Virus record (IMG/VR): IMGVR_UViG_3300020123_000589
Coordinates: 62,001 to 126,000 of that record
DNA from: a virus
DNA length: 64,000 nt
Strand: one strand, 5' to 3'
Below, piece after piece: positions 1 to 64,000 of the stretch (its first letter is position 1; every line of letters starts with the position of its first letter). Under the pieces are notes generated by a model that was not told the origin of the DNA, made no database searches, and worked only from the letters and a program-made list of their open reading frames with translations. Both the position numbers and the translations under genes were made by a program.

Positions 1-1227
1 GGAGACAAATTTCAATGGACGAAGTTTGTTCTCCTTGAACCAGAACTTATCGATGTCAAATCAGATATGATGAGTGGTAAGCAAACCTTTGAGATGGTTC
101 CAACAGCCGAACTTAAACAGCTTGTTACTTCTACTCGTCCTGAAGATGCAGATGCTCAAAAACAGTTAGAAGAGTGGTCCCCAGAAATTGTTAAAGCCAT
201 TAAAGAAAATAGAAATATTCGTTTATCAGATGAGAACGTTTCTATCATTGCTAATCTTACTGATCCCTCAGCTACTCGTGGAACAAGCCGTATTCAATGT
301 CTATTTAAAGATTTAATTTTAAATGATTTTATTCGTTTGGCACAGATGGCCTACGCCCAACGATATGTGTTTCCAGTTGAAATGTGGTCCATCGGGGATA
401 TTGCTAACAACATTATTCCAAGTACAACAGATTTGCAGAATTGGAAACAGCTCATCAATCAATCAATTCAACAACCTCCATTCTCTCTCGTTACTCCTCC
501 TTACGTTAAGTATGAAGCTTTGAGTACCGCAGGAAAAACATTTCCTGTAAATACAGAATGGTATGAATATACATTAAGTCAGTTGATGATTGGATTGGGT
601 GTTAATAAGAATTTAATGACGGGGGATGGCCCTTCTTTCAGTGCAGGTCTTAAAGGTATGTCTCTTCATCGTTTGATGATGGAATATAAATTCGTAAGAG
701 ATAAATTTGAAGATTGGATTATTCACAGATTTTTTGAACCCATTGCTGAAAAGAATGGTTTTTATACGACTGAGAATGGCGAGAAAAAATTAATTTTACC
801 TGAAATTTCTTGGAAAAAATCTCTTGATATTGAGGATGCAGAAGCAGAACGCGACATGTTTGTAAAAATGTGGGAATCTGGAGTTATTAGTACAGAAACT
901 TTGTTTACTAAATTCCCCACTCTTGATTTTAAAACGGAACAAAAGAAATTAGAACTTGAACGTGGAACAATTTATGATAAGGGTGATGGAGCAAGGTTGC
1001 CTGAGAAGATCCATAAATCAGTTGTAAAACCTGGAGGAGATACAGGATTTGGTGGAAAAGGCGGTGGTGGTGCACCAGGAGCTATTGTTCCAATTAAGCC
1101 CGTCAAACCAGTTAAACCAGGAGAAGAGCCAGAAGCTGGAGAAATTCCAGTTCCAGGTGCTCCAGAAAGTACCCCAGAAGGTGGTGGAGAAGCTACAGCT
1201 CCCACTTCCATCGCTCCAACAGTATAA
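1..1227 (+). CDS. portal protein (5' end outside window)
   Basis: The frame is open from base 1, so the gene begins before the window; 408 codons are visible. The protein is rich in polar helices and has motifs typical of myovirus portal subunits, such as MWSIGD and the ...TPPYVKYEALS... stretch. The last 60 residues are a Gly/Pro-rich low-complexity tail (GGKGGGGAPG followed by PVKP repeats). Portals form the dodecameric ring at one capsid vertex through which DNA is packaged and to which the neck attaches. The position just before the prohead protease and capsid genes fits. An internal ATG at 67 exists but is not needed. The call rests on gene order plus general resemblance. Confidence 0.72.
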   Translation, partial: GDKFQWTKFVLLEPELIDVKSDMMSGKQTFEMVPTAELKQLVTSTRPEDADAQKQLEEWSPEIVKAIKENRNIRLSDENVSIIANLTDPSATRGTSRIQCLFKDLILNDFIRLAQMAYAQRYVFPVEMWSIGDIANNIIPSTTDLQNWKQLINQSIQQPPFSLVTPPYVKYEALSTAGKTFPVNTEWYEYTLSQLMIGLGVNKNLMTGDGPSFSAGLKGMSLHRLMMEYKFVRDKFEDWIIHRFFEPIAEKNGFYTTENGEKKLILPEISWKKSLDIEDAEAERDMFVKMWESGVISTETLFTKFPTLDFKTEQKKLELERGTIYDKGDGARLPEKIHKSVVKPGGDTGFGGKGGGGAPGAIVPIKPVKPVKPGEEPEAGEIPVPGAPESTPEGGGEATAPTSIAPTV

Positions 1228-1231
1228 TACT

Positions 1232-1462
1232 ATGCTAAATAAAACAGGTTCTCCTACGAAATTAACAGTTGTTAAACAAGGTGCATTTGAGGTTGATTTA
1301 AACCTTTTAGCGTCGATGCTTAAAGAACAATGGCCAGATAAAACTTTAACAGTGAACAATCTGCACGAAGCCCTAAAAAGTATCGGTATTGTTGAATATA
1401 AGGCCGAAGATATGCAAGAACTTATTGGAAGATTACAAGCAATTGGTTTTGTGGTTAAGTAA
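1232..1462 (+). CDS. small hypothetical protein downstream of portal
   Basis: A 76-residue protein starting MLNKTGSPTKL. A longer in-frame start exists at 1049 inside the portal gene, but 1232, only 4 bases after the portal stop, is the natural start for a translationally coupled gene. The sequence is predicted to be mostly helical, with no cysteines and no motif I recognise. Two helix-turn-helix-like stretches (LASMLKEQWPD, DMQELIGRLQAIG) could contact nucleic acid, but this is speculative. It lies in the head module and may be a minor virion or assembly protein. Confidence 0.6.
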   Translation: MLNKTGSPTKLTVVKQGAFEVDLNLLASMLKEQWPDKTLTVNNLHEALKSIGIVEYKAEDMQELIGRLQAIGFVVK

Positions 1463-1474
1463 GAAAAAAACGTC

Positions 1475-1526
1475 TAAAACCCCCTTAAAAATATAATAAA
1501 ATCAGGTATTATTAGGGAGTAGTGTA
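1475..1526 (+). promoter_or_regulatory. 52-bp promoter-like repeat, copy 1
   Basis: This 52-bp block is identical to 28651-28702. It holds a -35-like CTTAAA (1484-1489), a 17-base spacer and a -10-like TATTAT (1507-1512), followed by TAGGGAGTA. Related shorter versions occur near 10578 and 24700. It lies in the only sizeable gap between the portal operon and the next gene. I read it as a phage promoter; start-site data are lacking. Confidence 0.6.
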
Positions 1527-1569
1527 AAATAGTTATTTTAGAAGGATCAGAATCGATAGGAGAATGTTT

Positions 1570-1836
1570 ATGGCACCACAAGATAAGCCACGCAAAGAAA
1601 TAGATTTCGTAACCATCGGAGAAGATGGCAAAGAACATTTGAATTTACATATTTTTGTTGAGTCCCTTTTAACTCTTGCTATGGGTAAATCTCTTGATAT
1701 GGGACGATTGGCTATTCAACATAAAGAAGCTTTTGAACAATTTCAAAGAACAATCAAAGATGATTCATATGACCGTATTGAGTTTGCCAAACGAGTTTTG
1801 AAGAAATATGGATACGAGAGTAATATTCGTGAATAG
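1570..1836 (+). CDS. hypothetical 88-aa protein
   Basis: Two ATGs are possible, 1564 and 1570. AGGAG at 1558-1562 touches the first but sits 7 bases from the second, so 1570 is preferred. The product is acidic/basic mixed and mostly helical (EFAKRVLKKYGYESNIRE at the C-terminus), with no recognised domain. It is the first gene after promoter repeat copy 1 and is followed 5 bases later by an HNH endonuclease. A head-module accessory role is possible, but the function is unknown. Confidence 0.6.
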   Translation: MAPQDKPRKEIDFVTIGEDGKEHLNLHIFVESLLTLAMGKSLDMGRLAIQHKEAFEQFQRTIKDDSYDRIEFAKRVLKKYGYESNIRE

Positions 1837-1841
1837 CTAAT

Positions 1842-2501
1842 ATGACATTTGTTTTAATTCATGGGTTAGCGAAAACTAAATTTTATAAAGCATGGCAGTG
1901 TATGAAATCTCGCTGTTTAAGTAGTAATGATCCTTCATACGTTCATTATGGCGCACGAGGGATAAAAGTTTGTGATAGATGGCTAGGCAAAGATGGATTT
2001 AGTCATTTTAAAGTAGATATGTATGAAAGTTATCTCAAACACGTAGAAGAGTTTGGTGAAAAGAACACAAGTTTTGAACGTATCGATCCCAACAATAATT
2101 ATGAACCTTCTAATTGTAAATGGGCTACTTGGAATGAGCAAGCCAGAACTAAAAGAAGTTCTTCTAAAACAGCAGATCTTAATGTACACTTAAAAAAGAA
2201 ACACGCATTACATCAAGTTTTACGTTATTTAGTTAATGGCAAAATCTTGGTATCAAAGTATGAAAAATATTTTGGGTGTTCTTTAGTCCAGCTTAAACAA
2301 CATATAAAATCTCAATTTCTTCTTGGTATGACTTGGGATAATTATGGTAGAAATCCAGATCAGTGGCAAATTGATCACATTGTTGGCGTAAATAATTTTG
2401 ATCTTTCTAGAGACATGGATGTATACAAATGCTTTAATTTTAAAAATCTTAGACCGTTGTGGTTGAAGGATCACAAAAAGAAATCAACTTTGCGGGTGTA
2501 A
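1842..2501 (+). CDS. HNH homing-type endonuclease
   Basis: A 219-residue protein. The N-terminal half carries the pattern W.CMKSRC....Y...GARGIKVCDRW, followed by FERIDPNNNYEPSNCKWATWNEQARTK, typical of phage AP2/HNH-type mobile endonucleases with DNA-binding repeats. The C-terminus has WQIDHIVGVNNFDL...NFKNLRPLW, the DH...N core of an HNH nuclease. Such enzymes nick or cut DNA and spread their own genes. It is inserted between two head genes without disrupting either, so it is a free-standing mobile gene. Confidence 0.85.
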   Translation: MTFVLIHGLAKTKFYKAWQCMKSRCLSSNDPSYVHYGARGIKVCDRWLGKDGFSHFKVDMYESYLKHVEEFGEKNTSFERIDPNNNYEPSNCKWATWNEQARTKRSSSKTADLNVHLKKKHALHQVLRYLVNGKILVSKYEKYFGCSLVQLKQHIKSQFLLGMTWDNYGRNPDQWQIDHIVGVNNFDLSRDMDVYKCFNFKNLRPLWLKDHKKKSTLRV

Positions 2502-2502
2502 A

Positions 2503-2829
2503 ATGGAAAATTGGATAAACAATCTATCGGAAAAACACAGCATTCACAAAATAGCCGTAGAGACTGAAGTAAGTTTACCCACCTTCGAAAGATTACTAAA
2601 TGATGGATATACAATTGCTATTTGGAAGACAATTAATCCCATTCCTTGTATGCGTTGCCAAGATTTAGAAGCACAACAATTTAATTTTGCAGATTTTGTA
2701 AACAGTACGACGCATGAGGCCCCGATTTTTTCCCATTCGCACCCAAATTGTCATTGTGTAGTAATTTGCAGTGGCGACGGACTTCCTACAGTCCAGATTG
2801 ACTGGACTGGAAATATTTCAGAGGCTTAA
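2503..2829 (+). CDS. Mu gpF-like minor head domain protein
   Basis: A 108-residue protein starting 1 base after the HNH stop. It has the signature of the C-terminal part of Mu gpF/SPP1 gp7-type head morphogenesis proteins: CMRCQDLEAQQF, then HSHPNCHCVV, a Cys/His arrangement (C..C ... H..C.C) that probably binds a metal. The family usually has a longer N-terminal helical part, so this is a short or split member. It sits between portal and protease genes, the usual location. The role in head assembly is inferred from family and context. Confidence 0.6.
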   Translation: MENWINNLSEKHSIHKIAVETEVSLPTFERLLNDGYTIAIWKTINPIPCMRCQDLEAQQFNFADFVNSTTHEAPIFSHSHPNCHCVVICSGDGLPTVQIDWTGNISEA

Positions 2830-2832
2830 TTT

Positions 2833-5800
2833 ATGGCACTATTTAAACGTGGGACTATTCTAAAGATTAATAAAACAGCCGCATCTGCCACAGAGCTTAT
2901 TATTGATCGTCCTCTAACTGAAGAAACAAAAGTTGTTGAGGGTAAGAATCCTGAATTTTTATATTTTGTAGCAAAAGCCATTGCCGCTGGTGACGAAGGT
3001 CCATTGGGCAAGAATGGTTCTAGAGAGTATAATTATAACGGAAATGGCGATTATTTTCCTAAGAAAGAAATTGAAGGTGCTTACCAAACTTTTATAGGAA
3101 AGGGAATTTATCTCGACCACAATGCTTCAAGTGTTATGTATTCTGTTGGGAAGATTATTGATGCTTTTCCTACGGTAGATCCAGACAATAAAGAATGGAG
3201 CATTTCCTGTCTTGCTAAGATTGACAGAAAGCTTCATCCTGAAATTGCTCGTAAAGTTGAAACTGGTGAATTGAATACCGTTTCCATGGGTTGTTCTTGT
3301 GGAGAATCCAAATGTTCAGTTTGTGGAACAATCCTTCGAACGGACGATGACCCTAAGTGTGAACATCTATCTCCTGGCAAATTGATGCACGAGTTTCAAG
3401 CAGAAATTGATATTCCAGAGTATGGAATTAATAAGGGCCAAACAGTAAAAAGTTTTGCAATTAATTCACAAATCAACTTCAATGAGTTGAGTTTGGTTGG
3501 TGTACCTGCATGGCCCCGCGCATTTGTTACCACAATTTTAAGTAACTTAAAGGCTAATATCAGTAAGAAAGCTTCTTTAACCAAAGAAGAACAACTTGAT
3601 TTAGTAGCGCAGTTTGAAAAGCTTGTAGACACTTTAGATTCTACTACAAAAGAACAGGTCAAAGCCGAATTTTGCGGTTGCCCAATTGTCAAGGAGAATA
3701 ACATGTCCGATACCCCCCAGAAACAATCGAACGATGAAGTAACAGATTTATTGAAGAAAGTGAGTGCTTATGAGATGGAGAAGCTTGAGAATTATATCCA
3801 ACATAAGACTCGCAAAGCAGAGGCAACCGCTGCCGCTGATACAAAGACCAATGATTCCAATTGGATGAATGGTATACTTGAGAAAGCAAAAAATACGGCT
3901 GCTGGTAAAGTATTTGCAAGAACGATTCAGCGATTGGCTGAGGAAGAAAAGAAGCCAGAGTTTGTATATGAGAAGGAAGCTACGTCCGAAACTACTCTTA
4001 AACCAGTTAAGAAATCTTCTCTCACAGCCATGTTTACAGTAAATAAAGAAGAACCAATGAAATCTTCTTGGGCTCTTTTAGACGGTAGTGATAAAGTTAT
4101 TTTAGATGCTTCACTCAATGAGATTTGGGGAGATCAGTTTGAAGCTAATCAAGATTTTGCAGTTAGTGAGGAATATGGTAGAGCAATTGCCGCACGATTT
4201 TTGGACCCTAAACTTGGTGGCGTTGAGAAACTTGCCGACCTTTGGGATGTTTCATATAAATTAAATAAAGAGGCTGACATGAATAAATCATCCGAACACG
4301 GCGAATTTTTCAAAGCTAAAGATTTCTTTGTACCTGGAAGTGATTCTTCTAATAAATACACTCCAGAGGAGATTAAACATATGCAAGAAAAAGAACACAC
4401 AGAAGCCAAAGGCAAAAAGGTTGAAGCTGGGCATATAGATGAAAAATTTGATATTACGGAAGGTAAGGGAAAGCTCTTTGATGCAAAGAATTTTTTTGAA
4501 CCTGGGTCAGATTCCTCAAATAAATGGAATGATAAACGAGTGAAGATTGAATACTCAATTAGCAAACCTGCTGGTGAGTTTTTCAAACCAGGCTCTGATT
4601 CCTCAAATAATTATAAAGCCACGGATGTAAAAATGGAATACAACATTCCAGGTAAAGCACCAGAAGCAGGTCAGAAAGGCCCAGCAGCCCCTAAACATGA
4701 AGATATTAAAACTACGTATGATTTTAAGAAACCTGAAGGGGAATTCGTTAATACAAATAAGAAAACCAAGCTTGACGAAGAACATGCCAAATCCGAAGAA
4801 AAAATTAAAACAGGATACAAAGGCGATTTGATGTACGATGAAGAGAAAAAGCTGGACGAAAAGGGTGGAAAGAAAGAATCAGCCCTTAAATCAGCTGCTA
4901 AGACTGTAGGTGATTCTCCTGAAAGTTCCGTAAAGGGCGATATCTATCCAGAAAAGAGTCCAAAGACTTCTGGAGATGAACCAGAGTCTTCTTATAATAA
5001 AACAGCCAAAACCGTTGGTGATGCTCCAGAAGGTTCTGTTGAAGAAAGTCAGTATCCCAAAGCTTCTGAGCCTAATAAGGACCCAGAGACATCAGCAAAA
5101 GATATGGAATATAAGCACGAAAAGAACATGACAAAAACTCCTGATTCTTCAGTTCAAGAGAAAATGCCAGCACCCGCTAAATCAGATAAAGATCCTGAGA
5201 CATCTGTAAAAGATACAAAATTTGAAAAACATCCTGATTTAACTAGTAAGCCTGAAACTTCCTCAAAAGAAGATCAGTACCCTACACCAGCTAATCCAGA
5301 TAAAGAACCAGATTCTTCTGTTCAAAAGGGTTCCAATCTAAAAGTTGCTAAAACTCCTGCTGGCTGGGAACACGCAGTTCGTGAGCTTAAGAAAACCGAT
5401 GTTGATAATCCATGGGCAGTAGTTAATTGGATGAAAGATAAAGGATATACACCACATAAGAAATCAGAGCTAGATATGAAAGCTGATGCTGAAATGTGTG
5501 ATAAGTGTTCAATGCCTCTTCATGAATGCGCTTGCATGGCCGCTCAGGAAAATATGGCTCCATCAATGGATGCTCCTAAACCAGAAATGGGTTCTGCCTT
5601 CGATAAAGTTGAAGAGAAACTTACAATTGGCGATGGATATGATGCTTCTAAGGATAAAGAAACTAAAGAGATTATCATTTCTAAAGATGGTAAGGAAATG
5701 AAGCGTCTCCCAGATGGTTTCGGTTCTGATGTTGCTTCTGTTACAAGTCTTCTAAAAGCTGTTCTTGGTCTTCCAACAACAGAAGAGAAGAAAGATGAAA

Positions 5801-6387
5801 AACCAGGAGAAACACTTTCTCCAGTTGAAGAAACTGTTGAAAAAGTAGAAGTTCATCCCGAAATGTCTTCTCCCTCTGAAATGCCTTCTATGAAAGCTTC
5901 TGCTCTAGAAGTAGAATTAAATAAGAAAGCTGCTGAACTAAAAGCTAAGGAAGAAGAGATTATTAAGAAAGAAACGGCTATTCTTGCAAAAGAAGCTGAA
6001 ATTAAGGCTGATAAATTCCAAAAAGCCGTCGCTTCCCGCACAGATCGTTGCCGCAGAGTGATTGAAGCTATGCTTGATAAAAACGTCCTATCAATGGATG
6101 ATGCAGTATTGAAGGAAAAACTACAAGAAGGAACTTATCTTTTGGATGCACGTAAAGCTGCCCTTGATCACGCCATTAGTGCAAAGCTAAAAGAACTTAT
6201 GGCATCCAATGATGTTGAATTGGCTGCAATAGAGAAAACTGTAGATGGCATTAAGCTTCCTGAACAGGAAGTTTCTAAGAAAGCCAATCGTATTCCATTT
6301 GTTAAATGGGATGCAATTCCAACAGAAGATGATGAAATTAAAGGCATCTTTGATCAAATGGGAAAACGCAGTCACTGGAATCAATAA
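2833..6387 (+). CDS. prohead protease fused to scaffold/core protein
   Basis: An 1184-residue protein. Residues 1-240 look like a capsid maturation protease of the assemblin-like fold: LDHN with His96, TVSMGC with Ser151, and NELSLVGVPA at about 217-226. A Cys/His cluster (C154, C156, C161, C164, C176, H178) directly follows the candidate Ser and suggests a zinc knuckle insertion. From about 300 on the protein is highly charged and low in complexity. Three copies of a PGSDSSN motif start near residues 493, 549 and 581, and many (D/E)PE(T/S)S repeats lie at about 690-835. A second cysteine cluster (MCDKCSMPLHECAC) is near 890, and a long coiled coil near 1030-1080. I infer a protease-scaffold fusion that cleaves itself during head maturation; the catalytic assignment is from motif position only. 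Confidence 0.72.
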   Translation: MALFKRGTILKINKTAASATELIIDRPLTEETKVVEGKNPEFLYFVAKAIAAGDEGPLGKNGSREYNYNGNGDYFPKKEIEGAYQTFIGKGIYLDHNASSVMYSVGKIIDAFPTVDPDNKEWSISCLAKIDRKLHPEIARKVETGELNTVSMGCSCGESKCSVCGTILRTDDDPKCEHLSPGKLMHEFQAEIDIPEYGINKGQTVKSFAINSQINFNELSLVGVPAWPRAFVTTILSNLKANISKKASLTKEEQLDLVAQFEKLVDTLDSTTKEQVKAEFCGCPIVKENNMSDTPQKQSNDEVTDLLKKVSAYEMEKLENYIQHKTRKAEATAAADTKTNDSNWMNGILEKAKNTAAGKVFARTIQRLAEEEKKPEFVYEKEATSETTLKPVKKSSLTAMFTVNKEEPMKSSWALLDGSDKVILDASLNEIWGDQFEANQDFAVSEEYGRAIAARFLDPKLGGVEKLADLWDVSYKLNKEADMNKSSEHGEFFKAKDFFVPGSDSSNKYTPEEIKHMQEKEHTEAKGKKVEAGHIDEKFDITEGKGKLFDAKNFFEPGSDSSNKWNDKRVKIEYSISKPAGEFFKPGSDSSNNYKATDVKMEYNIPGKAPEAGQKGPAAPKHEDIKTTYDFKKPEGEFVNTNKKTKLDEEHAKSEEKIKTGYKGDLMYDEEKKLDEKGGKKESALKSAAKTVGDSPESSVKGDIYPEKSPKTSGDEPESSYNKTAKTVGDAPEGSVEESQYPKASEPNKDPETSAKDMEYKHEKNMTKTPDSSVQEKMPAPAKSDKDPETSVKDTKFEKHPDLTSKPETSSKEDQYPTPANPDKEPDSSVQKGSNLKVAKTPAGWEHAVRELKKTDVDNPWAVVNWMKDKGYTPHKKSELDMKADAEMCDKCSMPLHECACMAAQENMAPSMDAPKPEMGSAFDKVEEKLTIGDGYDASKDKETKEIIISKDGKEMKRLPDGFGSDVASVTSLLKAVLGLPTTEEKKDEKPGETLSPVEETVEKVEVHPEMSSPSEMPSMKASALEVELNKKAAELKAKEEEIIKKETAILAKEAEIKADKFQKAVASRTDRCRRVIEAMLDKNVLSMDDAVLKEKLQEGTYLLDARKAALDHAISAKLKELMASNDVELAAIEKTVDGIKLPEQEVSKKANRIPFVKWDAIPTEDDEIKGIFDQMGKRSHWNQ

Positions 6388-6593
6388 TTTAAGAAGTAAA
6401 ATTTAACACGGCCAATTCAGAGAAAGTTGGTGCGTTAATTTGCTGAGATTAAAAGACTAAAAGCAAAAGATTTCTCTGACATAAATGGGAAGCAATCCAA
6501 GTTGTGAGTTTTCCTTGAAAAGCATTCCTAGAAAAATAAAGATAAGATTAACCAAGTTAACTCATGTTGTTAATTTAAATAAGGAGTTACAAA

Positions 6594-7082
6594 ATGGCTA
6601 TTACTATATGGAAAGAAGTAAATCGTTCACCTGGAGCACCAGTTCTTTCGGGAACTATCTCTGGTGGAACAGTTCTAGCTTGGGACCCAGCGAATACACA
6701 GAAGGTTCTTCCTTTTGGTTCCGCTACATCCACATCTCAGCCTTACGGCTTGGCTTGTGAATCCAACGTAATTCCTCCACTACAACCCGCATCCGGCCTC
6801 GTTGCTGGCCAGGGTTTTGACTACACCAACTTCAACCGCGATGGTTTGATGGGTGCATTCATTAACGGTGGAGAATTCCAGTTGTATGATGATGGTCTAG
6901 GCGCAGGAGCCCCTTACGAAGCAGGAACATATACCGTTGGTCAGCTAGTTTATGCCGATATTACTGCCACTACCGCAGCTAATATTACAGCAACAGCTGG
7001 TTCTAACGTTGCAATTGGTTCTGTTACATATGTGGATCAGAGCGTTAACCCAACACAGCTAAGAATTAAATTGTCTATCTAA
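6594..7082 (+). CDS. capsid decoration/stabilisation protein (putative)
   Basis: A 162-residue, glycine-, alanine- and threonine-rich protein behind a good AAGGAG site, predicted all-beta (ATTAANITATAGSNVAIGSVTYVDQ near the end). It lies directly before the major capsid gene, where head decoration or cement proteins of the phage lambda gpD-like class are often found, and its N-terminal VLSGTISGGTVLAWDP fits that style. An overlapping frame opening at 6485 is a shadow. The call is from context and composition. Confidence 0.55.
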   Translation: MAITIWKEVNRSPGAPVLSGTISGGTVLAWDPANTQKVLPFGSATSTSQPYGLACESNVIPPLQPASGLVAGQGFDYTNFNRDGLMGAFINGGEFQLYDDGLGAGAPYEAGTYTVGQLVYADITATTAANITATAGSNVAIGSVTYVDQSVNPTQLRIKLSI

Positions 7083-7152
7083 TTAATAGATAAAAAGCTT
7101 TAAACAAGATTGACCGCGAGGTTGACTTGTATATTTTTCAAGGAGAATTATT

Positions 7153-8121
7153 ATGTCAGAACAAGTTACCAAAACCGCTTCTCCTGATGACATTTATGCC
7201 GCAGGGCTTAGTGCCGCTCAGGTTGAAGAAAAGCTAACTCGTTTGATGAACAGCCCAGGCGGATTGCAGAAGATTGCTCAGCAAATGTTGAGCCCTCTAA
7301 AGCGCGAACTTCTATATGAAGGTCGTATTCGCCAGTTGTTCCAGACGTACAAACTCGCTCTAGGCGAGGAAGCCGTGTTTGACGCAGACTTAGACGTTCC
7401 AGCAGCATCCATTTCCGTTCATGGTTTGCCACAGGAACTACAGGTCGAAGCAGATCGTATCCGCGTCGAAACTGGCCCCCTAGCAACCCGTCCCTTGATC
7501 CGATGGAACGAATCCAACTTCCGAAAGTACGATGTTCTTAATCGTACCCAAGAACGCGCAAAAGCTTCCATTATGCTTCAAGAAGACACAAAAGGTTTTC
7601 AGCTCATTGACTTTGCTGCTGGTCTAACAAATCAGACCCCAGTAAATTCACTATTTGGAACCTCTGCTGCAACCAATAACCCAACCGTGCTACCTGCGAC
7701 TGGTAAATTGGACATGCAGACACTAGTAACAGGTATCGTTACACTACGTTCAAAGTTGCTCGTAGCTTCAAAGATTTATTTGAACCCACTACGAACCGCT
7801 GATCTCATGCTCTTCAACACAACCACATCAGGAACAGGCGGAGCCGGAATTTTCGCTCCTAACTTCCAGGATATGGCATTGAAAGCAGGTCGCGTAGGTG
7901 GAATCTGGGGCGTTGATGTCCTAGAGTCCGTCGTTGTTCCTACAGCTAACACATACGTTCTAGCTCCTGCGGATTATCTTGGCGTTCTCGCCGTTCGTAC
8001 TGATATTTCCGTCGAGACAATGAAAGATGTTAACCAGATGGCCGACATTTTCGCAATCTGGGAAGATATCGGCTTCCTCATTCGCTACGCTAAATCGATA
8101 GTAAAAATCGTAGTTTCTTAA
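7153..8121 (+). CDS. major capsid protein (HK97-like)
   Basis: A 322-residue protein with strong AAGGAG at 7140-7145. Its codon use is richer in C/G than its neighbours, typical of a highly expressed capsid gene. The N-terminal helical arm (about 1-75) is followed by an HK97-like body; motifs include ETGPLATRPLIRWNESNF and a late ...GVLAVRTDISVETMKDVNQMADIFAIWEDIGFLIRYAK. As read without splicing the gene ends at 8121 with KSIVKIVVS. A group I intron is predicted at 8092-8333; joining 7153-8091 to 8334-8363 gives the same 322 residues except Ser315 becomes Gly. Confidence 0.88.
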   Translation: MSEQVTKTASPDDIYAAGLSAAQVEEKLTRLMNSPGGLQKIAQQMLSPLKRELLYEGRIRQLFQTYKLALGEEAVFDADLDVPAASISVHGLPQELQVEADRIRVETGPLATRPLIRWNESNFRKYDVLNRTQERAKASIMLQEDTKGFQLIDFAAGLTNQTPVNSLFGTSAATNNPTVLPATGKLDMQTLVTGIVTLRSKLLVASKIYLNPLRTADLMLFNTTTSGTGGAGIFAPNFQDMALKAGRVGGIWGVDVLESVVVPTANTYVLAPADYLGVLAVRTDISVETMKDVNQMADIFAIWEDIGFLIRYAKSIVKIVVS

Positions 8122-8333
8122 GTCCCTTGGCGTAGTAAAATTGGGCCGTATCGGTGAAACTCTTACCAAGTAATGTTGGAGACAATACCGAGGAAAGACT
8201 TGAAAAATTTCAAGTATCCGTAGAGACTAAACGCCCGACTCCGAAAGGATGAAGTTATAGTCCGACCTTCACAGAAATGTGAAGAGGTTTCCAGAAATGT
8301 GAAATCCATCTCGAAAGAGAAAGTAACAAATCG
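8092..8333 (+). ncRNA. group I intron in the major capsid gene
   Basis: Both splice sites are fixed by pairing. The internal guide GGCGTAG (8129-8135) pairs with the end of exon 1, CTACGCT (8085-8091), with the required U.G wobble at the cut (P1). The adjacent CCCTT (8124-8128) pairs with AAGGG at the start of exon 2 (P10). Core helices are visible: P3 GGGCCGT with ACGCCC, P7 GACTA with TAGTC inside the conserved R and S segments, and 3' hairpins such as CTTCAC/GTGAAG and TCTCGAAAGAGA. The last base is G, as expected. It is 242 bases long with no internal gene. Its first 30 bases re-encode the capsid C-terminus. Confidence 0.9.
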
Positions 8334-8363
8334 AAGGGCATTGTTAAAATTGTCGTTAGCTAA
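8334..8363 (+). other. exon 2 of the major capsid gene
   Basis: Nine codons plus stop encoding KGIVKIVVS, joined in frame to codon 313 (GCT, 8089-8091) after removal of the intron. The same nine residues except one (Ser for Gly) are encoded at the start of the intron with mostly different synonymous codons. Confidence 0.85.
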
Positions 8364-8395
8364 GAATTAGGCGTATTATAGATGTGAATCTACTG

Positions 8396-8417
8396 GAGGG
8401 GTCAGTAATGACCCCTC
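8396..8417 (+). terminator. hairpin after the capsid gene
   Basis: A perfect 9-bp stem GAGGGGTCA / TGACCCCTC with a GTAA tetraloop. There is no clear U-run, but the position after exon 2 and the high stability fit a terminator or an mRNA 3' end stabiliser. The -35 box of the next promoter begins at the next base. Confidence 0.6.
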
Positions 8418-8446
8418 TTGATAGACTCATAAAAGTATGTTATAAT
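8418..8446 (+). promoter_or_regulatory. sigma70-type promoter for GIY-YIG gene
   Basis: TTGATA (8418-8423), a 17-base spacer, and TATAAT (8441-8446). The expected start of transcription falls at about 8453, exactly on the ATG of the endonuclease gene, predicting a leaderless mRNA. Confidence 0.75.
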
Positions 8447-8452
8447 TAATAT

Positions 8453-9232
8453 ATGAAGCGAAAATGCTTAGGTTGTTCAATTGAGTTTGAAGTTACCTCC
8501 AAACAATTAGATAAAAGATTTTGTACTCAAAGATGTTGGGGTAAGTATCAAACTGAACATAAATTAAATATGAAGGCTGAATTACGAAATCGCCCAACGG
8601 TAGATGAAGTAAAGAAAGCTTTTTCAGAGCAAAGAATAAAATTGGTACAATCTTTAACTTTCGTTGATTTTGCTTTATCTGGTGTTTATATTATCATTAA
8701 TATTGTTAACAATATGATTTACATAGGTTCTTCCAAAGATATTGAAGCTCGATGGAGAGAACATGTGCATAAATTTTATGGAAATAGACACGAAAATGAT
8801 AAATTGCAGAAAGCTTGGAACAAATATGGGGAAAAGGCTTTCCAATTTAAAATTTTAGAAGTTGTTCAAGAGAAAAACCTTGTAGTCCGAGAACAATATT
8901 ATTTAGATTTGTATAAACCTTACGAAAGACATATCGGCTACAATTTATATAAAACAGCTTTTAGTCCTTTAGGAAATGTTTGGACGGAAGAACAGAAAGC
9001 AAATTTAAGAGTCGTTCGACATAATCAAAAACCTAGAAAATTATATTGTAAATGGTGCAAAACGGTTTTTATTGTAAAAGGCCAAAACGCTAAATTTTGT
9101 TCACATAAATGTCGAGACAAAGCCAGATGGCAGAAAGATAAAGCTAAAAACCATTCAGGAAAACGTAAGACATTAAAAGAACTATTTGATTCTTTAACTG
9201 ATGGTGAATTAGCAACAATTTTGGAAGACTAA
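8453..9232 (+). CDS. GIY-YIG homing endonuclease
   Basis: A 259-residue protein. It opens with a zinc-finger-like segment (CLGCSIEFEV...RFCTQRCWGKYQ). A GIY-YIG nuclease domain follows at about 82-170: SGVYIIINIVNNMIYIGSSKD, then EARWREH, KLQKAWNKYGEKAFQFKILE and EQYYLDLYKPYERHIGYNLYK. A second Cys4 element near the C-terminus (YCKWCKTVFIVK...FCSHKCRDKARW) is a likely DNA-binding finger. It lies just downstream of an ORF-less group I intron, an arrangement known in other phages where a free-standing enzyme drives spread of the neighbouring intron. No Shine-Dalgarno precedes it. Confidence 0.9.
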   Translation: MKRKCLGCSIEFEVTSKQLDKRFCTQRCWGKYQTEHKLNMKAELRNRPTVDEVKKAFSEQRIKLVQSLTFVDFALSGVYIIINIVNNMIYIGSSKDIEARWREHVHKFYGNRHENDKLQKAWNKYGEKAFQFKILEVVQEKNLVVREQYYLDLYKPYERHIGYNLYKTAFSPLGNVWTEEQKANLRVVRHNQKPRKLYCKWCKTVFIVKGQNAKFCSHKCRDKARWQKDKAKNHSGKRKTLKELFDSLTDGELATILED

Positions 9233-9243
9233 GTTTCTTTTGT

Positions 9244-9315
9244 GGGCTTGTAACTCAGCGGGAGAGTGCTTGCTTTGCAAGCAAGAGGTCGCAGGTTCAA
9301 ATCCTGTCAGGTCCA
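9244..9315 (+). tRNA. tRNA-Ala(UGC)
   Basis: A full cloverleaf of 72 bases: acceptor GGGCTTG/CAGGTCC with two wobble pairs, D stem ACTC/GAGT, anticodon stem CTTGC/GCAAG with loop TTTGCAA (anticodon TGC), T arm GCAGG-TTCAAAT-CCTGT, discriminator A. CCA is not encoded and must be added. Confidence 0.95.
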
Positions 9316-9327
9316 CTGAAGAAATTT

Positions 9328-9627
9328 ATGGATAACTTAAATCTGTCTATAACTATTGGTTCCTTTGTTCGACTTAAAGGCGAAAATATTCGTTACTTGG
9401 TTTTGAAAGTTAATGAACATCATGGTGTAAATCTTCTTCGTACTTATAATAGAAATCCAAAGAAATGGTATGTAAGGTTTGCACAACTAGAAGAAGTTAT
9501 TCCAGTAGAAGTTCCAAAAGTACGAATTGGTATTTTTAAAGAAGCTTTTCAGAACTTTTTTGAAAAACACGGTAATTTTTGGTTTGATAATTTAACTTAT
9601 ATTGAGATATTAGGTAAGCTGATTTAA
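9328..9627 (+). CDS. hypothetical 99-aa protein
   Basis: It starts 12 bases after the tRNA-Ala gene. The N-terminal half (SFVRLKGENIRYLVLKVNEHHGVNLLRTYNRNPKKWYVRFAQLEEV) reads as a small SH3-like beta barrel, the kind found in nucleic acid- or translation-associated accessory proteins; the rest is a short helical tail. I do not recognise the family. There is no convincing Shine-Dalgarno beyond a weak GAAGAA. Confidence 0.6.
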   Translation: MDNLNLSITIGSFVRLKGENIRYLVLKVNEHHGVNLLRTYNRNPKKWYVRFAQLEEVIPVEVPKVRIGIFKEAFQNFFEKHGNFWFDNLTYIEILGKLI

Positions 9628-9910
9628 TTTACTCCCCCATAGGTTTCGACCGTGGGCGCAGGGTTTCTGAATTGGGCTCGTTCCCAATAGTAGGAGCAAC
9701 TCTTGCATTGGGGCTCTGAAATATTTCATCCCCTAACAATTTTAATAATACATCGAGGGACAACAAGATTGCATTGAGGCCAGATTATTTGATACATGGA
9801 AAATGGGTCATGCCATTGGAAGTGACGGTTCAACCTCTCTTAGCCTTTACGGGCTGACCTCTGATCCTCTTGGAATGGGCGTAAACCCGAAACCCCAAGA
9901 AGGATGATTT

Positions 9911-9986
9911 CGCACCGAGAGGTTTTGGTAAACCTAGTTGTCTCATAAGCAACTGATTTGTGGTTCGATTCCACACGGCGCAACCA
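9911..9986 (+). tRNA. tRNA(CAU), initiator-like
   Basis: A 76-base cloverleaf with encoded CCA. D arm AGGT/ACCT, anticodon stem GTTGT/GCAAC with loop CTCATAA (anticodon CAT), T arm TGTGG-TTCGATT-CCACA. The acceptor stem has a C1 x A72 mismatch, the hallmark of bacterial initiator tRNA, plus an A4 x C69 mismatch. The three G-C pairs of initiator anticodon stems are absent, so elongator Met or Ile(CAU) remain possible. Confidence 0.85.
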
Positions 9987-9989
9987 TAT

Positions 9990-10080
9990 AAAGTGAGAAC
10001 GATAAGCGTTCTAGTAGGGAAAGCGGCCTATGCATGGGCAACTTAAATATGCTACCCTCTTCATCTAGACTGCTCACTTT
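9990..10080 (+). ncRNA. closed multi-stem RNA element after tRNA(CAU)
   Basis: An 8-bp closing stem AAAGTGAG (9990-9997) / CTCACTTT (10073-10080) encloses AACG/CGTT and further short stems, followed by TTATT. It starts 3 bases after the tRNA CCA. It may terminate or process the tRNA transcript or be a domain of the larger RNA. Confidence 0.5.
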
Positions 10081-10453
10081 TATTAATATGCAACCCGTAG
10101 CTTTTTAGCTACGCCGCAAGGATAGAGCTTAAGCTCAGTCATATCCTGCATTTTAGCCAGTTAGTCCTGCAATGTGGGGCCGATGTTCGAAGGAAGATTA
10201 GCTTGAGCATATCTAAAGGTCAAAAGCTTTTAGAAATATGTCCTGTTGTAGGCATGGCACAATTTTGAGATGATCCCGAAAGTAATTAGGGATATGGTTT
10301 ATAACGACCCAAACGTGCGTTTAGTTGGGTGAGAAGGTGGCATCTGGAACAATTGACCAGACTAAACTTCTGTAGCGTGGTTAAGGCCGACTTAACCCCA
10401 TTTGGAGCATAGCACTGCTTAAAGGAAATATTCCGCCAACTCTCAATTCAATT

Positions 10454-10530
10454 TTGCCTAAAGCTTTGCACCTGATGAAGCCCCTCATTTTAAGAGGGAA
10501 GAATCGAGAAGGGATACCTCGATAGGCAAT
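10454..10530 (+). tRNA. tRNA-like cloverleaf, UUU in anticodon position
   Basis: Perfect helices in cloverleaf order: acceptor TTGCCTA/TAGGCAA (7 bp), D-like stem GCTT/AAGC, anticodon stem CCCTC/GAGGG with a 7-base loop ATTTTAA (UUU with U33 and A37, as in tRNA-Lys), variable AAGAA, and T-like stem TCGAG/CTCGA. The T loop is 9 bases and lacks TTCRA, the D loop lacks GG, and CCA is not encoded. It is either a degenerate tRNA-Lys or a tRNA mimic. Confidence 0.5.
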
Positions 10531-10577
10531 TAATTTTACCTTCCTGTCAAAATTCTTTAAATAATCAAAAAAAAGCC

Positions 10578-10611
10578 TATAATAAAATGTGGTATAAGTA
10601 GGGAGTATTAG
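10578..10611 (+). promoter_or_regulatory. promoter-like element related to the 52-bp repeat
   Basis: TATAATAAAAT is followed by GGTATAAGTAGGGAGTA, matching the repeat at 1475 and 28651 at most positions over about 30 bases. It lies upstream of the gene at 10713. Which TATA-like box is used cannot be decided. Confidence 0.5.
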
Positions 10612-10712
10612 GTTTCTCCCGACGATAAAAGCAGTAAATTTGTCTAAAGGAAAGCTCCTAGAATTGGTTAGGGCCGAAAAGCCAAAATTAAACTAAGGAG
10701 ATTCAAATAATA

Positions 10713-11294
10713 ATGGTATTAATTACACGAAGTATTACAAATACAAGTTCCTCAAAAAGCTTGCCTCTATTCGTTCCAGGATATGATCCAGAAAATCCTG
10801 TGACAATTGCTCCAAGTGCTACGCTTGATTTACTATCTGTTATGTCAGGCGAAACACTTCATGCGATGCAGGGAGAGCTTGCTAAGCTTATTTCGGATGG
10901 TGCTGCAACACTTGCCGCTTCTATGGATTCTTCTAATCTATGGCCAGCCGCAATGTTGAGTTATATTGCTTCTAATGACACGCAGATTGTCTTCAATCCA
11001 ACGTCTGGTAGTGCAACACATACTGCTGGATTTACAGTGGCTATTCAAGTTGAAAATGCTGCTGGTGGAATTGACATATTTGATAGCTCTACGACAGTGG
11101 TTGTTACAGCAACACCTACTGGGGCTTCTGTGCCATTGCTAAATGGCCATGCTTCTCCAATTACGGTCACTATGACAAATGGAGTTGCACATGTTTTGGT
11201 TACAGCAAATATCGCTGATACTGAAACGTTGTCATTATCCGCACCCAGTCGTTCTTTGACTGTTTCTTCAACCGCAGTAATTACACTAAGCTAA
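10713..11294 (+). CDS. Ig-like virion/adhesin protein
   Basis: A 193-residue protein, AAGGAG 12 bases before ATG. Residues 1-75 share a domain with the protein at 22317 (pattern LPLFVPGYDPENP ... TLDLLSVMSGETLHAMQ ... LISDGAATLAA). Residues 95-193 resemble a bacterial Ig-like (Big-type) fold: STTVVVTATPTGASVPLLNG, then VTMTNGVAHVLVTANIADTETLSLS. Such proteins decorate phage heads or tails and bind cell surfaces weakly. A virion location is inferred. Confidence 0.6.
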   Translation: MVLITRSITNTSSSKSLPLFVPGYDPENPVTIAPSATLDLLSVMSGETLHAMQGELAKLISDGAATLAASMDSSNLWPAAMLSYIASNDTQIVFNPTSGSATHTAGFTVAIQVENAAGGIDIFDSSTTVVVTATPTGASVPLLNGHASPITVTMTNGVAHVLVTANIADTETLSLSAPSRSLTVSSTAVITLS

Positions 11295-11300
11295 AAAATC

Positions 11301-11350
11301 TGTAAAAATACTAGGGGAGATTCGCAAGAGTCTCCCTATGTATTTTCACA
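11301..11350 (+). terminator. terminator hairpin
   Basis: A long stem: AAAATAC/GTATTTT outside and TAGGGGAGA/TCTCCCTA inside with one bulged G. The T-rich 3' arm makes this a good intrinsic terminator, possibly working in both directions. Confidence 0.75.
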
Positions 11351-11374
11351 AAAAGATAAGAAGAAGGACAGATA

Positions 11375-11647
11375 ATGATACAGAAAATAGCAGCATTTTT
11401 AACTAATTTATTAGATATTATTGACTTTCCTGGGTACACATTTTTAAACTTGTGGAGTTTGAGTTTATTAGTTGTATGTATTTGGGTTTGTATTATGACT
11501 AAATCAATACCAAATGCTGTAGCAGCCATATTTTCTAGTATTGTAATAGCATATTCTGCCAATAGTTTAGGTAACAAATATATATCTAAAAATAGTGATG
11601 ATTTGACTAAGGAGAAGAAAAGCAATGATATTATTGATCCTAAGTAA
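11375..11647 (+). CDS. two-TM membrane protein, holin candidate
   Basis: A 90-residue protein with two hydrophobic segments (about 24-42, LWSLSLLVVCIWVCIMT, and 46-66, IPNAVAAIFSSIVIAYSA) and a charged C-terminal tail ending KNSDDLTKEKKSNDIIDPK. This is the class II holin pattern. It overlaps the next membrane-anchored gene by 23 bases. With the DUF5675-like gene at 12366 it may form a lysis cassette, though the amidase is far away at 48177. Lysis function is inferred from topology only. Confidence 0.5.
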   Translation: MIQKIAAFLTNLLDIIDFPGYTFLNLWSLSLLVVCIWVCIMTKSIPNAVAAIFSSIVIAYSANSLGNKYISKNSDDLTKEKKSNDIIDPK

Positions 11648-12218
11648 GATTTACAATTTTATTAAATTACATTGGAAAACCATTCTTATGGTTTTAGGCG
11701 TATTTTTTCTCTTGAACTCGGCTAGGGGTTGTTATCATAAGATTGTGCCCTCTAAACCCATTTCTGACCATTCTAACCCCACTGTACCAGTGCTTCCAAA
11801 GGATGATAAAGAGATCATTACAACTAATCCTACTAATGGTACTACGACAGTTACTAATTCAGAAGGTAGTACGACCGTAACGGGTACAAGAGGTACCACC
11901 ATTGAAATTAAGAAAGATGGGACGGTAAAAGTAACTGAGAAAACCATAGGATTTTGTCACAATATAGTTTTAGGAGCTGCTGTAAATAATACAGGTCCAA
12001 AGGGAACTGTAGGTTTAGAATGGTTCTTCTACAAGCGGTTAGATGTTCTTTCAGGTCTTGGGGCAGATAAGTATCTTTCTCATACCTCTCTTTTTACATC
12101 CGTTGGTTATACTCCAGTTAATAAAATTTTCCATGGAAATACGAGTTTTTGGGTTGGAGGATCAATTGACACGACTGGTACGAAAAGCGCAATTACTGGT
12201 TTTAGTGTTAGAATTTAA
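11625..12218 (+). CDS. membrane-anchored periplasmic protein
   Basis: A 197-residue protein with one N-terminal membrane segment (about 18-32, TILMVLGVFFLLN). A Pro/Thr-rich linker follows (about 45-90, with NPTNGTTTVTNSEGSTTVTG). The C-terminal region (110-197) has alternating beta-strand character and ends SAITGFSVRI. It overlaps the holin candidate and has AAGGAG upstream. It could be an i-spanin-like or phage-encoded envelope protein; a beta-rich end is unusual for spanins. Function unknown. Confidence 0.5.
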   Translation: MILLILSKIYNFIKLHWKTILMVLGVFFLLNSARGCYHKIVPSKPISDHSNPTVPVLPKDDKEIITTNPTNGTTTVTNSEGSTTVTGTRGTTIEIKKDGTVKVTEKTIGFCHNIVLGAAVNNTGPKGTVGLEWFFYKRLDVLSGLGADKYLSHTSLFTSVGYTPVNKIFHGNTSFWVGGSIDTTGTKSAITGFSVRI

Positions 12219-12242
12219 TTGTTTGTAAGATTGGAGCTAATT

Positions 12243-12365
12243 ATGGAATGTCCGGCATGTGGTTCTAAGTTGGTTTCTTTGTTAAGTTGTGGTTGTGAAG
12301 ATGTAAATTGTAAAGATCTCCTGGAATGTAATGAATGTCAACAAGTATTTAATATGGGAAATTAG
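12243..12365 (+). CDS. small zinc-ribbon protein
   Basis: A 40-residue protein, MECPACGSKLVSLLSCGC then CKDLLECNECQQ, with three CxxC or CxC pairs that could build one or two zinc sites. GGAG lies at 12232-12235 upstream. The stop codon is joined directly to the ATG of the next gene. Function unknown. Confidence 0.6.
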   Translation: MECPACGSKLVSLLSCGCEDVNCKDLLECNECQQVFNMGN

Positions 12366-12830
12366 ATGGATTTGAATTCAATTTTACAGTTTATTTTGTC
12401 GCTGATAAGTAAAGCTAAAGTTGACAATCCTGCTCCAAATCAAACTACAAACGCAAATACGATTTTAATTCAGCGTGATCCACTTGAACCAACAGTAGGA
12501 ATTTTTGGAAATGGAAGTTTAACGTGGGATTCATTCACGTTTACATCATTAGAAAACGAAAAACTTTACATCCCAGCAGGGACTTACAAGCTAGAATGGC
12601 ATGAGTCTCCTCATCTGGGAAATGCTACGGTTCCTATGTTAATAGGAGTTCTTGGACGTTCAGAAATACTTCTACATTGGGGCAACGTTGAAAGCTGTTC
12701 AGATGGTTGTATACTTTGTGGTTCTATTAGAGATGGAAATGCAATAGATACAACACAGACGACATGTAAAGAACTTTTTGCGAAGATTAATATGATAGGC
12801 ATTGAGAACTGTCAAATAACGATACGATAA
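12366..12830 (+). CDS. DUF5675-like protein
   Basis: A 154-residue protein. A hydrophobic/helical N-terminus (MDLNSILQFILSLISKAK) precedes a domain with the pattern YIPAGTYKLEWHESPHLGN ... ILLHWGNVESCSDGCILCGSIRD, which matches phage DUF5675 proteins (PAGTY, H.GN, S.GCI). The conserved His and Cys resemble L,D-transpeptidase-like active sites, though the family's activity is not established as far as I know. It may act on the cell wall with the neighbouring membrane proteins. Confidence 0.65.
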   Translation: MDLNSILQFILSLISKAKVDNPAPNQTTNANTILIQRDPLEPTVGIFGNGSLTWDSFTFTSLENEKLYIPAGTYKLEWHESPHLGNATVPMLIGVLGRSEILLHWGNVESCSDGCILCGSIRDGNAIDTTQTTCKELFAKINMIGIENCQITIR

Positions 12831-12843
12831 AAGAGGTCACAAA

Positions 12844-13419
12844 ATGGCCGAAGAGAAGACGCGATACAGAGTTAAAATTAAAAATTCCAAAGACAATTTA
12901 GTGTATGTCCCTTTCCCAGATCTTGTTGTAAAGTACACTAACGGTTGGGCAGAGCCGCTTAAAATTTTAGAAGGACAAGAAATCCCCTTAGCTGCATGTG
13001 ACCCAGAAGATGTTCGTAAAAGTTGGTTGGTTGGGTCACTTAAACGATATACAGATAGTGGATGGATCGAAGAATTTATTGTTAAACCAGAGCCAAAACC
13101 ACTTACAGAAAAAGAACTCAAATTTTTAGAAGCACTTAAACCTATTCAAGGTACTGGAGATATTCCTCTAATACCCATCCCCCCAAAACAAGTTTCTGAT
13201 GTATCAGAAGTTAAAGAAGTAAAACCAAATTTGCCAGAAGCACAAAATACTTTGTCCAATTTCAGTCTCGTTAATTCGTATGAAGATTTTAGCAAACTAA
13301 GTTACTTCCTTAAGCTCAGATTCATCAAGGAATCCAACAATAAAGAATTACTTAAAACCATTTTAGAAAAAACCGATAGTCACCAATTTAAAAATAACAT
13401 ACAAGTAAGACTTTCATAG
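12844..13419 (+). CDS. hypothetical 191-aa protein
   Basis: AGAGG upstream with good spacing. The N-terminal part (1-85) reads as a beta-rich domain (RYRVKIKNSKDNLVYVPFPDLVVKY). A Pro/Lys-rich linker follows, then a helical end containing KLSYFLKLRFIKESNNKELLKTILEKTD. The domain style (small head/neck accessory protein with a flexible tail) is common next to phage fibre genes, but I do not recognise the family. Confidence 0.6.
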   Translation: MAEEKTRYRVKIKNSKDNLVYVPFPDLVVKYTNGWAEPLKILEGQEIPLAACDPEDVRKSWLVGSLKRYTDSGWIEEFIVKPEPKPLTEKELKFLEALKPIQGTGDIPLIPIPPKQVSDVSEVKEVKPNLPEAQNTLSNFSLVNSYEDFSKLSYFLKLRFIKESNNKELLKTILEKTDSHQFKNNIQVRLS

Positions 13420-13434
13420 TAAGAGGAATCCATT

Positions 13435-14148
13435 ATGGGTGCAGTAATACCACCAGAATTTGGAGTTCCCCTTACAGCCGACGAATTGATGTCTACAATT
13501 CCAACGTCGATTCTGTATGGGGTTACGCCATCAAACGAATTTATCCCCATCAAAATTGCAAATGATGGAACGGTAGCTACTAATGCCACTTTTACAGGCT
13601 CCATTACTATTGGCGAAATTGGTGTTGATGATAAAACTCCATTTGTCTATGGAACTTCATTAGAACAGCCAATTGGCGGTGTTTATCAAGATACAAGTCC
13701 AACCCTTTCTTCTGGACAAACGGGAGCTGCAAGATTAACTGCTTATAGAGCATTTCATACAAATTTAAGAGACTCAAGTGGTAATGAAATATTTCCAGCT
13801 ACGGAAGTAACAGCAACATCTATTTTAGCAGATTTAGACAAATTTACTTTTTTAAGTACCCGACTGTTAGTGGATGGTAGCCAAGTTACTCAGCCAATTT
13901 CTGCAATTTCTCTTCCACTTCCAACAAATGCATCAAAAGAAACTGGTGGAAATTTAGATTCCATAAATGCTGGAATCGAGACATTAAATTCATTGGTTCC
14001 ATCTGTTTATGATTATATTGCTTTAAGTTATACAGGCAGCAATTTAACTCAAGCAGTTTATAAATTGGGTGGTGCAGGAGGTACAACAGTATCTACACTT
14101 ACAATTGCGTATAGTGGCAGTAATATTTCTTCAGTGACAAGGACTTAA
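13435..14148 (+). CDS. virion structural protein, module shared with 14410
   Basis: A 237-residue protein with AGAGG upstream. Residues about 62-130 (TPFVYGTSLEQPIGGVYQDTSPTL ... RAFHTNLRDSSGNE) are closely related to a segment of the 1012-residue fibre encoded at 14410 (FVYGITNETPVGGVYQD ... GLHTNLRDSSGNE). The rest is Thr/Ser/Gly-rich beta structure. It looks like a head or tail appendage subunit duplicated from, or ancestral to, the larger gene. Confidence 0.6.
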   Translation: MGAVIPPEFGVPLTADELMSTIPTSILYGVTPSNEFIPIKIANDGTVATNATFTGSITIGEIGVDDKTPFVYGTSLEQPIGGVYQDTSPTLSSGQTGAARLTAYRAFHTNLRDSSGNEIFPATEVTATSILADLDKFTFLSTRLLVDGSQVTQPISAISLPLPTNASKETGGNLDSINAGIETLNSLVPSVYDYIALSYTGSNLTQAVYKLGGAGGTTVSTLTIAYSGSNISSVTRT

Positions 14149-14149
14149 T

Positions 14150-14410
14150 ATGTCCCTTCAAATTGTTTTCAACCCATTTACAGGTAAATTTGATTTTGTA
14201 AATTCGACTAATACAACTATTCCTGAAGTTACTATGGACCCCTCTTCTCCAACGGCTGGAGAAACGTGGGTTTTAATGAGTAGTGTTGGTTTGGCTGGTG
14301 AAGCTATGGGAGTATTGGGATTAACTTATTCGGGTGATGCAGCACATAGTACCTATCAATTAAGTTACTACACGACAGAAGGGACGACGGTTAGAACGGA
14401 GCTTTCATAA
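14150..14410 (+). CDS. small virion-associated protein
   Basis: An 86-residue protein starting 1 base after the previous stop and ending in an ATG-overlapping TAATG junction with the next gene. It opens MSLQIVFNPFTGKFDFV, a start seen in small phage appendage and chaperone proteins, followed by a TMDPSSPTAGETWVL motif. No cysteines or membrane segment. Probably a linker or accessory of the adjacent fibre. Confidence 0.55.
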   Translation: MSLQIVFNPFTGKFDFVNSTNTTIPEVTMDPSSPTAGETWVLMSSVGLAGEAMGVLGLTYSGDAAHSTYQLSYYTTEGTTVRTELS

Positions 14411-17400
14411 TGACTAATTTTCAGATAACTCAAGGAACGGGAACGATCATTGCTACTGATACAGGTGGTGGTGGTGAAAATTATCAAAAAATTAAATTAA
14501 TTGATGCTACTTTAAGTTCTACTTCTCCTACTGGAGTAGCAGCTAATCCTTTACAGGTTTCATTAGCAAATACTGGAGCCAATGCCACTGCTATTACGGT
14601 GGATGGATCTGGAGTAACACAACCAATAAGTGGTACTGTGACGGCCAATCAAGGTGGTATTTGGAATGTTACAAATATTACTGGGACAATTTCTCTCCCA
14701 ACTGGTGCTGCTACTGAAACTACACTAACTGCAATTAAAACAGACACAGATAAATTGACTTTTGTAGCAAGTAGATTACTTGTGGATGGAAGTGGAGTTA
14801 CGCAACCAGTAAGTGGTACCATAACGGCGAATGCAGGAACTGGAAATTTTACTGTTGTTCAAAGTGTCGGTGCTAATTTACATGTTGATGTAGATAATTT
14901 TCCAGCTAAACAAACTGTTGCTATTTCTCAATCCGGCACAGATAATAATGTTTCAATAACCAATTTCCCAGCTACCCAGCCAGTTTCTGGTACTGTAACA
15001 GCACAAATTGAAGATTCTTCTGGTGGAAGTTTAACTTCAACAGGTGGGTCCCTCAATGTTAATATTACAGGTGGTGCCTCAAGTGGAGCCGTGCCTGATG
15101 GAACCTCCTTTGTCTATGGAATCACAAATGAAACTCCCGTTGGTGGAGTATATCAGGACGCATCTCCAGCTTTAACAGGCGGTAAAACAGGTGCTTTAAG
15201 ATTAACACAATTTAGAGGTTTGCACACAAATTTAAGAGATTCTAGTGGAAATGAATTATTAGGACAACAAGTTTCTGCTGATTCCATACCTGTTGTTATT
15301 GCTTCAAATCAGTCAGCCGTACCAGTATCAGGGACCGTAGCAGCAACTCAAAGTGGAAGTTGGACGGTTTCTTTAACAAGTGAAAGTATTGAAATTGGTA
15401 CTGTAGATCAGGGTACGCCTAATACAATTGCAAACGCTTGGCCAGTTCTTCCTACGGATGGAACAAACTCTCAATCATTTACTGCTTCTGGAGAAGCAAA
15501 AGTAACTGTTAATACTGCATTACCTGCCGGAACAAATGTAATTGGTCACGTAATAACAGATTCTGGTTCAACAACAGCCGTTACGGGTACCGTTGCAGCT
15601 ACTCAATCCGGCACATGGAATATAAATAATGTTTCTGGTACCGTATCGTTACCTACGGGAGCTTCTACATCTGCTAATCAGACCAATGGAAATCAAAAAA
15701 CTCAAATTGTAGATGGTAGCGGCAATGTTATTTCTAGTACTTCCAATTCTTTAAATGTTAATGTTACAAATACAGAACCCATTTCTGGTACTGTCACTTC
15801 AAATCAGGGAACTCCAAACACATTAGCAAATGCATGGCCAGTGGAATTATCTGATGGTACAAATTTATTAGGGACTTCGGCACATCCAGTAAGAATTGAT
15901 CCAACTGGTACTACTACACAACCAGTTAGTTTGGCCAGCACTACTATTACAGGGACTGTGGCAGTTACTCAGTCTACCTCACCATGGGTAGTTTCTGGAA
16001 CAGTAACAGCTAATATTGGTACAACTAATGGTTTAGCATTAGATACTTCGGTCAATGGCATTTTAGTTTCTCAAGGATCTACAACTTCTGGAGAGAAAGG
16101 TCCATTAATTCAAGGTGCAGTAACAACATCTTCACCATCTTATACAACAGCGCAAACTAGTCCACTCTCATTAACTACTTCTGGTGCATTGAGAACTGAT
16201 AGTAGTGCAACAACTCAGCCAATTTCTGCAATTTCTCTTCCACTTCCAACTGGTGCATCTACTTCAGCTAATCAAACAAATGGTTCTCAACAAACCCAGA
16301 TTGTTCAGGGCGGTAATACAGCAATTGTTGATGCAGCTGGTGATCTTCAGGTCGATATCAATAATTTCCCAGCTACTCAAACTGTAGCTGGAACGGTCAC
16401 ATCAAATCAAGGAGCTGCTGCGGCATTAGCTGGAGCGTGGCCAGTTGAAATAACAGATGGGACTAATATACTTGGTACTTCTAGTCATCCCGTAAGAATA
16501 GATCCTACAGGAACTACAACTCAACCCGTCAGTGGTACAGTAACAGCTAACGCTGGTACGGGAACTTTTAATATTCAAGCTAATGCCTCTGTAAATGTAA
16601 CTCAGATAAATGGTAATTCTGTAGTAACAGGTGGAGCTAACGGGTTGTTGGCTGTTTCTGGACCTGTAGCATCTGGATCAACTAATGCAGATAACCCATT
16701 AAAAACTGGTTCTGTATTTAATACTACGCAACCCACTGTAACCAATGGACAAATTGTTGATAATCAAGCTACAGCTCGTGGAGCACAAATTGTAGCCACA
16801 GGCGTAGACACATTTAATGTAACTGTTAATACTGCATTACCTGCCGGAACAAATGTAATTGGTCACGTAATAACAGATTCTGGTTCAACAACAGCCGTTA
16901 CGGGAAATGTTACTGTTGTTCAATCTACAGCAGCTAATTTAAATGCAACTGTTGTAGGACCTACGTTAACTAAAGGTACACAAGGTGCTACTGGATTCTC
17001 GGTACAAAATTTAAAAGACGCTGGACGTACTTATGTAACCTTTACCTCAGATGCTGTTGCTGGAGTAACATCTGAAACATTGTTAACCATGACACAAAAT
17101 CGTCAGGGTTCTACATCAAGCGCAAGTACTTATACTCCTACAAGTGGAAAAACCTTACGAATACAATCCATTACAGTGGGTGTTCAATCGGGGGCTGGTG
17201 CTGGAGAGTGGGTGCGTGTAAAATTCCGTCATAATACTGCTGGAGCTACAACTACATCGTCAGCGTTAGTTTATACAGTAGCTTGTGGTACTCCACAAAA
17301 TCAGGCAGCTACGGGGGGACAGGTTACTGCACCTATTCCTGACGGGTTAGAAATTTTTGGTGACGGTACTCAAACAATCGGATTTTCACACATTAGTTCT

Positions 17401-17448
17401 GCTACAACCAACGTAGAATCTATAACAATATGTGGGTATGAGTATTAA
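14410..17448 (+). CDS. large repetitive fibre protein
   Basis: A 1012-residue protein dominated by repeats of (Q)PVSGTVTANQG..., STSANQTNG and similar short beta motifs, expected to form a long beta-helical or beta-spiral shaft. Residues about 230-300 carry the FVYG...VGGVYQD...LRDSSGNE module also found at 13435. The last 140 residues differ, with YTPTSGKTLRIQSITVGVQSG ... CGYEY, probably a receptor-binding or capping head. No chaperone peptidase motif is visible. It is likely a fibre on head or neck, since it lies before the neck and sheath genes. Confidence 0.65.
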   Translation: MTNFQITQGTGTIIATDTGGGGENYQKIKLIDATLSSTSPTGVAANPLQVSLANTGANATAITVDGSGVTQPISGTVTANQGGIWNVTNITGTISLPTGAATETTLTAIKTDTDKLTFVASRLLVDGSGVTQPVSGTITANAGTGNFTVVQSVGANLHVDVDNFPAKQTVAISQSGTDNNVSITNFPATQPVSGTVTAQIEDSSGGSLTSTGGSLNVNITGGASSGAVPDGTSFVYGITNETPVGGVYQDASPALTGGKTGALRLTQFRGLHTNLRDSSGNELLGQQVSADSIPVVIASNQSAVPVSGTVAATQSGSWTVSLTSESIEIGTVDQGTPNTIANAWPVLPTDGTNSQSFTASGEAKVTVNTALPAGTNVIGHVITDSGSTTAVTGTVAATQSGTWNINNVSGTVSLPTGASTSANQTNGNQKTQIVDGSGNVISSTSNSLNVNVTNTEPISGTVTSNQGTPNTLANAWPVELSDGTNLLGTSAHPVRIDPTGTTTQPVSLASTTITGTVAVTQSTSPWVVSGTVTANIGTTNGLALDTSVNGILVSQGSTTSGEKGPLIQGAVTTSSPSYTTAQTSPLSLTTSGALRTDSSATTQPISAISLPLPTGASTSANQTNGSQQTQIVQGGNTAIVDAAGDLQVDINNFPATQTVAGTVTSNQGAAAALAGAWPVEITDGTNILGTSSHPVRIDPTGTTTQPVSGTVTANAGTGTFNIQANASVNVTQINGNSVVTGGANGLLAVSGPVASGSTNADNPLKTGSVFNTTQPTVTNGQIVDNQATARGAQIVATGVDTFNVTVNTALPAGTNVIGHVITDSGSTTAVTGNVTVVQSTAANLNATVVGPTLTKGTQGATGFSVQNLKDAGRTYVTFTSDAVAGVTSETLLTMTQNRQGSTSSASTYTPTSGKTLRIQSITVGVQSGAGAGEWVRVKFRHNTAGATTTSSALVYTVACGTPQNQAATGGQVTAPIPDGLEIFGDGTQTIGFSHISSATTNVESITICGYEY
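15502..15587 (+). repeat. 86-bp direct repeat, copy 1 (inside fibre gene)
   Basis: Identical to 16819-16904; both are in the same reading frame and encode the same segment (NTALPAGTNVIGHVITDSG...). Confidence 0.9.
16819..16904 (+). repeat. 86-bp direct repeat, copy 2 (inside fibre gene)
   Basis: Identical to 15502-15587 at the DNA level. Recombination between them would delete 1317 bases in frame and give a shorter fibre. Confidence 0.9.
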
Positions 17449-17460
17449 TAAAGGATTATT

Positions 17461-18105
17461 ATGAAAAATGCTTATGTTGATTATGCTACATTTTGGTCCC
17501 TTGTGACATCTAAAACTTTACTCGCACAATATGTAGATGCTACAGATACGTATCTTATATTTGCTATCGAGGATAGCATTTCATGGGAAGTGAATGTTTT
17601 AAAAGGTACTGATGATGCAATAGATTTTGAAACAAATCATAAATCTTCCTGTAACCAACCTTTAGAATATAGAAGTGTTGATGGTTTACCTAAGTATGCT
17701 TCTGCCATGTTTGTTGATAATTTATCATACTGGGTTGATGGATCTAATGGTAATTTAACAATCTCAGCTAATTCCACAGGCTATTTAAAAACTCATTTTT
17801 CTGTACCATTTAAATTAAACGGCGTAGATATTCACTGGGAAAATGCTAACTTCGGTGACAGTATTAATTTTGAAATAGGAATATACAGTGGTAATGATCC
17901 ATCGAATGAATCTAGTTTTGTTGCATTAGGACAATTTGCAAACCAATACAAAATTATGGGAACTGACACAAAAATGTTTCAAGTAGATACAGTTAAAACA
18001 ATTCCAGCATCTTATAATAATTTAGATATTTATATTCGTACTACATATTTTAATATTGGAAATAACTCAGTCAATATTTGCGTTAATTTATTGGGTTACA
18101 AATAG
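17461..18105 (+). CDS. hypothetical virion protein
   Basis: A 214-residue protein with AAAGGA upstream. Residues 1-60 look alpha/beta (AYVDYATFWSLVTSKTLLAQYVDATDTYLIF). Residues 90-214 look like a jelly-roll, carbohydrate-binding-module-type fold: GVDIHWENANFGDSINFEIGIYSG, then TFNI-like strands to the end. The context between fibre genes suggests an appendage tip or attachment subunit. Function inferred, not recognised. Confidence 0.55.
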   Translation: MKNAYVDYATFWSLVTSKTLLAQYVDATDTYLIFAIEDSISWEVNVLKGTDDAIDFETNHKSSCNQPLEYRSVDGLPKYASAMFVDNLSYWVDGSNGNLTISANSTGYLKTHFSVPFKLNGVDIHWENANFGDSINFEIGIYSGNDPSNESSFVALGQFANQYKIMGTDTKMFQVDTVKTIPASYNNLDIYIRTTYFNIGNNSVNICVNLLGYK

Positions 18106-18118
18106 GGAGGAAGAAAAC

Positions 18119-18460
18119 ATGGCTTCAGTTACTTTACATGCTAGTGGAACAGAAACAAGCAGTGGAACTAGTGCGGATATACAGGCTCCCAGCACTACTT
18201 TAGTAGGAATGTTTGTTCATATTTCAGCGGTGTCTGGAGTACTTCCAACACTCGTAGTTAAATTACAAGAAAGTCCTAATGGAGGCATTGATTGGTATGA
18301 TGTTCCTGGCATTGTTAATGGAAGTGCATTAACTCTAGTAAGTCTTACAAATCTTTTGCCCTCAAGCACACAATTTATTGCTGATGATATTCGCGTAGTA
18401 TGGACAATTGGAGGAGTAGGTGCCAGTTTTACATTTGAAGTAATAGTGTTAACTACTTGA
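18119..18460 (+). CDS. small beta-rich virion protein
   Basis: The start at 18119 is chosen because GGGAGGAAG lies 5-12 bases before it; an upstream in-frame ATG at 18056 would overlap the previous gene by 50 bases. The 113-residue product (MASVTLHASGTETSSG ... FTFEVIVLTT) is all-beta, without cysteine, and has the look of an Ig-like or jelly-roll decoration subunit. Family not recognised. Confidence 0.6.
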   Translation: MASVTLHASGTETSSGTSADIQAPSTTLVGMFVHISAVSGVLPTLVVKLQESPNGGIDWYDVPGIVNGSALTLVSLTNLLPSSTQFIADDIRVVWTIGGVGASFTFEVIVLTT

Positions 18461-18464
18461 TAAA

Positions 18465-18962
18465 ATGCTCACACAAATAGATCTTCATTCTGGTGATATT
18501 CTTCTATTTAAAGTGAAGCCCTCTTCATCTATTTTCTCCAAGTTAATTGGATTAGGGCAGAAGATTTTGGGTCATGCCCCCACCAAGGCAGAATATTGTC
18601 ACGTAGCACTTGTAGCTTTTGATTCTACTTTTGTAATGGAAGCACGTTGGCCAAAAACTAAAATCTCTAAAATAGATTGGACAAATTGGAACGAAGAATA
18701 CGATCTTCAACTTTTCAGAGTAAATAATGTTAAGCCCAGACAAATTTTAGATACTATACATTGGGCAGAAGATCATCTTAATGAATGGTATGATGTATTG
18801 GAATTATTGGGTGGGTGGATTAATATACGACATGCAGAAATTTGCAGTACGTATGTGCAAAAAGCCTGGAAAGCAGCTGGGATTGAATTTAAAACAAATG
18901 AAAATGGTTTTATAACGCCAGATGAGATTGCAGCATCAAATTTGATTTGGAGAGTTAAATGA
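18465..18962 (+). CDS. permuted NlpC/P60-like cysteine peptidase
   Basis: A 165-residue protein with the YiiX/YebB-type order of motifs: HSGDILLFKV at the start, EYCHVALVA (His), an acidic residue in MEARWPKT, and AEICSTYVQKAW (Cys) near residue 127. These permuted papain-like enzymes cleave amide or ester bonds in cell walls, lipids or proteins. In a phage such a gene could help cell-wall penetration or act inside the host. The catalytic Cys and His are present; the substrate is unknown. Confidence 0.75.
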   Translation: MLTQIDLHSGDILLFKVKPSSSIFSKLIGLGQKILGHAPTKAEYCHVALVAFDSTFVMEARWPKTKISKIDWTNWNEEYDLQLFRVNNVKPRQILDTIHWAEDHLNEWYDVLELLGGWINIRHAEICSTYVQKAWKAAGIEFKTNENGFITPDEIAASNLIWRVK

Positions 18963-19204
18963 TTAGAGAAGAAAATGAGACAAAAGAAGTTGCAGTAATA
19001 AAAGATGTTCTTTGTAATAAATGTGGTGTTAGTTGTTTATGTCATACTACATGTGGTTTTTCTTACGCTTCCTTGAACGTTCATTGGGGATATGGTAGCA
19101 CTAGGGATATGGAAGTTCATGAAGCTCAACTATGTCAAAATTGTTGGGAAGAAATTATAAAGACTTTTAAGTATCCAGATTTAGTAGCAGATAACATATT
19201 ATAA
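18959..19204 (+). CDS. small zinc-finger protein
   Basis: An 81-residue protein overlapping the previous stop (ATGA). It has two Cys clusters: CNKCGVSCLCHTTCGF at 20-35 and LCQNCWEEI at about 59-67, together enough ligands for one or two zinc ions. Similar short zinc proteins are abundant in the right third of this window. Function unknown. Confidence 0.6.
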   Translation: MIREENETKEVAVIKDVLCNKCGVSCLCHTTCGFSYASLNVHWGYGSTRDMEVHEAQLCQNCWEEIIKTFKYPDLVADNIL

Positions 19205-19215
19205 CGGAGAATATT

Positions 19216-19482
19216 ATGGCTAACGTGCAAATATACAATTTAACTTATACCGAGTGGAAAGCCAAAACAGGTACTGCCTATTATATTGATTACGGAAGTT
19301 CCTATCAACTCTATAAAGTTGATTCAACCCTCGCTAATCAAATTCTTTGGGCAGCGCATATTTTTTATGTTCCTCCCCTTACTACCGATCAACAAGCGGA
19401 TTTGACTGATTTTAACACAAATGTTTTAGGAACTGCTACACAAGTTGATACAGTGGATGAGGTTGTAAGTGATAATTTCTAA
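19216..19482 (+). CDS. hypothetical 88-aa protein
   Basis: CGGAG is placed well before the ATG. The product (MANVQIYNLTYTEWKAKTGTAYYIDYGSSYQLYKV) has a short beta N-terminus and an acidic C-terminus, without cysteines. It sits between a peptidase cluster and neck genes. No family recognised. Confidence 0.55.
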   Translation: MANVQIYNLTYTEWKAKTGTAYYIDYGSSYQLYKVDSTLANQILWAAHIFYVPPLTTDQQADLTDFNTNVLGTATQVDTVDEVVSDNF

Positions 19483-19492
19483 GGAATAAATC

Positions 19493-20305
19493 ATGCCTTT
19501 AAATTTGCCAACAGCTCCAATAATTTCTGGGATTTCCAGCACCCTTTTTACTGTCTCAATAGGTCTAGACAGCAATCCTCCTGGAACTTTTTATTCCTTT
19601 CGTGTAATAACGAATGGTATTATAAATTATATTACCAGCAGTGGAATTCTCTCTTCTGCGAATATGTATAATAATATACAGACGATCACAACTGTTAATG
19701 TGTCTCCAGGAACACAGTTTATTATTTCCGTGTCTGCTGCGACAGATGCCCAAGGATCTAATGCTACAGCATATGGGCCTTTTACTACTTTTTCCACATT
19801 AACAGCAGCAGTTTCTCCGCAGGGAAGATTTACACCGCAGCAACAAGCTATTATTGAGCAAAGTAGATTACTGATGCCGCAGAAATTTAGTGTGAATTGT
19901 AGTGATGAACGAATTTTAGCATTTGCTGAAGTAGTATTGGCGGATATTAATCTTTTTCCACCTCTTCAAGGATTTACGACAGATACGTTAATTCCTGTAG
20001 CACTTCCCCTTCTATATTTTGGGATTAGTTTGATGGCTGAGTTATTTTTTCAGATGTCAGCTACATTACAAGATTTCAATTATAATGACAATGGATTGGC
20101 TTTGAATATTGATCAGACAGGTAAAATTAACCAAAGTTACGTAAATATGTTGGAATTTTATAGACACATGATTACTAATTTTAAGAAGACACAGATTTTT
20201 GCACAGGGAGCCTTTGGAATTTCAAGCCCAAGATATCAAAGTCAGATTGGACAATTCCTAAAAATCAGCCTTGGTTCTTCATTTAATTGGAACTCCCCAA
20301 ATTAA
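19493..20305 (+). CDS. FN3-like domain fused to neck/adaptor-like domain
   Basis: A 270-residue protein. Residues 1-100 look like a fibronectin type III-like domain beginning MPLNLPTAPIISGISSTLFTV, closely similar in plan to the start of the protein at 20920. Residues 115-270 are helical and start with GRFTPQQQAIIEQSRLLMPQKFSV; the pattern of helices and the ending fit a virion adaptor or baseplate-associated protein. The fusion suggests a surface-exposed beta domain added to a structural core. Function inferred. Confidence 0.5.
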   Translation: MPLNLPTAPIISGISSTLFTVSIGLDSNPPGTFYSFRVITNGIINYITSSGILSSANMYNNIQTITTVNVSPGTQFIISVSAATDAQGSNATAYGPFTTFSTLTAAVSPQGRFTPQQQAIIEQSRLLMPQKFSVNCSDERILAFAEVVLADINLFPPLQGFTTDTLIPVALPLLYFGISLMAELFFQMSATLQDFNYNDNGLALNIDQTGKINQSYVNMLEFYRHMITNFKKTQIFAQGAFGISSPRYQSQIGQFLKISLGSSFNWNSPN

Positions 20306-20359
20306 TTTTTTTAAGTTGCAATAAGCTAGATTAAAATTCCCCAATACAGGAGCAGTACT

Positions 20360-20920
20360 ATGAGTGATAATAGTAAACTTCCTTTCAGTGAGGCCAGTGG
20401 TCGCAAGACTTTACATGGCACCTATAAAGTATCCTTCCTAATAGATATTGATTCGGAAGATGGTATTCTTGCTTCTGATTTTGGTTTGTTCGTTACTCAA
20501 GGTTTTGGGGAAAATCTTGTAAACAAAGTTGCTTCTCTTGACGTAGAAAAAATTTATAAAACAGCTAAAGTAGAATTAAAACCTGGAGATCTAGTTTATT
20601 TAAATCGTGACATGGATATTAAAGCATCGGTAGTTAAAGATAATAATGGTATTTATTGTGTAGGATCTTTTGGACAGCCTATTTGTGAAGAGTACAATTT
20701 ACCATTGCAACGAGGTTTGATAGCCCAAGTTAATAAAGTTACTGAAGGGCAAGCTGAATTAATAGGATTTGATAATTTAATTGAAGCTTCTTTTATAGAT
20801 CCTGAAACAGATGAACCATTTTGGGAGAATGTTCGTATTGATAGAATTGCTGTTGATCTTGATGCCGTTGAAAAAATAGACAATACATCAAAGTCCGTGG
20901 ATATTGTGGAGGAAATCTAA
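20360..20920 (+). CDS. hypothetical virion protein (186 aa)
   Basis: CAGGAG is placed well before the ATG. The protein is acidic and beta-rich, with segments such as VELKPGDLVYLNRDMDIKASVVKDNNGIYCVGSFGQP that suggest a small beta-barrel. The TAATG junction couples it to the next gene. It may be a capsid- or neck-associated factor; I do not recognise a family. Confidence 0.5.
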   Translation: MSDNSKLPFSEASGRKTLHGTYKVSFLIDIDSEDGILASDFGLFVTQGFGENLVNKVASLDVEKIYKTAKVELKPGDLVYLNRDMDIKASVVKDNNGIYCVGSFGQPICEEYNLPLQRGLIAQVNKVTEGQAELIGFDNLIEASFIDPETDEPFWENVRIDRIAVDLDAVEKIDNTSKSVDIVEEI

Positions 20921-22263
20921 TGCCTTTAAATACTCCAGTTGCTCCTACAATTTCTTCAATTAATTCTTCTGGCTTTACTGTTACTAAAAATGTTGATGGT
21001 AATCCTGGAGGTACTTATTATTTATGGATGGTATCTTTTGATACATCAACTTTTTACTGTGATGGATCAGGAGGACTATCAAGCACCCCAATTTTTATTA
21101 TTGGCAGTTCACAAACAGTTTCGAGTCTTCCTCCAAATACAGTTGCTTCTGTTGCATTAGAAGCAGCATTAGATGCTATGGGTAATGGACATACTGCTTT
21201 TGGACCCGCAGCCTCTGCTACTACGTCTGCTACTTCACCCATTAATCAGCCTTACCAAGCTATTTTTTCTACTACAGTTACGTCTTTTTGGCTTCCTAAT
21301 GGCAATCCAAGTGGAACATTATTTGATGTACAACTTTCTCCAGATCCTAGCTTTACAACTGGATTAATTGATTCGGGTTGGATCACAGCACAAACATATG
21401 AATTCATTAATCTGCTACCAAGCACTATTTATTATGGTCAAGTAAAAGCTAGAAATGCGGTGCTTGTAGAAACTCCCTTTGTTTCTTTGGGTCCAGTTAC
21501 TACGTTAGCAGGTCCAGCCAATGTTCGAGCACTACAAGTAACAAATTTATTAGACAACAGAGGATTTTTGTTGCAATGGGCACCAAATATTGAAAATAAT
21601 ATTATTGCTTACAAAATTTATCGCAGCAATTCTCCAACAGATGTTAGTTCTTTTGCTCTTATTAATAGTACTGCCGCAAATGTTACTTCTTATATTGATA
21701 ATGTACCATTTACTTTTGGTATAGTTTATTATTACATTGTTACTGCATTGGATAATGGTGGAAATGAGAGTAGTTTAGATACGGCAAATCCAACGCAAGA
21801 TATGAGTTTTCATTCATTTGAAGAGCAACCATTTCCCACTGTTATTTTAGCTGGAGATGTTATTAATAATGAAACTCCAAGTGGTTCGATTAATGGAATA
21901 AGTACAACCATTACTTCAGTTACAGATTCCACACATTTAGTTGTTGGGTCTACGGCGGGTTGGACGGCTGGATATGCAGCCGATTCCACTACAAATATAG
22001 GTTTTAATGTCGTTTCAATAACTGATTCCACACATTTAGTAGTTTCTTCTACAGTTGGATTGCATGGTGGAGATACGATTGTTCGTGGAAATGCATTATT
22101 TACAACAGCGTATCCGTATAAAAATCAAACGCTCTCAGTTTTCGTTGGTGGATCTAAGAAAACACTTTCTTCAGATTATGTGCTGAATTTGCCACAACAA
22201 TTCACATTTGTAGTGCCGCCTCTTACTGGATCTGTGCTTCGTATCGAATACGTAAGATATTAA
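20920..22263 (+). CDS. multi-domain FN3-type appendage protein
   Basis: A 447-residue protein. Residues 1-100 are an FN3-like domain paralogous to the start of 19493. Residues 105-190 and 195-290 look like two more FN3 domains (ALDNGGNESSLDTANPTQDM closes the last). Residues 310-390 hold two copies of the short module VTDSTHLVVGSTAGW / ITDSTHLVVSSTVGL with GDTI. A final beta segment resembles the ends of other fibre genes here (VLRIEYVRY). Probably an elongated, surface-exposed virion protein. Confidence 0.6.
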   Translation: MPLNTPVAPTISSINSSGFTVTKNVDGNPGGTYYLWMVSFDTSTFYCDGSGGLSSTPIFIIGSSQTVSSLPPNTVASVALEAALDAMGNGHTAFGPAASATTSATSPINQPYQAIFSTTVTSFWLPNGNPSGTLFDVQLSPDPSFTTGLIDSGWITAQTYEFINLLPSTIYYGQVKARNAVLVETPFVSLGPVTTLAGPANVRALQVTNLLDNRGFLLQWAPNIENNIIAYKIYRSNSPTDVSSFALINSTAANVTSYIDNVPFTFGIVYYYIVTALDNGGNESSLDTANPTQDMSFHSFEEQPFPTVILAGDVINNETPSGSINGISTTITSVTDSTHLVVGSTAGWTAGYAADSTTNIGFNVVSITDSTHLVVSSTVGLHGGDTIVRGNALFTTAYPYKNQTLSVFVGGSKKTLSSDYVLNLPQQFTFVVPPLTGSVLRIEYVRY

Positions 22264-22316
22264 TTGAAATAAGAAAGAAAGATACTATAGAATTTTATAC
22301 TGAGAGATAAGAGGAT

Positions 22317-22895
22317 ATGTCAACTGTAATTACAGGAATTACGAATAACACAAATACAGATTTTAGGTTATTGGTTCCTGGTTACAATACCAGTAGACCT
22401 GATATTCTACTTAATGCGTTAACTACGTATAATCTTTTTGAATTTTTAACACCAGATGAAATATGGGCCATGCAGGTAGCTCTTGAACCTTTAGTTAGAG
22501 ATGGAACTTTATCTATTACAGCTACAAGCATATTTCCTTTTACCCCCGTTACAAGTTTACGAGCAGACAATAATAATGAAATAGTTGGAAAAATTCAACT
22601 AATTTCAGGTTCGAATGTTACTTTGACTCAGCTAGGTGCTGCCATTGCCATAAATGTTCCAGGCGGTGGTTTATCTCCATCAAATTTTGTAATTGGTGAT
22701 GATCTTACTAGTCAAATTGGGACAAATATTTTCACGTTAACATATGTTCCACTTCTAGGAACTACATCAATCTATGTAAACGGTCTTAGACAAAGAGTTG
22801 GACTTAGTAATGATTACACGATTTCAGGAAGAATTGTCACAATGACGTATACACCCAATATTGGTGATTCAATATTGGCTGATTATTTAATGTAA
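22317..22895 (+). CDS. virion protein sharing a domain with 10713
   Basis: A 192-residue protein with AGAGG upstream. Residues 1-75 match the first domain of the protein at 10713 (FRLLVPGYNTSRPD ... LFEFLTPDEIWAMQVALEPLVRDGTLSITA). The C-terminal part (GTNIFTLTYVPLLGTTSIYVNGLRQRVGLSNDYT...) is a module also ending the 22961 protein (YVNGAEQVYLNGLLQNAGGNDYTGNG). So this gene is a mosaic of two modules used elsewhere in the genome. Likely a fibre or decoration component. Confidence 0.6.
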   Translation: MSTVITGITNNTNTDFRLLVPGYNTSRPDILLNALTTYNLFEFLTPDEIWAMQVALEPLVRDGTLSITATSIFPFTPVTSLRADNNNEIVGKIQLISGSNVTLTQLGAAIAINVPGGGLSPSNFVIGDDLTSQIGTNIFTLTYVPLLGTTSIYVNGLRQRVGLSNDYTISGRIVTMTYTPNIGDSILADYLM

Positions 22896-22960
22896 AAGAT
22901 TTGATTTAACAGAATTGGATTAGGAAAGCCAATTTTATAAATTTAAGGAGACATAAAATT

Positions 22961-24640
22961 ATGTCAGTTACACAAATTCGTGGTGATACACAATTACAAA
23001 ACGATACACTTACTTCTGATCAAATTGGAAGTAGAACAACGGACCTTACACTTTATCCTTTTGCCGATACTACAACGGCTGTTAAGATAACTAAGGCGGA
23101 TAAATCAACTCCGATTATTACTGTTGATACAACTAACAATAAGTTATTGTTGACAAATGGCGGAATTACAGCAGTTTTTCAAGCCAATAGTTCATTTGGT
23201 GGTATTGATGTTGATGATGGCACTGGAGCTGGCGGAGAAATAGATGGTATCCAAGCAGGAGGATATTTAGTTTTGGGCAGCGAACCAGGAGCCCCAACCG
23301 CTCTTTATTTAAATCCTACTGAAGCTCATATTGTGACTGGGGATGGAACCACCCGTTTAAAATTAGATGGTACAACGGTAGATGCAAGAACACAAAGAAT
23401 TATTAATGTTGTAGATCCAACATCCGCTCAAGACGCTGCTACAAAGAATTACGTTGATAGTATTTCTGCGGGACTCGATCCAAAAGCCTCTAGTCGAGTT
23501 GGTACACTTGTCAACGTTCCTGGATATACAACTTCGCCAGATAATGGTGAATTAACTATTCCAAATGCAAATGCCACATATTTTCCTAATGCAGGAGCTG
23601 CTGTTGTTATTGATGGTGTGACATTAAATACAGGAGATCGTGTTCTCGTTAAAAATCAGACCGACCCTAAACAAAATGGTATTTATAGTGTTGCAGATCC
23701 TGGTGTTCAAGGAACAACAGATGCTGTCCTTAATCGTTCCACCGACATGGACGGAACACCTGCTAATGAAGTTTCTGGCGGTAATTTTACATTTGTTGAA
23801 GCTGGAACACAAGCTGGAACAGGTTGGGTCGTTGTCTGGGACGGTACAATTACATTAAATACTGATCCAGTTAATTGGACACAATTCAGCAGTTCTACAT
23901 CAGTTGTTTATTTAGCTGGTGCAGGTATGACACAAACTGGAACCAGTACGGTTACATTTGATGTTGTATCTTCAAATACTGGTATTACTGTAAATGCTAA
24001 TGATATTGCTTTAACGCTCAATACTGTAAGCGGTTTAGAAATTTCTACAGGTTTACGAATCAAAACTGATACTACAACTGCAAATACCATTGGTACAACA
24101 ATTACTTCCAATGGTGCGGGTATGAAGTTTGATGCAAATTCATTTGCAGACAGTGGATCTGAGACATTAGCTCTTGCTTCTGGTGTCGCTGGGGATGGTT
24201 TAGCTCTTACGTCTGGCGTACTATCAGTTAATGTTTCTTCTACTGGTGGTCTTCAGATTGTAACTGATAATTTATCAATCAAACCAGATACAACTACTGC
24301 TAATACGATTGCTATTACTACCACTTCTAATGGGGCTGGTATTTTGTATAGTAGCACAAACTTCTCAGAAAGTTCTGAAACACTTCAGTTAAAAACTGCT
24401 GGTGTATTGTATGCTAATACAAACATTGTAACCAGAGAAGTTCCTACAGGAGCTATCAATGGTTCAAATACATCCTATACTCTTGCTACTACTTATGTCA
24501 ATGGAGCAGAACAAGTATATTTGAATGGTCTGCTACAAAATGCTGGAGGCAATGACTATACTGGAAATGGTACAACGATTGTATTTACATCAGCACCTCA
24601 AACTGGAAGTGTAATCTTAGTAACATATTGGAAAGCATAA
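22961..24640 (+). CDS. tail fibre protein with DAATKNYVD motif
   Basis: A 559-residue protein with strong AAGGAG upstream. It opens VTQIRGDTQLQNDTLTSDQIG and has the widespread phage fibre motif DPTSAQDAATKNYVDS near residue 155, an intermolecular coiled/beta transition also present at 41070. Then come repeats of (SNGAGMKFD/SSNGAGILYS) and a terminal module with YLNGLLQN. It should be a trimeric fibre. Its gene lies among neck and adaptor genes and ends before an intrinsic terminator. Confidence 0.7.
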   Translation: MSVTQIRGDTQLQNDTLTSDQIGSRTTDLTLYPFADTTTAVKITKADKSTPIITVDTTNNKLLLTNGGITAVFQANSSFGGIDVDDGTGAGGEIDGIQAGGYLVLGSEPGAPTALYLNPTEAHIVTGDGTTRLKLDGTTVDARTQRIINVVDPTSAQDAATKNYVDSISAGLDPKASSRVGTLVNVPGYTTSPDNGELTIPNANATYFPNAGAAVVIDGVTLNTGDRVLVKNQTDPKQNGIYSVADPGVQGTTDAVLNRSTDMDGTPANEVSGGNFTFVEAGTQAGTGWVVVWDGTITLNTDPVNWTQFSSSTSVVYLAGAGMTQTGTSTVTFDVVSSNTGITVNANDIALTLNTVSGLEISTGLRIKTDTTTANTIGTTITSNGAGMKFDANSFADSGSETLALASGVAGDGLALTSGVLSVNVSSTGGLQIVTDNLSIKPDTTTANTIAITTTSNGAGILYSSTNFSESSETLQLKTAGVLYANTNIVTREVPTGAINGSNTSYTLATTYVNGAEQVYLNGLLQNAGGNDYTGNGTTIVFTSAPQTGSVILVTYWKA

Positions 24641-24651
24641 TTAAATAAAAT

Positions 24652-24698
24652 TACCACATGGGAGATCTAAAAAATTTCCCATGTTGGTAGTTGTTTTT
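24652..24698 (+). terminator. intrinsic terminator
   Basis: The stem TACCA-CATGGGA pairs with TCCCATG-T-TGGTA (12 bp with one bulged T) and is followed by TTGTTTTT. A good Rho-independent terminator for the fibre gene. Its T-run also supplies the -35 of the following promoter. Confidence 0.85.
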
Positions 24699-24731
24699 AC
24701 AGATAAGGTATGGTATAGTATTAACGGAGTA
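24691..24731 (+). promoter_or_regulatory. promoter overlapping a terminator
   Basis: TTGTTT (24691-24696), a 17-base spacer, and TATAGT (24714-24719), followed by TTAACGGAGTA, which matches the downstream part of the 52-bp repeats. It drives the small gene at 24757. Confidence 0.6.
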
Positions 24732-24756
24732 CAATAACTATAGGAGAGAAAAGACC

Positions 24757-25005
24757 ATGAATGAAAACGATAATGTACAAGACGCTCAAGTAGTAGAAAA
24801 GCCAATGGTTCATAAAGATACCGTTGCTTTGGAAGCTCTTAAAACTAATGTTACAAATTCTCGTGATAGTTTCAAAAAGCAACTTTCTGACGTTAAAGAT
24901 GCAATTGAAACTCGTGAAGAAGAGATTAATATTTTGACTATCAAAAAACATAAACTTTCAGGGGCTATTGAAGCTTCAGATTTATATTTAAAGCCGTCTA
25001 AGTAA
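24757..25005 (+). CDS. small coiled-coil protein
   Basis: The start at 24757 is chosen for TAGGAGAG 8-14 bases upstream; an in-frame ATG at 24691 would lie inside the terminator. The 82-residue product (MNENDNVQDAQVVEKP...) is charged, with a long amphipathic helix (VTNSRDSFKKQLSDVKDAIETREEEINILTIKK, about 33-65) likely to form a coiled coil. Possibly an assembly or scaffold factor; function unknown. Confidence 0.6.
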   Translation: MNENDNVQDAQVVEKPMVHKDTVALEALKTNVTNSRDSFKKQLSDVKDAIETREEEINILTIKKHKLSGAIEASDLYLKPSK

Positions 25006-25029
25006 ATTAGTTTTTATATTTGTAGTCTT

Positions 25030-25078
25030 GAAATCTTTCATTGCTTAAAAGCAATGAGAGGTTTCTATTTGTATTTTG
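25030..25078 (+). terminator. intrinsic terminator
   Basis: GAAATCT/AGGTTTC and TCATTGCT/AGCAATGA stack into one stem with a TAAA loop and one internal mismatch, followed by TATTTGTATTTTG. It ends the transcript of the small coiled-coil gene. Confidence 0.75.
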
Positions 25079-25092
25079 ATTTTGGAGAAGGT

Positions 25093-26841
25093 ATGGCAAA
25101 AACTGAAATTAATGACACCCAAATATTTCCAGGAAGTAGTAATCAAATTTTAGGTGTAAATAATGCTGGAACTTCAGATGAATACAAAACTCTCTCGGGT
25201 ACTTCTAATGAAATTACTGTAACTCATGGAGTTGGGAGTATTACGCTTTCTACCCCCCAGGCAATAGCAACAACCAGTTCTCCTTCTTTTCAACAAATTA
25301 CTTTAGGTTCTACCTCATTAGGTGGAGTGGTATTTAATGACACGGAAGCTACTTCAAAAACTGTTACGTTAGAAGCTCCAACTACCATTACAAGTTCGTA
25401 TGTTCTTAAACTACCTACTTCTCAAAGTAGTGGCACACAGATTTTAACAAACGATGGATCTGGTAATTTAAGTTGGTCTACGAGTTCTGGTTCTGGAACC
25501 GTGAATAGCGGTACTGCTGGAAGATTTTCTTTATATTCTACATCAACAAATGCAGTTTCTGATACGTATGTTCAGAATACACATAATATTACGTTAGCCA
25601 TTGCTTCTCAAGGAAGCCGTTCAGCAGATTTAGCCATAACTATTCCAAATCCTGGAAATGCTGTTACGACAGCTAATATTTTATCTGATACGGATACAAA
25701 TTCTTATACTTTATCTGGGACCTACACGTTGTCAAATGCCCTTACAATTACTCCAACAACTAACCAATTAATACTAGGTACTACACGAACAGCCACTATT
25801 TCAGCTGTTCAACCTGCGACGGCATCTCGTACTTATACTTTTCCAGATTTATCTGGAAATTATAATGTGGTAGGAGATAGCGGAACTCAAACTATTGGAG
25901 GAACCAAGACTTTCAGTTCTGCTTTGACCATTAATCCTACTACGAATCAATTAGTGTTGGGTGGGTCTAGTGGCAATTCAAATACAATTTCTTCTACAGC
26001 TCCTGCTACAACCAGTAGAACGTGGACTATACCAGATATATCTGGAAATGCTACATTTTCTGCATTAGAAGGCACACAGACATTCAGTGGCAGTAAAACT
26101 TTTAGTTCTACCCTTACAATGTCTGGTGCTACTATTGCGATGGGGTCCAATAAAATTACTGGACTTGCAGCTGCATCTGCTTCAGGAGATGCTTTATCGT
26201 GGGGTAATGCTTTTACAATTCCCGCTATTACAGTTAGTACGACCGCAGCTGCTGAAACTGCAATACATTTTCAAGACAATGGGACAAATACTTTTGAATA
26301 TTATTCACAAAGAGCTGGAGGTACTACAGACCATTTAAGGGTGTTTGGATATCTTAATAATAAAATTCTTCTCGATATAGTAAACACAGCAACAACGTCT
26401 CAAGTGGCTATTACTGGAACTAATACAAATGATAGTGCTGCCTCTGGGAATGTTGGAGAATATATTTCTGCCACAGTTCTTCGTGCCGCTGCAATTACTA
26501 CTACTAATTCCACAGCATTCCAATCCCTAACAAGCATTTCTTTGACGGCAGGAGATTGGGATGTGACTGGTGTGGCTGCTGAGTTTGGTGGAACAGCTAC
26601 GACAGGATTTGATTTAGAAGTATATGTTGGAACAAGTGCAACGGCAGCTGATGGTGCCTATGCAGTTAATATTGGAGAAACTACATCTACTTCTAATGGT
26701 AATGGAGACAGTGGTACGTGTATTCCCAATGTTCGGATTTCTTTATCAACAACAACCACAGTTTACATTATGGTGGTAACACAATTTACTACTGGAACGG
26801 GAAAAGTCTATGGACGTATTTCTGCACGGAGGATAAGATAA
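25093..26841 (+). CDS. fibre protein
   Basis: The start at 25093 is chosen because GGAGAAGG lies 2-9 bases before it, and the upstream ATG at 25054 is inside a terminator stem. The 582-residue product is Thr/Ser/Gly-rich with repeated segments of the type TIGGTKTFSSALTINPTTNQLVLG, including several PATxSRTYTFPD copies, a common phage fibre shaft repeat. The last 170 residues change in composition and have a jelly-roll look (SFLTAGDWDVTGVAAEF-like, then VRISLSTTTTVYIMVVT). Likely a tail or neck fibre with a C-terminal binding head. Confidence 0.65.
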   Translation: MAKTEINDTQIFPGSSNQILGVNNAGTSDEYKTLSGTSNEITVTHGVGSITLSTPQAIATTSSPSFQQITLGSTSLGGVVFNDTEATSKTVTLEAPTTITSSYVLKLPTSQSSGTQILTNDGSGNLSWSTSSGSGTVNSGTAGRFSLYSTSTNAVSDTYVQNTHNITLAIASQGSRSADLAITIPNPGNAVTTANILSDTDTNSYTLSGTYTLSNALTITPTTNQLILGTTRTATISAVQPATASRTYTFPDLSGNYNVVGDSGTQTIGGTKTFSSALTINPTTNQLVLGGSSGNSNTISSTAPATTSRTWTIPDISGNATFSALEGTQTFSGSKTFSSTLTMSGATIAMGSNKITGLAAASASGDALSWGNAFTIPAITVSTTAAAETAIHFQDNGTNTFEYYSQRAGGTTDHLRVFGYLNNKILLDIVNTATTSQVAITGTNTNDSAASGNVGEYISATVLRAAAITTTNSTAFQSLTSISLTAGDWDVTGVAAEFGGTATTGFDLEVYVGTSATAADGAYAVNIGETTSTSNGNGDSGTCIPNVRISLSTTTTVYIMVVTQFTTGTGKVYGRISARRIR

Positions 26842-26990
26842 TGCCAATACTTTATACTTCAGATGGTTGTATGTACGAAGGAATGGATTCAACTACTGTG
26901 ATAGCATTGCGTACTGAGCTAGGGCATTCTACTACCTTTGTAGATAAAGCTACATTTGATGCTTTCATAGCTGCAAATTCTGGTAGATAA
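26841..26990 (+). CDS. 49-aa hypothetical protein
   Basis: It begins inside the stop of the fibre gene (TAATG), with GGAGGATAAG upstream as Shine-Dalgarno. The product MPILYTSDGCMYEGMDSTTV... is a small soluble protein. A longer open frame from 26718 is a shadow. It may be a fibre accessory. Confidence 0.55.
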   Translation: MPILYTSDGCMYEGMDSTTVIALRTELGHSTTFVDKATFDAFIAANSGR

Positions 26991-27053
26991 AAGAAACATT
27001 GCTGTATAAGTTTTCCAGACAAATTAAAAATATTAAACCGAGGTAAAAAAGTA

Positions 27054-27653
27054 ATGGGCCACATAATGGAAATTTTGCCAGATGTCACCAATAACGGGCC
27101 GACAAATTTTGAGTATTATTTTACCTCAATTCGTGATCGTTTAAAATGGTTGGCCGCAGCTGGGCATGAACGGGTATTGCTCTTGAAACGAAGATATGAT
27201 GGCCAGCTTTGTCCATTTACTTCAACTATTCGCCACTCAAGTCAACAGCATGTGCAGGATACTATTTGTTATGGAACAAATTTTATTAATCCAAATGTTG
27301 TTTTAACAAACACTCCAGGTTTTAATCCAGATAGTGCTACTTCAATCGCCCTTCCAGATGGTTTAGGGGGTTACTATCATTCAATAGAAATAACAGCTTC
27401 ATTAATGGCGGGTGGATATAATAACATTAACGATAAAGATCCAGGTTGGAAGAGGGAATATACTCCAAAATCGTGGACTTTGTGGGAACCCACATTAGAA
27501 AAAGGTGATGTTATTGTTCGTAGAAATGGGCAACGATTTATGATTACGCAGGTGGATCAGTGCCGTTGGAGGCATTTTGTTACACACCAAAAATTTGATA
27601 TTACTTTACTCGAAACAAATCATCCAGTTTATCAGCTTCCTTTAGGACTTTAA
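27054..27653 (+). CDS. neck/head-tail connector protein (putative)
   Basis: A 199-residue protein without cysteine clusters. It contains RLKWLAAAGHERVLLLKRRYDGQLCPF and DKDPGWKREYTPKSWTLWEPTLEKGDVIVRRNGQRFMIT, typical of small head-tail joining proteins with an SH3-like end. The gene lies just before the sheath and next to 27655, the expected place for head-completion proteins. The start could also be 27066. Assignment is by context. Confidence 0.5.
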   Translation: MGHIMEILPDVTNNGPTNFEYYFTSIRDRLKWLAAAGHERVLLLKRRYDGQLCPFTSTIRHSSQQHVQDTICYGTNFINPNVVLTNTPGFNPDSATSIALPDGLGGYYHSIEITASLMAGGYNNINDKDPGWKREYTPKSWTLWEPTLEKGDVIVRRNGQRFMITQVDQCRWRHFVTHQKFDITLLETNHPVYQLPLGL

Positions 27654-27654
27654 C

Positions 27655-28653
27655 ATGGGTTATACACCAGATTATACAGTACGATCACAGATTGTCACGA
27701 AGATTCGTGATCAATTTATAAATAATATTCGTCGAATTCTTTCGACAGATTCAAAATATACATACGTTGAACTTCCTAATGGAGAGTATGACTTTTCTCA
27801 AACGAAGGTTATCATTTCAGATATTTTTCCCCAGGATCATGCTTTTTATCCGGCCATTGTGGTTGAGAATATTAGTGGGGCTGAAGAACGTTATTTAGGT
27901 CCAGAATCAGAACAGATAATTAAAAGTTTGCCTCCTTCAGCAGAAGATAATACAACATCCACCCCTTTTAATGTTACAGCCGTAATAGATTCTACTCATT
28001 TAGGTGTAAATTCCCTTACAGGTCTTAACATTGGGGATGTTATTACTCAAGGATCTAATACTACGACGATTGCTTTTGTTGGTTTACCAATTACTATCAC
28101 AAGTATTCCAGATTCAACTCATATAGCTGTTTCATCAGTAGCAGGAATTAAGATTGGTGATACAATTGTACAGGGAGTGAATAGCACTACTGTTGTTGTC
28201 GATTCACTGCCATTAGGTCCTAATGTTTTGCAGGTATCTAGTTCGGCTGGTTTTGTAGCCGGAATTGCATATGATACAAATGTTCCTAAGATTACAGTTG
28301 GAAGTACAGCAGGATGGGCAGTGACAACGACCAATTTAGCTGGTAATGAATCACTTTTTGCTAGTGTGGTTTCCACTGTAACAATCAATATTTATACAAT
28401 CGATGACTCTATCCAGAGGGATGAGCTTACGGATTTGATATATAATGATTTTAAATATACAACCACAGATTTAGCTAATTTTGGCATCGAAATCATAAAG
28501 ACTTCTTTTCCAACTTTTACATCTGCATACAATGAAGGTCGTTGGTTTTTTGCAGGTAAACTTATTATCGATGTATATAGTGAATGGGACGGAGTAGTTG
28601 CCCCAGCCGTGAACATAACAGCCAATAATGTTTCAATAAGTTTAAGTGAATAA
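27655..28653 (+). CDS. neck or tail terminator-type protein with THL modules
   Basis: A 332-residue protein. The N-terminus (YTPDYTVRSQIVTKIRDQFINNIRRILS) and the C-terminal 90 residues (RDELTDLIYNDFKYTTTDLANFGIEII ... DVYSEWDGVVAPA) look like a tail-completion protein. The middle (about 105-215) carries two or three copies of a beta module with DSTHLGVNSLTGLNIGDVITQG and DSTHIAVSSVAGIKIGDTIVQG, also found in 20920 and 39393. I infer a structural core with inserted surface modules. Confidence 0.5.
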   Translation: MGYTPDYTVRSQIVTKIRDQFINNIRRILSTDSKYTYVELPNGEYDFSQTKVIISDIFPQDHAFYPAIVVENISGAEERYLGPESEQIIKSLPPSAEDNTTSTPFNVTAVIDSTHLGVNSLTGLNIGDVITQGSNTTTIAFVGLPITITSIPDSTHIAVSSVAGIKIGDTIVQGVNSTTVVVDSLPLGPNVLQVSSSAGFVAGIAYDTNVPKITVGSTAGWAVTTTNLAGNESLFASVVSTVTINIYTIDDSIQRDELTDLIYNDFKYTTTDLANFGIEIIKTSFPTFTSAYNEGRWFFAGKLIIDVYSEWDGVVAPAVNITANNVSISLSE

Positions 28654-28702
28654 AACCCCCTTAAAAATATAATAAAATCAGGTATTATTAGGGAGTAGTG
28701 TA
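28651..28702 (+). promoter_or_regulatory. 52-bp promoter-like repeat, copy 2
   Basis: Identical over 52 bp to 1475-1526 (-35-like CTTAAA, -10-like TATTAT, then TAGGGAGTA). It begins inside the stop codon of the upstream gene and precedes the GIY-YIG gene and the tail sheath operon. Confidence 0.6.
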
Positions 28703-28747
28703 TTCTCTTTTAAAATAAACTATTTTAAATACTTAATTCGGTATGAA

Positions 28748-28799
28748 ACTGGTGGTAGAACTAGAAGGCTACCACCAGTGGAATACCACCTTCTAGGAG
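28748..28799 (+). promoter_or_regulatory. H-type pseudoknot over a Shine-Dalgarno
   Basis: Stem 1 is ACTGGTGGTAG (28748-28758) with CTACCACCAGT (28769-28779), 11 bp, perfect. Its loop holds CTAGAAGG (28761-28768), which pairs perfectly with CCTTCTAG (28789-28796) to form stem 2. Loops of 2, 0 and 9 bases suit a classical H-type pseudoknot. Stem 2 takes in the first two bases of the AGGAG (28795-28799) that serves the ATG at 28808, so translation of the GIY-YIG gene should be repressed when it forms. Confidence 0.75.
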
Positions 28800-28807
28800 T
28801 TAAAGTT

Positions 28808-29422
28808 ATGAACAAGAATCGTTTTGGTATTTTAGCCAAACCCGCTATTTACAAGATTGTAAACACCTTTAATGGGTTGCTTTATATCGGTTCATCTTTG
28901 AATGCTTTAAAAAGATGGAATAATCATTTGTATGCACTTAGGCACAATAAGCACGATTCATCTCTTTTGCAAAATGCATGGAATAAATATGGTGAAGAAG
29001 CCTTTATTTGTGAAGTCCTTGAATATGTAGAAAAACCAACGAAAAAGAATATGGTTGCAAAAGAACAACATTGGTTAGATTTTTACCAGAGCTATGAAAG
29101 AGCCAAGGGATACAACGCTTGTCGAAAGGCTGACAGCCCAATTGGTGTAGAAAGAACCCCAGAGCATCGAAAGAAAATTAGTGACACCCTAAAACGTAAG
29201 TATAGAACTGGAGAAATACAGGTAAATTTTAAGGGGCATCACCATACAAATAAAACCAAAAGAATATCTGGTAATAAAATTAGATTGTGGTGGGGACAGC
29301 CAGAGAATAGAGAAAAAATGAAAAAGATTTTTGCCTGTCCTGAAACTAGGAAGAAGAAGTTAAAAGCAGTTGCTAAAGCTAGAAAAGTTCAAAAAGATTT
29401 AAGAAATAAACGTAAGCAATAA
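28808..29422 (+). CDS. GIY-YIG homing endonuclease (second)
   Basis: The start at 28808 is chosen for AGGAG 8 bases upstream; an in-frame ATG at 28778 lies in the pseudoknot. The 204-residue product has KPAIYKIVNTFNGLLYIGSSLNALKRWNNH, then LLQNAWNKYGEEAFICEVLEYVE and KEQHWLDFYQSYERAKGYNACRKADS, a complete GIY-YIG catalytic domain. A basic C-terminus follows with NUMOD-like EHRKKISDTLKRKYRTGE, probably binding DNA. It is inserted between neck and sheath genes and appears translationally controlled by the upstream RNA fold. Confidence 0.9.
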   Translation: MNKNRFGILAKPAIYKIVNTFNGLLYIGSSLNALKRWNNHLYALRHNKHDSSLLQNAWNKYGEEAFICEVLEYVEKPTKKNMVAKEQHWLDFYQSYERAKGYNACRKADSPIGVERTPEHRKKISDTLKRKYRTGEIQVNFKGHHHTNKTKRISGNKIRLWWGQPENREKMKKIFACPETRKKKLKAVAKARKVQKDLRNKRKQ

Positions 29423-29443
29423 ATTTTTTAGAGGAGATCCAAA

Positions 29444-31141
29444 ATGCCTTCAATTAATAATCAGCCAACTCTTCCTGGTGTGTATTCGCAAGTGCAGCAA
29501 CAGCTACTCCCCTCAGTAACGGGCGGTATCCGTGTTGCAGCATTTATTGGAACAGGCCGTCTAACAAATTTAGTTACGGGCGAAGCCGTAACTCGCGGTT
29601 CTGGTAATAATGATGCTCTCGCCCACACTGCAACAATTCTTGATGGAACTACCATTACTGATCAGAATTTCGCTGTGTACGAATCAGGTGCGGATTATAA
29701 TTCATCTCCTGTTTCAGGTGGAATAGGTTGGCTTACTGGTGCTGCTCAAATCACAGGGACAACTTCCGCTCCTTATGCAGACCAAGCCACAAAAACTTTC
29801 TCGTTTAAAGTTGGAAATACTACACCTACCGTCGTAACATTCACAACTCCAGCTATTACTCTTACTGAAGTTGTAACTCAAATTAATACCGCTTATGGTG
29901 ACACAATAGCTTCTGCAAATGGTTCTAGCCTAGAACTTAGCACAGGAACATTAACTGTTCCAGTGTTATTTAATACATCAATCACAATCGAAAATGGAAC
30001 AGCAGCATCTGCTCTAGGATTTACTCCTGGATCATTGGTTTCTGCTCCTTCTCGTCCAGCTCTTGGAGTTGTTTATTTTGTCAATTACGAGTGGGCCAAA
30101 GCAGTAGGCGATGGTCAAAACTCTTTTGAACCACAGTTTTTCTTTTTACAAAACTTCAGCACGATCACCAATGCTATGGGATCTGTTGGTGGTGGAGATT
30201 CTCAAACTGCTAATATGAACGGCGCGTGGACTCTTCCTGTTGCTGCTCAGCTTGCTCAGCAAAATGGAGCCAGCATTATTTGTTTGATGCAGATGAATCC
30301 TGTTGATGGTGCTAATGCTTCTCAAGTTCGTTCAGCACTTACAAAACTTTTTATTCCTAATATTAACATTGTAGTTTCATTAGATGCAGCAGATAATGCG
30401 ATGTTAATTCCTGATATTACGAATCATGTGGAAGAGGCATCTAGCACAATTAATCGATTAGAGAGAACAGCATTTATTGGATTCTCAGCACTTTCAAATC
30501 CAAGTGATGCTACTATGCTTGGATATGCAACGGCTGCTTCTAGCAATCGCGTTGTTGTCGTCAACCAAACAAATACCACATATACGATGTTTGTTGGTAC
30601 TAATACACTTCCATCCACCGTTGATGGTACGATGATGGCTGCTGCTCTTGCTGCTTTAAGAACAAATCCAGCCTTTGATGTTGCCCAGCCACTTACTCGT
30701 GAAATAGTTTCTGGTATTGCCACTACGAATACGTTAGCACAATCAGAAAAGACTATCTTTGCAAATCAAGGTGTATTGGTTGTTGATAATATTTCAGGGT
30801 CAGCCAAGGTTGTATTTGGAACGACAACCGAGTTTGCCGATATTCTTGATCAGCTTTATCAGGTTGTTGAGATTAGTGATTATTGTGCTCAAACTATTCG
30901 CGGATTGTTAGATCCTATTTTCATCGGACAAAAATTGCTTGCAAATACACCTTCACAGGTTGAGACAGTTACTTCAGCAATTCTATCGGATATTGAATCC
31001 AGTAATATTATTGAGTCATTTACACAACCAACGGCTACAGTAAATCCATTGCAACCTACGCAGATCCTAGTTAATGTTGGAGTACAGCCTGTACTCGAAC
31101 TCGATACTATTTTCATTACGTTAGGTTTGAATTTGGCATAA
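29444..31141 (+). CDS. tail sheath protein
   Basis: A 565-residue protein with strong GAGGAG upstream. The start MPSINNQPTLPGVYSQVQ, the PGVY element and the end QPVLELDTIFITLGLNLA match contractile sheath subunits. Length and position directly before the tube gene support the call. It forms the outer contractile cylinder of the tail. Confidence 0.85.
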   Translation: MPSINNQPTLPGVYSQVQQQLLPSVTGGIRVAAFIGTGRLTNLVTGEAVTRGSGNNDALAHTATILDGTTITDQNFAVYESGADYNSSPVSGGIGWLTGAAQITGTTSAPYADQATKTFSFKVGNTTPTVVTFTTPAITLTEVVTQINTAYGDTIASANGSSLELSTGTLTVPVLFNTSITIENGTAASALGFTPGSLVSAPSRPALGVVYFVNYEWAKAVGDGQNSFEPQFFFLQNFSTITNAMGSVGGGDSQTANMNGAWTLPVAAQLAQQNGASIICLMQMNPVDGANASQVRSALTKLFIPNINIVVSLDAADNAMLIPDITNHVEEASSTINRLERTAFIGFSALSNPSDATMLGYATAASSNRVVVVNQTNTTYTMFVGTNTLPSTVDGTMMAAALAALRTNPAFDVAQPLTREIVSGIATTNTLAQSEKTIFANQGVLVVDNISGSAKVVFGTTTEFADILDQLYQVVEISDYCAQTIRGLLDPIFIGQKLLANTPSQVETVTSAILSDIESSNIIESFTQPTATVNPLQPTQILVNVGVQPVLELDTIFITLGLNLA

Positions 31142-31183
31142 TAGTAGCAAAAATTTTAAAAGGTACTTTTAAGGAGAACCACC

Positions 31184-31714
31184 ATGGCAGAGCTTGGCAA
31201 TACAAATGCGCGACTTAGTACTTCAGTATCACTTTTTCTATTACCACAGAGTCTAAATGCAACGACTTTGAATAATCCAGCTGCTCTTCTTTCTTTAGCG
31301 CAACAGTCTACGAAGATCGGAGCAGTTCAATCTTTTACACAAACTCAAAGACGAGATACAGATTTTCGATTTGAGTTGGATTCTGATCAGCAAGGCAAGC
31401 CAGTTGAAAGATTGCCCCGCACAGTGAGTGAATACAGCCTTCGTGCTGACCGAGTTATGTTGTATCTATCAGATGCTCTTGAAGTGTTGGGTATTTCTGG
31501 TGATGACATTGTGAATAACAATGCTCCAATTGGTATTTTGAAACAGGAAATCGCACCTGCCGGATCTTCAGCTCCCACAAAGTCCACGATTTTTACGGGA
31601 GTGTGGATTCATTCAGTTTCTGCCACATACAATATCGCTGGTGGAGATTTAAGAATTTTGGAAGGTGTGGATTTTGGATATACATCGTCTACAGTGGTCG
31701 GAGAGCCAGTATAA
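31184..31714 (+). CDS. tail tube protein
   Basis: A 176-residue protein directly after the sheath gene, AAGGAG upstream. It has segments expected in tube subunits, for example TQTQRRDTDFRFELDSDQQGKPVERLPRTVSEYSLRADRVMLY, where mixed beta structure predominates. Tube proteins stack as hexameric rings inside the sheath. The family call is from gene order and size with supporting composition. Confidence 0.75.
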   Translation: MAELGNTNARLSTSVSLFLLPQSLNATTLNNPAALLSLAQQSTKIGAVQSFTQTQRRDTDFRFELDSDQQGKPVERLPRTVSEYSLRADRVMLYLSDALEVLGISGDDIVNNNAPIGILKQEIAPAGSSAPTKSTIFTGVWIHSVSATYNIAGGDLRILEGVDFGYTSSTVVGEPV

Positions 31715-31761
31715 GATTAGTTCCTAGAATAGTAAAAAGATAAGAGAGTAAAGGAGTTACA

Positions 31762-32109
31762 ATGGACTTGAAAAGCTTCGCAGCATTAGGGCTTGTTTCT
31801 AAGGAATTCGAGATTGTAAAAGATTTAAAAGTATCAATGCACACGCTTTCTGTTTTGCAGCAACAGCAAGCATTGTCTGAATTGATTGTTTCTCCCGCAG
31901 GACAAGATCCAGCCCTTCGCACTGTGGTTTTGCAGCAAGCCTTGTTGGTTTATGCTTTGGATACAATCAACGGTGCAAAAGTTACATTGCAAGAAGCAAA
32001 AGATTTCATTCAAAATTTACAAGCTCCAATCTTTAATGAAATTTACAATTGTTATGATTTGATGGCTCAAGAACAGGATAATACCCTTACTGAATTAAAA
32101 AAAAAATAG
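31762..32109 (+). CDS. tail assembly chaperone, short form
   Basis: A 115-residue helical protein with AAAGGAG upstream. It ends in KKK encoded by a run of ten A bases directly before the stop, a classic slippery site. The longer product is made by -1 frameshifting into 32106-32474. This two-product chaperone gene between tube and tape measure genes is a hallmark of long-tailed phages (gpG/gpGT in lambda). It coats the tape measure during tail assembly. Confidence 0.82.
   Translation: MDLKSFAALGLVSKEFEIVKDLKVSMHTLSVLQQQQALSELIVSPAGQDPALRTVVLQQALLVYALDTINGAKVTLQEAKDFIQNLQAPIFNEIYNCYDLMAQEQDNTLTELKKK
32097..32106 (+). promoter_or_regulatory. programmed -1 ribosomal frameshift site
   Basis: Ten consecutive A bases (AAA AAA AAA in frame 0, immediately followed by TAG). 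Slipping back one base avoids the stop and continues as IENPSDILPFRDLW..., open to 32474. Confidence 0.8.
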
Positions 32110-32474
32110 AAAATCCCTCTGATATACTTCCCTTCCGCGATCTCTGGATCGTAGCTAAAGCTCTCCGTGTTTCTCCCTTTTCTGAAACCATTTCTTCTCT
32201 TTCTCCAGCCGAATTTACATGGGTTTTAATGAATCATTCTAAAGATGAAGAAGAAGAATGGAAAAAATTTGAATACCTTTGTCGATTTATAAATCCTCAA
32301 GCTGCTACCGAAGTATTTGATCAAAAAGTTATTGAAAAGACCGTTAGCACAGAAGATGTACTCTTCGAGCAAATGAGCAAAGACCTTAAGGGTAAATACA
32401 GCCCTAAAGAATTGAAAGCAATAATGGAAGACCCAAAACATCATAGCGAATTGGATAGGATTGAACGAGTTTAA
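32106..32474 (+). CDS. tail assembly chaperone, -1 frame extension
   Basis: This frame has no start of its own until ATG 32229, yet it is open and protein-like from the slippery site onward (IENPSDILPFRDLWIVAK ... SLSPAEFTWVLMNHSK). Read with the upstream gene through a -1 shift it gives a 237-residue fusion (115 + 122), the gpGT-type long chaperone. The C-terminal domain is helical and acidic/basic mixed. The internal ATG at 32229 is unlikely to be the real start. Confidence 0.8.
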   Translation: MENPSDILPFRDLWIVAKALRVSPFSETISSLSPAEFTWVLMNHSKDEEEEWKKFEYLCRFINPQAATEVFDQKVIEKTVSTEDVLFEQMSKDLKGKYSPKELKAIMEDPKHHSELDRIERV

Positions 32475-32499
32475 CTTTTCTTTACATAAAATAAACCCC

Positions 32500-32528
32500 T
32501 TGACAAGTTCTCCTTTTTCTGCTAGACT
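32500..32528 (+). promoter_or_regulatory. sigma70-type promoter
   Basis: TTGACA (32500-32505), a 17-base spacer, and TAGACT (32523-32528), upstream of the membrane microprotein at 32553, which has its own GAGGAG. Confidence 0.7.
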
Positions 32529-32552
32529 CATAGTAGAGAGGAGATAATTAAA

Positions 32553-32726
32553 ATGATTATTGTAGGTATTATTTTTGTTCTATGTGTTTACATTGTTGCT
32601 CTTATTGGTAAGATATTTAATTTACGTGATGGAACTATGGCTGGTTTATGTATGTGGGTTTTTTTAGTAGTTTTAGGTTCAATATTTTATTTGCTATCTT
32701 CTGTACCTGTAGAAACATTTCGCTAA
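32553..32726 (+). CDS. two-TM membrane microprotein
   Basis: A 57-residue protein, with GAGAGGAG upstream and its own promoter. Two hydrophobic helices (residues 2-18, IIVGIIFVLCVYIVALI, and 31-50, GLCMWVFLVVLGSIFYLL) flank a short polar loop NLRDGT. It is inserted between the tail chaperone and the tape measure genes and is separately promoted, so it need not act in tail assembly. It could be a holin/antiholin or a superinfection factor; undetermined. Confidence 0.65.
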   Translation: MIIVGIIFVLCVYIVALIGKIFNLRDGTMAGLCMWVFLVVLGSIFYLLSSVPVETFR

Positions 32727-32781
32727 TTCGTACTGTTTTAGTAGTTCCAACCTAACGTAGTAAAATTCCGAGGATATTCCA

Positions 32782-34503
32782 TTGGCAGATATTTTAGGCC
32801 CTTCTGGGCAACCCTTACCTCCATCTAATCCATTTTTATCTCAGCAGGGCGTAAGTTCTACTGCGTCTGTTAATACTACCCAAGCGCAAAAGGCTTTCGC
32901 TGAATTACAGCGAGTTTTAGATAATATTATGAAGTCCTTTAGTGGCAATTGGGACAAAATGACCACGGATAGGCTTAAATCTGAGGAGCGTTTTTACCGT
33001 GCGGTAGGAGACAAAGCTAAAGAACGACAGGTAATGCTTCAGCGATATAGCAAGGAAGCTCTTGATTCCATAGAAGCTGAAAAACGTGCCGGATTAGAAG
33101 CTTTGAGTATGCAGGGATTGGCCAAAGAAGAACTTGAAAAACGAAAAACAGAAATTACCCGCAGAGCTTCTGAAGAACGAGCAAATATTGAAAAAGAAAC
33201 GGCTAAAAAATTGGCGCAGGATCGCGGAGTTGGCGGAGCAATTCGAGGTGTAACATCTTTTGTAGGTGGGCAATTAGGTGGTTCTGTGGGGGGTCTTATT
33301 GCAGGAGTTGGTTCACTTATTGCAAATCCAGCCATGGCCATCCCCGCAGCTATCCTTGGATCATTGTTGGAGATGGCGAATACTAAAGCAGCTTTTACTA
33401 AAACAGGTGCCCAACTTGCAGGAGCAGGTTTACGTCTTGGAGCTGGTGGTGGCGGTGGTTTAGGATTCGCTACAAGTTTATTTGGAGGTCCTTTTGGGGC
33501 TTTAGGACAGGCATTGGGAGCAGATCAACAGCGCGAGATTATTGGTATGATGGCTGGATCTCGCACCATGATAGATCAAGCTCGTTCTGGGGGCGGTTTT
33601 GGGGCCATACGTGGCAATCTAGGGCTCTTTGCCAATATCCTTCCTGATGCTACAAAAGAGATGGAGTTGTTTACGGATGCTACTAAAGGCTTGGGAATGT
33701 CCCAACGCGATATTACAAATACTTTTGTTTCTTCCAGGGTTAATGCAGAACGGCTTAAAATTACGCAAATTGATGCTATTAACACACAAATGGAAATGCA
33801 AAAAGCCCTTCGTAACATTACAAATGATGGGGCTGTTGCGGCCAATGTGCTTTCCAATATTACAGGGTACTTAAATAAAATAGGTGCAAGTGAGGCTGAA
33901 AAGATTAGAATCGGCGGAGCTATAGGGCAAGCAGGAGCTAATCTTTCGTTTTCTTCTATTGTTGGCATGTCTGCTTTTCTTAATAATGGAAAAATTCCAA
34001 CACCAGAAGCAATGTTCGGCACAGGAGCATTTGGCGTGTCTGGAAGTAAAGTAGGTATACTGCCAAATGTTTTTCAAACATTAGGTGGATTTTTAACTAA
34101 AGTTGGTGGTCAATTTCACGACCCAACTTCCAAAATGTTAGCGGCCTCTCAATTACAACAAAATTTTCTCCCTGGCCTTCGTATGCAAGATATTCCACAA
34201 TTTTTTAATCTTGCTAATTCAATGATGGGTGGAGGTAAGGGAATAGATTTTGAAAAACAATTTAAAGCATTGGAAGGTAAAACTCCACAAGCGGCAATGG
34301 CTGATGGTATTGAAACATTAGCTTCTATTGTCGGCCCAATACATCGACTTGAAAATGTGTTTACTAATTTCTGGACCATGGTAGATGATAGGCTAAATAA
34401 AATTTTGGAAGCCTTGCATTTTCCTGGGCATATCGCGCATAGTTTTGGTCAATGGGTCGATAAAAATATTATACACAAACCAAGCGGTCAATCAGGCAGG
34501 TAA
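32782..34503 (+). CDS. tape measure protein (putative, short)
   Basis: A 573-residue protein from a TTG start behind GAGG. Residues 25-140 are a charged helical/coiled region (EKRAGLEALSMQGLAKEELEKRKTEITRRASEERANIEKETAKK). Residues about 150-270 are Gly/Ala-rich and hydrophobic, as in tape measure transmembrane parts, and the rest is helical. It follows the frameshifted chaperones, where the tape measure gene always lies. At about 1.5 Angstrom per residue the tail would be under 90 nm, short for a myovirus. Confidence 0.7.
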   Translation: MADILGPSGQPLPPSNPFLSQQGVSSTASVNTTQAQKAFAELQRVLDNIMKSFSGNWDKMTTDRLKSEERFYRAVGDKAKERQVMLQRYSKEALDSIEAEKRAGLEALSMQGLAKEELEKRKTEITRRASEERANIEKETAKKLAQDRGVGGAIRGVTSFVGGQLGGSVGGLIAGVGSLIANPAMAIPAAILGSLLEMANTKAAFTKTGAQLAGAGLRLGAGGGGGLGFATSLFGGPFGALGQALGADQQREIIGMMAGSRTMIDQARSGGGFGAIRGNLGLFANILPDATKEMELFTDATKGLGMSQRDITNTFVSSRVNAERLKITQIDAINTQMEMQKALRNITNDGAVAANVLSNITGYLNKIGASEAEKIRIGGAIGQAGANLSFSSIVGMSAFLNNGKIPTPEAMFGTGAFGVSGSKVGILPNVFQTLGGFLTKVGGQFHDPTSKMLAASQLQQNFLPGLRMQDIPQFFNLANSMMGGGKGIDFEKQFKALEGKTPQAAMADGIETLASIVGPIHRLENVFTNFWTMVDDRLNKILEALHFPGHIAHSFGQWVDKNIIHKPSGQSGR

Positions 34504-34508
34504 ATTAA

Positions 34509-35006
34509 ATGGCACAAACTTATCCAGTCCGTCTCAACAATTTAAATTTCTTCGTTAATCCCCGCAATATGAAAATTACGAAAAATGTTAGTTACGGCAC
34601 ACTTCCAACTCAAGGTGGAGTTCAGTATCAGATTTGGTACAATACCCCCGAAACTCTTGTAATGACTGGGGCTTCTGCTGGACAAACCGCGTACCAAGAA
34701 CTGTTATTTCTTAAACAACAGTTTGAAATGAACAACAAACTTTCAACTCTCTTTTACAAAACTCAAGTTTATCAAGGATTCATTACTTTATTAGATGTAG
34801 AAGCTTCCACAGGGCATCTGAATGAGTTTACATACACAATTAATTTTCAATTGTTATTTGGACAACAATTTGCGATTGAAGATTTCTCAATCTCAACGAC
34901 AAATAATGGATTAGTTCAAGGTGCAATTGGGCGACTTCAAAGTATTTTAAATATTCCATTAAATAAGGCTAGTGCGAATATTAGTAATTTGTTGCAAAAA
35001 TTCTAA
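34509..35006 (+). CDS. baseplate/tail-end protein
   Basis: A 165-residue protein starting 5 bases after the tape measure stop, with weak Shine-Dalgarno. It opens MAQTYPVRLNNLNFFVNPRNMKITKN and is beta-rich (TLPTQGGVQYQIWYNTPETLVMTG). In many myophages the gene here encodes a small baseplate or tail-completion protein that sometimes carries LysM; no LysM motif is visible. Assignment by context. Confidence 0.55.
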   Translation: MAQTYPVRLNNLNFFVNPRNMKITKNVSYGTLPTQGGVQYQIWYNTPETLVMTGASAGQTAYQELLFLKQQFEMNNKLSTLFYKTQVYQGFITLLDVEASTGHLNEFTYTINFQLLFGQQFAIEDFSISTTNNGLVQGAIGRLQSILNIPLNKASANISNLLQKF

Positions 35007-35009
35007 ATT

Positions 35010-37340
35010 ATGGGAACCAACGATCAGGTAAGTCAAGAATATCTATACATAAAATGTTTTCTTTATAAATACACTCCACCTTTTACTCAGGTGACGTTGC
35101 CCCCTGCTGCCACAAGCCAATTTGCGCTTTCTACATTTAAGCCCTATTCAATACCGCTGGATGACACCAGTTATTTTACGAAATATGATATTTCACAATT
35201 TGTTACTTCCTATTCTTTTGAACAGAGTATTGACGAAACAACCTATTCTTGGTCAGTAGAGTTACAAGATTTGGCTTTGAGTTACGGAACCATTAATAGT
35301 AAGTTAAAAGTAGTTCCACCTCCAGGAAGTACTCTTAAAAATGGACTTTCTTTCTCACAAAGTACAAATTCATTAACTTTGCTATCTGAGTATGAAACTA
35401 ACGCAAATACATTCAATAACAACAATCCTTCTACAGGACAATTACCAATTTTAGGTGCAAAATCAAACAGGGGTTTAACGCCAGGACCTCTCACGGTTCA
35501 AAATACAAACCTTACTACCGCATTATCTACGATCCACGGATTACGATTGAGTGATTTGATTCAAGAATATGATTTTATTTCATTATTTCTTTATAAAAAC
35601 CAAACTCCTTTAACTGATATTTATGGAGTTTTTACAGTTGATGATTCTTTAGACAACAATCCATTACAGATTTTTACATATAAAATTACTTCTGACACGG
35701 TACCTTCTTTCCAAAATTTTCAAAACCCAGTAGATCCATTCTTGCAATATGAATCAGTTTTATTGACGAAAATGCCTAATGGACAAACATTGTTTTCAAA
35801 TGAATTGAATGGATTTGTAATTAGAAAGAGTATTACAAGCTCAATAAATCAAGTAGATAAAGTAGTTGTGAGTGGAAATGGATGGAGCCGTTTATTTGGG
35901 TCTACTCGTCGTGCAGTTAAAACTTCTTTATTTGCTAATGCATTGTATCAGGCAGGACAAGTTACTGGTTTGAGTGACGTAACTCCATATGAAAATATAT
36001 ACGCTGGACAACCCATCTCACGAATTATACAAGATTTGTTCGACATCGTATATAAAATTAATTTTAATACGACAACAGATTCCAATGTTGCTGCGGCGGC
36101 AATTCCTATTAATCCTTTAAATTCTACTAATTTAAAAACTTCTACACAGGTACAAGCAGATTTTTTTGCAAGTCCAAAAGGAATTGTTGGGCCTCAATTA
36201 CCAACTCCCGTTGTTTTGGGTCCGACTCTTCCTCCCCTAGGGACTAGTTTTTACAATATAACTTCTTTAATTGTTGGGAATTCGTACCCAGCCAATTTGT
36301 TTACATTGCCCCCGTATTTGCTTTCTACAGTTATGAAGTTTAGGCCATTTGCATATATTGAACCAATCAATTTTCCAGTATCTTCTAGTTTTATAAATGG
36401 AGCCACTTCAACCGCTTTAACTGCTTCTGGTGCTGGTAATGCAGGTCAAATTTCTCCTACTACATTTCAACAAACGATCCAAAATTTTGATGTTGGACAG
36501 CAAGTTATAAATTATGGCAGCACAAGCCCAGTATTCATTGATCCTACTGTTCAAAATTTAAAAGCGTATTTTCAATTTTTGGATACTGTTTTTCTTGCGT
36601 ATGCTCCACAATTACAAACACCCTACGAAATTTTGGATCAGATTCGAAGTATTGCATTCGTTGAAATTTACGAGCAGCCCAATGGCCAATTTATTGTTCG
36701 TTCTCCACAATACAATAACATGTCTACGACGCTTGCGTATAACAATGCGACTACTCCGAATAATACACGTACTGACATTGGCTTGATTCGCAGCAACAAT
36801 TTAAATATTATTTCCAGCAGTTATTCAACAACTGTGGAAAATTTGGTAAGTAAACTTCTTACTGGGTATTCTCCAAATATAACCCCAACTGATTTGTTAA
36901 AACAATTTGGATATTGTGATGGAAAACTTCTAATTCAAGACGGTTTGTTAGAGATGGAAACTGCTGCTAATCCAAATGCAGCCACAGCTCCTTTGTCTAA
37001 TACAACAACAAATAATAGTAGTACAACTGGGATTTTTGGATGGGCAGAATATTTTATGGAAATTTCAAATGCTAAATTGAAGACAGGTACGATTGTGTGC
37101 GATTTAGATAACACAGTACAGGTTGGGCAAACCTTTATTGACGAGACTAAATTTAAGTTTGGATATATTATTGGAATTAGTAAGCATACTTCAGTTACTG
37201 GCGTAGCTACAATGACTTTGAATCTTTCTTATGTGCGCGATGCTGTTCCTCTATATGCAACCGATGGAACAATACAAAATATAAATGTGGATCTTGTTCC
37301 AGTTATGACAGATATTGAAAATTCATTTGCGAGTTCCTAA
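35010..37340 (+). CDS. baseplate hub protein (putative)
   Basis: A 776-residue protein. The N-terminal FVTSYSFEQSIDETTYSWSVELQDLALSY and the stretch around RLSDLIQEYDFISLFLYKNQ resemble hub proteins of the gp27/gpD type. The middle has DKVVVSGNGWSRLFGSTRRAVKTSLF. The C-terminal half includes PYEILDQIRSIAFVEIYEQPNGQFIVRSPQY and a DETKFKFGYIIGISKHTS segment, typical of hub domains that hold the spike. It lies immediately before the spike candidate. Family resemblance is moderate. Confidence 0.65.
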   Translation: MGTNDQVSQEYLYIKCFLYKYTPPFTQVTLPPAATSQFALSTFKPYSIPLDDTSYFTKYDISQFVTSYSFEQSIDETTYSWSVELQDLALSYGTINSKLKVVPPPGSTLKNGLSFSQSTNSLTLLSEYETNANTFNNNNPSTGQLPILGAKSNRGLTPGPLTVQNTNLTTALSTIHGLRLSDLIQEYDFISLFLYKNQTPLTDIYGVFTVDDSLDNNPLQIFTYKITSDTVPSFQNFQNPVDPFLQYESVLLTKMPNGQTLFSNELNGFVIRKSITSSINQVDKVVVSGNGWSRLFGSTRRAVKTSLFANALYQAGQVTGLSDVTPYENIYAGQPISRIIQDLFDIVYKINFNTTTDSNVAAAAIPINPLNSTNLKTSTQVQADFFASPKGIVGPQLPTPVVLGPTLPPLGTSFYNITSLIVGNSYPANLFTLPPYLLSTVMKFRPFAYIEPINFPVSSSFINGATSTALTASGAGNAGQISPTTFQQTIQNFDVGQQVINYGSTSPVFIDPTVQNLKAYFQFLDTVFLAYAPQLQTPYEILDQIRSIAFVEIYEQPNGQFIVRSPQYNNMSTTLAYNNATTPNNTRTDIGLIRSNNLNIISSSYSTTVENLVSKLLTGYSPNITPTDLLKQFGYCDGKLLIQDGLLEMETAANPNAATAPLSNTTTNNSSTTGIFGWAEYFMEISNAKLKTGTIVCDLDNTVQVGQTFIDETKFKFGYIIGISKHTSVTGVATMTLNLSYVRDAVPLYATDGTIQNINVDLVPVMTDIENSFASS

Positions 37341-37342
37341 TC

Positions 37343-38410
37343 ATGGCCGATTACAGAATTTTTCAAGCTCAAATTTTAGCAAAAGACCCCGTTACTCCAA
37401 GGCAGTATTCTGCTGTGGAAATTCCCAATGGCCAAAAATTAGTTGGAGTACAACTTGGGAATTCAATGCAAAATCAAAGTGCCCCCCTACTTGGGAGTAT
37501 TGTTTTAGTGTTACAATTGGATGCCTACAGATCTTATATTTTAATGGTGTTACGCGAACCATATAATTTTCTAACTACCAATAACCAATACCGTGGTTTT
37601 ATTCCGTCAACAGGAAATGTAAGTCAGGATATTGCTAATGGTGCAAATCCTGTTCAAGATGGAGAAATTTTTATGGAAGCAACAGGTCCTGCTTCTCCTA
37701 CAGGACAAGGTGTTCCAGGGTTTGGTGCCCATTTATATCTTGGAAATAATGGGGTTGCCCAGATTGAATCAGGTTCAATGGGGGAACGACTTCTTATTGG
37801 CGGTGAAGGTTCTTCAGACGATCATGAAGTTATTTTGTCAGCTGATAATGGATTTTTTGAATCAAATACTGGCAGTGACAATATACAGAGTACTTTCAAC
37901 TATACTACAAATTCAATAACGGGATTGACTGAGGGACTTCAAATAGCAGTTCAAACTTCAATTCCTACTGGACTTGTTACAGTTGAGACACCAATTTCTG
38001 AGTTTACAATGGATACTCTTGGAAATACGATTTTACGAAATACGACAGCTGGGATTGATAAAGCGTTTCTTAAAATTAACACAACAAGCGATGTACAATT
38101 AGGAAATTTAACAAGCACGTTACAATTTGATCCTACTGGAAACATAACATTGACTGGTACTACAATTAATTTGAACCAAGGTATTGAACCTGCGGCTAGA
38201 GTAAATGATTCTACTTTTTCCAGTGTTACACAAGATCCAGCCTTTTGGCAATTTATTCAGAACTTATTTATTATATTTAACTTGCATTCTCATGTTAGTG
38301 CTGCTCCAGGACAACCAACATCTCCACCTGTTACTCCGCTGACATCATTTCCTACGCAGATGGCGGGTATTATTTCAAGTGGTTCATCCACTGTGAAAAT
38401 AGGAGGATAA
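37343..38410 (+). CDS. baseplate spike protein with OB-like domain
   Basis: A 355-residue protein. Residues 20-75 (YSAVEIPNGQKLVGVQLGNSMQNQSAPLLGSIVLVLQLDAYRSYILMVL) fit the OB-fold that opens gpV/gp5-type spikes. The region 130-290 is rich in short beta repeats with Gly/Asn turns, suited to a beta-helix. Near the end is FIIFNLHSHVSAAPGQPTSPPVTPL, the H.H...PGG-like metal/PAAR-like tip seen at spike ends (here HSHVS). It would puncture the host envelope during contraction. Confidence 0.68.
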   Translation: MADYRIFQAQILAKDPVTPRQYSAVEIPNGQKLVGVQLGNSMQNQSAPLLGSIVLVLQLDAYRSYILMVLREPYNFLTTNNQYRGFIPSTGNVSQDIANGANPVQDGEIFMEATGPASPTGQGVPGFGAHLYLGNNGVAQIESGSMGERLLIGGEGSSDDHEVILSADNGFFESNTGSDNIQSTFNYTTNSITGLTEGLQIAVQTSIPTGLVTVETPISEFTMDTLGNTILRNTTAGIDKAFLKINTTSDVQLGNLTSTLQFDPTGNITLTGTTINLNQGIEPAARVNDSTFSSVTQDPAFWQFIQNLFIIFNLHSHVSAAPGQPTSPPVTPLTSFPTQMAGIISSGSSTVKIGG

Positions 38411-38411
38411 T

Positions 38412-38894
38412 ATGGCAACCGTAACGCCAGCATCATTAGGTCTTTGTGCAGTTCAGTTCATTAAGGCTGTGCTTTGCGGAAACAGTGTTTTAAAAGCTAC
38501 ATTTAAGACTTTTTTGAACAGCCAGATTTTGTTGGCCGATGAGCAAATTGCTATCCTCGGAGCCCAGCTTAATAGATTAGATATTTTAAACGAGTTTGCA
38601 CGGTTGGAAATTAACACTTTAGCAGCGGTTCAAAATAAAATTCAAGCAGATCTTAATGTTGTTTTAGGTCCTATGCAGGGTGCTGCTACTTGTCCTGTAA
38701 TTAGTCAATTTATGCAACAAGCGCAAAGCGGATCAACATTGAAAGCTTTAGCAGGTATTCAAAATTTAATATACACTTACAACCGAAGACAATATGTGGC
38801 AACAGCTATTTCTAACCAAGTAAAATCTTTGCAAAATTTCGTAAATACAGCACAGCAATTTTTAATTTTAATTGATCAAGTTTGTGGTTCTTAA
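38412..38894 (+). CDS. helical baseplate-region protein
   Basis: A 160-residue, mostly helical protein (AVQFIKAVLCGNSVLKATFKTFLNSQILLADEQIAILGAQLNRLDILNEF ...) that begins 1 base after the spike stop and ends before a GTG-started wedge gene. It has coiled-coil character over residues 38-85. Similar small helical proteins between spike and gp25 genes are common in myophages, but I know no name for this one. Confidence 0.55.
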   Translation: MATVTPASLGLCAVQFIKAVLCGNSVLKATFKTFLNSQILLADEQIAILGAQLNRLDILNEFARLEINTLAAVQNKIQADLNVVLGPMQGAATCPVISQFMQQAQSGSTLKALAGIQNLIYTYNRRQYVATAISNQVKSLQNFVNTAQQFLILIDQVCGS

Positions 38895-38905
38895 GGAGAT
38901 AATAC

Positions 38906-39382
38906 GTGAGCGATCTATTTTTAGCAACGGCGAATACACCAGGGCAACCTCAAAGTGTTCCTCAAAAGAGTAATTCCCCATTTTATTTCGGTGAATCGTC
39001 AAATGATTTGATTATAGGTGCCAATCAAGATTTTGTACTTGTTTCAGGACTTGATGAGACGATCCAAGATGTCCAAAAGATTTTGGTAACGGAGCAAGGA
39101 GCCAATACTTTGTTTCCACTATACGGGACAACATTGCAATCTGAAATTGGTAACAAGATGAACCCCAATATAATCAGCGGCACAGTTCAGCAACAAATTG
39201 TTCAGGCTCTCCAGGTATTGTTTTTGCTTACCCAGAATAGAGCAAGTCCACAAGAAATTGTTCAGACGCTTTATTCTTTACAGACAAATGTACAAAGTGA
39301 AACTAATATTGCAGCCCTTTTAACAGTGATTGCAGCTTCAGGACAGGAAATTACAACTGGCGTGAACATAGGCAACATTTAA
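38906..39382 (+). CDS. gp25-like baseplate wedge protein
   Basis: A 158-residue protein from a GTG start, with AAGGAG 10 bases upstream. It has the T4 gp25/GPW plan: an N-terminal extended part, then DLIIGANQDFVLVSGLDETIQDVQKILVTEQGANTLFPLYGTTLQSEIG, where the conserved pattern I..IL.T..G......YG..L is clear. gp25 proteins start sheath assembly on the baseplate. Position before the J-like wedge is typical. Confidence 0.8.
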   Translation: MSDLFLATANTPGQPQSVPQKSNSPFYFGESSNDLIIGANQDFVLVSGLDETIQDVQKILVTEQGANTLFPLYGTTLQSEIGNKMNPNIISGTVQQQIVQALQVLFLLTQNRASPQEIVQTLYSLQTNVQSETNIAALLTVIAASGQEITTGVNIGNI

Positions 39383-39392
39383 GGAATAAATT

Positions 39393-41057
39393 ATGGCACT
39401 TCCAACATTTTCGCAAATCGTTTCTAGTATGCTTTCTTTCTTACAGTCAGAAAGACCAGATATTAATACCAACACAGGAACTGTTGTAAATGATGTAGTT
39501 GTATCCACGGTTGCTAATCAACTTTCTGCTGAGGATGGAACTTCTCCAAGCGTGTATTCTAGTATTGCTTATGTGCAAGATGTTCAAGCTTTTGTGAACA
39601 ATGCAGCTACTATAGTTCCGACCGATTTAGATAACATTGCATTGAATTATGGCTTGACACGTCTTCCAGGAACACAATCTACAGGTATTATAACATTCCG
39701 TATTCGTAATTATACAACTTCTAGTGCGATAGTAACTGTTCCCTCTGGAACAGTTGTAAGTACTCTTGCTACTTCGCAATCTCCCGCTGTGTCATTTGCA
39801 ACTACGGCCACAGTGACATTTTCACCGTCCCTTGCGCCCTCTTATTATAATCCTGTTTCTGGTTTTTATGAGCAATCCACAACCATTGTTTGTCAAACAA
39901 TTGGCACCGTTGGTAATGTGGGTGCTGCAACCATTACTTCTCTTGTAGGATCAGTTATTGGAATTGATGCTGTAACAAATACAACAGCGACGACTGGCGG
40001 AACGAATATTGAAAGTAATACTGCCTTTGCAGCACGTATTCAAATTAAGCTAGAAGGTAACAACGTCGGCACTCCAAATGGTATTATCAGCCTTGTTGAG
40101 ACAAATCCAAATGTTATTCAAGCTATAGTTGTTGGACCAAATGATCCAGAAATGCAACGCGATCAATTTGGAGGTTCTGTTGATGTATATATTAGAGGGC
40201 AGGTACTTCTCACAGTTTCTGATACTCCAACGTATACTACCGCAGGTAGCCAGCAATTTATCCTAGTTAATCAACCCGCTTTATCTGTAGGATCAGTTAC
40301 TGGAATCCAAGGCGGTAATCCATATACTTTCGTACCTAATACTGACTATCAATTTGTAGAAAATCCCAATTTCTTATTTGCTGGAAGTGTGGAAGCGGCA
40401 AGTTATATAATTTTTGGTGTCGAAACATTTTTTATTATTACAATGGTAACTGATTTAACTCATTTAGTTGTTAATACAACAGTTGGCATGAATCCAGGTG
40501 ATACAATAACGCAAGGGTCTTTTTCTACCACTATTACCTCAGTTACAGATCTTACTCATGTCGTTGTTGGAAGTACTTTAGGATTTACAACTGGTAATGC
40601 TTCTTTTACTGGATTTACTCCAGACAATAATACAATCATTACGATTACTTATACCTACGACAGTTTAATTGCCACACTTCAAGCTCTGTTTAATGATAAT
40701 TCTAATCATATTACCGCTTCAGATGTTCTCATACGAGAAGCTATTGAAGCTTTTGTAAATTTAACGGCTGGAATTTTAATTGTTCCAGGTTATGTTGCTT
40801 CTTCGGTTGTAGCAAATGTTCAGACAGCTTTAACCGACTATATTAACGGTCTTGGTCTTGGTGCAGTATTGGTTTTAAGTGAATTGGTAACTATTATACA
40901 GAGTGTTGCTGGAGTGTCAGAGGTAGATCTTAGCAGCTTAGTAGTACAAACTGTTGAAAATGGTATTACCACTACTATTCCACCTGGACAGCAAATAAGT
41001 GTTGGTAAAAATGCTTACACAGTTACAAATAGTTTAACTATTACAGTAGAATCATAA
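39393..41057 (+). CDS. baseplate J-like wedge protein
   Basis: A 554-residue protein with the gp6/gpJ hallmarks: ALPTFSQIVSSMLSFLQSERPDINTNTGTVVNDVVVSTVANQLS at the start, LPGTQSTGIITFRIRN with a VPSGTVVST beta element, and TTGGTNIESNTAFAARIQIKLEGNNVGTPNG, where the conserved GGtd.Esd..fr.Ri pattern is seen. Between about 345 and 405 are two inserted THL modules (DLTHLVVNTTVGMNPGDTITQG, DLTHVVVGSTLGF). The J domain resumes after them. Confidence 0.82.
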   Translation: MALPTFSQIVSSMLSFLQSERPDINTNTGTVVNDVVVSTVANQLSAEDGTSPSVYSSIAYVQDVQAFVNNAATIVPTDLDNIALNYGLTRLPGTQSTGIITFRIRNYTTSSAIVTVPSGTVVSTLATSQSPAVSFATTATVTFSPSLAPSYYNPVSGFYEQSTTIVCQTIGTVGNVGAATITSLVGSVIGIDAVTNTTATTGGTNIESNTAFAARIQIKLEGNNVGTPNGIISLVETNPNVIQAIVVGPNDPEMQRDQFGGSVDVYIRGQVLLTVSDTPTYTTAGSQQFILVNQPALSVGSVTGIQGGNPYTFVPNTDYQFVENPNFLFAGSVEAASYIIFGVETFFIITMVTDLTHLVVNTTVGMNPGDTITQGSFSTTITSVTDLTHVVVGSTLGFTTGNASFTGFTPDNNTIITITYTYDSLIATLQALFNDNSNHITASDVLIREAIEAFVNLTAGILIVPGYVASSVVANVQTALTDYINGLGLGAVLVLSELVTIIQSVAGVSEVDLSSLVVQTVENGITTTIPPGQQISVGKNAYTVTNSLTITVES

Positions 41058-41069
41058 GAGGATTAAAAT

Positions 41070-42995
41070 ATGAGCATTCCATATGTCACACTAATAAATG
41101 AAAGATTAACTGGGCAATCAATTTCTAATGAGCCTCATATCATTGGTATTGTAAATACTTCAACTTATGAACCTGGATTTGTACGTTTGGTAGAGGTTCC
41201 ACAAGCCCCTGCCCCACTCTCTTCTGTTTCTATTCCTGGGTATACAGAGATTATGAGTGGAACACCAACTGGAACTCAATTTTTAGTTAATTACACCACA
41301 GGTATAATTACCTTTGATACTTCTAATGATGGAAATAGTATTTTAGTTTCATATGTTGGTCTTGGGTCCGAATTTGCTGCTGAAGACGTTAATGAAGTAC
41401 AAAATCCTCTAGGAACGATTGCTACTCAAACTATTGTTTATAATTGGCCAGCCGCTCCAACAGTATCATGGTCTTTGGCAAATAATATCGTTTCAAACGC
41501 AAATGTAAGTCCCTCTGCCGCTATTGGATATAGCAAATTGAATCTTGTAGGTGATATCGTTAACGCCGATATTAATGCTTCGGCTGCAATAGCGTATTCC
41601 AAACTTAATCTTACGGGAGATATTGTAAATGCTGATATTTCTTCTAGTGCATCCATTTCTTATTCCAAACTTGCTCCATTGGGTGGAAGTACAAATGATG
41701 TATTGATTCAAAGTGGAGGTGGATTTGTAACTCCCTCATCAATTCTCTCTACCAACCTTTTCTTGGCCGATGGAAGCGTCAACGCTACTGGAGCTTTTAA
41801 TTTAAATTCTCACCAAATTCATAACGTTACTGACCCAACATCCGCTCAAGATGCTGCTACAAAGAATTACGTTGATGGACATACTACAACTCCAGGAGGA
41901 TCTAATGGAGCTGTCCAATTTAATAATTCAAGCGTATTTGGTGGAGATGCAACTAATTTATTTTGGGATAATTCTACTAAACGATTGGGTATTGATACAA
42001 ATACACCAGCTTCCGCTCTTGATGTAGGTGGTGGAACAATTACAGCAGGAAGTTTAACTACCTCTGGTACGATTCAATCCAATGGAGATTTACGTATTAA
42101 TGGAGCCCTTGAATTACTGTATACAACACAAACTACAAGTTTGTCCTTATCCTCATCTGCTACATCAGTTCAATTAGTTGATGCTTCTGGAGGTCCTGTA
42201 ACAATAACTCTTCCTTCTTTAGGAGTTTTCAATAGAGGTACTTATACCTTCGTTAAAATTGATAGTTCTGCTAATGCAGTAATAATAACTGCCTTTGGAA
42301 CTGATACGATTGATGGATTAGCTAGTTACACCTTGAATACTCAGTATGCTCCTTTAACGATTATTAGTTCCAACACTGCTTGGTATATTAAAAGTTCCTT
42401 TTTAGCAGCTTCTGGAAGTACTGGATCAGTTCAGTTTAATTCTAACGGAATATTACAAAGTGACTCCTCTAATTTCTTTTGGGATTCTACTACCCATAGA
42501 CTTGGTATAGGAATAAGTAGCCCATTAGCACCTCTAGATGTTCAAGGAGTAGGTGGAATAGCTACTCGATCTGTTTCTGATCATGTGTACAATGAAATTT
42601 TGGATTTCACCAATTATTTAATTCTTACTCCTACGGGATCTCCAGCCATTCAATTTTCATCCACGATACGAAAACTCTTCGCCCCACTGGGAGCACATGC
42701 AGCTACTGTAGATTATGGAAATCGATTACTTTTAGATAGTGCAGGAACATCAATCTTAGATTGGTCTACAGCAGCAGTAGTAGCCATATCTGGACAAGTT
42801 GGAATTAATCAAACTACACCAGCTGCCTCAGCAGCATTAGATATTGTGTCAACTACTAAGGGTTTTCTCCCCCCAAGGATGACAACTACTCAAAGAGACG
42901 CTATCAGTAGTCCAGCCACTGGATTGGTTGTTTATAATACTACTGATAATCAATGGGAAGGTTGGAATGGTAGTAGTTGGAGTATATTGGGTTAA
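41070..42995 (+). CDS. tail fibre protein
   Basis: A 641-residue protein with AGAGG upstream. Residues 145-210 hold three tandem repeats of the type SAAIGYSKLNLVGDIVNADI. Near 258 is DPTSAQDAATKNYVDG, almost identical in DNA to the copy in 22961. The second half has fibre repeats GSNGAVQFNNSSVFGGDATNLFWD and GSTGSVQFNSNGILQSDSSNFFWD. The end (FLPPRMTTTQRDAISSPATGLVVYNTTDNQWEGWNGSSWSILG) is the standard C-terminal cap of many phage fibres. Confidence 0.78.
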   Translation: MSIPYVTLINERLTGQSISNEPHIIGIVNTSTYEPGFVRLVEVPQAPAPLSSVSIPGYTEIMSGTPTGTQFLVNYTTGIITFDTSNDGNSILVSYVGLGSEFAAEDVNEVQNPLGTIATQTIVYNWPAAPTVSWSLANNIVSNANVSPSAAIGYSKLNLVGDIVNADINASAAIAYSKLNLTGDIVNADISSSASISYSKLAPLGGSTNDVLIQSGGGFVTPSSILSTNLFLADGSVNATGAFNLNSHQIHNVTDPTSAQDAATKNYVDGHTTTPGGSNGAVQFNNSSVFGGDATNLFWDNSTKRLGIDTNTPASALDVGGGTITAGSLTTSGTIQSNGDLRINGALELLYTTQTTSLSLSSSATSVQLVDASGGPVTITLPSLGVFNRGTYTFVKIDSSANAVIITAFGTDTIDGLASYTLNTQYAPLTIISSNTAWYIKSSFLAASGSTGSVQFNSNGILQSDSSNFFWDSTTHRLGIGISSPLAPLDVQGVGGIATRSVSDHVYNEILDFTNYLILTPTGSPAIQFSSTIRKLFAPLGAHAATVDYGNRLLLDSAGTSILDWSTAAVVAISGQVGINQTTPAASAALDIVSTTKGFLPPRMTTTQRDAISSPATGLVVYNTTDNQWEGWNGSSWSILG

Positions 42996-43009
42996 AAGGT
43001 AACTAATTT

Positions 43010-44410
43010 ATGAGTTTTTACGGGGCAGGAATTTTTGCTGGTAGTGGAGCCTTTTATGTGGGACCTTTATCTTCCCCCACTGATGGCATTCCACAGAATT
43101 TAACTTTTTATAGAACTTCTCAGGACGGAATTTATGTATTCTGGTGGGGTTTTCTTCCGTCATTTATTACACCTTCTTTAGCTTCTGCTGGGTTTGATTT
43201 GGAACTTGATACGAGCCTTTCATTCTCGTCACCAGATCTTGTTACGTTTAATCAATTTACTGCTACTACTTTTCAGAACGGTAATGTAGTAAAAGGTTTT
43301 GCAGTGCCTGTAGCAGCTAGACAGGAAGGAATAGTACAAACTTGGTATGCTAGGGTGAGAACTCATACTCCTTCTTATATTTCAGATTGGTCTTTACCAC
43401 TTACTTGGACAATACCGCAAAAAGTTCAACAGCAATATGCCGAAGCATTGATGAATTCTTTGCCAGATCTTCATGCCTACGGTAAGGGAGATTTGTTAAA
43501 GCCAGTTAATCAGCGCGAATCAAATTTATATTTGGTAGATAATATGTATGGTAATCAACTTGATCAAGTTTACTATGCTAATTTTTTAACGCAGACAGAC
43601 AATTATATAACTTTATGCGTAGATGAAAATCTTTATCAGAATTTTGGGGTTCAGTTTGATTTTCCAAAACCCACAAGTATGCAATTTGTGGATTATCGAT
43701 GGATTTTGATTAATTTAATTAAGGCAGCTTTAGTCGGAAGTACGAACGAAGCTATAATTCTTACGATTCAATCATTCACTGGTGTTCCACCAGCTATTAC
43801 AAATATTCGAGATGAAAACGATTTCTTTTTAAACACTATTCAAGATCCACCAATCACTCCAAGTGGGCCACAATCTGTGTTTCATACTTCGTATCCATAT
43901 ATTGATTCTTCATTAGTTGTGGAAGATATTACTACAGGTCTTTTAGTTCCAAGTAGTGCATACACAACAGATGGCGTACAAGGTACTTGGACAATGAATT
44001 CGCCTACAACACATACATTACAGGCCATGTTCAATGTTGGAAACCCCGCAAGTCCTTTTCCTGTTGTATTTGATGCTCTTACAGGAGCGACCACTTTAAC
44101 TGGATTAGTTACCTTTACAAATGCTAGTACTAATCTTGGGGGATTTGGGACATCATTTTTATCTCAATTGACCATTGGACAGGAAATTACAGATCCTAAT
44201 GGAATTTATTTAGGTGAAATATCAGGAATTGCTGATAATACCCATGCAACATTATTAAATCCGTGGAAAGGACCCACTGAAGTAGTTACAGCCTATAGAC
44301 TTTTATATACGGATATTCAATTAGCACCACCCATTTTGTGGGATAGGTCTACTCTTGCTTGGGGAGTAATTATTACGATTTTTAACCCTGGAGGGTTTGC
44401 ATTAAATTAG
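43010..44410 (+). CDS. baseplate wedge/tail protein (gpI-like context)
   Basis: A 466-residue protein. The first 145 residues look FN3-like and end with SDWSLPLTWTIPQ. Residues 155-260 are helical (EALMNSLPDLHAYGKGDLLKPVNQRESNLYLVDNMYGNQLDQVYY ... YRWILINLIKAALVGSTNEAIILTIQSFTG) and resemble tail protein I-type wedge components that link J to the fibres. The C-terminal part is beta-rich. The location after J and fibre genes supports this. Confidence 0.58.
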   Translation: MSFYGAGIFAGSGAFYVGPLSSPTDGIPQNLTFYRTSQDGIYVFWWGFLPSFITPSLASAGFDLELDTSLSFSSPDLVTFNQFTATTFQNGNVVKGFAVPVAARQEGIVQTWYARVRTHTPSYISDWSLPLTWTIPQKVQQQYAEALMNSLPDLHAYGKGDLLKPVNQRESNLYLVDNMYGNQLDQVYYANFLTQTDNYITLCVDENLYQNFGVQFDFPKPTSMQFVDYRWILINLIKAALVGSTNEAIILTIQSFTGVPPAITNIRDENDFFLNTIQDPPITPSGPQSVFHTSYPYIDSSLVVEDITTGLLVPSSAYTTDGVQGTWTMNSPTTHTLQAMFNVGNPASPFPVVFDALTGATTLTGLVTFTNASTNLGGFGTSFLSQLTIGQEITDPNGIYLGEISGIADNTHATLLNPWKGPTEVVTAYRLLYTDIQLAPPILWDRSTLAWGVIITIFNPGGFALN

Positions 44411-44420
44411 GAGAATTAAT

Positions 44421-44870
44421 ATGCCAGAATTAAATGACTCAGTAAAAGCAACAGGAAGTGTGCGAAAGCAACTATTCGACGAGAGTGGAGTTTGTATTTA
44501 TGACCACACAGATTCTAATCTTATTGTAACTGTTGGCAAGGCTTTTTTAGCCACGTATTTAGCATCGGGGACCCCCCCATTTATGTCTTTTATTGGATTG
44601 GGAACGGGTTCAGCAGCACCAACTCTCGGTGATACAAATCTGCAAACTCCTTTGCCAACTAGAGTGGCAGGAACTTTATCAAGTCCTTCTAGCGCAGTGT
44701 GGCAAAATGTTGCAACCTTCGGTGCTGGGGTTGACACAGGAGCCATTACGGAAGCAGGACTTTTTTCAGCTTCTTCTGGTGGGACGATGTTTGCACGTAA
44801 TGTATTTTCTGTTGTTAATAAAGGTGCAGGTAATTCATTAGTTGTAACTTGGCAAGTAACTGTCAGCTAA
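44421..44870 (+). CDS. small tail fibre-associated protein
   Basis: A 149-residue protein with GGAG upstream. The pattern FIGLGTGSAAPTLGDTNLQTPLPTRV ... VATFGAGVDTGAITEAGLFSASSGGTMFARNVFSVVNKGAGNSLVVTWQVTVS is a domain I have often seen in phage fibre or tail tip proteins (GTG...P..dT.L, ITE.GLF). It is probably a structural tip or adaptor. No enzymatic motif. Confidence 0.6.
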   Translation: MPELNDSVKATGSVRKQLFDESGVCIYDHTDSNLIVTVGKAFLATYLASGTPPFMSFIGLGTGSAAPTLGDTNLQTPLPTRVAGTLSSPSSAVWQNVATFGAGVDTGAITEAGLFSASSGGTMFARNVFSVVNKGAGNSLVVTWQVTVS

Positions 44871-44881
44871 TAGGATAAAAA

Positions 44882-46198
44882 ATGGCCACCACGTTAATTC
44901 AACATGTAGGAGTTTTTAATTCTTCATCAATTGTTATCAATGGTGTTACCTCTGGTAATGTTTTAATTGTAGCATTTGCTGATTTCGATGGCGTTGGTGC
45001 TGGTGTTAGTCACCCTGTTAATACTATAGTAGATAATATGAGCAATACTTATTTACAAGTTAGTGGGGCTCAAGCTACTGAAACTTCTACAGATAGAATT
45101 TTATCAGATTTATGGTATGCTACCAATGTAACAGGTGGAAATTTAACTCTTAATATTACCTGGACTAATGGAAATCCTCAAACCCCCGTAATTTATGTGT
45201 TAGAGTTTTCAGGATTAAAGGTTGTTTCCCCCGTCTATGGAGGAAATGCTGCATCAGGCAGTGCTAGTGCCATTGTAGGTCCAAATTTGACTAATTCGAT
45301 GTCTGCCGCTGATACGCTTTTAACTATTCTAACTCCCCGTACTTTTTCTGAAAATTTAAGTAATCCATGGATTACAGTTACTCCAGTTGTAGGTGGTAAT
45401 CCAATAGGATACTATACTCCTGGAACAATAGGTACTTTTCATGCCGTAGGAGACGTAAATTCTAATCAATCATGGTGTAGTTCAGGGCTTGTTTTATCTG
45501 CTGCTCCAGGCATACAAAATCCTGATTTTGAAAATTGGAATTTTGGAACTTCATTTGTAAATCCACCCAATGGAACACAAATTGCTGATAATTGGCATAT
45601 ACAGACTTTTTTTGAGGGAGATACAATCACTAGAGAATCCACAATTGTAGAACACGGTACATATTCTTTAAAATGGCAAACGCCGAGTGATTCGGGAAGT
45701 ATTTACCAACCTGACATAGATGTTGCAATATATGCAGGTCAAACTATTACAATAACAGGTTATGTTTATTCGCCGGATAGCACATCTTTCACAATATATG
45801 TTGATGATGGAACACTCCACCCTGGAACGTCTTTATCTGTTTTAAATGCTTGGGAACAACTTGTGGTTTCTTATGCTGTTCCTGCTTCTCCCGTACCAAT
45901 ACAAGTGGAAATAGCTAAAGGGATAGGAGGTCCTACTCCTGTAGTATATTTAGATAATTTTGCCATTGTTTCCTCACTTCTAACTTTAAATTTATCAGAT
46001 TCAGTTTCTTCTAGTGATTCAATGACAGATTCTTTTAGCATCCCATTATCAGATAGTATTAATTCTTCAGATTCAGCCCCACAAGCATTTTCAGTAGAAA
46101 GTAGCTTTTTAGCTCCAGTAGTAACTCCAGCAGTAAAAACTCTAACGAATAAGCTTTTGCCAGCTAATGTTAAAGTTTATTATGAAATACAAGAATAA
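44882..46198 (+). CDS. adhesin-like protein with carbohydrate-binding-type domain
   Basis: A 438-residue protein. Residues 1-205 form a beta-rich domain with NMSNTYLQV and WTNGNPQTPVIYVLEFSG. Residues 210-360 look like a jelly-roll carbohydrate-binding module (NPDFENWNFGTSFVNPPNGTQIADNWHIQTFF ... VYLDNFAIV). A Ser/Asp-rich low-complexity segment follows (LSDSVSSSDSMTDSFS), then a short end. The order suggests binding to surface glycans. The enzyme core of a depolymerase is not apparent. Confidence 0.6.
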   Translation: MATTLIQHVGVFNSSSIVINGVTSGNVLIVAFADFDGVGAGVSHPVNTIVDNMSNTYLQVSGAQATETSTDRILSDLWYATNVTGGNLTLNITWTNGNPQTPVIYVLEFSGLKVVSPVYGGNAASGSASAIVGPNLTNSMSAADTLLTILTPRTFSENLSNPWITVTPVVGGNPIGYYTPGTIGTFHAVGDVNSNQSWCSSGLVLSAAPGIQNPDFENWNFGTSFVNPPNGTQIADNWHIQTFFEGDTITRESTIVEHGTYSLKWQTPSDSGSIYQPDIDVAIYAGQTITITGYVYSPDSTSFTIYVDDGTLHPGTSLSVLNAWEQLVVSYAVPASPVPIQVEIAKGIGGPTPVVYLDNFAIVSSLLTLNLSDSVSSSDSMTDSFSIPLSDSINSSDSAPQAFSVESSFLAPVVTPAVKTLTNKLLPANVKVYYEIQE

Positions 46199-46220
46199 GG
46201 ATAGATAAAAGGAGTAGGTT

Positions 46221-48131
46221 ATGTCATCAGTTTTCTTTGGTAATGCCGCAAGAATTATAAAGGCTGTATTTGATTGGGGACAGACAAGTTCTCAAGGTAA
46301 AACATCTAATCTTATTATCGACGCTTTTAAAAATGGCATCGATAATTCTACTTTAGCTGGAGAAGGCTTCACTCTTGTTCCAGGAACAAGTCCTCTTTCA
46401 GTAACTGTACAAGGCCAAGGAATTGCTTATGACAGCGTAGGAGCAAGAATTTTTCTTTCCTCTTCTGACACTACTTCATACAATCCAGCAAATGTTACAC
46501 AGACAACTAACGATGGATTAGGCAATTTTATTTTAACCCCTCAATCTTCAGGTTGCGTTAATATACCTTTGACGGGTAGTAGCTTTAATTATTTATGGAT
46601 TGATTATTTAGCCACAACGGATATTACTGCTTTTACTCTCAATGAAATTACAAACGCTAAAATATTTTATAAATTGACAGACGGATATAATATTACAGTT
46701 ACAACGGTAAATACCCCTCCAGATAGTACCTCTATATTCTTAGGAACTATTGATCTTACAAGTATTTCTAGTGGTATTATTCCCTCGTCTGTTATTTCCC
46801 AAATTGGAAGAACATATTTTAATATTCTTCCAAATATTGTTCCCATTACAACGGCCCAAGCTAATCGTTCAGATGCTACAACGATTTATAATCCCGCTAG
46901 TATGTACACGCTTGAAGCACATATTAAAGCAGTGGGTACAAGTCCTACAGGTGTAAGTCCTACAAATCCTCATGCAATGACATTAGCGGATTTGGGAATT
47001 AGTAGTTTAGATACGGTTGTTGGGCATAGACAATTGGAGCATGGAGTAGGCGGTGGACTTGCAGCAGCTAATGCTATTATTGCTGGAATTCCTGGTACTC
47101 CCTATCCCACTACATCTGCAATGGCAACGTCTATTAATATTGTAAATCCTGGAAGTGACTACATTACGGTTCATCAACTTCTCTCGTCAGAATTTGCTCT
47201 CATTAATGGTACTGCTTTCAATGTCACAGATATCTTTGGTGCAATTCCAGTTAATGCCAATGTTTTCTTTCCTAATACATCTGGTACATATAATGTATTT
47301 TATGATTCTATTGTAAAATCCTTTTCTTTATCGACATCGGATATCTCTTCAGATGCTACTAAATTGTGGCTTTGTACTGTGACCTACACATTTGTAGGAA
47401 CAGGTCCTTCAGATCATAACGCTCTTTCTGCTTTAATAGATCGAAGAAGGATTGGAAGTAGTACACATCTTCTTCAACGATGGTTTACAAATGCACGTCC
47501 TGGATCTGGAACCACTGCCGCAGTAGCAGGTGAATTTGGATTTAATCTTACTACAGGTTTAATGGAATTTTGGGATGGAAGTGCTTGGCAGTCTCCCATT
47601 ACTGGAACTATAAATGGAGCAGTGCCTACAGGAACTATCCTTGAATTTGCTGGTAGTAGTGCGCCATTAGGATTTTTAATGGCTAGTGGTGGTGTTGTTA
47701 GTCAAACTACATATGCTAATTTGTTTTCGGTAATTGGTGTAACTTATAATACAGGTGGAGAAGGTGCTGGAAACTTCCGACTTCCAAATAAAATAGACAA
47801 AGTAGGTGTTGGAACTGGAGGTAGTATTGTTCCTACTTTGGGAAGTACTGCTGGGGCAACAACTGAAACTCCTACAGAGGTTGCTCATGAACACGTTTCT
47901 CCCGTTAGTCATGCTCCAGGATCACTTACTACTGCAAATGGAGAAGCTGTTTCTGGTACGTGGCCATATGGTTCAACGACTATTAATAGTGTTGATAGAA
48001 TCTTTGTAGCAGCTGGCGATGGTGGTGTTGGTAACTATCCATTTTTAAATACTTCTCCTACAGCGGCTACAATTAATCCTGTCAGTGTTGTTCAGCCCAG
48101 CATTGGATTAAATTATATTATTAAATACTAA
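46221..48131 (+). CDS. tail fibre with collar domain
   Basis: A 636-residue protein with AAGGAG upstream. Residues 490-545 are a phage tail-collar domain: PTGTILEFAGSSAPLGFLMASGGVVSQTTYANLFSVIGVTYNTGGEGAGNFRLPNKIDKVGVGTGG (PLGFL, YANLF..IG, FRLP). The upstream shaft contains beta strands and a histidine-containing HRQLEHG segment. The end SVVQPSIGLNYIIKY is the standard end of this domain. This is the last gene of the tail module before the lysis and metabolism region. Confidence 0.8.
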   Translation: MSSVFFGNAARIIKAVFDWGQTSSQGKTSNLIIDAFKNGIDNSTLAGEGFTLVPGTSPLSVTVQGQGIAYDSVGARIFLSSSDTTSYNPANVTQTTNDGLGNFILTPQSSGCVNIPLTGSSFNYLWIDYLATTDITAFTLNEITNAKIFYKLTDGYNITVTTVNTPPDSTSIFLGTIDLTSISSGIIPSSVISQIGRTYFNILPNIVPITTAQANRSDATTIYNPASMYTLEAHIKAVGTSPTGVSPTNPHAMTLADLGISSLDTVVGHRQLEHGVGGGLAAANAIIAGIPGTPYPTTSAMATSINIVNPGSDYITVHQLLSSEFALINGTAFNVTDIFGAIPVNANVFFPNTSGTYNVFYDSIVKSFSLSTSDISSDATKLWLCTVTYTFVGTGPSDHNALSALIDRRRIGSSTHLLQRWFTNARPGSGTTAAVAGEFGFNLTTGLMEFWDGSAWQSPITGTINGAVPTGTILEFAGSSAPLGFLMASGGVVSQTTYANLFSVIGVTYNTGGEGAGNFRLPNKIDKVGVGTGGSIVPTLGSTAGATTETPTEVAHEHVSPVSHAPGSLTTANGEAVSGTWPYGSTTINSVDRIFVAAGDGGVGNYPFLNTSPTAATINPVSVVQPSIGLNYIIKY

Positions 48132-48136
48132 TAGGC

Positions 48137-48165
48137 TTGTAGTCAAGAGTAAAATCAGGTATAAT
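48137..48165 (+). promoter_or_regulatory. sigma70-type promoter for the endolysin
   Basis: TTGTAG (48137-48142), a 17-base spacer containing AAAATCAGG, and TATAAT (48160-48165). The start of transcription should fall about 5 bases before the ATG at 48177, so the leader is too short for a Shine-Dalgarno. Confidence 0.7.
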
Positions 48166-48176
48166 AAAGAAAAGAC

Positions 48177-48767
48177 ATGAATCTGTTCGAAGAGTTATTT
48201 TATAAGCCCTGGGTTTCTCCGGCATTTTATCCGATGCCTGTGGAACACTGGGCTTTTTTTAACGAATATTTAGCGACTTTTCCTACCATTGAACTCCTTC
48301 CAGGATATCCCTCTTCCTCTCGGCGTACCAAGAAAATACAACTTATCATTTTACACCACACTGGATCACTCGAATTTGCTAAAGCTCTCAAATGGTTCGG
48401 TAATCTGAATAATTATTCTTCTACCCATTATTTAATCGGTCTAGACGGGCAGATTCAACAGCTTGTGTCCGAGGAGAATGCTGCCTTGCATGTTACCAAT
48501 GGAATTTATAAATACAGTCGTTTAGTTAACGAAATGAGTGTTGGAATTTCTCTTATTGGCAATTCGTCAGATCGTTTTACTGAAGCACAATATGAAGCTG
48601 TTGCAATGCTTTGTATTTATTTGAAACGAAAGTATGGATTGACGAATGAGGATATTTTTAAACATTCTGAAATAGAAGTAACAAATTCAGCATCTCCTGC
48701 AACAGATCCAAATCCTTGGAACAAGGAAAAGTTTAACGAACTACTTGAAAAATTTGATAATTTGTGA
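48177..48767 (+). CDS. N-acetylmuramoyl-L-alanine amidase (endolysin)
   Basis: A 196-residue protein of the amidase_2/PGRP family. Motifs: IILHHTGS with His60-His61, STHYLIGLDGQIQQLV near 82-97, NEMSVGISLIGN near 108-119, FKHSEI with His163, and ATDPNPW with Asp177. His60 or 61, His163 and Asp177 match the zinc ligands of AmpD-like enzymes. It cuts the bond between muramic acid and L-Ala in peptidoglycan to release progeny. There is no signal peptide, so a holin is needed. Confidence 0.88.
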   Translation: MNLFEELFYKPWVSPAFYPMPVEHWAFFNEYLATFPTIELLPGYPSSSRRTKKIQLIILHHTGSLEFAKALKWFGNLNNYSSTHYLIGLDGQIQQLVSEENAALHVTNGIYKYSRLVNEMSVGISLIGNSSDRFTEAQYEAVAMLCIYLKRKYGLTNEDIFKHSEIEVTNSASPATDPNPWNKEKFNELLEKFDNL

Positions 48768-48779
48768 TAAAGTAGAAGT

Positions 48780-49574
48780 ATGACGATTTTTCTGAAATCG
48801 CAGGAACATATAGAAAATATACGAAGAGCTGGTAAGATCGCCTCCACGGTTTTATCAGCTCTTCCTTTTTATTTAAAGGCAGGAGTTACAACCAAATATA
48901 TCGATGGTGTTATTGATCAAATGATTAAAGATTTGGGCGGGACCGCGCCCTGTAAAGGTTATGTGCATGGAAACTTGCCACCATTCCCTGCGGCCAGCTG
49001 TATAAGCATGAATAGTCAGGCAGTACATTGTTGTCCCTCAGATCTGATAATTAAAGATGGAGATGTTGTAAAGGTTGATTTAGTTGTTGGTTTTAATGGG
49101 TGGTGTGCTGATACAGCAAGAACTTATATAGTCGGAACATTAAAGCCAGAAGTTAAGAAATTTGTCGAAACTTGTTATTTGAGTATGTGGGAAGGTATAA
49201 AGAAAGCTGTAGATGGAAATAAGGTAAATGATGTTGGATATGCAATTGAAAACTTTGTTAAGCCCTTTGGATATGGAATTTCCAGGTTATTTGTTGGGCA
49301 CGGTATTGGCCGTGATATTCATGAAGACCCACGAGTGCCATCTTTTTATTTAAAAGAAGCTGACCAGTTGATTTGTTCTGGAATGGTGTTGGCAATTGAG
49401 CCTATTATTTTTACAACACAAGATTCTGAAGTGGTTTTTGATGGGTGGAATACAACGTCAAAAACAGGTGCAAACGTAGCCCACTTTGAACACACGATTT
49501 TAATTACTGCTGGAAAACCTGAAATCCTTACCCTCCGCGAAGAAGAGAAAATTCACCTATCAAATCTTCTCTAG
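48780..49574 (+). CDS. map: type I methionine aminopeptidase
   Basis: A 264-residue protein of the usual type I length. The five metal ligands are all present: Asp100 (KVDLVV), Asp111 (CADTART), His174 (GHGIGRDIHE), Glu207 (AIEPI) and Glu237 (HFEHT). The catalytic His83 (AVHCCP) and His181 are also kept. The enzyme removes the initiator Met from nascent proteins. It starts 12 bases after the endolysin stop and probably shares its transcript. Methionine aminopeptidase genes are rare in phages; here the enzyme looks active and could speed maturation of virion proteins. Confidence 0.92.
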   Translation: MTIFLKSQEHIENIRRAGKIASTVLSALPFYLKAGVTTKYIDGVIDQMIKDLGGTAPCKGYVHGNLPPFPAASCISMNSQAVHCCPSDLIIKDGDVVKVDLVVGFNGWCADTARTYIVGTLKPEVKKFVETCYLSMWEGIKKAVDGNKVNDVGYAIENFVKPFGYGISRLFVGHGIGRDIHEDPRVPSFYLKEADQLICSGMVLAIEPIIFTTQDSEVVFDGWNTTSKTGANVAHFEHTILITAGKPEILTLREEEKIHLSNLL

Positions 49575-49594
49575 AAATAGAGTAAAAATAGCCC

Positions 49595-49623
49595 TTGTAA
49601 TTCATACTTTTTCCTGCTATACT
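49595..49623 (+). promoter_or_regulatory. sigma70-type promoter
   Basis: TTGTAA (49595-49600), a 17-base spacer, and TATACT (49618-49623). It is followed by TTATTAGGGAGGG, which includes the Shine-Dalgarno of the gene at 49641. Confidence 0.75.
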
Positions 49624-49640
49624 TTATTAGGGAGGGAATA

Positions 49641-50132
49641 ATGAATCTAAATTTTGCTGAAGAAATGGCTGTTACTGAATTAAAATATCACGGTCTTTTT
49701 CAACAAGGTTGGAGTTTTCGATTTGATAGATCGGTTAGAAGGCTTGGTTTATGCAGCCATCGTAAACGCAGAATTTCTTTAGGACAACATGCCACTTTGG
49801 TAAATGATGTCGCTGTTGTACGGAATACAATTTTACATGAAGTAGCCCACGCTTTGTGTGGACCAAATGAGGGCCATGGGCCAGTTTGGAAAGCAAAGGC
49901 ACTTGAGATTGGTTGTGATGGAAATCGTTTAGGTAATATCGCAGTAAAAGCTCCACACAAGTATCAACTTTATTGTTTGGATTGTTCTTATACGTGGAAA
50001 TATTATCGTAAACCTAAGTTGGGACCATGCTATATTCATAAGTGTGATAAACTTTTAGAACGTATTGGATATGTACAAGGCCAGCCTTGGATTCCCGTTT
50101 CATCTAATTTGAAAGTAGAGGCATTAATGTGA
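49641..50132 (+). CDS. SprT-like zinc metallopeptidase
   Basis: A 163-residue protein with GGGAGGG upstream. The active site HEVAHALCG is at residues 66-74, with a third ligand at His79 in EGHGPVWKAKALEIGC, the SprT/Spartan pattern. A C-terminal zinc ribbon has YCLDC (C112, C115) and PCYIHKC (C130, C135). In eukaryotes the family removes proteins crosslinked to DNA; bacterial and phage roles are not settled. It opens an operon of zinc-binding genes. Confidence 0.85.
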   Translation: MNLNFAEEMAVTELKYHGLFQQGWSFRFDRSVRRLGLCSHRKRRISLGQHATLVNDVAVVRNTILHEVAHALCGPNEGHGPVWKAKALEIGCDGNRLGNIAVKAPHKYQLYCLDCSYTWKYYRKPKLGPCYIHKCDKLLERIGYVQGQPWIPVSSNLKVEALM

Positions 50133-50308
50133 ATGATAATTTAAAAGATCCTTATGTCGCAGCCCCAACATTGACGGCAGATGGAAAGCCTTGGGTTCAG
50201 CGGTGCCTGATTTGTTTGAAACCAGTTGATTTTTTGAAAATGACTCCATGGATAGAATTCGTGCGAGTAGGCCAGTACGTGCGACACAAGAAATGTTATC
50301 CCAAATAA
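50129..50308 (+). CDS. small Cys/His protein
   Basis: A 59-residue protein from a GTG overlapping the previous stop codon. QRCLICLKPVDFL and VRHKKCYPK provide three Cys and one His, enough for one zinc. Its tail (GQYVRHKKCY) differs from the mini zinc family that follows. Function unknown. Confidence 0.55.
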   Translation: MNDNLKDPYVAAPTLTADGKPWVQRCLICLKPVDFLKMTPWIEFVRVGQYVRHKKCYPK

Positions 50309-50310
50309 AA

Positions 50311-50517
50311 ATGACTGAAATACCTTGTAAGTGTGGACATAGTAGAGAGTTACATCCACAAAATGGAAAATTTCCGTTTATAGTTTGTGATGGGTGTTTT
50401 AAACGTAATCGTCCTAATGGTTTTCAACAAGTGAATTGTAAACAAGAATGTGTTAACTATATTCCAGACAATCTTATGTTTATTGAACAACTTGCCAAGG
50501 TGCGAGGTTTAGTATGA
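50311..50517 (+). CDS. mini zinc protein family, member A
   Basis: A 68-residue protein. The ATG at 50311 is chosen over 50248 because the family's conserved part begins a few residues later: PCKCGHSRELH, then VCDGCF, then YIPDNLMFIEQLAKVRGLV. The pattern is C.CGH...H (or CxxCGH) ... CxxC ... DNLxxIExLAKxxGL. Members B, C and D follow at 50514, 50696 and 53863. The first half probably binds zinc, and the conserved C-terminal helix suggests a common partner. Function unknown. Confidence 0.7.
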   Translation: MTEIPCKCGHSRELHPQNGKFPFIVCDGCFKRNRPNGFQQVNCKQECVNYIPDNLMFIEQLAKVRGLV

Positions 50518-50699
50518 TTTGTTGGAGATGTGGGCATTCAGCTAAGGAACATGCTGAATTTTTACTACCAGGTAACAATGTTTATGGTTGCAAGGAATGC
50601 TGGCGTAGCCGTTCGAACAATAGTGAATTTTGTAAGCATGAATTTGAAGATAATTTAACATTTCTAGAACGCAAAGCGAAGGAACATAAACTGGCATGA
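50514..50699 (+). CDS. mini zinc protein family, member B
   Basis: A 61-residue protein overlapping member A by 4 bases (ATGA). Motifs: CWRCGHSAKEHAEF, GCKECW, and the tail DNLTFLERKAKEHKLA. Compared with member A the C-terminal consensus is weaker (ERKAKEHKL for EQLAKVRGL). Tandem copies point to local duplication. Confidence 0.68.
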   Translation: MICWRCGHSAKEHAEFLLPGNNVYGCKECWRSRSNNSEFCKHEFEDNLTFLERKAKEHKLA

Positions 50700-50881
50700 C
50701 ATACCCTAAGTGCCTAACATGTGGGCATAAGAAAAGAAGTCATTTTAGTGGTACAACTAATCTTAACGCAGACTGCGTTGAATGTATGCCAGGAGTAGTT
50801 GACGATTTTTGTATGTATAAGTATGTTCCAGATAACTTAGGACATATTGAGAAGTTGGCTAAAACTAAAGGATTAATATGA
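50696..50881 (+). CDS. mini zinc protein family, member C
   Basis: A 61-residue protein overlapping member B by 4 bases. CLTCGHKKRSHFSG, DCVECM and the tail YVPDNLGHIEKLAKTKGLI fit the family closely. It ends 9 bases before a tRNA-Asp gene, so the mRNA and the tRNAs may be cotranscribed. Confidence 0.7.
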   Translation: MTYPKCLTCGHKKRSHFSGTTNLNADCVECMPGVVDDFCMYKYVPDNLGHIEKLAKTKGLI

Positions 50882-50890
50882 GCTTTTTAT

Positions 50891-50966
50891 GGAGGTATGG
50901 TGGAATGGCTAACACGCTTCCCTGTCACGGAAGAGATTACGGGTTCAATCCCCGTTACCTCCGCCA
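50891..50966 (+). tRNA. tRNA-Asp(GUC)
   Basis: A 76-base cloverleaf with encoded CCA: acceptor GGAGGTA/TACCTCC, anticodon loop CTGTCAC (GTC) on stem CTTCC/GGAAG, T arm with GGTTCAATCC. Confidence 0.95.
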
Positions 50967-50985
50967 AAAGCTTGAAGTTTTTAAT

Positions 50986-51062
50986 CGGGCCTTCGTATAA
51001 CGCTGTACACGGTGCGCTTAATCCAGATAACCGAAGTGTAGGTTCAATCCCTACAGGCCCGA
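50986..51062 (+). tRNA. tRNA with atypical anticodon arm
   Basis: Acceptor CGGGCCT/AGGCCCG and T arm GTAGG-TTCAATC-CCTAC are perfect, discriminator A, no CCA. The centre is unusual. The best anticodon arm is GCTTA-ATCCAGA-TAACC with one C-C mismatch, giving anticodon CCA (Trp), but then the D-arm region is about four bases too long. A 4-bp alternative CGGT/ACCG exists. Identity is uncertain. Confidence 0.65.
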
Positions 51063-51084
51063 TTAAAGATTTTGGAAGATGATA

Positions 51085-51157
51085 GCCCGAGTAGCTCAAT
51101 TGGCAGAGCAATCCCTTTGTAAGGGAAAGGTTGTAGGTTCAACTCCTATCTTGGGCT
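51085..51157 (+). tRNA. tRNA-Thr(UGU)
   Basis: A 73-base cloverleaf: acceptor GCCCGAG/CTTGGGC with one G.U, D arm with GTAGCTCAATTGGCAGAGC, anticodon loop TTTGTAA (TGT) on a stem with three G-C pairs, T arm GTAGG-TTCAACT-CCTAT, discriminator T, no CCA. Confidence 0.92.
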
Positions 51158-51183
51158 GTGATCTTCTAAAGGAGATTATGTGA

Positions 51184-51447
51184 ATGTTTAAAAATTGTAT
51201 AATGGTGGGATACCACCGTGTTAATAAACGCGGTGAGAGGATTTATGCAATTAAATTTCGATGGAGTAAATGGATCGAAACAAAGAACCCATTGAAAACC
51301 TTGAATCGGTGTGGGGACCTATTTTACTTTACCCCCGAGTATCTTGAGAAGAAAGGTTTGATTGATAATTTAGGTGTTATGGAGTTGCATTACTACAGAC
51401 GAAAATATGGAAAGCTTAAGAAAGCTTGTATTTTGGAATTAAAATAA
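51184..51447 (+). CDS. hypothetical 87-aa basic protein
   Basis: AAAGGAG precedes the ATG at the normal distance, just after the tRNA cluster. The protein is basic with many Lys/Arg/Tyr (GYHRVNKRGERIYAIKFRWSKWIETKN) and has no cysteine pair or membrane segment. It may bind nucleic acid. Family not recognised. Confidence 0.6.
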   Translation: MFKNCIMVGYHRVNKRGERIYAIKFRWSKWIETKNPLKTLNRCGDLFYFTPEYLEKKGLIDNLGVMELHYYRRKYGKLKKACILELK

Positions 51448-51450
51448 TAG

Positions 51451-51621
51451 ATGAAAATTTGTAAACGATGTCAACACGATTTTGAAGAACACAATGATGA
51501 TATGGCATGTAGTAATATAACATTTGGAAAGAAAAAAAGTAAACCTCACGATGGTTTAATATTGGAAAGAAATTGCGGATATATTGATGTTGTCTGTCCA
51601 TGCCCACATTTTTTGGCATAG
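51451..51621 (+). CDS. divergent mini zinc protein
   Basis: A 56-residue protein beginning MKICKRCQHDFEEHNDD, which matches the start of the mini zinc family (CxxC.H....H). A second cysteine group RNCGYIDVVCPCPHF is at the end. It lacks the DNLxxIExLAK tail, so it is either a distant relative or a converged finger. Confidence 0.6.
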   Translation: MKICKRCQHDFEEHNDDMACSNITFGKKKSKPHDGLILERNCGYIDVVCPCPHFLA

Positions 51622-51636
51622 ACATAGTGAATTAAA

Positions 51637-53094
51637 ATGATTTACCAAATTCTTATAAATAATGTTTCTTCTCAAATAACTCCCGCCTTGGATCAGGCGG
51701 TCGTTAATGCTTTGCGTAATAAACTCTCATTTGAGATGCCAGGAATTTATTATATGAAGAAGATTAACCCTTATGCAGGTGTAAAATACTTTTTCACCCC
51801 AAAGACTCAAATTTTTCCTACTGGCTTAATCCATTACGTAAGGGATGTGTTGGATCTTTACAAAGTCCCCTATGAACAGGTTGATATGCGTAAAGCTCCT
51901 GTTTTAGGCCCCGAAATCCCATTAAAAGGTGTCCAGCTTCGAGATTACCAAGAAGATGCCGTAAAACGAGCTGTAGAGCGTCAGCGGGGCATTATAAAGG
52001 CAGGTACGGGGGCTGGAAAGTCCATTACAGCAGCTAGTTTGATTGGAAAACTAAATGTCCCAACAATTTTATTCATCCACAAGACCGATGTTTTCTACCA
52101 GCTTATAAATACCCTTGAGGATACTCTTCAAGTCCCGATAGGTAAAATTGGTAATGGCCATTGCGATATACAACGAATCAATGTTGGAATGATTCAGACA
52201 ATCGCTCGTGCTTTTGATCCCACCCTTAAAGCGGAGGAGAAGGACAATGAGTTCTTGAAAGAGAAAGGCGATGTCATTAGAAAGGTTGTACAGGAAGCTG
52301 AATGTTTGGTGGCCGATGAGACACATCATTTAGCTTCGGATAGTTTTTGGACAGTTTATAAAGCAGCAGAAAAAGCTTTTTATCGTTACGGATTTAGTGG
52401 TTCTCCTTGGCGGGATGACAATGCAACGATTATGATTGAGGGCGGAACGGCTAAACAAATTATTGATATCCCAGCCAGTACTCTTATTGATCGAGGATAT
52501 CTATCACCCGTAGATATTTACCTTTATGATTTTGAGCATGAGCGACAACCCAAGGGAATTAAATATGCAACCCTCTATAATACTGAAATTATGCTTAAAT
52601 TGGAGCGTAACAATTTTATAGTAAATTTAGCTTTAAAAGCTGCTAACTCAGGAAAGAGTGTTCTCATTGCGGTAACTAAAGTAGAACATGGAGAGTTGTT
52701 AGAAACCCTATTAAAAAAGCAAGATAAAAATGCTATATTTGTACATGGGGAATCTAATAATGAATTACGCAGGAAAGTTTTAGATGGGTTAAGTAATCAT
52801 ACTCAAAAAATTGCGATTTGTACAACTATTTTCGGGGAAGGAGTTGATTCTCCTGGATTAGATGTTCTTATAAATGCTAAGGCAGGTGCATCTAGTGTTG
52901 ATGCTTTTCAATTGGTAGGGCGTGTTCTTCGTAAAACGCAAGCTAAGAAAAAAGCTTACGTTATTGATATAAGTGACTCTGGCTGTAGATTTTTTGGGCA
53001 ACATTCATCTGAGAGATTAAAAATATATTCGACAGAGCCAAATTATAAACTTAAGTTTGTAAAAGACATTTCGCAAATTGTATTTGATGTGTAG
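51637..53094 (+). CDS. UvsW-like SF2 DNA helicase
   Basis: A 485-residue protein. N-terminal domain 1-95, then helicase motifs: Q-like RDYQEDAV, I GTGAGKS (123-129), Ia LFIHKT, II DETHH (227-231), III GFSGSPWRDD, IV SVLIAVTKVEHG, V TTIFGEGVDSPGLD and VI QLVGRVLRK. The plan matches T4 UvsW, which unwinds R-loops and branched DNA in recombination and replication. No clear Shine-Dalgarno. The HNH gene that follows is convergent, with the two stop codons one base apart. Confidence 0.88.
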   Translation: MIYQILINNVSSQITPALDQAVVNALRNKLSFEMPGIYYMKKINPYAGVKYFFTPKTQIFPTGLIHYVRDVLDLYKVPYEQVDMRKAPVLGPEIPLKGVQLRDYQEDAVKRAVERQRGIIKAGTGAGKSITAASLIGKLNVPTILFIHKTDVFYQLINTLEDTLQVPIGKIGNGHCDIQRINVGMIQTIARAFDPTLKAEEKDNEFLKEKGDVIRKVVQEAECLVADETHHLASDSFWTVYKAAEKAFYRYGFSGSPWRDDNATIMIEGGTAKQIIDIPASTLIDRGYLSPVDIYLYDFEHERQPKGIKYATLYNTEIMLKLERNNFIVNLALKAANSGKSVLIAVTKVEHGELLETLLKKQDKNAIFVHGESNNELRRKVLDGLSNHTQKIAICTTIFGEGVDSPGLDVLINAKAGASSVDAFQLVGRVLRKTQAKKKAYVIDISDSGCRFFGQHSSERLKIYSTEPNYKLKFVKDISQIVFDV

Positions 53095-53095
53095 T

Positions 53096-53734
53096 TTAAG
53101 ATTTTAATCTAATCTCTTCAAGAATTTGTCCATACCATTCGGAAATTTTTAGTAAATCACATTTTTTGTTCTTTTTAGCATTTTCAGAGATAGTTAAATA
53201 CTGAAGATTCCAACTAACATGTAAACCAGATACTAGTTTGCCTTGAAGAGGAATTATGTGATCCATGGCCATTCCTTTCGGTCTTTTTCTTTCAAATTCT
53301 TTTATTTTATCCCAATCTGCCCATGGAGGAATTCGTAATTTTCTTTCAGCATGATTTTTTATATTATTTAATCTCCAAGTTTCAGGTTTTCTGTTCTTTT
53401 TTATTTGTTCTTTATTCTTTTCCCAATATTCATGAGCATATTGGTATATTTCATTCTTATGTTCTTCTCTCCACTGCTTCATAACTTCTGGATGAGTATT
53501 CCTAAATTCTGTATTACGTTCTTTACTACAATCTCTACAAAGTTTTTGTTTGGTTCTTCCACAAATAAAAGTATCATGTCCTCGTGGACAAAATTGAACT
53601 TTTGGTTTTGGATGTGGAATACGCCGTGCCTTGGCTTTCTCATTTTTACACTGTCTGCACCCCCCATTTTTTGTACATCCTAAAATATCTTTATCGTGCC
53701 CATTTTTACAAAAACGCTCTTTTGGCCTAGCCAT
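53096..53734 (-). CDS. HNH endonuclease (minus strand)
   Basis: A 212-residue protein, the only clear minus-strand gene in the window, with its own AGGAG 6 bases before ATG. Two N-terminal zinc fingers: RFCKNGHDKDILG...GCRQCKNEKAKAR and QFCPRGHDTFICG...LCRDCSKERN (C.xGH....C..C). The C-terminal HNH core is MAMDHIIPLQGKLVSGLHVSWNLQYLTISENAKKNKKC, with DH, N and H/N residues in place. The family is common as mobile endonucleases in phages and suggests later insertion between the helicase and the phosphoesterase operon. Confidence 0.88.
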   Translation of the reverse strand: MARPKERFCKNGHDKDILGCTKNGGCRQCKNEKAKARRIPHPKPKVQFCPRGHDTFICGRTKQKLCRDCSKERNTEFRNTHPEVMKQWREEHKNEIYQYAHEYWEKNKEQIKKNRKPETWRLNNIKNHAERKLRIPPWADWDKIKEFERKRPKGMAMDHIIPLQGKLVSGLHVSWNLQYLTISENAKKNKKCDLLKISEWYGQILEEIRLKS

Positions 53735-53818
53735 AATAAACTCCTAATTTTAGTTGTTTTATAGATATGAATACTCTCTAATAACACCACATTTTATTAC
53801 ATTTTTAAACATGATTTC

Positions 53819-53847
53819 TTGACAAGTTTATAAAAGTATGCTATACT
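53819..53847 (+). promoter_or_regulatory. sigma70-type promoter
   Basis: TTGACA (53819-53824), a 17-base spacer, and TATACT (53842-53847). Transcription would start near 53854, leaving GAGGTG close to the 5' end as Shine-Dalgarno for the TTG-started gene at 53863. Confidence 0.8.
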
Positions 53848-53862
53848 ACGAAGAGGTGAACT

Positions 53863-54060
53863 TTGAAGAGTAATAGAATTCCTTGCTTATGTGGACATAT
53901 TGAATCAGTTCATATTAAACATGGAGGCATATTTAACGCACCAGATGTTATGTGTGCCGATTGTTTTTATAAACCCGGACCTGGAGGACACTGGCATTAT
54001 TTTAGTCCAGATAATTTATCTTATGTGGAAACTCTAGCAAAGGAGCGGAAATTGATATGA
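53863..54060 (+). CDS. mini zinc protein family, member D
   Basis: A 65-residue protein from a TTG start with GAGGTG upstream. IPCLCGHIESVHIKHG, MCADCFYKPG and the tail FSPDNLSYVETLAKERKLI match the family at 50311-50881, about 3 kb away and separated by tRNAs, helicase and HNH genes. It overlaps the following phosphoesterase gene by 4 bases (ATGA). Confidence 0.7.
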   Translation: MKSNRIPCLCGHIESVHIKHGGIFNAPDVMCADCFYKPGPGGHWHYFSPDNLSYVETLAKERKLI

Positions 54061-54722
54061 GTATAAAAATAGTTTGCATTTCGGACACACATCTTTCCCA
54101 CAACCAAGTAGAAATCCCTGAATGTGACCTTTTAATCCATGCAGGGGATTTTTCATTTGTTGGAAAAATGGTTGACGTTATAGAATTGAATCAATGGTTT
54201 GGAAAGCTTAAAGAGAAAGGTACTATTAAACAGGCAATTTTAATCGCTGGCAATCATGATTGGATAGCCCAAAAAAATCCTAGTTGGACCAAAGAAGCTT
54301 TTACCAACTGCATTTATCTTGACGAAGAACCTTGTGAAGTGTTTGGGCTTAAAGTATTTGGATCAGCTTGGACTCCTGAATTTAATAATTGGGCGTTCAA
54401 TGCAAAACGTGGAAAAGAGATTGCTCGACACTGGGCCAAGATTCCTGATGATACGCAAATCCTGGTAACGCATGGGCCTCCGCATGGGATTTTGGATATT
54501 AACACTGAGGAGATTTACAGCTTACCGTTAGGTCCAGATCATTTAGGTTGTGAAGAGCTTAGGAAGCGTGTAGATGAATTGAAAGAATTAAAATTGCACG
54601 TTTTTGGACATATCCACAGTTCATCAAATACTCAAACAATCAACGGTGTTCAGTTTATCAATGCCTCAGTTTTAAATGAATCTTATGAGGTAATTTATCC
54701 TCCAAGAATAGTTACGTTATGA
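54057..54722 (+). CDS. calcineurin-like metallophosphoesterase
   Basis: A 221-residue protein with the full set of metal-binding motifs: CISDTHLSH, LIHAGDFS, AGNHDW, VTHGPPHGILD and VFGHIHSSS. The family hydrolyses phosphomonoesters or diesters, including nucleic acid ends and cyclic nucleotides; the substrate here is unknown. It is closest in plan to short phage and bacterial 'phosphohydrolase' proteins of about 220 residues. It is transcribed from the promoter at 53819 with mini zinc member D. Confidence 0.85.
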   Translation: MSIKIVCISDTHLSHNQVEIPECDLLIHAGDFSFVGKMVDVIELNQWFGKLKEKGTIKQAILIAGNHDWIAQKNPSWTKEAFTNCIYLDEEPCEVFGLKVFGSAWTPEFNNWAFNAKRGKEIARHWAKIPDDTQILVTHGPPHGILDINTEEIYSLPLGPDHLGCEELRKRVDELKELKLHVFGHIHSSSNTQTINGVQFINASVLNESYEVIYPPRIVTL

Positions 54723-54892
54723 AATGCGAAGAAAAGAAACTCTACATCACCGAGCATGAAGCAATCCTTGGCAAACTGCGTACAGAGCGTAAAAGAAAGG
54801 TACGATTGCGTGTTTACAATTGCGATAAATGCAAAGGATGGCATCTCACTTCCCACCTGTTAATCTGGCAATCCCAAAAGCTCTATTTGTAA
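54719..54892 (+). CDS. small protein with CDKCKGWHLT finger
   Basis: A 57-residue protein overlapping the phosphoesterase stop (ATGA). It is basic, with KLRTERKRKVRLRVYNCDKCKGWHLTSH; CxxCxxWHLT is a motif I know from small phage and plasmid proteins. A related protein lies at 62543 (CNICSQYHLTR). Possible zinc and nucleic acid binding; function unknown. Confidence 0.6.
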   Translation: MKCEEKKLYITEHEAILGKLRTERKRKVRLRVYNCDKCKGWHLTSHLLIWQSQKLYL

Positions 54893-54923
54893 AACCCCTC
54901 TAAAAATAGCATCAAATTATCCC

Positions 54924-54952
54924 TTGACAAAATACCCTTTTCCTGCTAAACT
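54924..54952 (+). promoter_or_regulatory. sigma70-type promoter, leaderless
   Basis: TTGACA (54924-54929), a 17-base spacer, and TAAACT (54947-54952). The start of transcription is expected at about 54958-54960, on the GTG of the next gene at 54959. Confidence 0.72.
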
Positions 54953-54958
54953 GTTTAT

Positions 54959-55135
54959 GTGGAAACAGAAGAAAAGCTCTGTGAATACTGCAAACACAAA
55001 GCAAGTGATCATCGTGTTGTTAATTCTGGTGCTTGTGGTGATCCCGAATGTTGTGGTAGCGAATATGAATGGTGTGAGGAATGCGGAGAATCTTGCAGCG
55101 GTTTTGATTTGAGAGAAAGGTGGTATGGAAGATGA
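54959..55135 (+). CDS. Cys-rich small protein, leaderless GTG start
   Basis: A 58-residue protein from a GTG that coincides with the predicted transcript start. Nine cysteines in CEYCKHKASDHRVV, ACGDPECCG and WCEECGESCSG suggest two zinc sites. A longer overlapping frame (54924-55112) reads as hydrophobic and is probably a shadow, since the start and the neighbouring ATGA-type overlap with 55132 fit this frame better. Confidence 0.6.
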   Translation: METEEKLCEYCKHKASDHRVVNSGACGDPECCGSEYEWCEECGESCSGFDLRERWYGR

Positions 55136-55296
55136 AATGTTCAAAATCCTTTAAGCAAGTTCTGCTTACATCTTGGGGTATGACTGAATTACAAAAAGGC
55201 AAACCCTATGATGAAGTGAAGCTTGAAATGAAGAAATTGAATCGACTAACCACTGAAGAGATTAAAAAGATTCGATCTGAGCAAGGAGGAAAATAA
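55132..55296 (+). CDS. 54-aa hypothetical protein
   Basis: It overlaps the previous stop by 4 bases (ATGA). MKCSKSFKQVLLTSWGMTELQKGKPYDEVKLEMKKLNRL is short and helical/basic. Its end contains AAGGAGGAAAA, which serves as Shine-Dalgarno for the next gene at 55298. No family recognised. Confidence 0.55.
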   Translation: MKCSKSFKQVLLTSWGMTELQKGKPYDEVKLEMKKLNRLTTEEIKKIRSEQGGK

Positions 55297-55297
55297 C

Positions 55298-55579
55298 ATG
55301 GAAGAAAAACTTATCGTAACTATGGGTGACTTGAATACAGAACGATACTCTAATTTGTTAGAGGCGAAAGATCTTCTTGAAGTGTCAGGATTGAAATGGG
55401 AGAAGTTGAATACAATCATTGAAGAAGTTAAATCGTTAGCGCAAATTACCAACCCTAATTGGATGGGTTGGTATGATCGAGATGTATTAGAGGATATGTA
55501 TAAGCGTGGAAAAGTTGAATACGATTTGAATGGTGAAGAACCAACCATTGCTTTGGATATTTCAGAAGATGGAGAATAA
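55298..55579 (+). CDS. 93-aa hypothetical protein
   Basis: Strong AAGGAGG upstream, inside the end of the previous gene. The acidic product (MEEKLIVTMGDLNTERYSNLLEAKDLLEVSGLKWEKLNTIIEEVKSLAQI) is mostly helical, without cysteines. It is part of the run of overlapping early-type genes. Function unknown. Confidence 0.6.
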   Translation: MEEKLIVTMGDLNTERYSNLLEAKDLLEVSGLKWEKLNTIIEEVKSLAQITNPNWMGWYDRDVLEDMYKRGKVEYDLNGEEPTIALDISEDGE

Positions 55580-55580
55580 C

Positions 55581-56222
55581 ATGGACCGTTACTATTTAAG
55601 CTGTACATACTGCGAAAGACCAATGGCTGTGAATGTGGAAGTTGGCAGTACAATTGAAGAGGTTGCCGAATCCGCCTGTCCTCTTTGTGGTGAAACGGCT
55701 CTTAGAATTATGGGCCGTGTTGAAAAAACAGATATCGTTCGAAGTAAAGTAAAGGCAGCTTGTGATTTGCGGTGTACCAATGCGGTTGGTCCTAAATGTA
55801 ACTGTGAGTGTGGGAATGTCAACCATGGAACCCACAAGCTTGTAAGATATGATAAGTTCTTCCGTAAGCTTGAAATAGTTGAGAAGGATTTACTTAATAA
55901 CAATGAAGAATACTTGGCCAGGATCAAAAGGATGGCCGCAGCTAAGGTTGACATCAAGCAGCGAGTGTTGGCTTTCTTGGAATGGAAAAATAAGAAGATT
56001 TTAGATTGGTTGCAGAAGCCTGGAAATAGTTCGTGGAGATTGGCAAACGAAGAATACACAAGTTATTTGAAATACCTCGAACTAAAGAAAAGAATTGAAA
56101 AGATCGAGGATCTACGGTCGATTCAGCGCAAGATAAATCAGCTTGTCAAAATGATATCCCAAATTGGTCCAACACTCGACTATATTGAAGCCGTGGCGGA
56201 AGCGAGAGGACTTGTAAAATGA
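55581..56222 (+). CDS. Cys-rich protein with CxCxCGGxNHG-type motif
   Basis: The start at 55581 is chosen for GGAG upstream and because an upstream in-frame ATG (55530) is inside the previous gene. The 213-residue protein has CTYCERPM and CPLCGE (zinc ribbon 1-40), then ACDLRCTNAVGPKCNCECGNVNHGTHKLVRY, a pattern I recall from uncharacterised phage and plasmid proteins. A long helical part ends with DYIEAVAEARGLVK, resembling the mini zinc tail. A role in DNA or RNA metabolism is possible, but unknown. Confidence 0.65.
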   Translation: MDRYYLSCTYCERPMAVNVEVGSTIEEVAESACPLCGETALRIMGRVEKTDIVRSKVKAACDLRCTNAVGPKCNCECGNVNHGTHKLVRYDKFFRKLEIVEKDLLNNNEEYLARIKRMAAAKVDIKQRVLAFLEWKNKKILDWLQKPGNSSWRLANEEYTSYLKYLELKKRIEKIEDLRSIQRKINQLVKMISQIGPTLDYIEAVAEARGLVK

Positions 56223-56413
56223 CCCCTGAGAAACTCCTAACCAAAGAGGAACGCAAAGCCATTATAGACAAGCTTGTAGAGTACGATGCAGAGATGTATT
56301 TTAACATTGCGATTGGTAAAGGAGCAGGAGAGGCTGGTAGGATTAAGAAGAATATCCGAAGGCTTTACAATAAGTGGGATGATGCTAAGCTGTTGAGCGT
56401 GAGATTTAATTAG
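56219..56413 (+). CDS. 64-aa hypothetical protein
   Basis: It overlaps the previous stop (ATGA). It is basic and helical (TKEERKAIIDKLVEYDAEMYFNIAIGKGAGEAGRIKKNIRRLYNKW). GKGAGE is not a complete nucleotide-binding loop. Probably a small accessory protein of the operon. Confidence 0.55.
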   Translation: MTPEKLLTKEERKAIIDKLVEYDAEMYFNIAIGKGAGEAGRIKKNIRRLYNKWDDAKLLSVRFN

Positions 56414-56414
56414 T

Positions 56415-56984
56415 ATGCCACATAGTACGTTTGCAAAACGAAGAGCTTATTATAAGAGACGCAGAAAATACTTTAATAAGAAAAGTCTTGAATATTATCA
56501 TGCTCATAAAAGAAGGATGAAGAAGCAACGTAAAAAGTGGAGAGATACTCCAAAAAATAAAAAGAAACTATTAAGAGAAAAAAGAAAATATTATCGAAAG
56601 CATAGAGCTAAATTTTTACGTTGGCATAAAAAATATTATAAGAAACATAGAAGGCGCATAAGAGAACGAACAGCTTCTCCAACTATCAGGTACTCAAATT
56701 TTAGAACCAGTTCTAAAAGAAGAAAATTGGTTTGCAATATAAAATTGGAGACATATGTTAAATTAATTTCCAAACCCTGTTTTTATTGCGGTGGTAAATT
56801 AGAAAGATTTGGTATAGGACTTGATAGAATAAATAGTTTAAAAGGTTATATTGTTGGAAATGTTGTGCCGTGCTGTCCTATGTGTAATACGATAAAATGG
56901 GATCTTACTGTAAAAGAATTATTAATACACATAAAATTAATATACAAACGATTTAAAAAAGGGTACTTTAAAAAATATTTATGA
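56415..56984 (+). CDS. HNH endonuclease, McrA-type
   Basis: A 189-residue protein. The first 85 residues are extremely rich in Lys, Arg, Tyr and His, which should bind DNA. The C-terminal part has the zinc-bound HNH core: KPCFYCGGKLERFGIGLDRINSLKGYIVGNVVPCCPMCNTIKWDLTVKELL, with CxxC, a D(R)IN turn, and CxxCN. It overlaps the next gene by 4 bases, so it is embedded in an operon without breaking it. Confidence 0.82.
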   Translation: MPHSTFAKRRAYYKRRRKYFNKKSLEYYHAHKRRMKKQRKKWRDTPKNKKKLLREKRKYYRKHRAKFLRWHKKYYKKHRRRIRERTASPTIRYSNFRTSSKRRKLVCNIKLETYVKLISKPCFYCGGKLERFGIGLDRINSLKGYIVGNVVPCCPMCNTIKWDLTVKELLIHIKLIYKRFKKGYFKKYL

Positions 56985-57994
56985 ATAAAATCGTGGAAAT
57001 AAAATTTGGAAGTCATTTATATGGGTGTGCTACACAATCTAGTGATTCCGACTTTAAGGGTATTTATTTACCAACGTCCAGGCAGATCGTTCTTGGGCAG
57101 GGAAAGCATAACGTCAGTACATCACGTCCGAAGAAAGAATTTGAGAAGAATAGTAAAGATGATGTGGATTCCGAAACCTTCAGTCTCAAAGAATATTTAA
57201 AGCTGCTTTGTGAAGGACAGACGGTTGCGTTGGACATGCTTTTTAGTCCCGCCTCTTTTCATGTGTTCAAAGGGGAGCGGTATGATTTATTTCAGAACAT
57301 TTATGAGAATAAAGATAAGTTGCTTTCTAAGGGGATTTTAAGTTTCATTGGATACGCCAGAAAGCAGAGCGCGAAATACGGGATCAAAGGATCTCGCGTT
57401 CGAGCAGTAAAGGATACACTTGAATTTTTGAATACAGCTGTTTCTAATGGTGTTAACAACCAATTACTTTTAAAAGATACTAATGTAAAAAGTGGATTAG
57501 ATAATTTTATTACATCGGTTAATTCAGAATTCATTAAATATGTAGAATTGCCAGATCCTAACGGAATAATAGTACCTTATTTTGAGGTGTGCAACCGAAA
57601 GTTTCAAATGACAAATTCTATCAAATATACGTTAGCGGTTTTAAATAAAATTTACGATGAATATGGGCAACGGGCTAAGTTGGCTGAGGTTAACGATGGA
57701 ATAGATTGGAAAGCATTGAGCCATGCTGTGCGTGTCAACTTTGAAGGACAGGAACTATTGAAGACAGGATTTATTACATTTCCCTGTCCAGAAAGGAAGC
57801 TTCTTTTGGATATTAAGACAGGTAAACTTCCCTATAAAGAGGTTGAAATCCTAATTGAGAATGGATTAAAGGATTTAGAGAATGCCCAAAAAACCTCTAA
57901 ATTACCACAAAAACCCGATCTCAAATGGGCTGAGGATTTTGTGTACGACGTTTATTCTGAGATTGTCAAAAATAAACCCTTGACAATTTTATAA
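56981..57994 (+). CDS. nucleotidyltransferase superfamily protein
   Basis: A 337-residue protein overlapping the HNH stop. The N-terminus KFGSHLYGCATQSSDSDFKGIYLP carries the nucleotidyltransferase signature GS...G...SDSD with a metal-binding acidic pair. Phage members of this large uncharacterised group (COG3541-like) share this opening; their reaction is unknown. The rest is helical with CEGQTVALDMLFSP. This is the last gene before a leaderless promoter. Confidence 0.75.
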   Translation: MNKIVEIKFGSHLYGCATQSSDSDFKGIYLPTSRQIVLGQGKHNVSTSRPKKEFEKNSKDDVDSETFSLKEYLKLLCEGQTVALDMLFSPASFHVFKGERYDLFQNIYENKDKLLSKGILSFIGYARKQSAKYGIKGSRVRAVKDTLEFLNTAVSNGVNNQLLLKDTNVKSGLDNFITSVNSEFIKYVELPDPNGIIVPYFEVCNRKFQMTNSIKYTLAVLNKIYDEYGQRAKLAEVNDGIDWKALSHAVRVNFEGQELLKTGFITFPCPERKLLLDIKTGKLPYKEVEILIENGLKDLENAQKTSKLPQKPDLKWAEDFVYDVYSEIVKNKPLTIL

Positions 57995-58008
57995 AATTCT
58001 GCTATACT
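57980..58008 (+). promoter_or_regulatory. sigma70-type promoter, leaderless
   Basis: TTGACA (57980-57985), a 17-base spacer, and TATACT (58003-58008); the predicted transcription start coincides with the ATG at 58014. It lies inside the end of the upstream gene. Confidence 0.8.
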
Positions 58009-58013
58009 AAATT

Positions 58014-58139
58014 ATGAAGACAAAACAAATGAAAGCTTTTATAAAAAATTACTGGATAGCACTTCTTGGAAGCGTTGTTATTATTGGAATGTTAATTGTT
58101 GATGGCTGGATGGTTTTCAGCCAATGTTCTCTTTGGTAA
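58014..58139 (+). CDS. membrane microprotein
   Basis: A 41-residue protein with one membrane helix (residues about 14-33, WIALLGSVVIIGMLIVDGWM) after a basic N-terminus (MKTKQMKAFIKN). The predicted mRNA has no leader, so there is no Shine-Dalgarno. It is the first of two adjacent single-pass microproteins. Function unknown. Confidence 0.6.
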   Translation: MKTKQMKAFIKNYWIALLGSVVIIGMLIVDGWMVFSQCSLW

Positions 58140-58145
58140 AATAAA

Positions 58146-58295
58146 ATGGATAATGGAAATTTAAAACTTTTAATTTTGGGTATGTTGCTTGGGGCGATAC
58201 TCTTGGCGAGTGGAATGGTTTTTAATTCCCTCTCAAATGTTCTTCATAACATTCAAGTGAAATCTACAAATGAAGGAGTGCTCCTTAAACTTTAA
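58146..58295 (+). CDS. membrane microprotein
   Basis: A 49-residue protein with one membrane helix (residues 6-24, LKLLILGMLLGAILLASGM) and a polar C-terminus. It starts 6 bases after the previous stop and ends overlapping the next ATG (TAATG). No clear Shine-Dalgarno, so it may depend on coupling. Function unknown. Confidence 0.58.
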   Translation: MDNGNLKLLILGMLLGAILLASGMVFNSLSNVLHNIQVKSTNEGVLLKL

Positions 58296-58468
58296 TGAAT
58301 ATTGAGTTTACTGATTATTTTGAAGATGCTGTATCTTGTTGGGAACTGTCTAACAAGACGAACATTTCAAATTTAATAAAACGTTGCCTGTTTAAAAAAA
58401 TTATAAAGAAGGAAGCTTTTGAATTACTGATGGTTGAAGTAGACAATTGGAATGGGAGAAAATTATGA
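58295..58468 (+). CDS. 57-aa hypothetical protein
   Basis: It starts within the previous stop (TAATG) and ends overlapping the next ATG. The product (MNIEFTDYFEDAVSCWELSNKTNISNLIKRCLFKKIIKKEAFELL) is helical, acidic at the start and basic later. No family recognised. Confidence 0.55.
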   Translation: MNIEFTDYFEDAVSCWELSNKTNISNLIKRCLFKKIIKKEAFELLMVEVDNWNGRKL

Positions 58469-58713
58469 AGTTGGTAAAATGTTTGCATTGCAAAGTGTTC
58501 CTAATCCACAATAAAGAAGAGTATAAACGGCATGAAACGAAGCACCATGCTTATCATGCTTCTAAATATGAACCACATCATCATCGCCCTTTGAGCAATG
58601 AAGAATTTAATAGCATAGTGGCAAAAGGTGAAGAGCGGTTTAAACAGGCCCTTTTTGTACCAGATAATCCAATTAATTTACGCAGCAGAAGTACTGGCTA
58701 CGGCCAGCAATAA
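58465..58713 (+). CDS. C2H2-like finger protein
   Basis: The start at 58465 is chosen for the ATGA overlap and GGGAG upstream; an in-frame ATG at 58447 is possible. CLHCKVFLIHNKEEYKRHETKHH is a C2H2-type finger (CxxC, H...H), followed by a His-rich stretch (HAYHASKYEPHHHRP). The 82-residue protein may bind nucleic acid or metal ions. Confidence 0.6.
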   Translation: MKLVKCLHCKVFLIHNKEEYKRHETKHHAYHASKYEPHHHRPLSNEEFNSIVAKGEERFKQALFVPDNPINLRSRSTGYGQQ

Positions 58714-58739
58714 CAACACCCGAAAGGAAAGGAACGAAA

Positions 58740-60170
58740 ATGAAAAAGCTAATTGTTGTACTCGCTCTTGTCATGAGTGTTGCTACTCTGGCCAAAGCGT
58801 CAAACGTAACGGATACGGGACCAGGAAGTGCAGGAGATGTTCTTTATTTCACAGGTCAAGCAGGAAATGATCAAGGGACTTGGAGCAATTTGCCAAGTCT
58901 GGTACAGACGATTGTAAATAATAACATCACAGTTCCAGCGACTGTTGGTTCTGGAGTTAACGGAGCTACCCCAGATACGGTTGGTAATTTGAATTTTGTC
59001 GGTACAGGATTGACATCCTCTGTATCAGGTTCAGGTTCTACAGCCACATCTAACATTGACTTCAGTAATTTGTCAACCGTTGAGGGTCAGACGAATGCAA
59101 CAAACATTACAAACGTAAGCAACTCACTAGATACAACGAACAGCAATGTTACGAACTTAACAAATACGGTTAACAGCAATTCTACGGATATTAGTGGATT
59201 GCAAACGACTGTCAATCAACACACAACGCAAATCAATCAGAATACCTCTGATATCAGCACCTTGAATAGTGGATTGAACACGACTAATACGAACGTGACC
59301 AATCTATCCAACAAGGAAGCCGGAGATGTTGCTTCTATTAATAACATGTCTGATCCAAGCACTATCTTGAATCAAACTGTTAATGCCAATACACAAAACA
59401 TTGCCGCTGAAACTATTCGTGCAACAGGTGCAGAAAGCGTCCTCCAAAGCAACATTAATGGGGAAACAGCTCGTGCTACTGGTGTTGAAAGTGGAATTCA
59501 GAACATGACGGATGGTAGTTTGTTGAGCAATACCGTTAATACCCATACTCAACAAATTAGTGCGTTGAATACGGGATTGACAAATGAAACAAATCGCGCA
59601 GAAGGTGCTGAAGGAGTTTTGCAGAACAACATTAACAACGAAGCTTCTACACGCGCTTCGGCTGACCAAGCGTTGCAGAATCAGATTAACAATGTGAATG
59701 CTCAAGCACAAGACAATACCAATCGCATTGATCGTTTGGAACAGACTAAGTATTTGTTGGAGCCTACCGTTCGAATCTATGATGGTAAGCTTTTTCAAGT
59801 GCAAGCGTTTGATTCTTATGATGTTCGACACGGTACTAACTTTGCTTTGGGTGCTCGTGTAATGTTGAAACTTGGAAAGTCTTATGAAGAGAAGCTTCTT
59901 GCTAAGACGAACCCTGAGATTGCTCGTCTTCTTTCAGCTAATGTATCCCATGACATTGCAGAACGGGATGCTATTCGTCAGCAGCTTGCTGAAGACCGCG
60001 CTCTTATTCAAAAGCAAAGTGAGCTTCTTGCTAAGTTGACTACGCCACAAGCCACTGTTCTTAGTGTTCCAGTTGTATCTTCAGATCATGTCTTTGGAAC
60101 TCCTTCTAAGGCTGATGAAGATCTTCTTCAAGCCTTGGATGCAAAGAATGAGGCGTTCGCAGCCAAGTAA
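58740..60170 (+). CDS. secreted coiled-coil protein with AFDSY C-terminal domain
   Basis: A 476-residue protein with a clear Sec signal peptide (MKKLIVVLALVMSVATLAKA, cleavage after AKA). Residues 85-320 consist of Asn/Thr-rich heptad-like repeats (NSLDTTNSNVTNLTNTVNSN; NRAEGAEGVLQNNINNEA) typical of trimeric coiled-coil adhesin stalks. Residues 325-380 carry a domain with YDGKLFQVQAFDSYDVRHGTN...ALGARVMLKLGKSYEEKLL that recurs in the next gene. A C-terminal coiled coil follows. Export of a phage-coded adhesin is unusual. Good Shine-Dalgarno AAAGGAA. Confidence 0.72.
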   Translation: MKKLIVVLALVMSVATLAKASNVTDTGPGSAGDVLYFTGQAGNDQGTWSNLPSLVQTIVNNNITVPATVGSGVNGATPDTVGNLNFVGTGLTSSVSGSGSTATSNIDFSNLSTVEGQTNATNITNVSNSLDTTNSNVTNLTNTVNSNSTDISGLQTTVNQHTTQINQNTSDISTLNSGLNTTNTNVTNLSNKEAGDVASINNMSDPSTILNQTVNANTQNIAAETIRATGAESVLQSNINGETARATGVESGIQNMTDGSLLSNTVNTHTQQISALNTGLTNETNRAEGAEGVLQNNINNEASTRASADQALQNQINNVNAQAQDNTNRIDRLEQTKYLLEPTVRIYDGKLFQVQAFDSYDVRHGTNFALGARVMLKLGKSYEEKLLAKTNPEIARLLSANVSHDIAERDAIRQQLAEDRALIQKQSELLAKLTTPQATVLSVPVVSSDHVFGTPSKADEDLLQALDAKNEAFAAK

Positions 60171-60184
60171 CGAATCTACACTGC

Positions 60185-60206
60185 AAGGGCATCGAAAGGT
60201 GCCCTT
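60185..60206 (+). terminator. hairpin between secreted-protein genes
   Basis: A 7-bp stem AAGGGCA/TGCCCTT with an 8-base loop, directly after the stop codon. There is no U-run, so it may be a transcript stabiliser or attenuator rather than a strong terminator. Confidence 0.5.
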
Positions 60207-60243
60207 CAGCGTATATTCAAACTAAAAAAGAGAGGGAAACGAA

Positions 60244-60759
60244 ATGAACAAGAAAACAGTAATGGCCATTCTGTTAGCTAGTTTGTTTATTGCCCCGTTG
60301 GTATCAGCCAACTGCGGTAATGGCAACGACAATGGAAATGGTTGTAGTGGTGGCAACACAGGATCACAGGGACCACAAGGGCCACAGGGAAATCCTGGAC
60401 TAAATGGTTCTAACGGCGCAAATGGAACCAATGGTTCTAATGGAACAAATGGAGCTGCCGGATTAAATGGAACAAATGGGGCCAATGGACTTAATGGCGT
60501 AGACGCAGTAAATCAGTCTCGTCTTTTAGGGGAATTGGATCTTCGCGTTTGGGATACAAAGCGCACGTCTTTTTATGCCTTTGATTCCTATGGATTCAAT
60601 GATGCTCCAGGAAATGATGTTGTTATGGATGGCCGCAATGCATTCTATGGATTCAAGTTTGTTGTTAAGCTTGGCTCCTCCTATGAAGAACGATTGTTGG
60701 ATAAACAAGCAGGACAGATCAAAGCATTAGAAGCAGCATTAGCAAAGTTGTCTAAGTAG
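60244..60759 (+). CDS. secreted collagen-like protein
   Basis: A 171-residue protein with a signal peptide (MNKKTVMAILLASLFIAPLVSA). A short Asn/Gly/Cys segment follows, then about 20 collagen-type G-x-y triplets (GPQGPQGNPGLNGSNGANG...) at roughly residues 40-80. The C-terminal domain (RVWDTKRTSFYAFDSYGFND ... FKFVVKLGSSYEERLLDKQ) is paralogous to the one in 58740. A triple-helical stalk with a conserved base suggests a surface fibre assembled by the host's export system. Confidence 0.75.
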   Translation: MNKKTVMAILLASLFIAPLVSANCGNGNDNGNGCSGGNTGSQGPQGPQGNPGLNGSNGANGTNGSNGTNGAAGLNGTNGANGLNGVDAVNQSRLLGELDLRVWDTKRTSFYAFDSYGFNDAPGNDVVMDGRNAFYGFKFVVKLGSSYEERLLDKQAGQIKALEAALAKLSK

Positions 60760-60765
60760 TCTTTA

Positions 60766-60818
60766 GCTTGTTCCTGGGGTGTTTTGACCTTTAGGCATTA
60801 CATCGAGCGGGAACAAGC
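60766..60818 (+). promoter_or_regulatory. 5' UTR hairpin element
   Basis: A perfect 9-bp stem GCTTGTTCC/GGAACAAGC closes a 35-base loop with a further GGT/ACC pairing. It sits directly upstream of the Shine-Dalgarno AAGGA (60821-60825) of the next gene and could control its translation, or end the previous transcript. Confidence 0.5.
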
Positions 60819-60830
60819 ATAAGGATTAAA

Positions 60831-61076
60831 ATGCCAATACTAGCTCTTCTTTTAGCAGTAGCCAGTCCTAAAGTGCAAGATCCAGAAACGATTGTGCATA
60901 AATATGATAATTTTGATTTTGGAAAAATCAATCTTTCTATTAAAGGATTGAATACTGTGGAATTGAATAAAGATATTTATAGTGGCAAACATCTTCAAAT
61001 TGAAAGTGACGGATCTTGGAATGTTTCCACCCGTCAGCAGGAAGCTACATTGCAAGTGGCTTGGAAATTTAAATAA
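60831..61076 (+). CDS. small secreted or envelope protein
   Basis: An 81-residue protein. The first 12 residues are hydrophobic (MPILALLLAVAS), a short signal-peptide-like segment without a basic start. The rest is beta-like and ends ATLQVAWKFK, alternating in a way seen at the C-termini of outer-membrane beta proteins. It follows the secreted coiled-coil and collagen-like genes and may be part of the same envelope-directed set. Low specificity. Confidence 0.5.
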   Translation: MPILALLLAVASPKVQDPETIVHKYDNFDFGKINLSIKGLNTVELNKDIYSGKHLQIESDGSWNVSTRQQEATLQVAWKFK

Positions 61077-61240
61077 TGTCCAATTTTGAAGTAACACCTC
61101 CGCAGGTAGTGAATTTAATTTGTCCTCGGTGTAAACTTACGTGGATGAATAAAAATGGAAATGAAAACTTCTATTTTTGCTATGCTTGCAGTTTTATACT
61201 CTTTGATAGACAGGTAGAAGAGTTTAAAAAGGGATCTTGA
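61076..61240 (+). CDS. small zinc-ribbon protein
   Basis: A 54-residue protein overlapping the previous stop (TAATG). NLICPRCKLTW and YFCYACSFILF form a CxxC...CxxC ribbon. Its last codons contain the -35 box of the next promoter. Function unknown. Confidence 0.6.
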   Translation: MSNFEVTPPQVVNLICPRCKLTWMNKNGNENFYFCYACSFILFDRQVEEFKKGS

Positions 61241-61265
61241 CAAAGTATTAATTTGGTGGTATAAT
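61237..61265 (+). promoter_or_regulatory. sigma70-type promoter, leaderless
   Basis: TTGACA (61237-61242), a 17-base spacer, and a consensus TATAAT (61260-61265), with the ATG at 61273 at the expected transcription start. Preceded by the stop of the zinc-ribbon gene. Confidence 0.82.
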
Positions 61266-61272
61266 AAAGTAG

Positions 61273-61422
61273 ATGAAAATAAAACTTTATAATTCTCTTG
61301 ACAACCCGTGGATCGCTTTTCCCTTGATGATCCTTATGTTCGTAATATTTATGTGGGGTGCCTTAAAGATCACGGGGCATATGCAAAAACCTCATAGTGT
61401 GGAGATTGTTAATGGAAAATAA
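61273..61422 (+). CDS. membrane microprotein
   Basis: A 49-residue protein with one membrane helix (PWIAFPLMILMFVIFMWGALKI, about 12-33) and a polar tail. The mRNA is predicted to start at its ATG. It overlaps the next gene by 11 bases. Like the others, it could act as a membrane regulator or toxin-like microprotein; no evidence decides. Confidence 0.6.
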   Translation: MKIKLYNSLDNPWIAFPLMILMFVIFMWGALKITGHMQKPHSVEIVNGK

Positions 61423-61549
61423 TGGACACAAATACAAAAATCAATGTAAAGCGCAAGTAGGACATTGCCCCTGGTGTACGCGCTGTGAAAATTGTGGTGA
61501 GATTTGGATTAACAGTGTAGATCGAGAATGTTCGAAAAAGGATAATTAA
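61412..61549 (+). CDS. 45-aa Cys-rich protein
   Basis: MENNGHKYKNQCKAQVGHCPWCTRCENCGEIWINSVDRECSKKDN has six cysteines, including the run CPWCTRCENC, which fits a zinc ribbon or rubredoxin-like knuckle. It overlaps the previous gene and ends 1 base before the ClpP-like gene. Confidence 0.55.
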   Translation: MENNGHKYKNQCKAQVGHCPWCTRCENCGEIWINSVDRECSKKDN

Positions 61550-61550
61550 A

Positions 61551-62168
61551 ATGAATATTATACCCACTGTCGTAGAAAAAATGCAGGGTGCAGGTTCCAT
61601 GGTGAGTTATGATCTTTTGTCTCGTTTGATGCAGGATAGGATTTTGTTTGTAGGTGGTAATCATGGGGCTATCAGTTTAGATGACGCTAATATTCTAATC
61701 TCCCAGCTTTTGTATCTTGATTCAATAGATCCAGGTAAGAAAATTGAAATGTACATAAATTCTCCTGGTGGAGAAGTATCGGCGGGCCTTGCTATTCTGG
61801 ATACGATGAATCATATTCAGAGTCCGATTACAACCATTTGTTTGGGAATGGCGATGTCTTTTGGAGCAGTGCTGCTAAGTGCTGGAGAACCTGGAAAACG
61901 TTTTGCTCTTCCGAACGCTCGTATCATGATTCATCAACCCTTGATTTCTGGCGGTGGAATTTCTGGCCAAGCCACAGATATTGAGATTGAAGCCAAAGAA
62001 ATGACACATTGCAAAACCTCTCTTACAAAGATCCTAGCAGCAAATTGTAATCAGAAGTATGAGAAAGTACTTAAGGATTGTGAACGCAATTTTTATATGT
62101 CGGCTGAAGAAGCAAAAGAGTATGGTTTGATTGACAAGGTTATTTTGCCTAAGAAGCTGGAAAAGTAA
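61551..62168 (+). CDS. ClpP-like serine protease
   Basis: A 205-residue protein with the ClpP fold motifs: IEMYINSPGGEVSAGLAI, MAMSFGAVLL with Ser103, NARIMIHQPL with His128, GQATDIEIEAKE and CERNFYMSAEEAKEYGLID. By alignment to E. coli ClpP (Ser97, His122, Asp171), the third catalytic residue is Asn180 instead of Asp. Length and oligomer motifs otherwise match host ClpP, with no obvious propeptide. It could join the host ClpP ring and change its activity. The Asn for Asp exchange is known from Listeria ClpP1. Confidence 0.9.
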   Translation: MNIIPTVVEKMQGAGSMVSYDLLSRLMQDRILFVGGNHGAISLDDANILISQLLYLDSIDPGKKIEMYINSPGGEVSAGLAILDTMNHIQSPITTICLGMAMSFGAVLLSAGEPGKRFALPNARIMIHQPLISGGGISGQATDIEIEAKEMTHCKTSLTKILAANCNQKYEKVLKDCERNFYMSAEEAKEYGLIDKVILPKKLEK

Positions 62169-62177
62169 GGAACTGCC

Positions 62178-62540
62178 ATTTTAAATGTTACTCGTATTAT
62201 TTACGTTTACATTCTCCTTGTATTTTTTATCGTAGGATCTTATTTATTTAATAAAGGGATCGTAACAGGAAGAGAAAAATACAGACACAGTAGAAACATG
62301 GAGTTGGCTTTGAAAAGTGCCTATCATTTTGGATATGTTGATGCAAAAGCTGGTAAGTCCGAAGATTGGGAAAATGGTGAAGAACAAGTGCCGCAAGTTT
62401 ATTGTACAGATTGTCAACAAGTAGATATGTGCCTTGGGATTATAGAACCAACACATATACAAATATCTTTGACTAGACCGAGTAAAATTTGGTTTAATTT
62501 ATACTGGATGACATTGGATGGTAAGAAGGAGTGTAAGTAG
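62178..62540 (+). CDS. membrane-anchored protein, ATT start
   Basis: The frame is open above the first ATG (62298) and encodes a convincing membrane segment (RIIYVYILLVFFIVGSYLF). The only candidate start there is ATT 62178, with AAGGA 7-11 bases upstream. From it the product is 120 residues, with a soluble part after the helix containing VYCTDCQQVDMCLG. If the ATG at 62298 were the true start, an 80-residue soluble protein would result and the hydrophobic stretch would be unexplained. Function unknown. Confidence 0.5.
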   Translation: MLNVTRIIYVYILLVFFIVGSYLFNKGIVTGREKYRHSRNMELALKSAYHFGYVDAKAGKSEDWENGEEQVPQVYCTDCQQVDMCLGIIEPTHIQISLTRPSKIWFNLYWMTLDGKKECK

Positions 62541-62542
62541 AG

Positions 62543-62716
62543 ATGAAGCCCAACGCATTAACACAGTGTCAAATTAAAAAATCCTACCCAACCAAAGAAG
62601 CTGCGGATAAAACTGGGGCTTACTTGTACTTAGAAAAGCAAGTAGAAGTTGAAAGCTATCATTGTAACATCTGCTCCCAATATCATTTAACCAGGAGTAA
62701 TAAACGTGACAGATAA
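62543..62716 (+). CDS. small protein with CNICSQYHLT finger
   Basis: A 57-residue protein ending YHCNICSQYHLTRSNKRDR, resembling the CDKCKGWHLT protein at 54719 (CxxCxx(W/Y)HLT). Both start with a Lys-rich part. It starts 2 bases after the previous stop and overlaps the next gene, which uses GTG. Function unknown. Confidence 0.6.
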   Translation: MKPNALTQCQIKKSYPTKEAADKTGAYLYLEKQVEVESYHCNICSQYHLTRSNKRDR

Positions 62717-62864
62717 ACAATGGAAAGCTAATATTCGTAGAATTAAAGATCCCAAGAAACTCTTAGCGATTATTGGGGCTGATGATTTTATGTTGGGGAC
62801 TGATCCTTATTACAACGATTTGTGGACAGTTATTTTTGAAAAGGCTAAGGAGCTTTCAAAATGA
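62706..62864 (+). CDS. 52-aa hypothetical protein
   Basis: GTG start inside the end of the previous gene, with AGGAG 10 bases upstream (62692-62696). The product (MTDKQWKANIRRIKDPKKLLAIIGADDFMLGTDPYYNDLWTVIFEKAKEL) is helical. It ends in an ATGA overlap with the next gene. Not recognised. Confidence 0.55.
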   Translation: MTDKQWKANIRRIKDPKKLLAIIGADDFMLGTDPYYNDLWTVIFEKAKELSK

Positions 62865-63208
62865 CGAATAAACAACTTGAAGCAGTAAACGTAAAGATAG
62901 CTAAGAAGATGGGATGGAAGCGTTTTAGAAAAGAACGGTTGCCAGATCCATTACAGAAAGAATCACGTATGACAGGGCTTGCTCCAGGGAATATACGTAA
63001 CCAGTTTGTTCCAGCTTTTACAAACAATCTTGCTTATGCTACGCAGCTTGTTGATTGGGCAAATGAGCATGGGTATTATTTTGAACTAGTAAAAAGTGCT
63101 ACGATGGAATTTTATGAAGTTTGTTTTAGAAAGTTAGATGATGAGTCTGTTGATTTTGGAACTCTTCCCTCAATGGCGATTTGTATGGCTTTTTTAAAGA
63201 TTAAGTGA
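62861..63208 (+). CDS. phage ABA-sandwich-like protein
   Basis: A 115-residue protein. The order VNVKIAKKMGWKRFR ... FVPAFTNNLAYATQLVDWANEHGYYFELVKSATMEFYEVCFRKLDDESVDFGTLPSMAICMAFLKIK fits the small phage ABA-sandwich (DUF2591-type) domain, in which an alternating alpha/beta core precedes a helical end. These proteins are widespread in phages with no known function. It overlaps both neighbouring genes. Confidence 0.6.
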   Translation: MTNKQLEAVNVKIAKKMGWKRFRKERLPDPLQKESRMTGLAPGNIRNQFVPAFTNNLAYATQLVDWANEHGYYFELVKSATMEFYEVCFRKLDDESVDFGTLPSMAICMAFLKIK

Positions 63209-63489
63209 AAATCTATTGTTCGCATTCTGACAAAATTTTCACTAAAGCTTCAAATTACTACCAATGTCGTTTTTGCCTTTTCTCGTGGTACGATAAAGAT
63301 CCAACTCCCATGATTGTAATTGGGTTTACGGATGTAACAGAAGTTGATCCAAAGTATTTTGAAAAACTTGAAGCAAAAGAAATTTCAAATAAAAAATTTG
63401 TTAGATGCCTTACGTGTAAGGATGTAGTTGAAAAAAGAAAACATATTCTTTGCACCGTGAAGAATTGGATTAAAAAAGCAGGTTTATAA
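63205..63489 (+). CDS. 94-aa Cys-rich protein
   Basis: GTG start overlapping the previous stop. CSHSDKIFTKASNYYQCRFCLFSWYD and FVRCLTCKDVVEKRKHILC give two CxxC pairs plus further Cys/His, enough for one or two zinc sites. It is part of the overlapping run that leads to the transporter. Function unknown. Confidence 0.6.
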   Translation: MKIYCSHSDKIFTKASNYYQCRFCLFSWYDKDPTPMIVIGFTDVTEVDPKYFEKLEAKEISNKKFVRCLTCKDVVEKRKHILCTVKNWIKKAGL

Positions 63490-63490
63490 T

Positions 63491-63694
63491 ATTCTATTAT
63501 ATTTAATAGCTTGGACGTATCTATCGGAATATAACCGTTTCCATAACTTTACTGTTCATGGAAACAGTCCCTACTGTGCTGTAAATTACAAAACCAAAGA
63601 AATTAATTGTGTATACCAAACAATGGATGCATGTCGAGATACCCTACAAAATTACGATATGACTGTTTGTTATCCAAATAAATTTACTAAATAA
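63491..63694 (+). CDS. secreted or membrane-anchored small protein, ATT start
   Basis: The frame from 63461 to 63694 contains no ATG, GTG or TTG suitable as a start but encodes a hydrophobic N-terminus (LLYLIAWTYLS) followed by a Cys-containing polar part (HGNSPYCAVNYKTKEINCVYQTMDACRDTLQNYDMTVC). The best start is ATT 63491, with GCAGG ending 8 bases upstream; ATT 63464 is a second choice. Four cysteines could form disulfides after export. Moderate confidence because start codons like this are rare. Confidence 0.4.
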   Translation: MLLYLIAWTYLSEYNRFHNFTVHGNSPYCAVNYKTKEINCVYQTMDACRDTLQNYDMTVCYPNKFTK

Positions 63695-63702
63695 GCTTTT
63701 AT

Positions 63703-64000
63703 ATGAATTCACTTTATCTTTTAGCCATTCTTATTTTCTTTAATCAGGGTATTGGCGGATTAGCTGCACAACCACTGTATTACTTTTTGCGTGAAACTTT
63801 GGGCATGGGTGTTCCAGCGATTATGGTCCTTGGAGCCCTTGCGAACCTTCCATGGTTGATTAAGCCTGTCTGGGGATTTCTTAGTGATTCAATAAGTATC
63901 TTTGGGTACCGTAGAAAAAGTTATATTGTTTTATTTGCGCTTTTAGGCACCATAGCTTTTCTCGCTATCGGCTTGTCACCATTTATTTCTCTGTCTATTC
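63703..64000 (+). CDS. BT1/MFS-type transporter (3' end outside window)
   Basis: 99 codons are visible. MNSLYLLAILIFFNQGIGGLAAQPLYYFLRETLGMGVPAIMVLGALANLPWLIKPVWGFLSDSISIFGYRRKSYIVLFALLG shows the start of a 12-helix transporter: LPWLIKPVWGFLSD and FGYRRKSYI are characteristic of the folate-biopterin transporter (BT1) branch of the major facilitator superfamily. In that branch the loop after helix 2 has WxxKP..GF.SD and GYRR. Substrate is unknown (folates or pterins are the family's known cargo). A transporter gene in a phage would count as an auxiliary metabolic gene. Confidence 0.78.
   Translation, partial: MNSLYLLAILIFFNQGIGGLAAQPLYYFLRETLGMGVPAIMVLGALANLPWLIKPVWGFLSDSISIFGYRRKSYIVLFALLGTIAFLAIGLSPFISLSI

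What the first reader, a model, noticed from the sequence alone, without database searches (positions are those of the whole stretch)
8085..8363. Capsid-gene group I intron whose 5' end re-encodes the exon it interrupts
Splice sites can be placed to the base: guide GGCGTAG pairs with CTACGCT of exon 1, including the U.G wobble, and CCCTT pairs with AAGGG of exon 2, so the joined exons are fully covered by one 12-base guide. The intron then begins with 30 bases that encode KSIVKIVVS plus stop, in frame with exon 1, while exon 2 encodes KGIVKIVVS plus stop with mostly different synonymous codons. Spliced and unspliced mRNA therefore both give a 322-residue capsid protein that differs only at residue 315 (Ser or Gly). 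This looks like a selfish intron made harmless by carrying a recoded copy of its downstream exon. The recoding may also stop recombination or endonuclease cutting between the copies.
Basis: partly seen in the sequence, partly recalled or inferred. Interest (0 to 1): 0.92.

Follow-up and report, generated by a model that had tools for sequence, protein, structure and literature searches.

The report
Capsid-gene intron carrying a spare exon
A self-splicing intron near the end of a phage capsid gene begins with a re-spelled copy of the protein tail it cuts off, so the RNA should give a full-length capsid protein whether or not it is spliced, and four other phages carry a different intron with the same arrangement.

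Summary
A 242-nt group I intron (8092-8333) interrupts the major capsid gene nine codons before its end. One 12-nt guide pairs with both splice sites, and the intron starts with 30 nt encoding KSIVKIVVS-stop, against KGIVKIVVS-stop in exon 2. Two close intron-free relatives show exon 2 is the native end. A second carrier (L001) has the identical copy.

I screened 365 group I core-motif hits (328 loci). Four more cases turned up (L201, L257, L308, L309), all in distantly related capsid genes and all from one unrelated LAGLIDADG-encoding intron. There the intron re-encodes 29-32 residues, 87-94% identical to that phage's own exon 2 with synonymous sites near saturation, and stops 1-10 nt before the guide. 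Copy and exon share each phage's own C-terminal sequence and length. That pattern fits selection on the protein made from unspliced RNA.

The mimic is not built into either intron: relatives inserted elsewhere (L051, L209) lack it. Fungal mitochondrial elements carrying a host C-terminus, and Tremella introns duplicating the next exon, are the closest precedents. I found no phage precedent, nor one with both ends complete around an intact ribozyme. Splicing and function are inferred; no RNA or protein data exist here.

The parts
7153..8091 (+). Exon 1 of the major capsid gene (313 codons)
   Evidence: ORF; PHROG 2522 major head protein E 1.1e-35; relatives
8085..8091 (+). 5' strand of P1, CTACGCT; 5' splice site after 8091
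   Evidence: sequence; covaries with the guide in the homologous intron of L051
8092..8333 (+). Group I intron without an ORF, 242 nt
   Evidence: Rfam RF00028 E 3.7e-11; related phage introns; absent from L002/L003
8092..8121 (+). Exon mimic: KSIVKIVVS plus TAA, in frame with exon 1, lies in the P1 loop
   Evidence: sequence; identical 30/30 in L001
8124..8128 (+). P10 guide CCCTT, pairs with exon 2 AAGGG
   Evidence: sequence; covaries (CAAAT with ATTTG) in L051
8129..8135 (+). P1 guide GGCGTAG
   Evidence: sequence
8143..8236 (+). P3 5' strand to P3 3' strand, with P4, P5, P6 and the P7 5' strand AGAGACTA 8222-8229
   Evidence: cmscan alignment, fold, motif positions
8238..8263 (+). P8 hairpin and P7 3' strand TATAGTCC 8256-8263
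8267..8320 (+). Three P9-type hairpins (8267-8284, 8286-8307, 8309-8320)
   Evidence: fold, motif positions
8334..8363 (+). Exon 2: KGIVKIVVS plus TAA, native end of the capsid gene
   Evidence: same peptide in intron-free L002/L003; followed by a 3' flank similar to that of L002
8453..9232 (+). Free-standing GIY-YIG homing endonuclease gene, candidate mobility partner
   Evidence: Pfam PF01541 E 3.1e-12; 91% identical in L001, no significant match in L002/L003

Best explanation
This is a group I intron with an exon mimic in its P1 loop. The ribozyme uses one 12-nt guide to cut after CTACGCT and join AAGGG, giving the native tail (Gly315). Ribosomes that pass the 5' splice site before or without splicing read the mimic, add an almost identical tail and stop just before the guide, so they make a full-length capsid subunit and do not run into the ribozyme core. 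The mimic is kept by selection because truncated or wrong-tailed subunits of an abundant, self-assembling protein would be costly. Shown here: the anatomy, the native end, and recurrence with two unrelated introns. Inferred: splicing, translation of unspliced RNA, and fitness benefit.
For: Full 12-nt guide match; in the homologous intron of L051, at another site of the capsid gene, both halves of the guide changed together with the exons. Native end shown by intron-free relatives. Four more phages with a LAGLIDADG intron about 30 codons before the end of a related capsid gene all carry a mimic; PHROG 2522 links L201 to the same capsid family. Copy against exon 2: 20-26 nt changes but 26/30 to 29/31 residues identical, never reached in 20,000 simulated neutral copies in any of the five tested pairs; L201 pS 1.08 against pN 0.06. 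Copies match their own phage's exon (0.87-0.94) better than each other (0.60-0.80) and follow its C-terminal sequence and length (DNVTT/DNVTA, GGLS/GGLT, DVTTLA/DVTSLA, LKVA/IKVA). Stops fall 1-10 nt before the guide in all six. Related introns at other sites, L051 and L209, have no mimic.
Against: No RNA or protein data. Only two carriers at this site, with identical copies, so selection on the 9-codon mimic cannot be tested on its own. L051 has two group I introns about 23 and 32 codons before the capsid end without mimic, so the mimic is not required. The second codon of each mimic departs from the native residue (Gly to Ser; Pro to Val or Cys). The simulation does not exclude that the copy was captured from a related phage whose tail had already diverged under ordinary capsid constraint.
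Confidence: 0.7

Rival explanations
1. Captured tail: the intron arrived by homing with an imprecise 5' junction, so the recipient's own gene end stayed between the 5' splice site and the guide while a donor's end became exon 2. The mimic is then a by-product of recombination and harmless from the start; continued selection is not needed.
For: Codons 300-322 differ from L002 at 15 of 23 against about 4 per 23 elsewhere, but at 3 of 23 from carrier L001, as expected of an exon tract brought in with the intron. The copy shares ATC GTA GTT with L002's native tail. Allomyces and Glomus elements work this way (PMC3630166).
Against: Stop codons sit 1-10 nt from the guide in all six cases; copies track their own phage's tail in four divergent carriers of one intron, which would need repeated captures at the same place.
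Confidence: 0.2
2. The insertion is no longer spliced: the capsid is made only from the copy, and exon 2 is an abandoned relic, as in fungal mitochondrial gene hybrids.
For: The copy alone gives a full-length protein; RT-PCR showed this outcome for most such elements in fungi. In L257 the copy is closer to intron-free relatives than exon 2 is.
Against: P1, P10, core and terminal G are intact. Exon 2 has the invariant Gly while the copy has Ser. Window and L001 exon 2 differ only by one synonymous change.
Confidence: 0.07
3. Programmed isoforms: the splicing ratio sets the ratio of Ser315 to Gly315 subunits, and both forms have a role in the virion.
For: Both products are full length and differ at a residue that is otherwise invariant; in the other intron the difference is again at the second codon (Pro to Val/Cys).
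Against: Different substitutions in the two systems; the homologous intron of L051 also starts AAA and has a T soon after, so the Ser codon may simply reflect the intron's own 5' end.
Confidence: 0.03

Closest known systems
Phage ORF-less group I introns with a neighbouring free-standing endonuclease (collaborative homing; PMC3984707, PMC10448857)
   Same: Small group I intron without ORF, homing endonuclease gene next to the host gene, essential virion gene
   Different: Those accounts mention no copy of the downstream exon in the intron; cutting at the insertion site is untested here
Capsid-gene intron of mycobacteriophage LittleE (PMC3706429)
   Same: Group I-type intron in a major capsid gene, shown there to splice
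   Different: The passages read describe no duplicated tail; its endonuclease ORF is inside the intron
Fungal mitochondrial mobile ORFs with a carried C-terminus (Allomyces atp6; Glomus atp6, atp9, cox2, nad3; PMC3630166)
   Same: A mobile element supplies a recoded copy of the gene end upstream of the native end (64-81% DNA identity)
   Different: The hybrid uses the carried tail and in atp6 and cox2 the native tail is not in the mRNA; here the native tail should be rejoined by an intact ribozyme
Tremella fuciformis mitochondrial introns with a 5' duplication of the following exon (PMC7315562)
   Same: The 5' part of the intron encodes an analogue of the next exon; nad4-i2 was confirmed as a real intron
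   Different: Introns of about 2.1-2.2 kb in mitochondria, interpreted as host-gene fragment exchange; most no longer acted as introns; no fail-safe translation proposed in the sections I read
In-frame stop just inside phage group I introns (T4 td; PMC3073962)
   Same: Translation stops before the structured intron core
   Different: There the stop closely follows the junction; here translation first completes the protein

Membership tests
Group I intron | Match to the group I covariance model | tested here: met
   RF00028 47.2 bits, E 3.7e-11; below the gathering score of 50
Group I intron | P1 with U.G at the 5' splice site, P10, terminal G | tested here: met
   covariation with L051
Group I intron | Conserved P3-P8 core and P7 | tested here: met
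   AGAGACTA / TATAGTCC, cmscan alignment
Group I intron | Self-splicing | not testable with these tools
   needs RNA
Collaborative homing pair | ORF-less intron and adjacent free-standing endonuclease, both absent from the empty allele | tested here: inconclusive
   Both in window and L001, both absent from L002/L003; but several relatives have the GIY-YIG gene without the intron
Collaborative homing pair | Endonuclease cuts the intron insertion site | not testable with these tools
   needs enzyme assay
Fungal mobile ORF / C-terminal replacement | Recoded copy of the gene end lies upstream of the native end | tested here: met
   19/30 nt identity, 8/9 residues
Fungal mobile ORF / C-terminal replacement | Element is not spliced and the native end is out of use | tested here: inconclusive
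   Intact splice signals and conserved exon 2 argue against it; no RNA data

The most novel reading that the evidence does not exclude
Exon-mimic introns are a recurrent adaptation in phages: when a group I intron lodges near the end of an essential abundant protein gene, its P1 loop evolves into a recoded spare exon that keeps tracking the host protein, so splicing becomes optional and the cost of the intron almost vanishes.
Probability: 0.6. Interest if true: 0.85.

Novelty: new variant of a known kind. Interest (0 to 1): 0.77.

Why it matters
Transcription and translation are coupled in bacteria, so ribosomes often enter an intron before it can splice; this is one proposed reason why group I introns are rare in bacterial protein genes (PMC3984707). 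A recoded spare exon would solve that problem. It gives a simple test of how much unspliced RNA is translated, and shows RNA structure and protein code sharing one short segment.

Tried and rejected
Rfam at the gathering threshold and a broad E-value scan missed the intron; searching the short stretch alone found it. Hits L256, L252 and L354 in the screen: in L256 the repeated peptide is the translated core of a second intron; I judged L252 and L354 the same on their peptides without checking their DNA. A P10-avoidance reason for Gly to Ser fits the window but not the other family, where P10 is mostly 1-4 bp by hand count. A first intron-core pattern was mistyped and found nothing. Plasmids held no related intron. 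Looking for more carriers by the Ser peptide found only L001. A link between the GIY-YIG gene and the intron is not general.

Full report
Observation. Capsid exon 1 runs 7153-8091, the intron 8092-8333, exon 2 8334-8363. The guide 8124-8135 (CCCTTGGCGTAG) is complementary to the joined exons CTACGCT/AAGGG over all 12 positions, with the U.G pair at the 5' splice site. The intron's first 30 bases continue the reading frame as KSIVKIVVS-stop; exon 2 is KGIVKIVVS-stop. Both RNAs encode 322 residues. Chance is not a credible source of the match.

Identity. Rfam Intron_gpI matches at E 3.7e-11 when the stretch is searched alone, and 44.9 bits in L001. Introns of Vibrio, Escherichia and Staphylococcus phages and of an uncultured phage share core blocks by blastn. 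The host gene is a major head protein (PHROG 2522) of a virus record of 151 kb.

Which end is native. 53 relatives were fetched. L002 and L003, 98% identical in protein, have no intron and end in KGIVKIVVS. Every intron-free tail among the 41 loci compared has Gly at position 315; Ser occurs only in the intron copies. Exon 2 is therefore native and the copy is derived. The tail IVVS is special to this small clade, so the copy came from this clade.

Second carrier and flanks. L001 has the same intron, an identical copy, and the GIY-YIG gene. Between window and L002, codons 300-322 differ at 15 of 23, against about 4 per 23 in the rest of the gene; between window and L001 only 3 of 23 differ there. 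This is what co-conversion of exons during homing would leave; selection to change the target site is an alternative.

The mimic is not intrinsic to the intron. L051 carries a clearly homologous intron (5761-6006) about 23 codons before the capsid end. Its guide CAAATGGTGAAG matches its own junction CTTCGCT/ATTTG, so both P1 and P10 covary with the site, which confirms the splice sites in the window. Its P1 loop has about the same length (38 against 37 nt) but reads KIKQVCKKLYLQMVK-stop, unrelated to its exon 2.

Recurrence. I scanned group I core motifs in viral and genome collections and compared, for each intron, the read-through tail with downstream tails. 365 distinct core-motif hits in 328 loci (not each checked to be a true intron) gave six real cases: window, L001, L201, L257, L308, L309. 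The last four share a LAGLIDADG intron (Pfam; Rfam core matches) in a capsid gene that belongs distantly to the same family. By hand placement all use the same site, with exon 1 ending in AT and a P1 guide of GTGTC or GTATC (G.U at the splice site; GATAT/GTATC and GACAT/GTGTC covary; L308 keeps only four pairs). This keeps the frame, and spliced and unspliced proteins have equal length. Spliced RNA restores the Pro found at that position in the intron-free relatives whose tails could be read; the mimic has Val or Cys.

Selection. In the four pairs 20-26 nucleotides differ but 26-29 of 29-32 residues agree; none of 20,000 simulated neutral copies of each pair did as well. pS is 0.72-1.08 and pN 0.06-0.10 in the two pairs measured. 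Each copy resembles its own phage's exon more than other copies, including changes of C-terminal sequence and length, while DNA identity within a pair is only 0.72-0.78, which argues against recent gene conversion of the segment. Either the copy tracks the host protein under selection, or copies were captured repeatedly from close relatives. I prefer the first, because all six mimics end 1-10 nt before the guide.

Mechanism. Published work says ribosomes can reach the 5' junction before the intron is complete, and that a stop just inside the intron protects the core (PMC3073962, PMC3984707). Here the stop still precedes the guide, but the ribosome has by then made a complete tail. Steps shown: anatomy, native end, recurrence, coding constraint. 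Steps inferred: splicing, amount of unspliced translation, benefit.

Prior art. Elements that bring a recoded gene end are known from fungal mitochondria, and Tremella introns with a 5' copy of the next exon, one of them confirmed as spliced, are the nearest match. My searches of the open-paper library gave no phage case. The finding is a new variant: phage, capsid gene, copy in the P1 loop, both ends complete. Most subscription papers are not in that library.

Noticed in passing
L051 3314-6066: A major capsid gene of a relative appears to be interrupted at four places; Rfam scores two as group I (48.8 and 41.6 bits) and a third, at 58.9 bits, lies near the first break; one of the inserts holds an ORF. 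Unusually heavily interrupted for a capsid gene.
   Followed up: partly
L049 about 3890-5000: A relative's capsid gene carries a group I intron with an ORF of about 310 aa after roughly residue 35; no mimic.
   Followed up: partly
window 8453-9232: GIY-YIG endonuclease genes are found near the capsid gene in several relatives with or without introns (L001, L008-L011, L016, L017, L049, L051).
   Followed up: partly
window 8107-8115: The mimic contains CGTAG, which could pair with CTACG at the 5' splice site and compete with the real guide; whether this tunes splicing is unknown.
   Followed up: no
window 8092-8097 and 8328-8333: AAATCG occurs at both ends of the intron; L001 lacks it at the 3' end, so probably chance.
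   Followed up: partly
window 1842-2501: HNH-type homing endonuclease-like gene downstream of the portal gene.
   Followed up: no
L055 740-960: Uncultured 485 kb phage record (LR745208): a group I intron apparently inside a tRNA gene, with a core similar to that of the window intron (71% over 123 nt).
   Followed up: no
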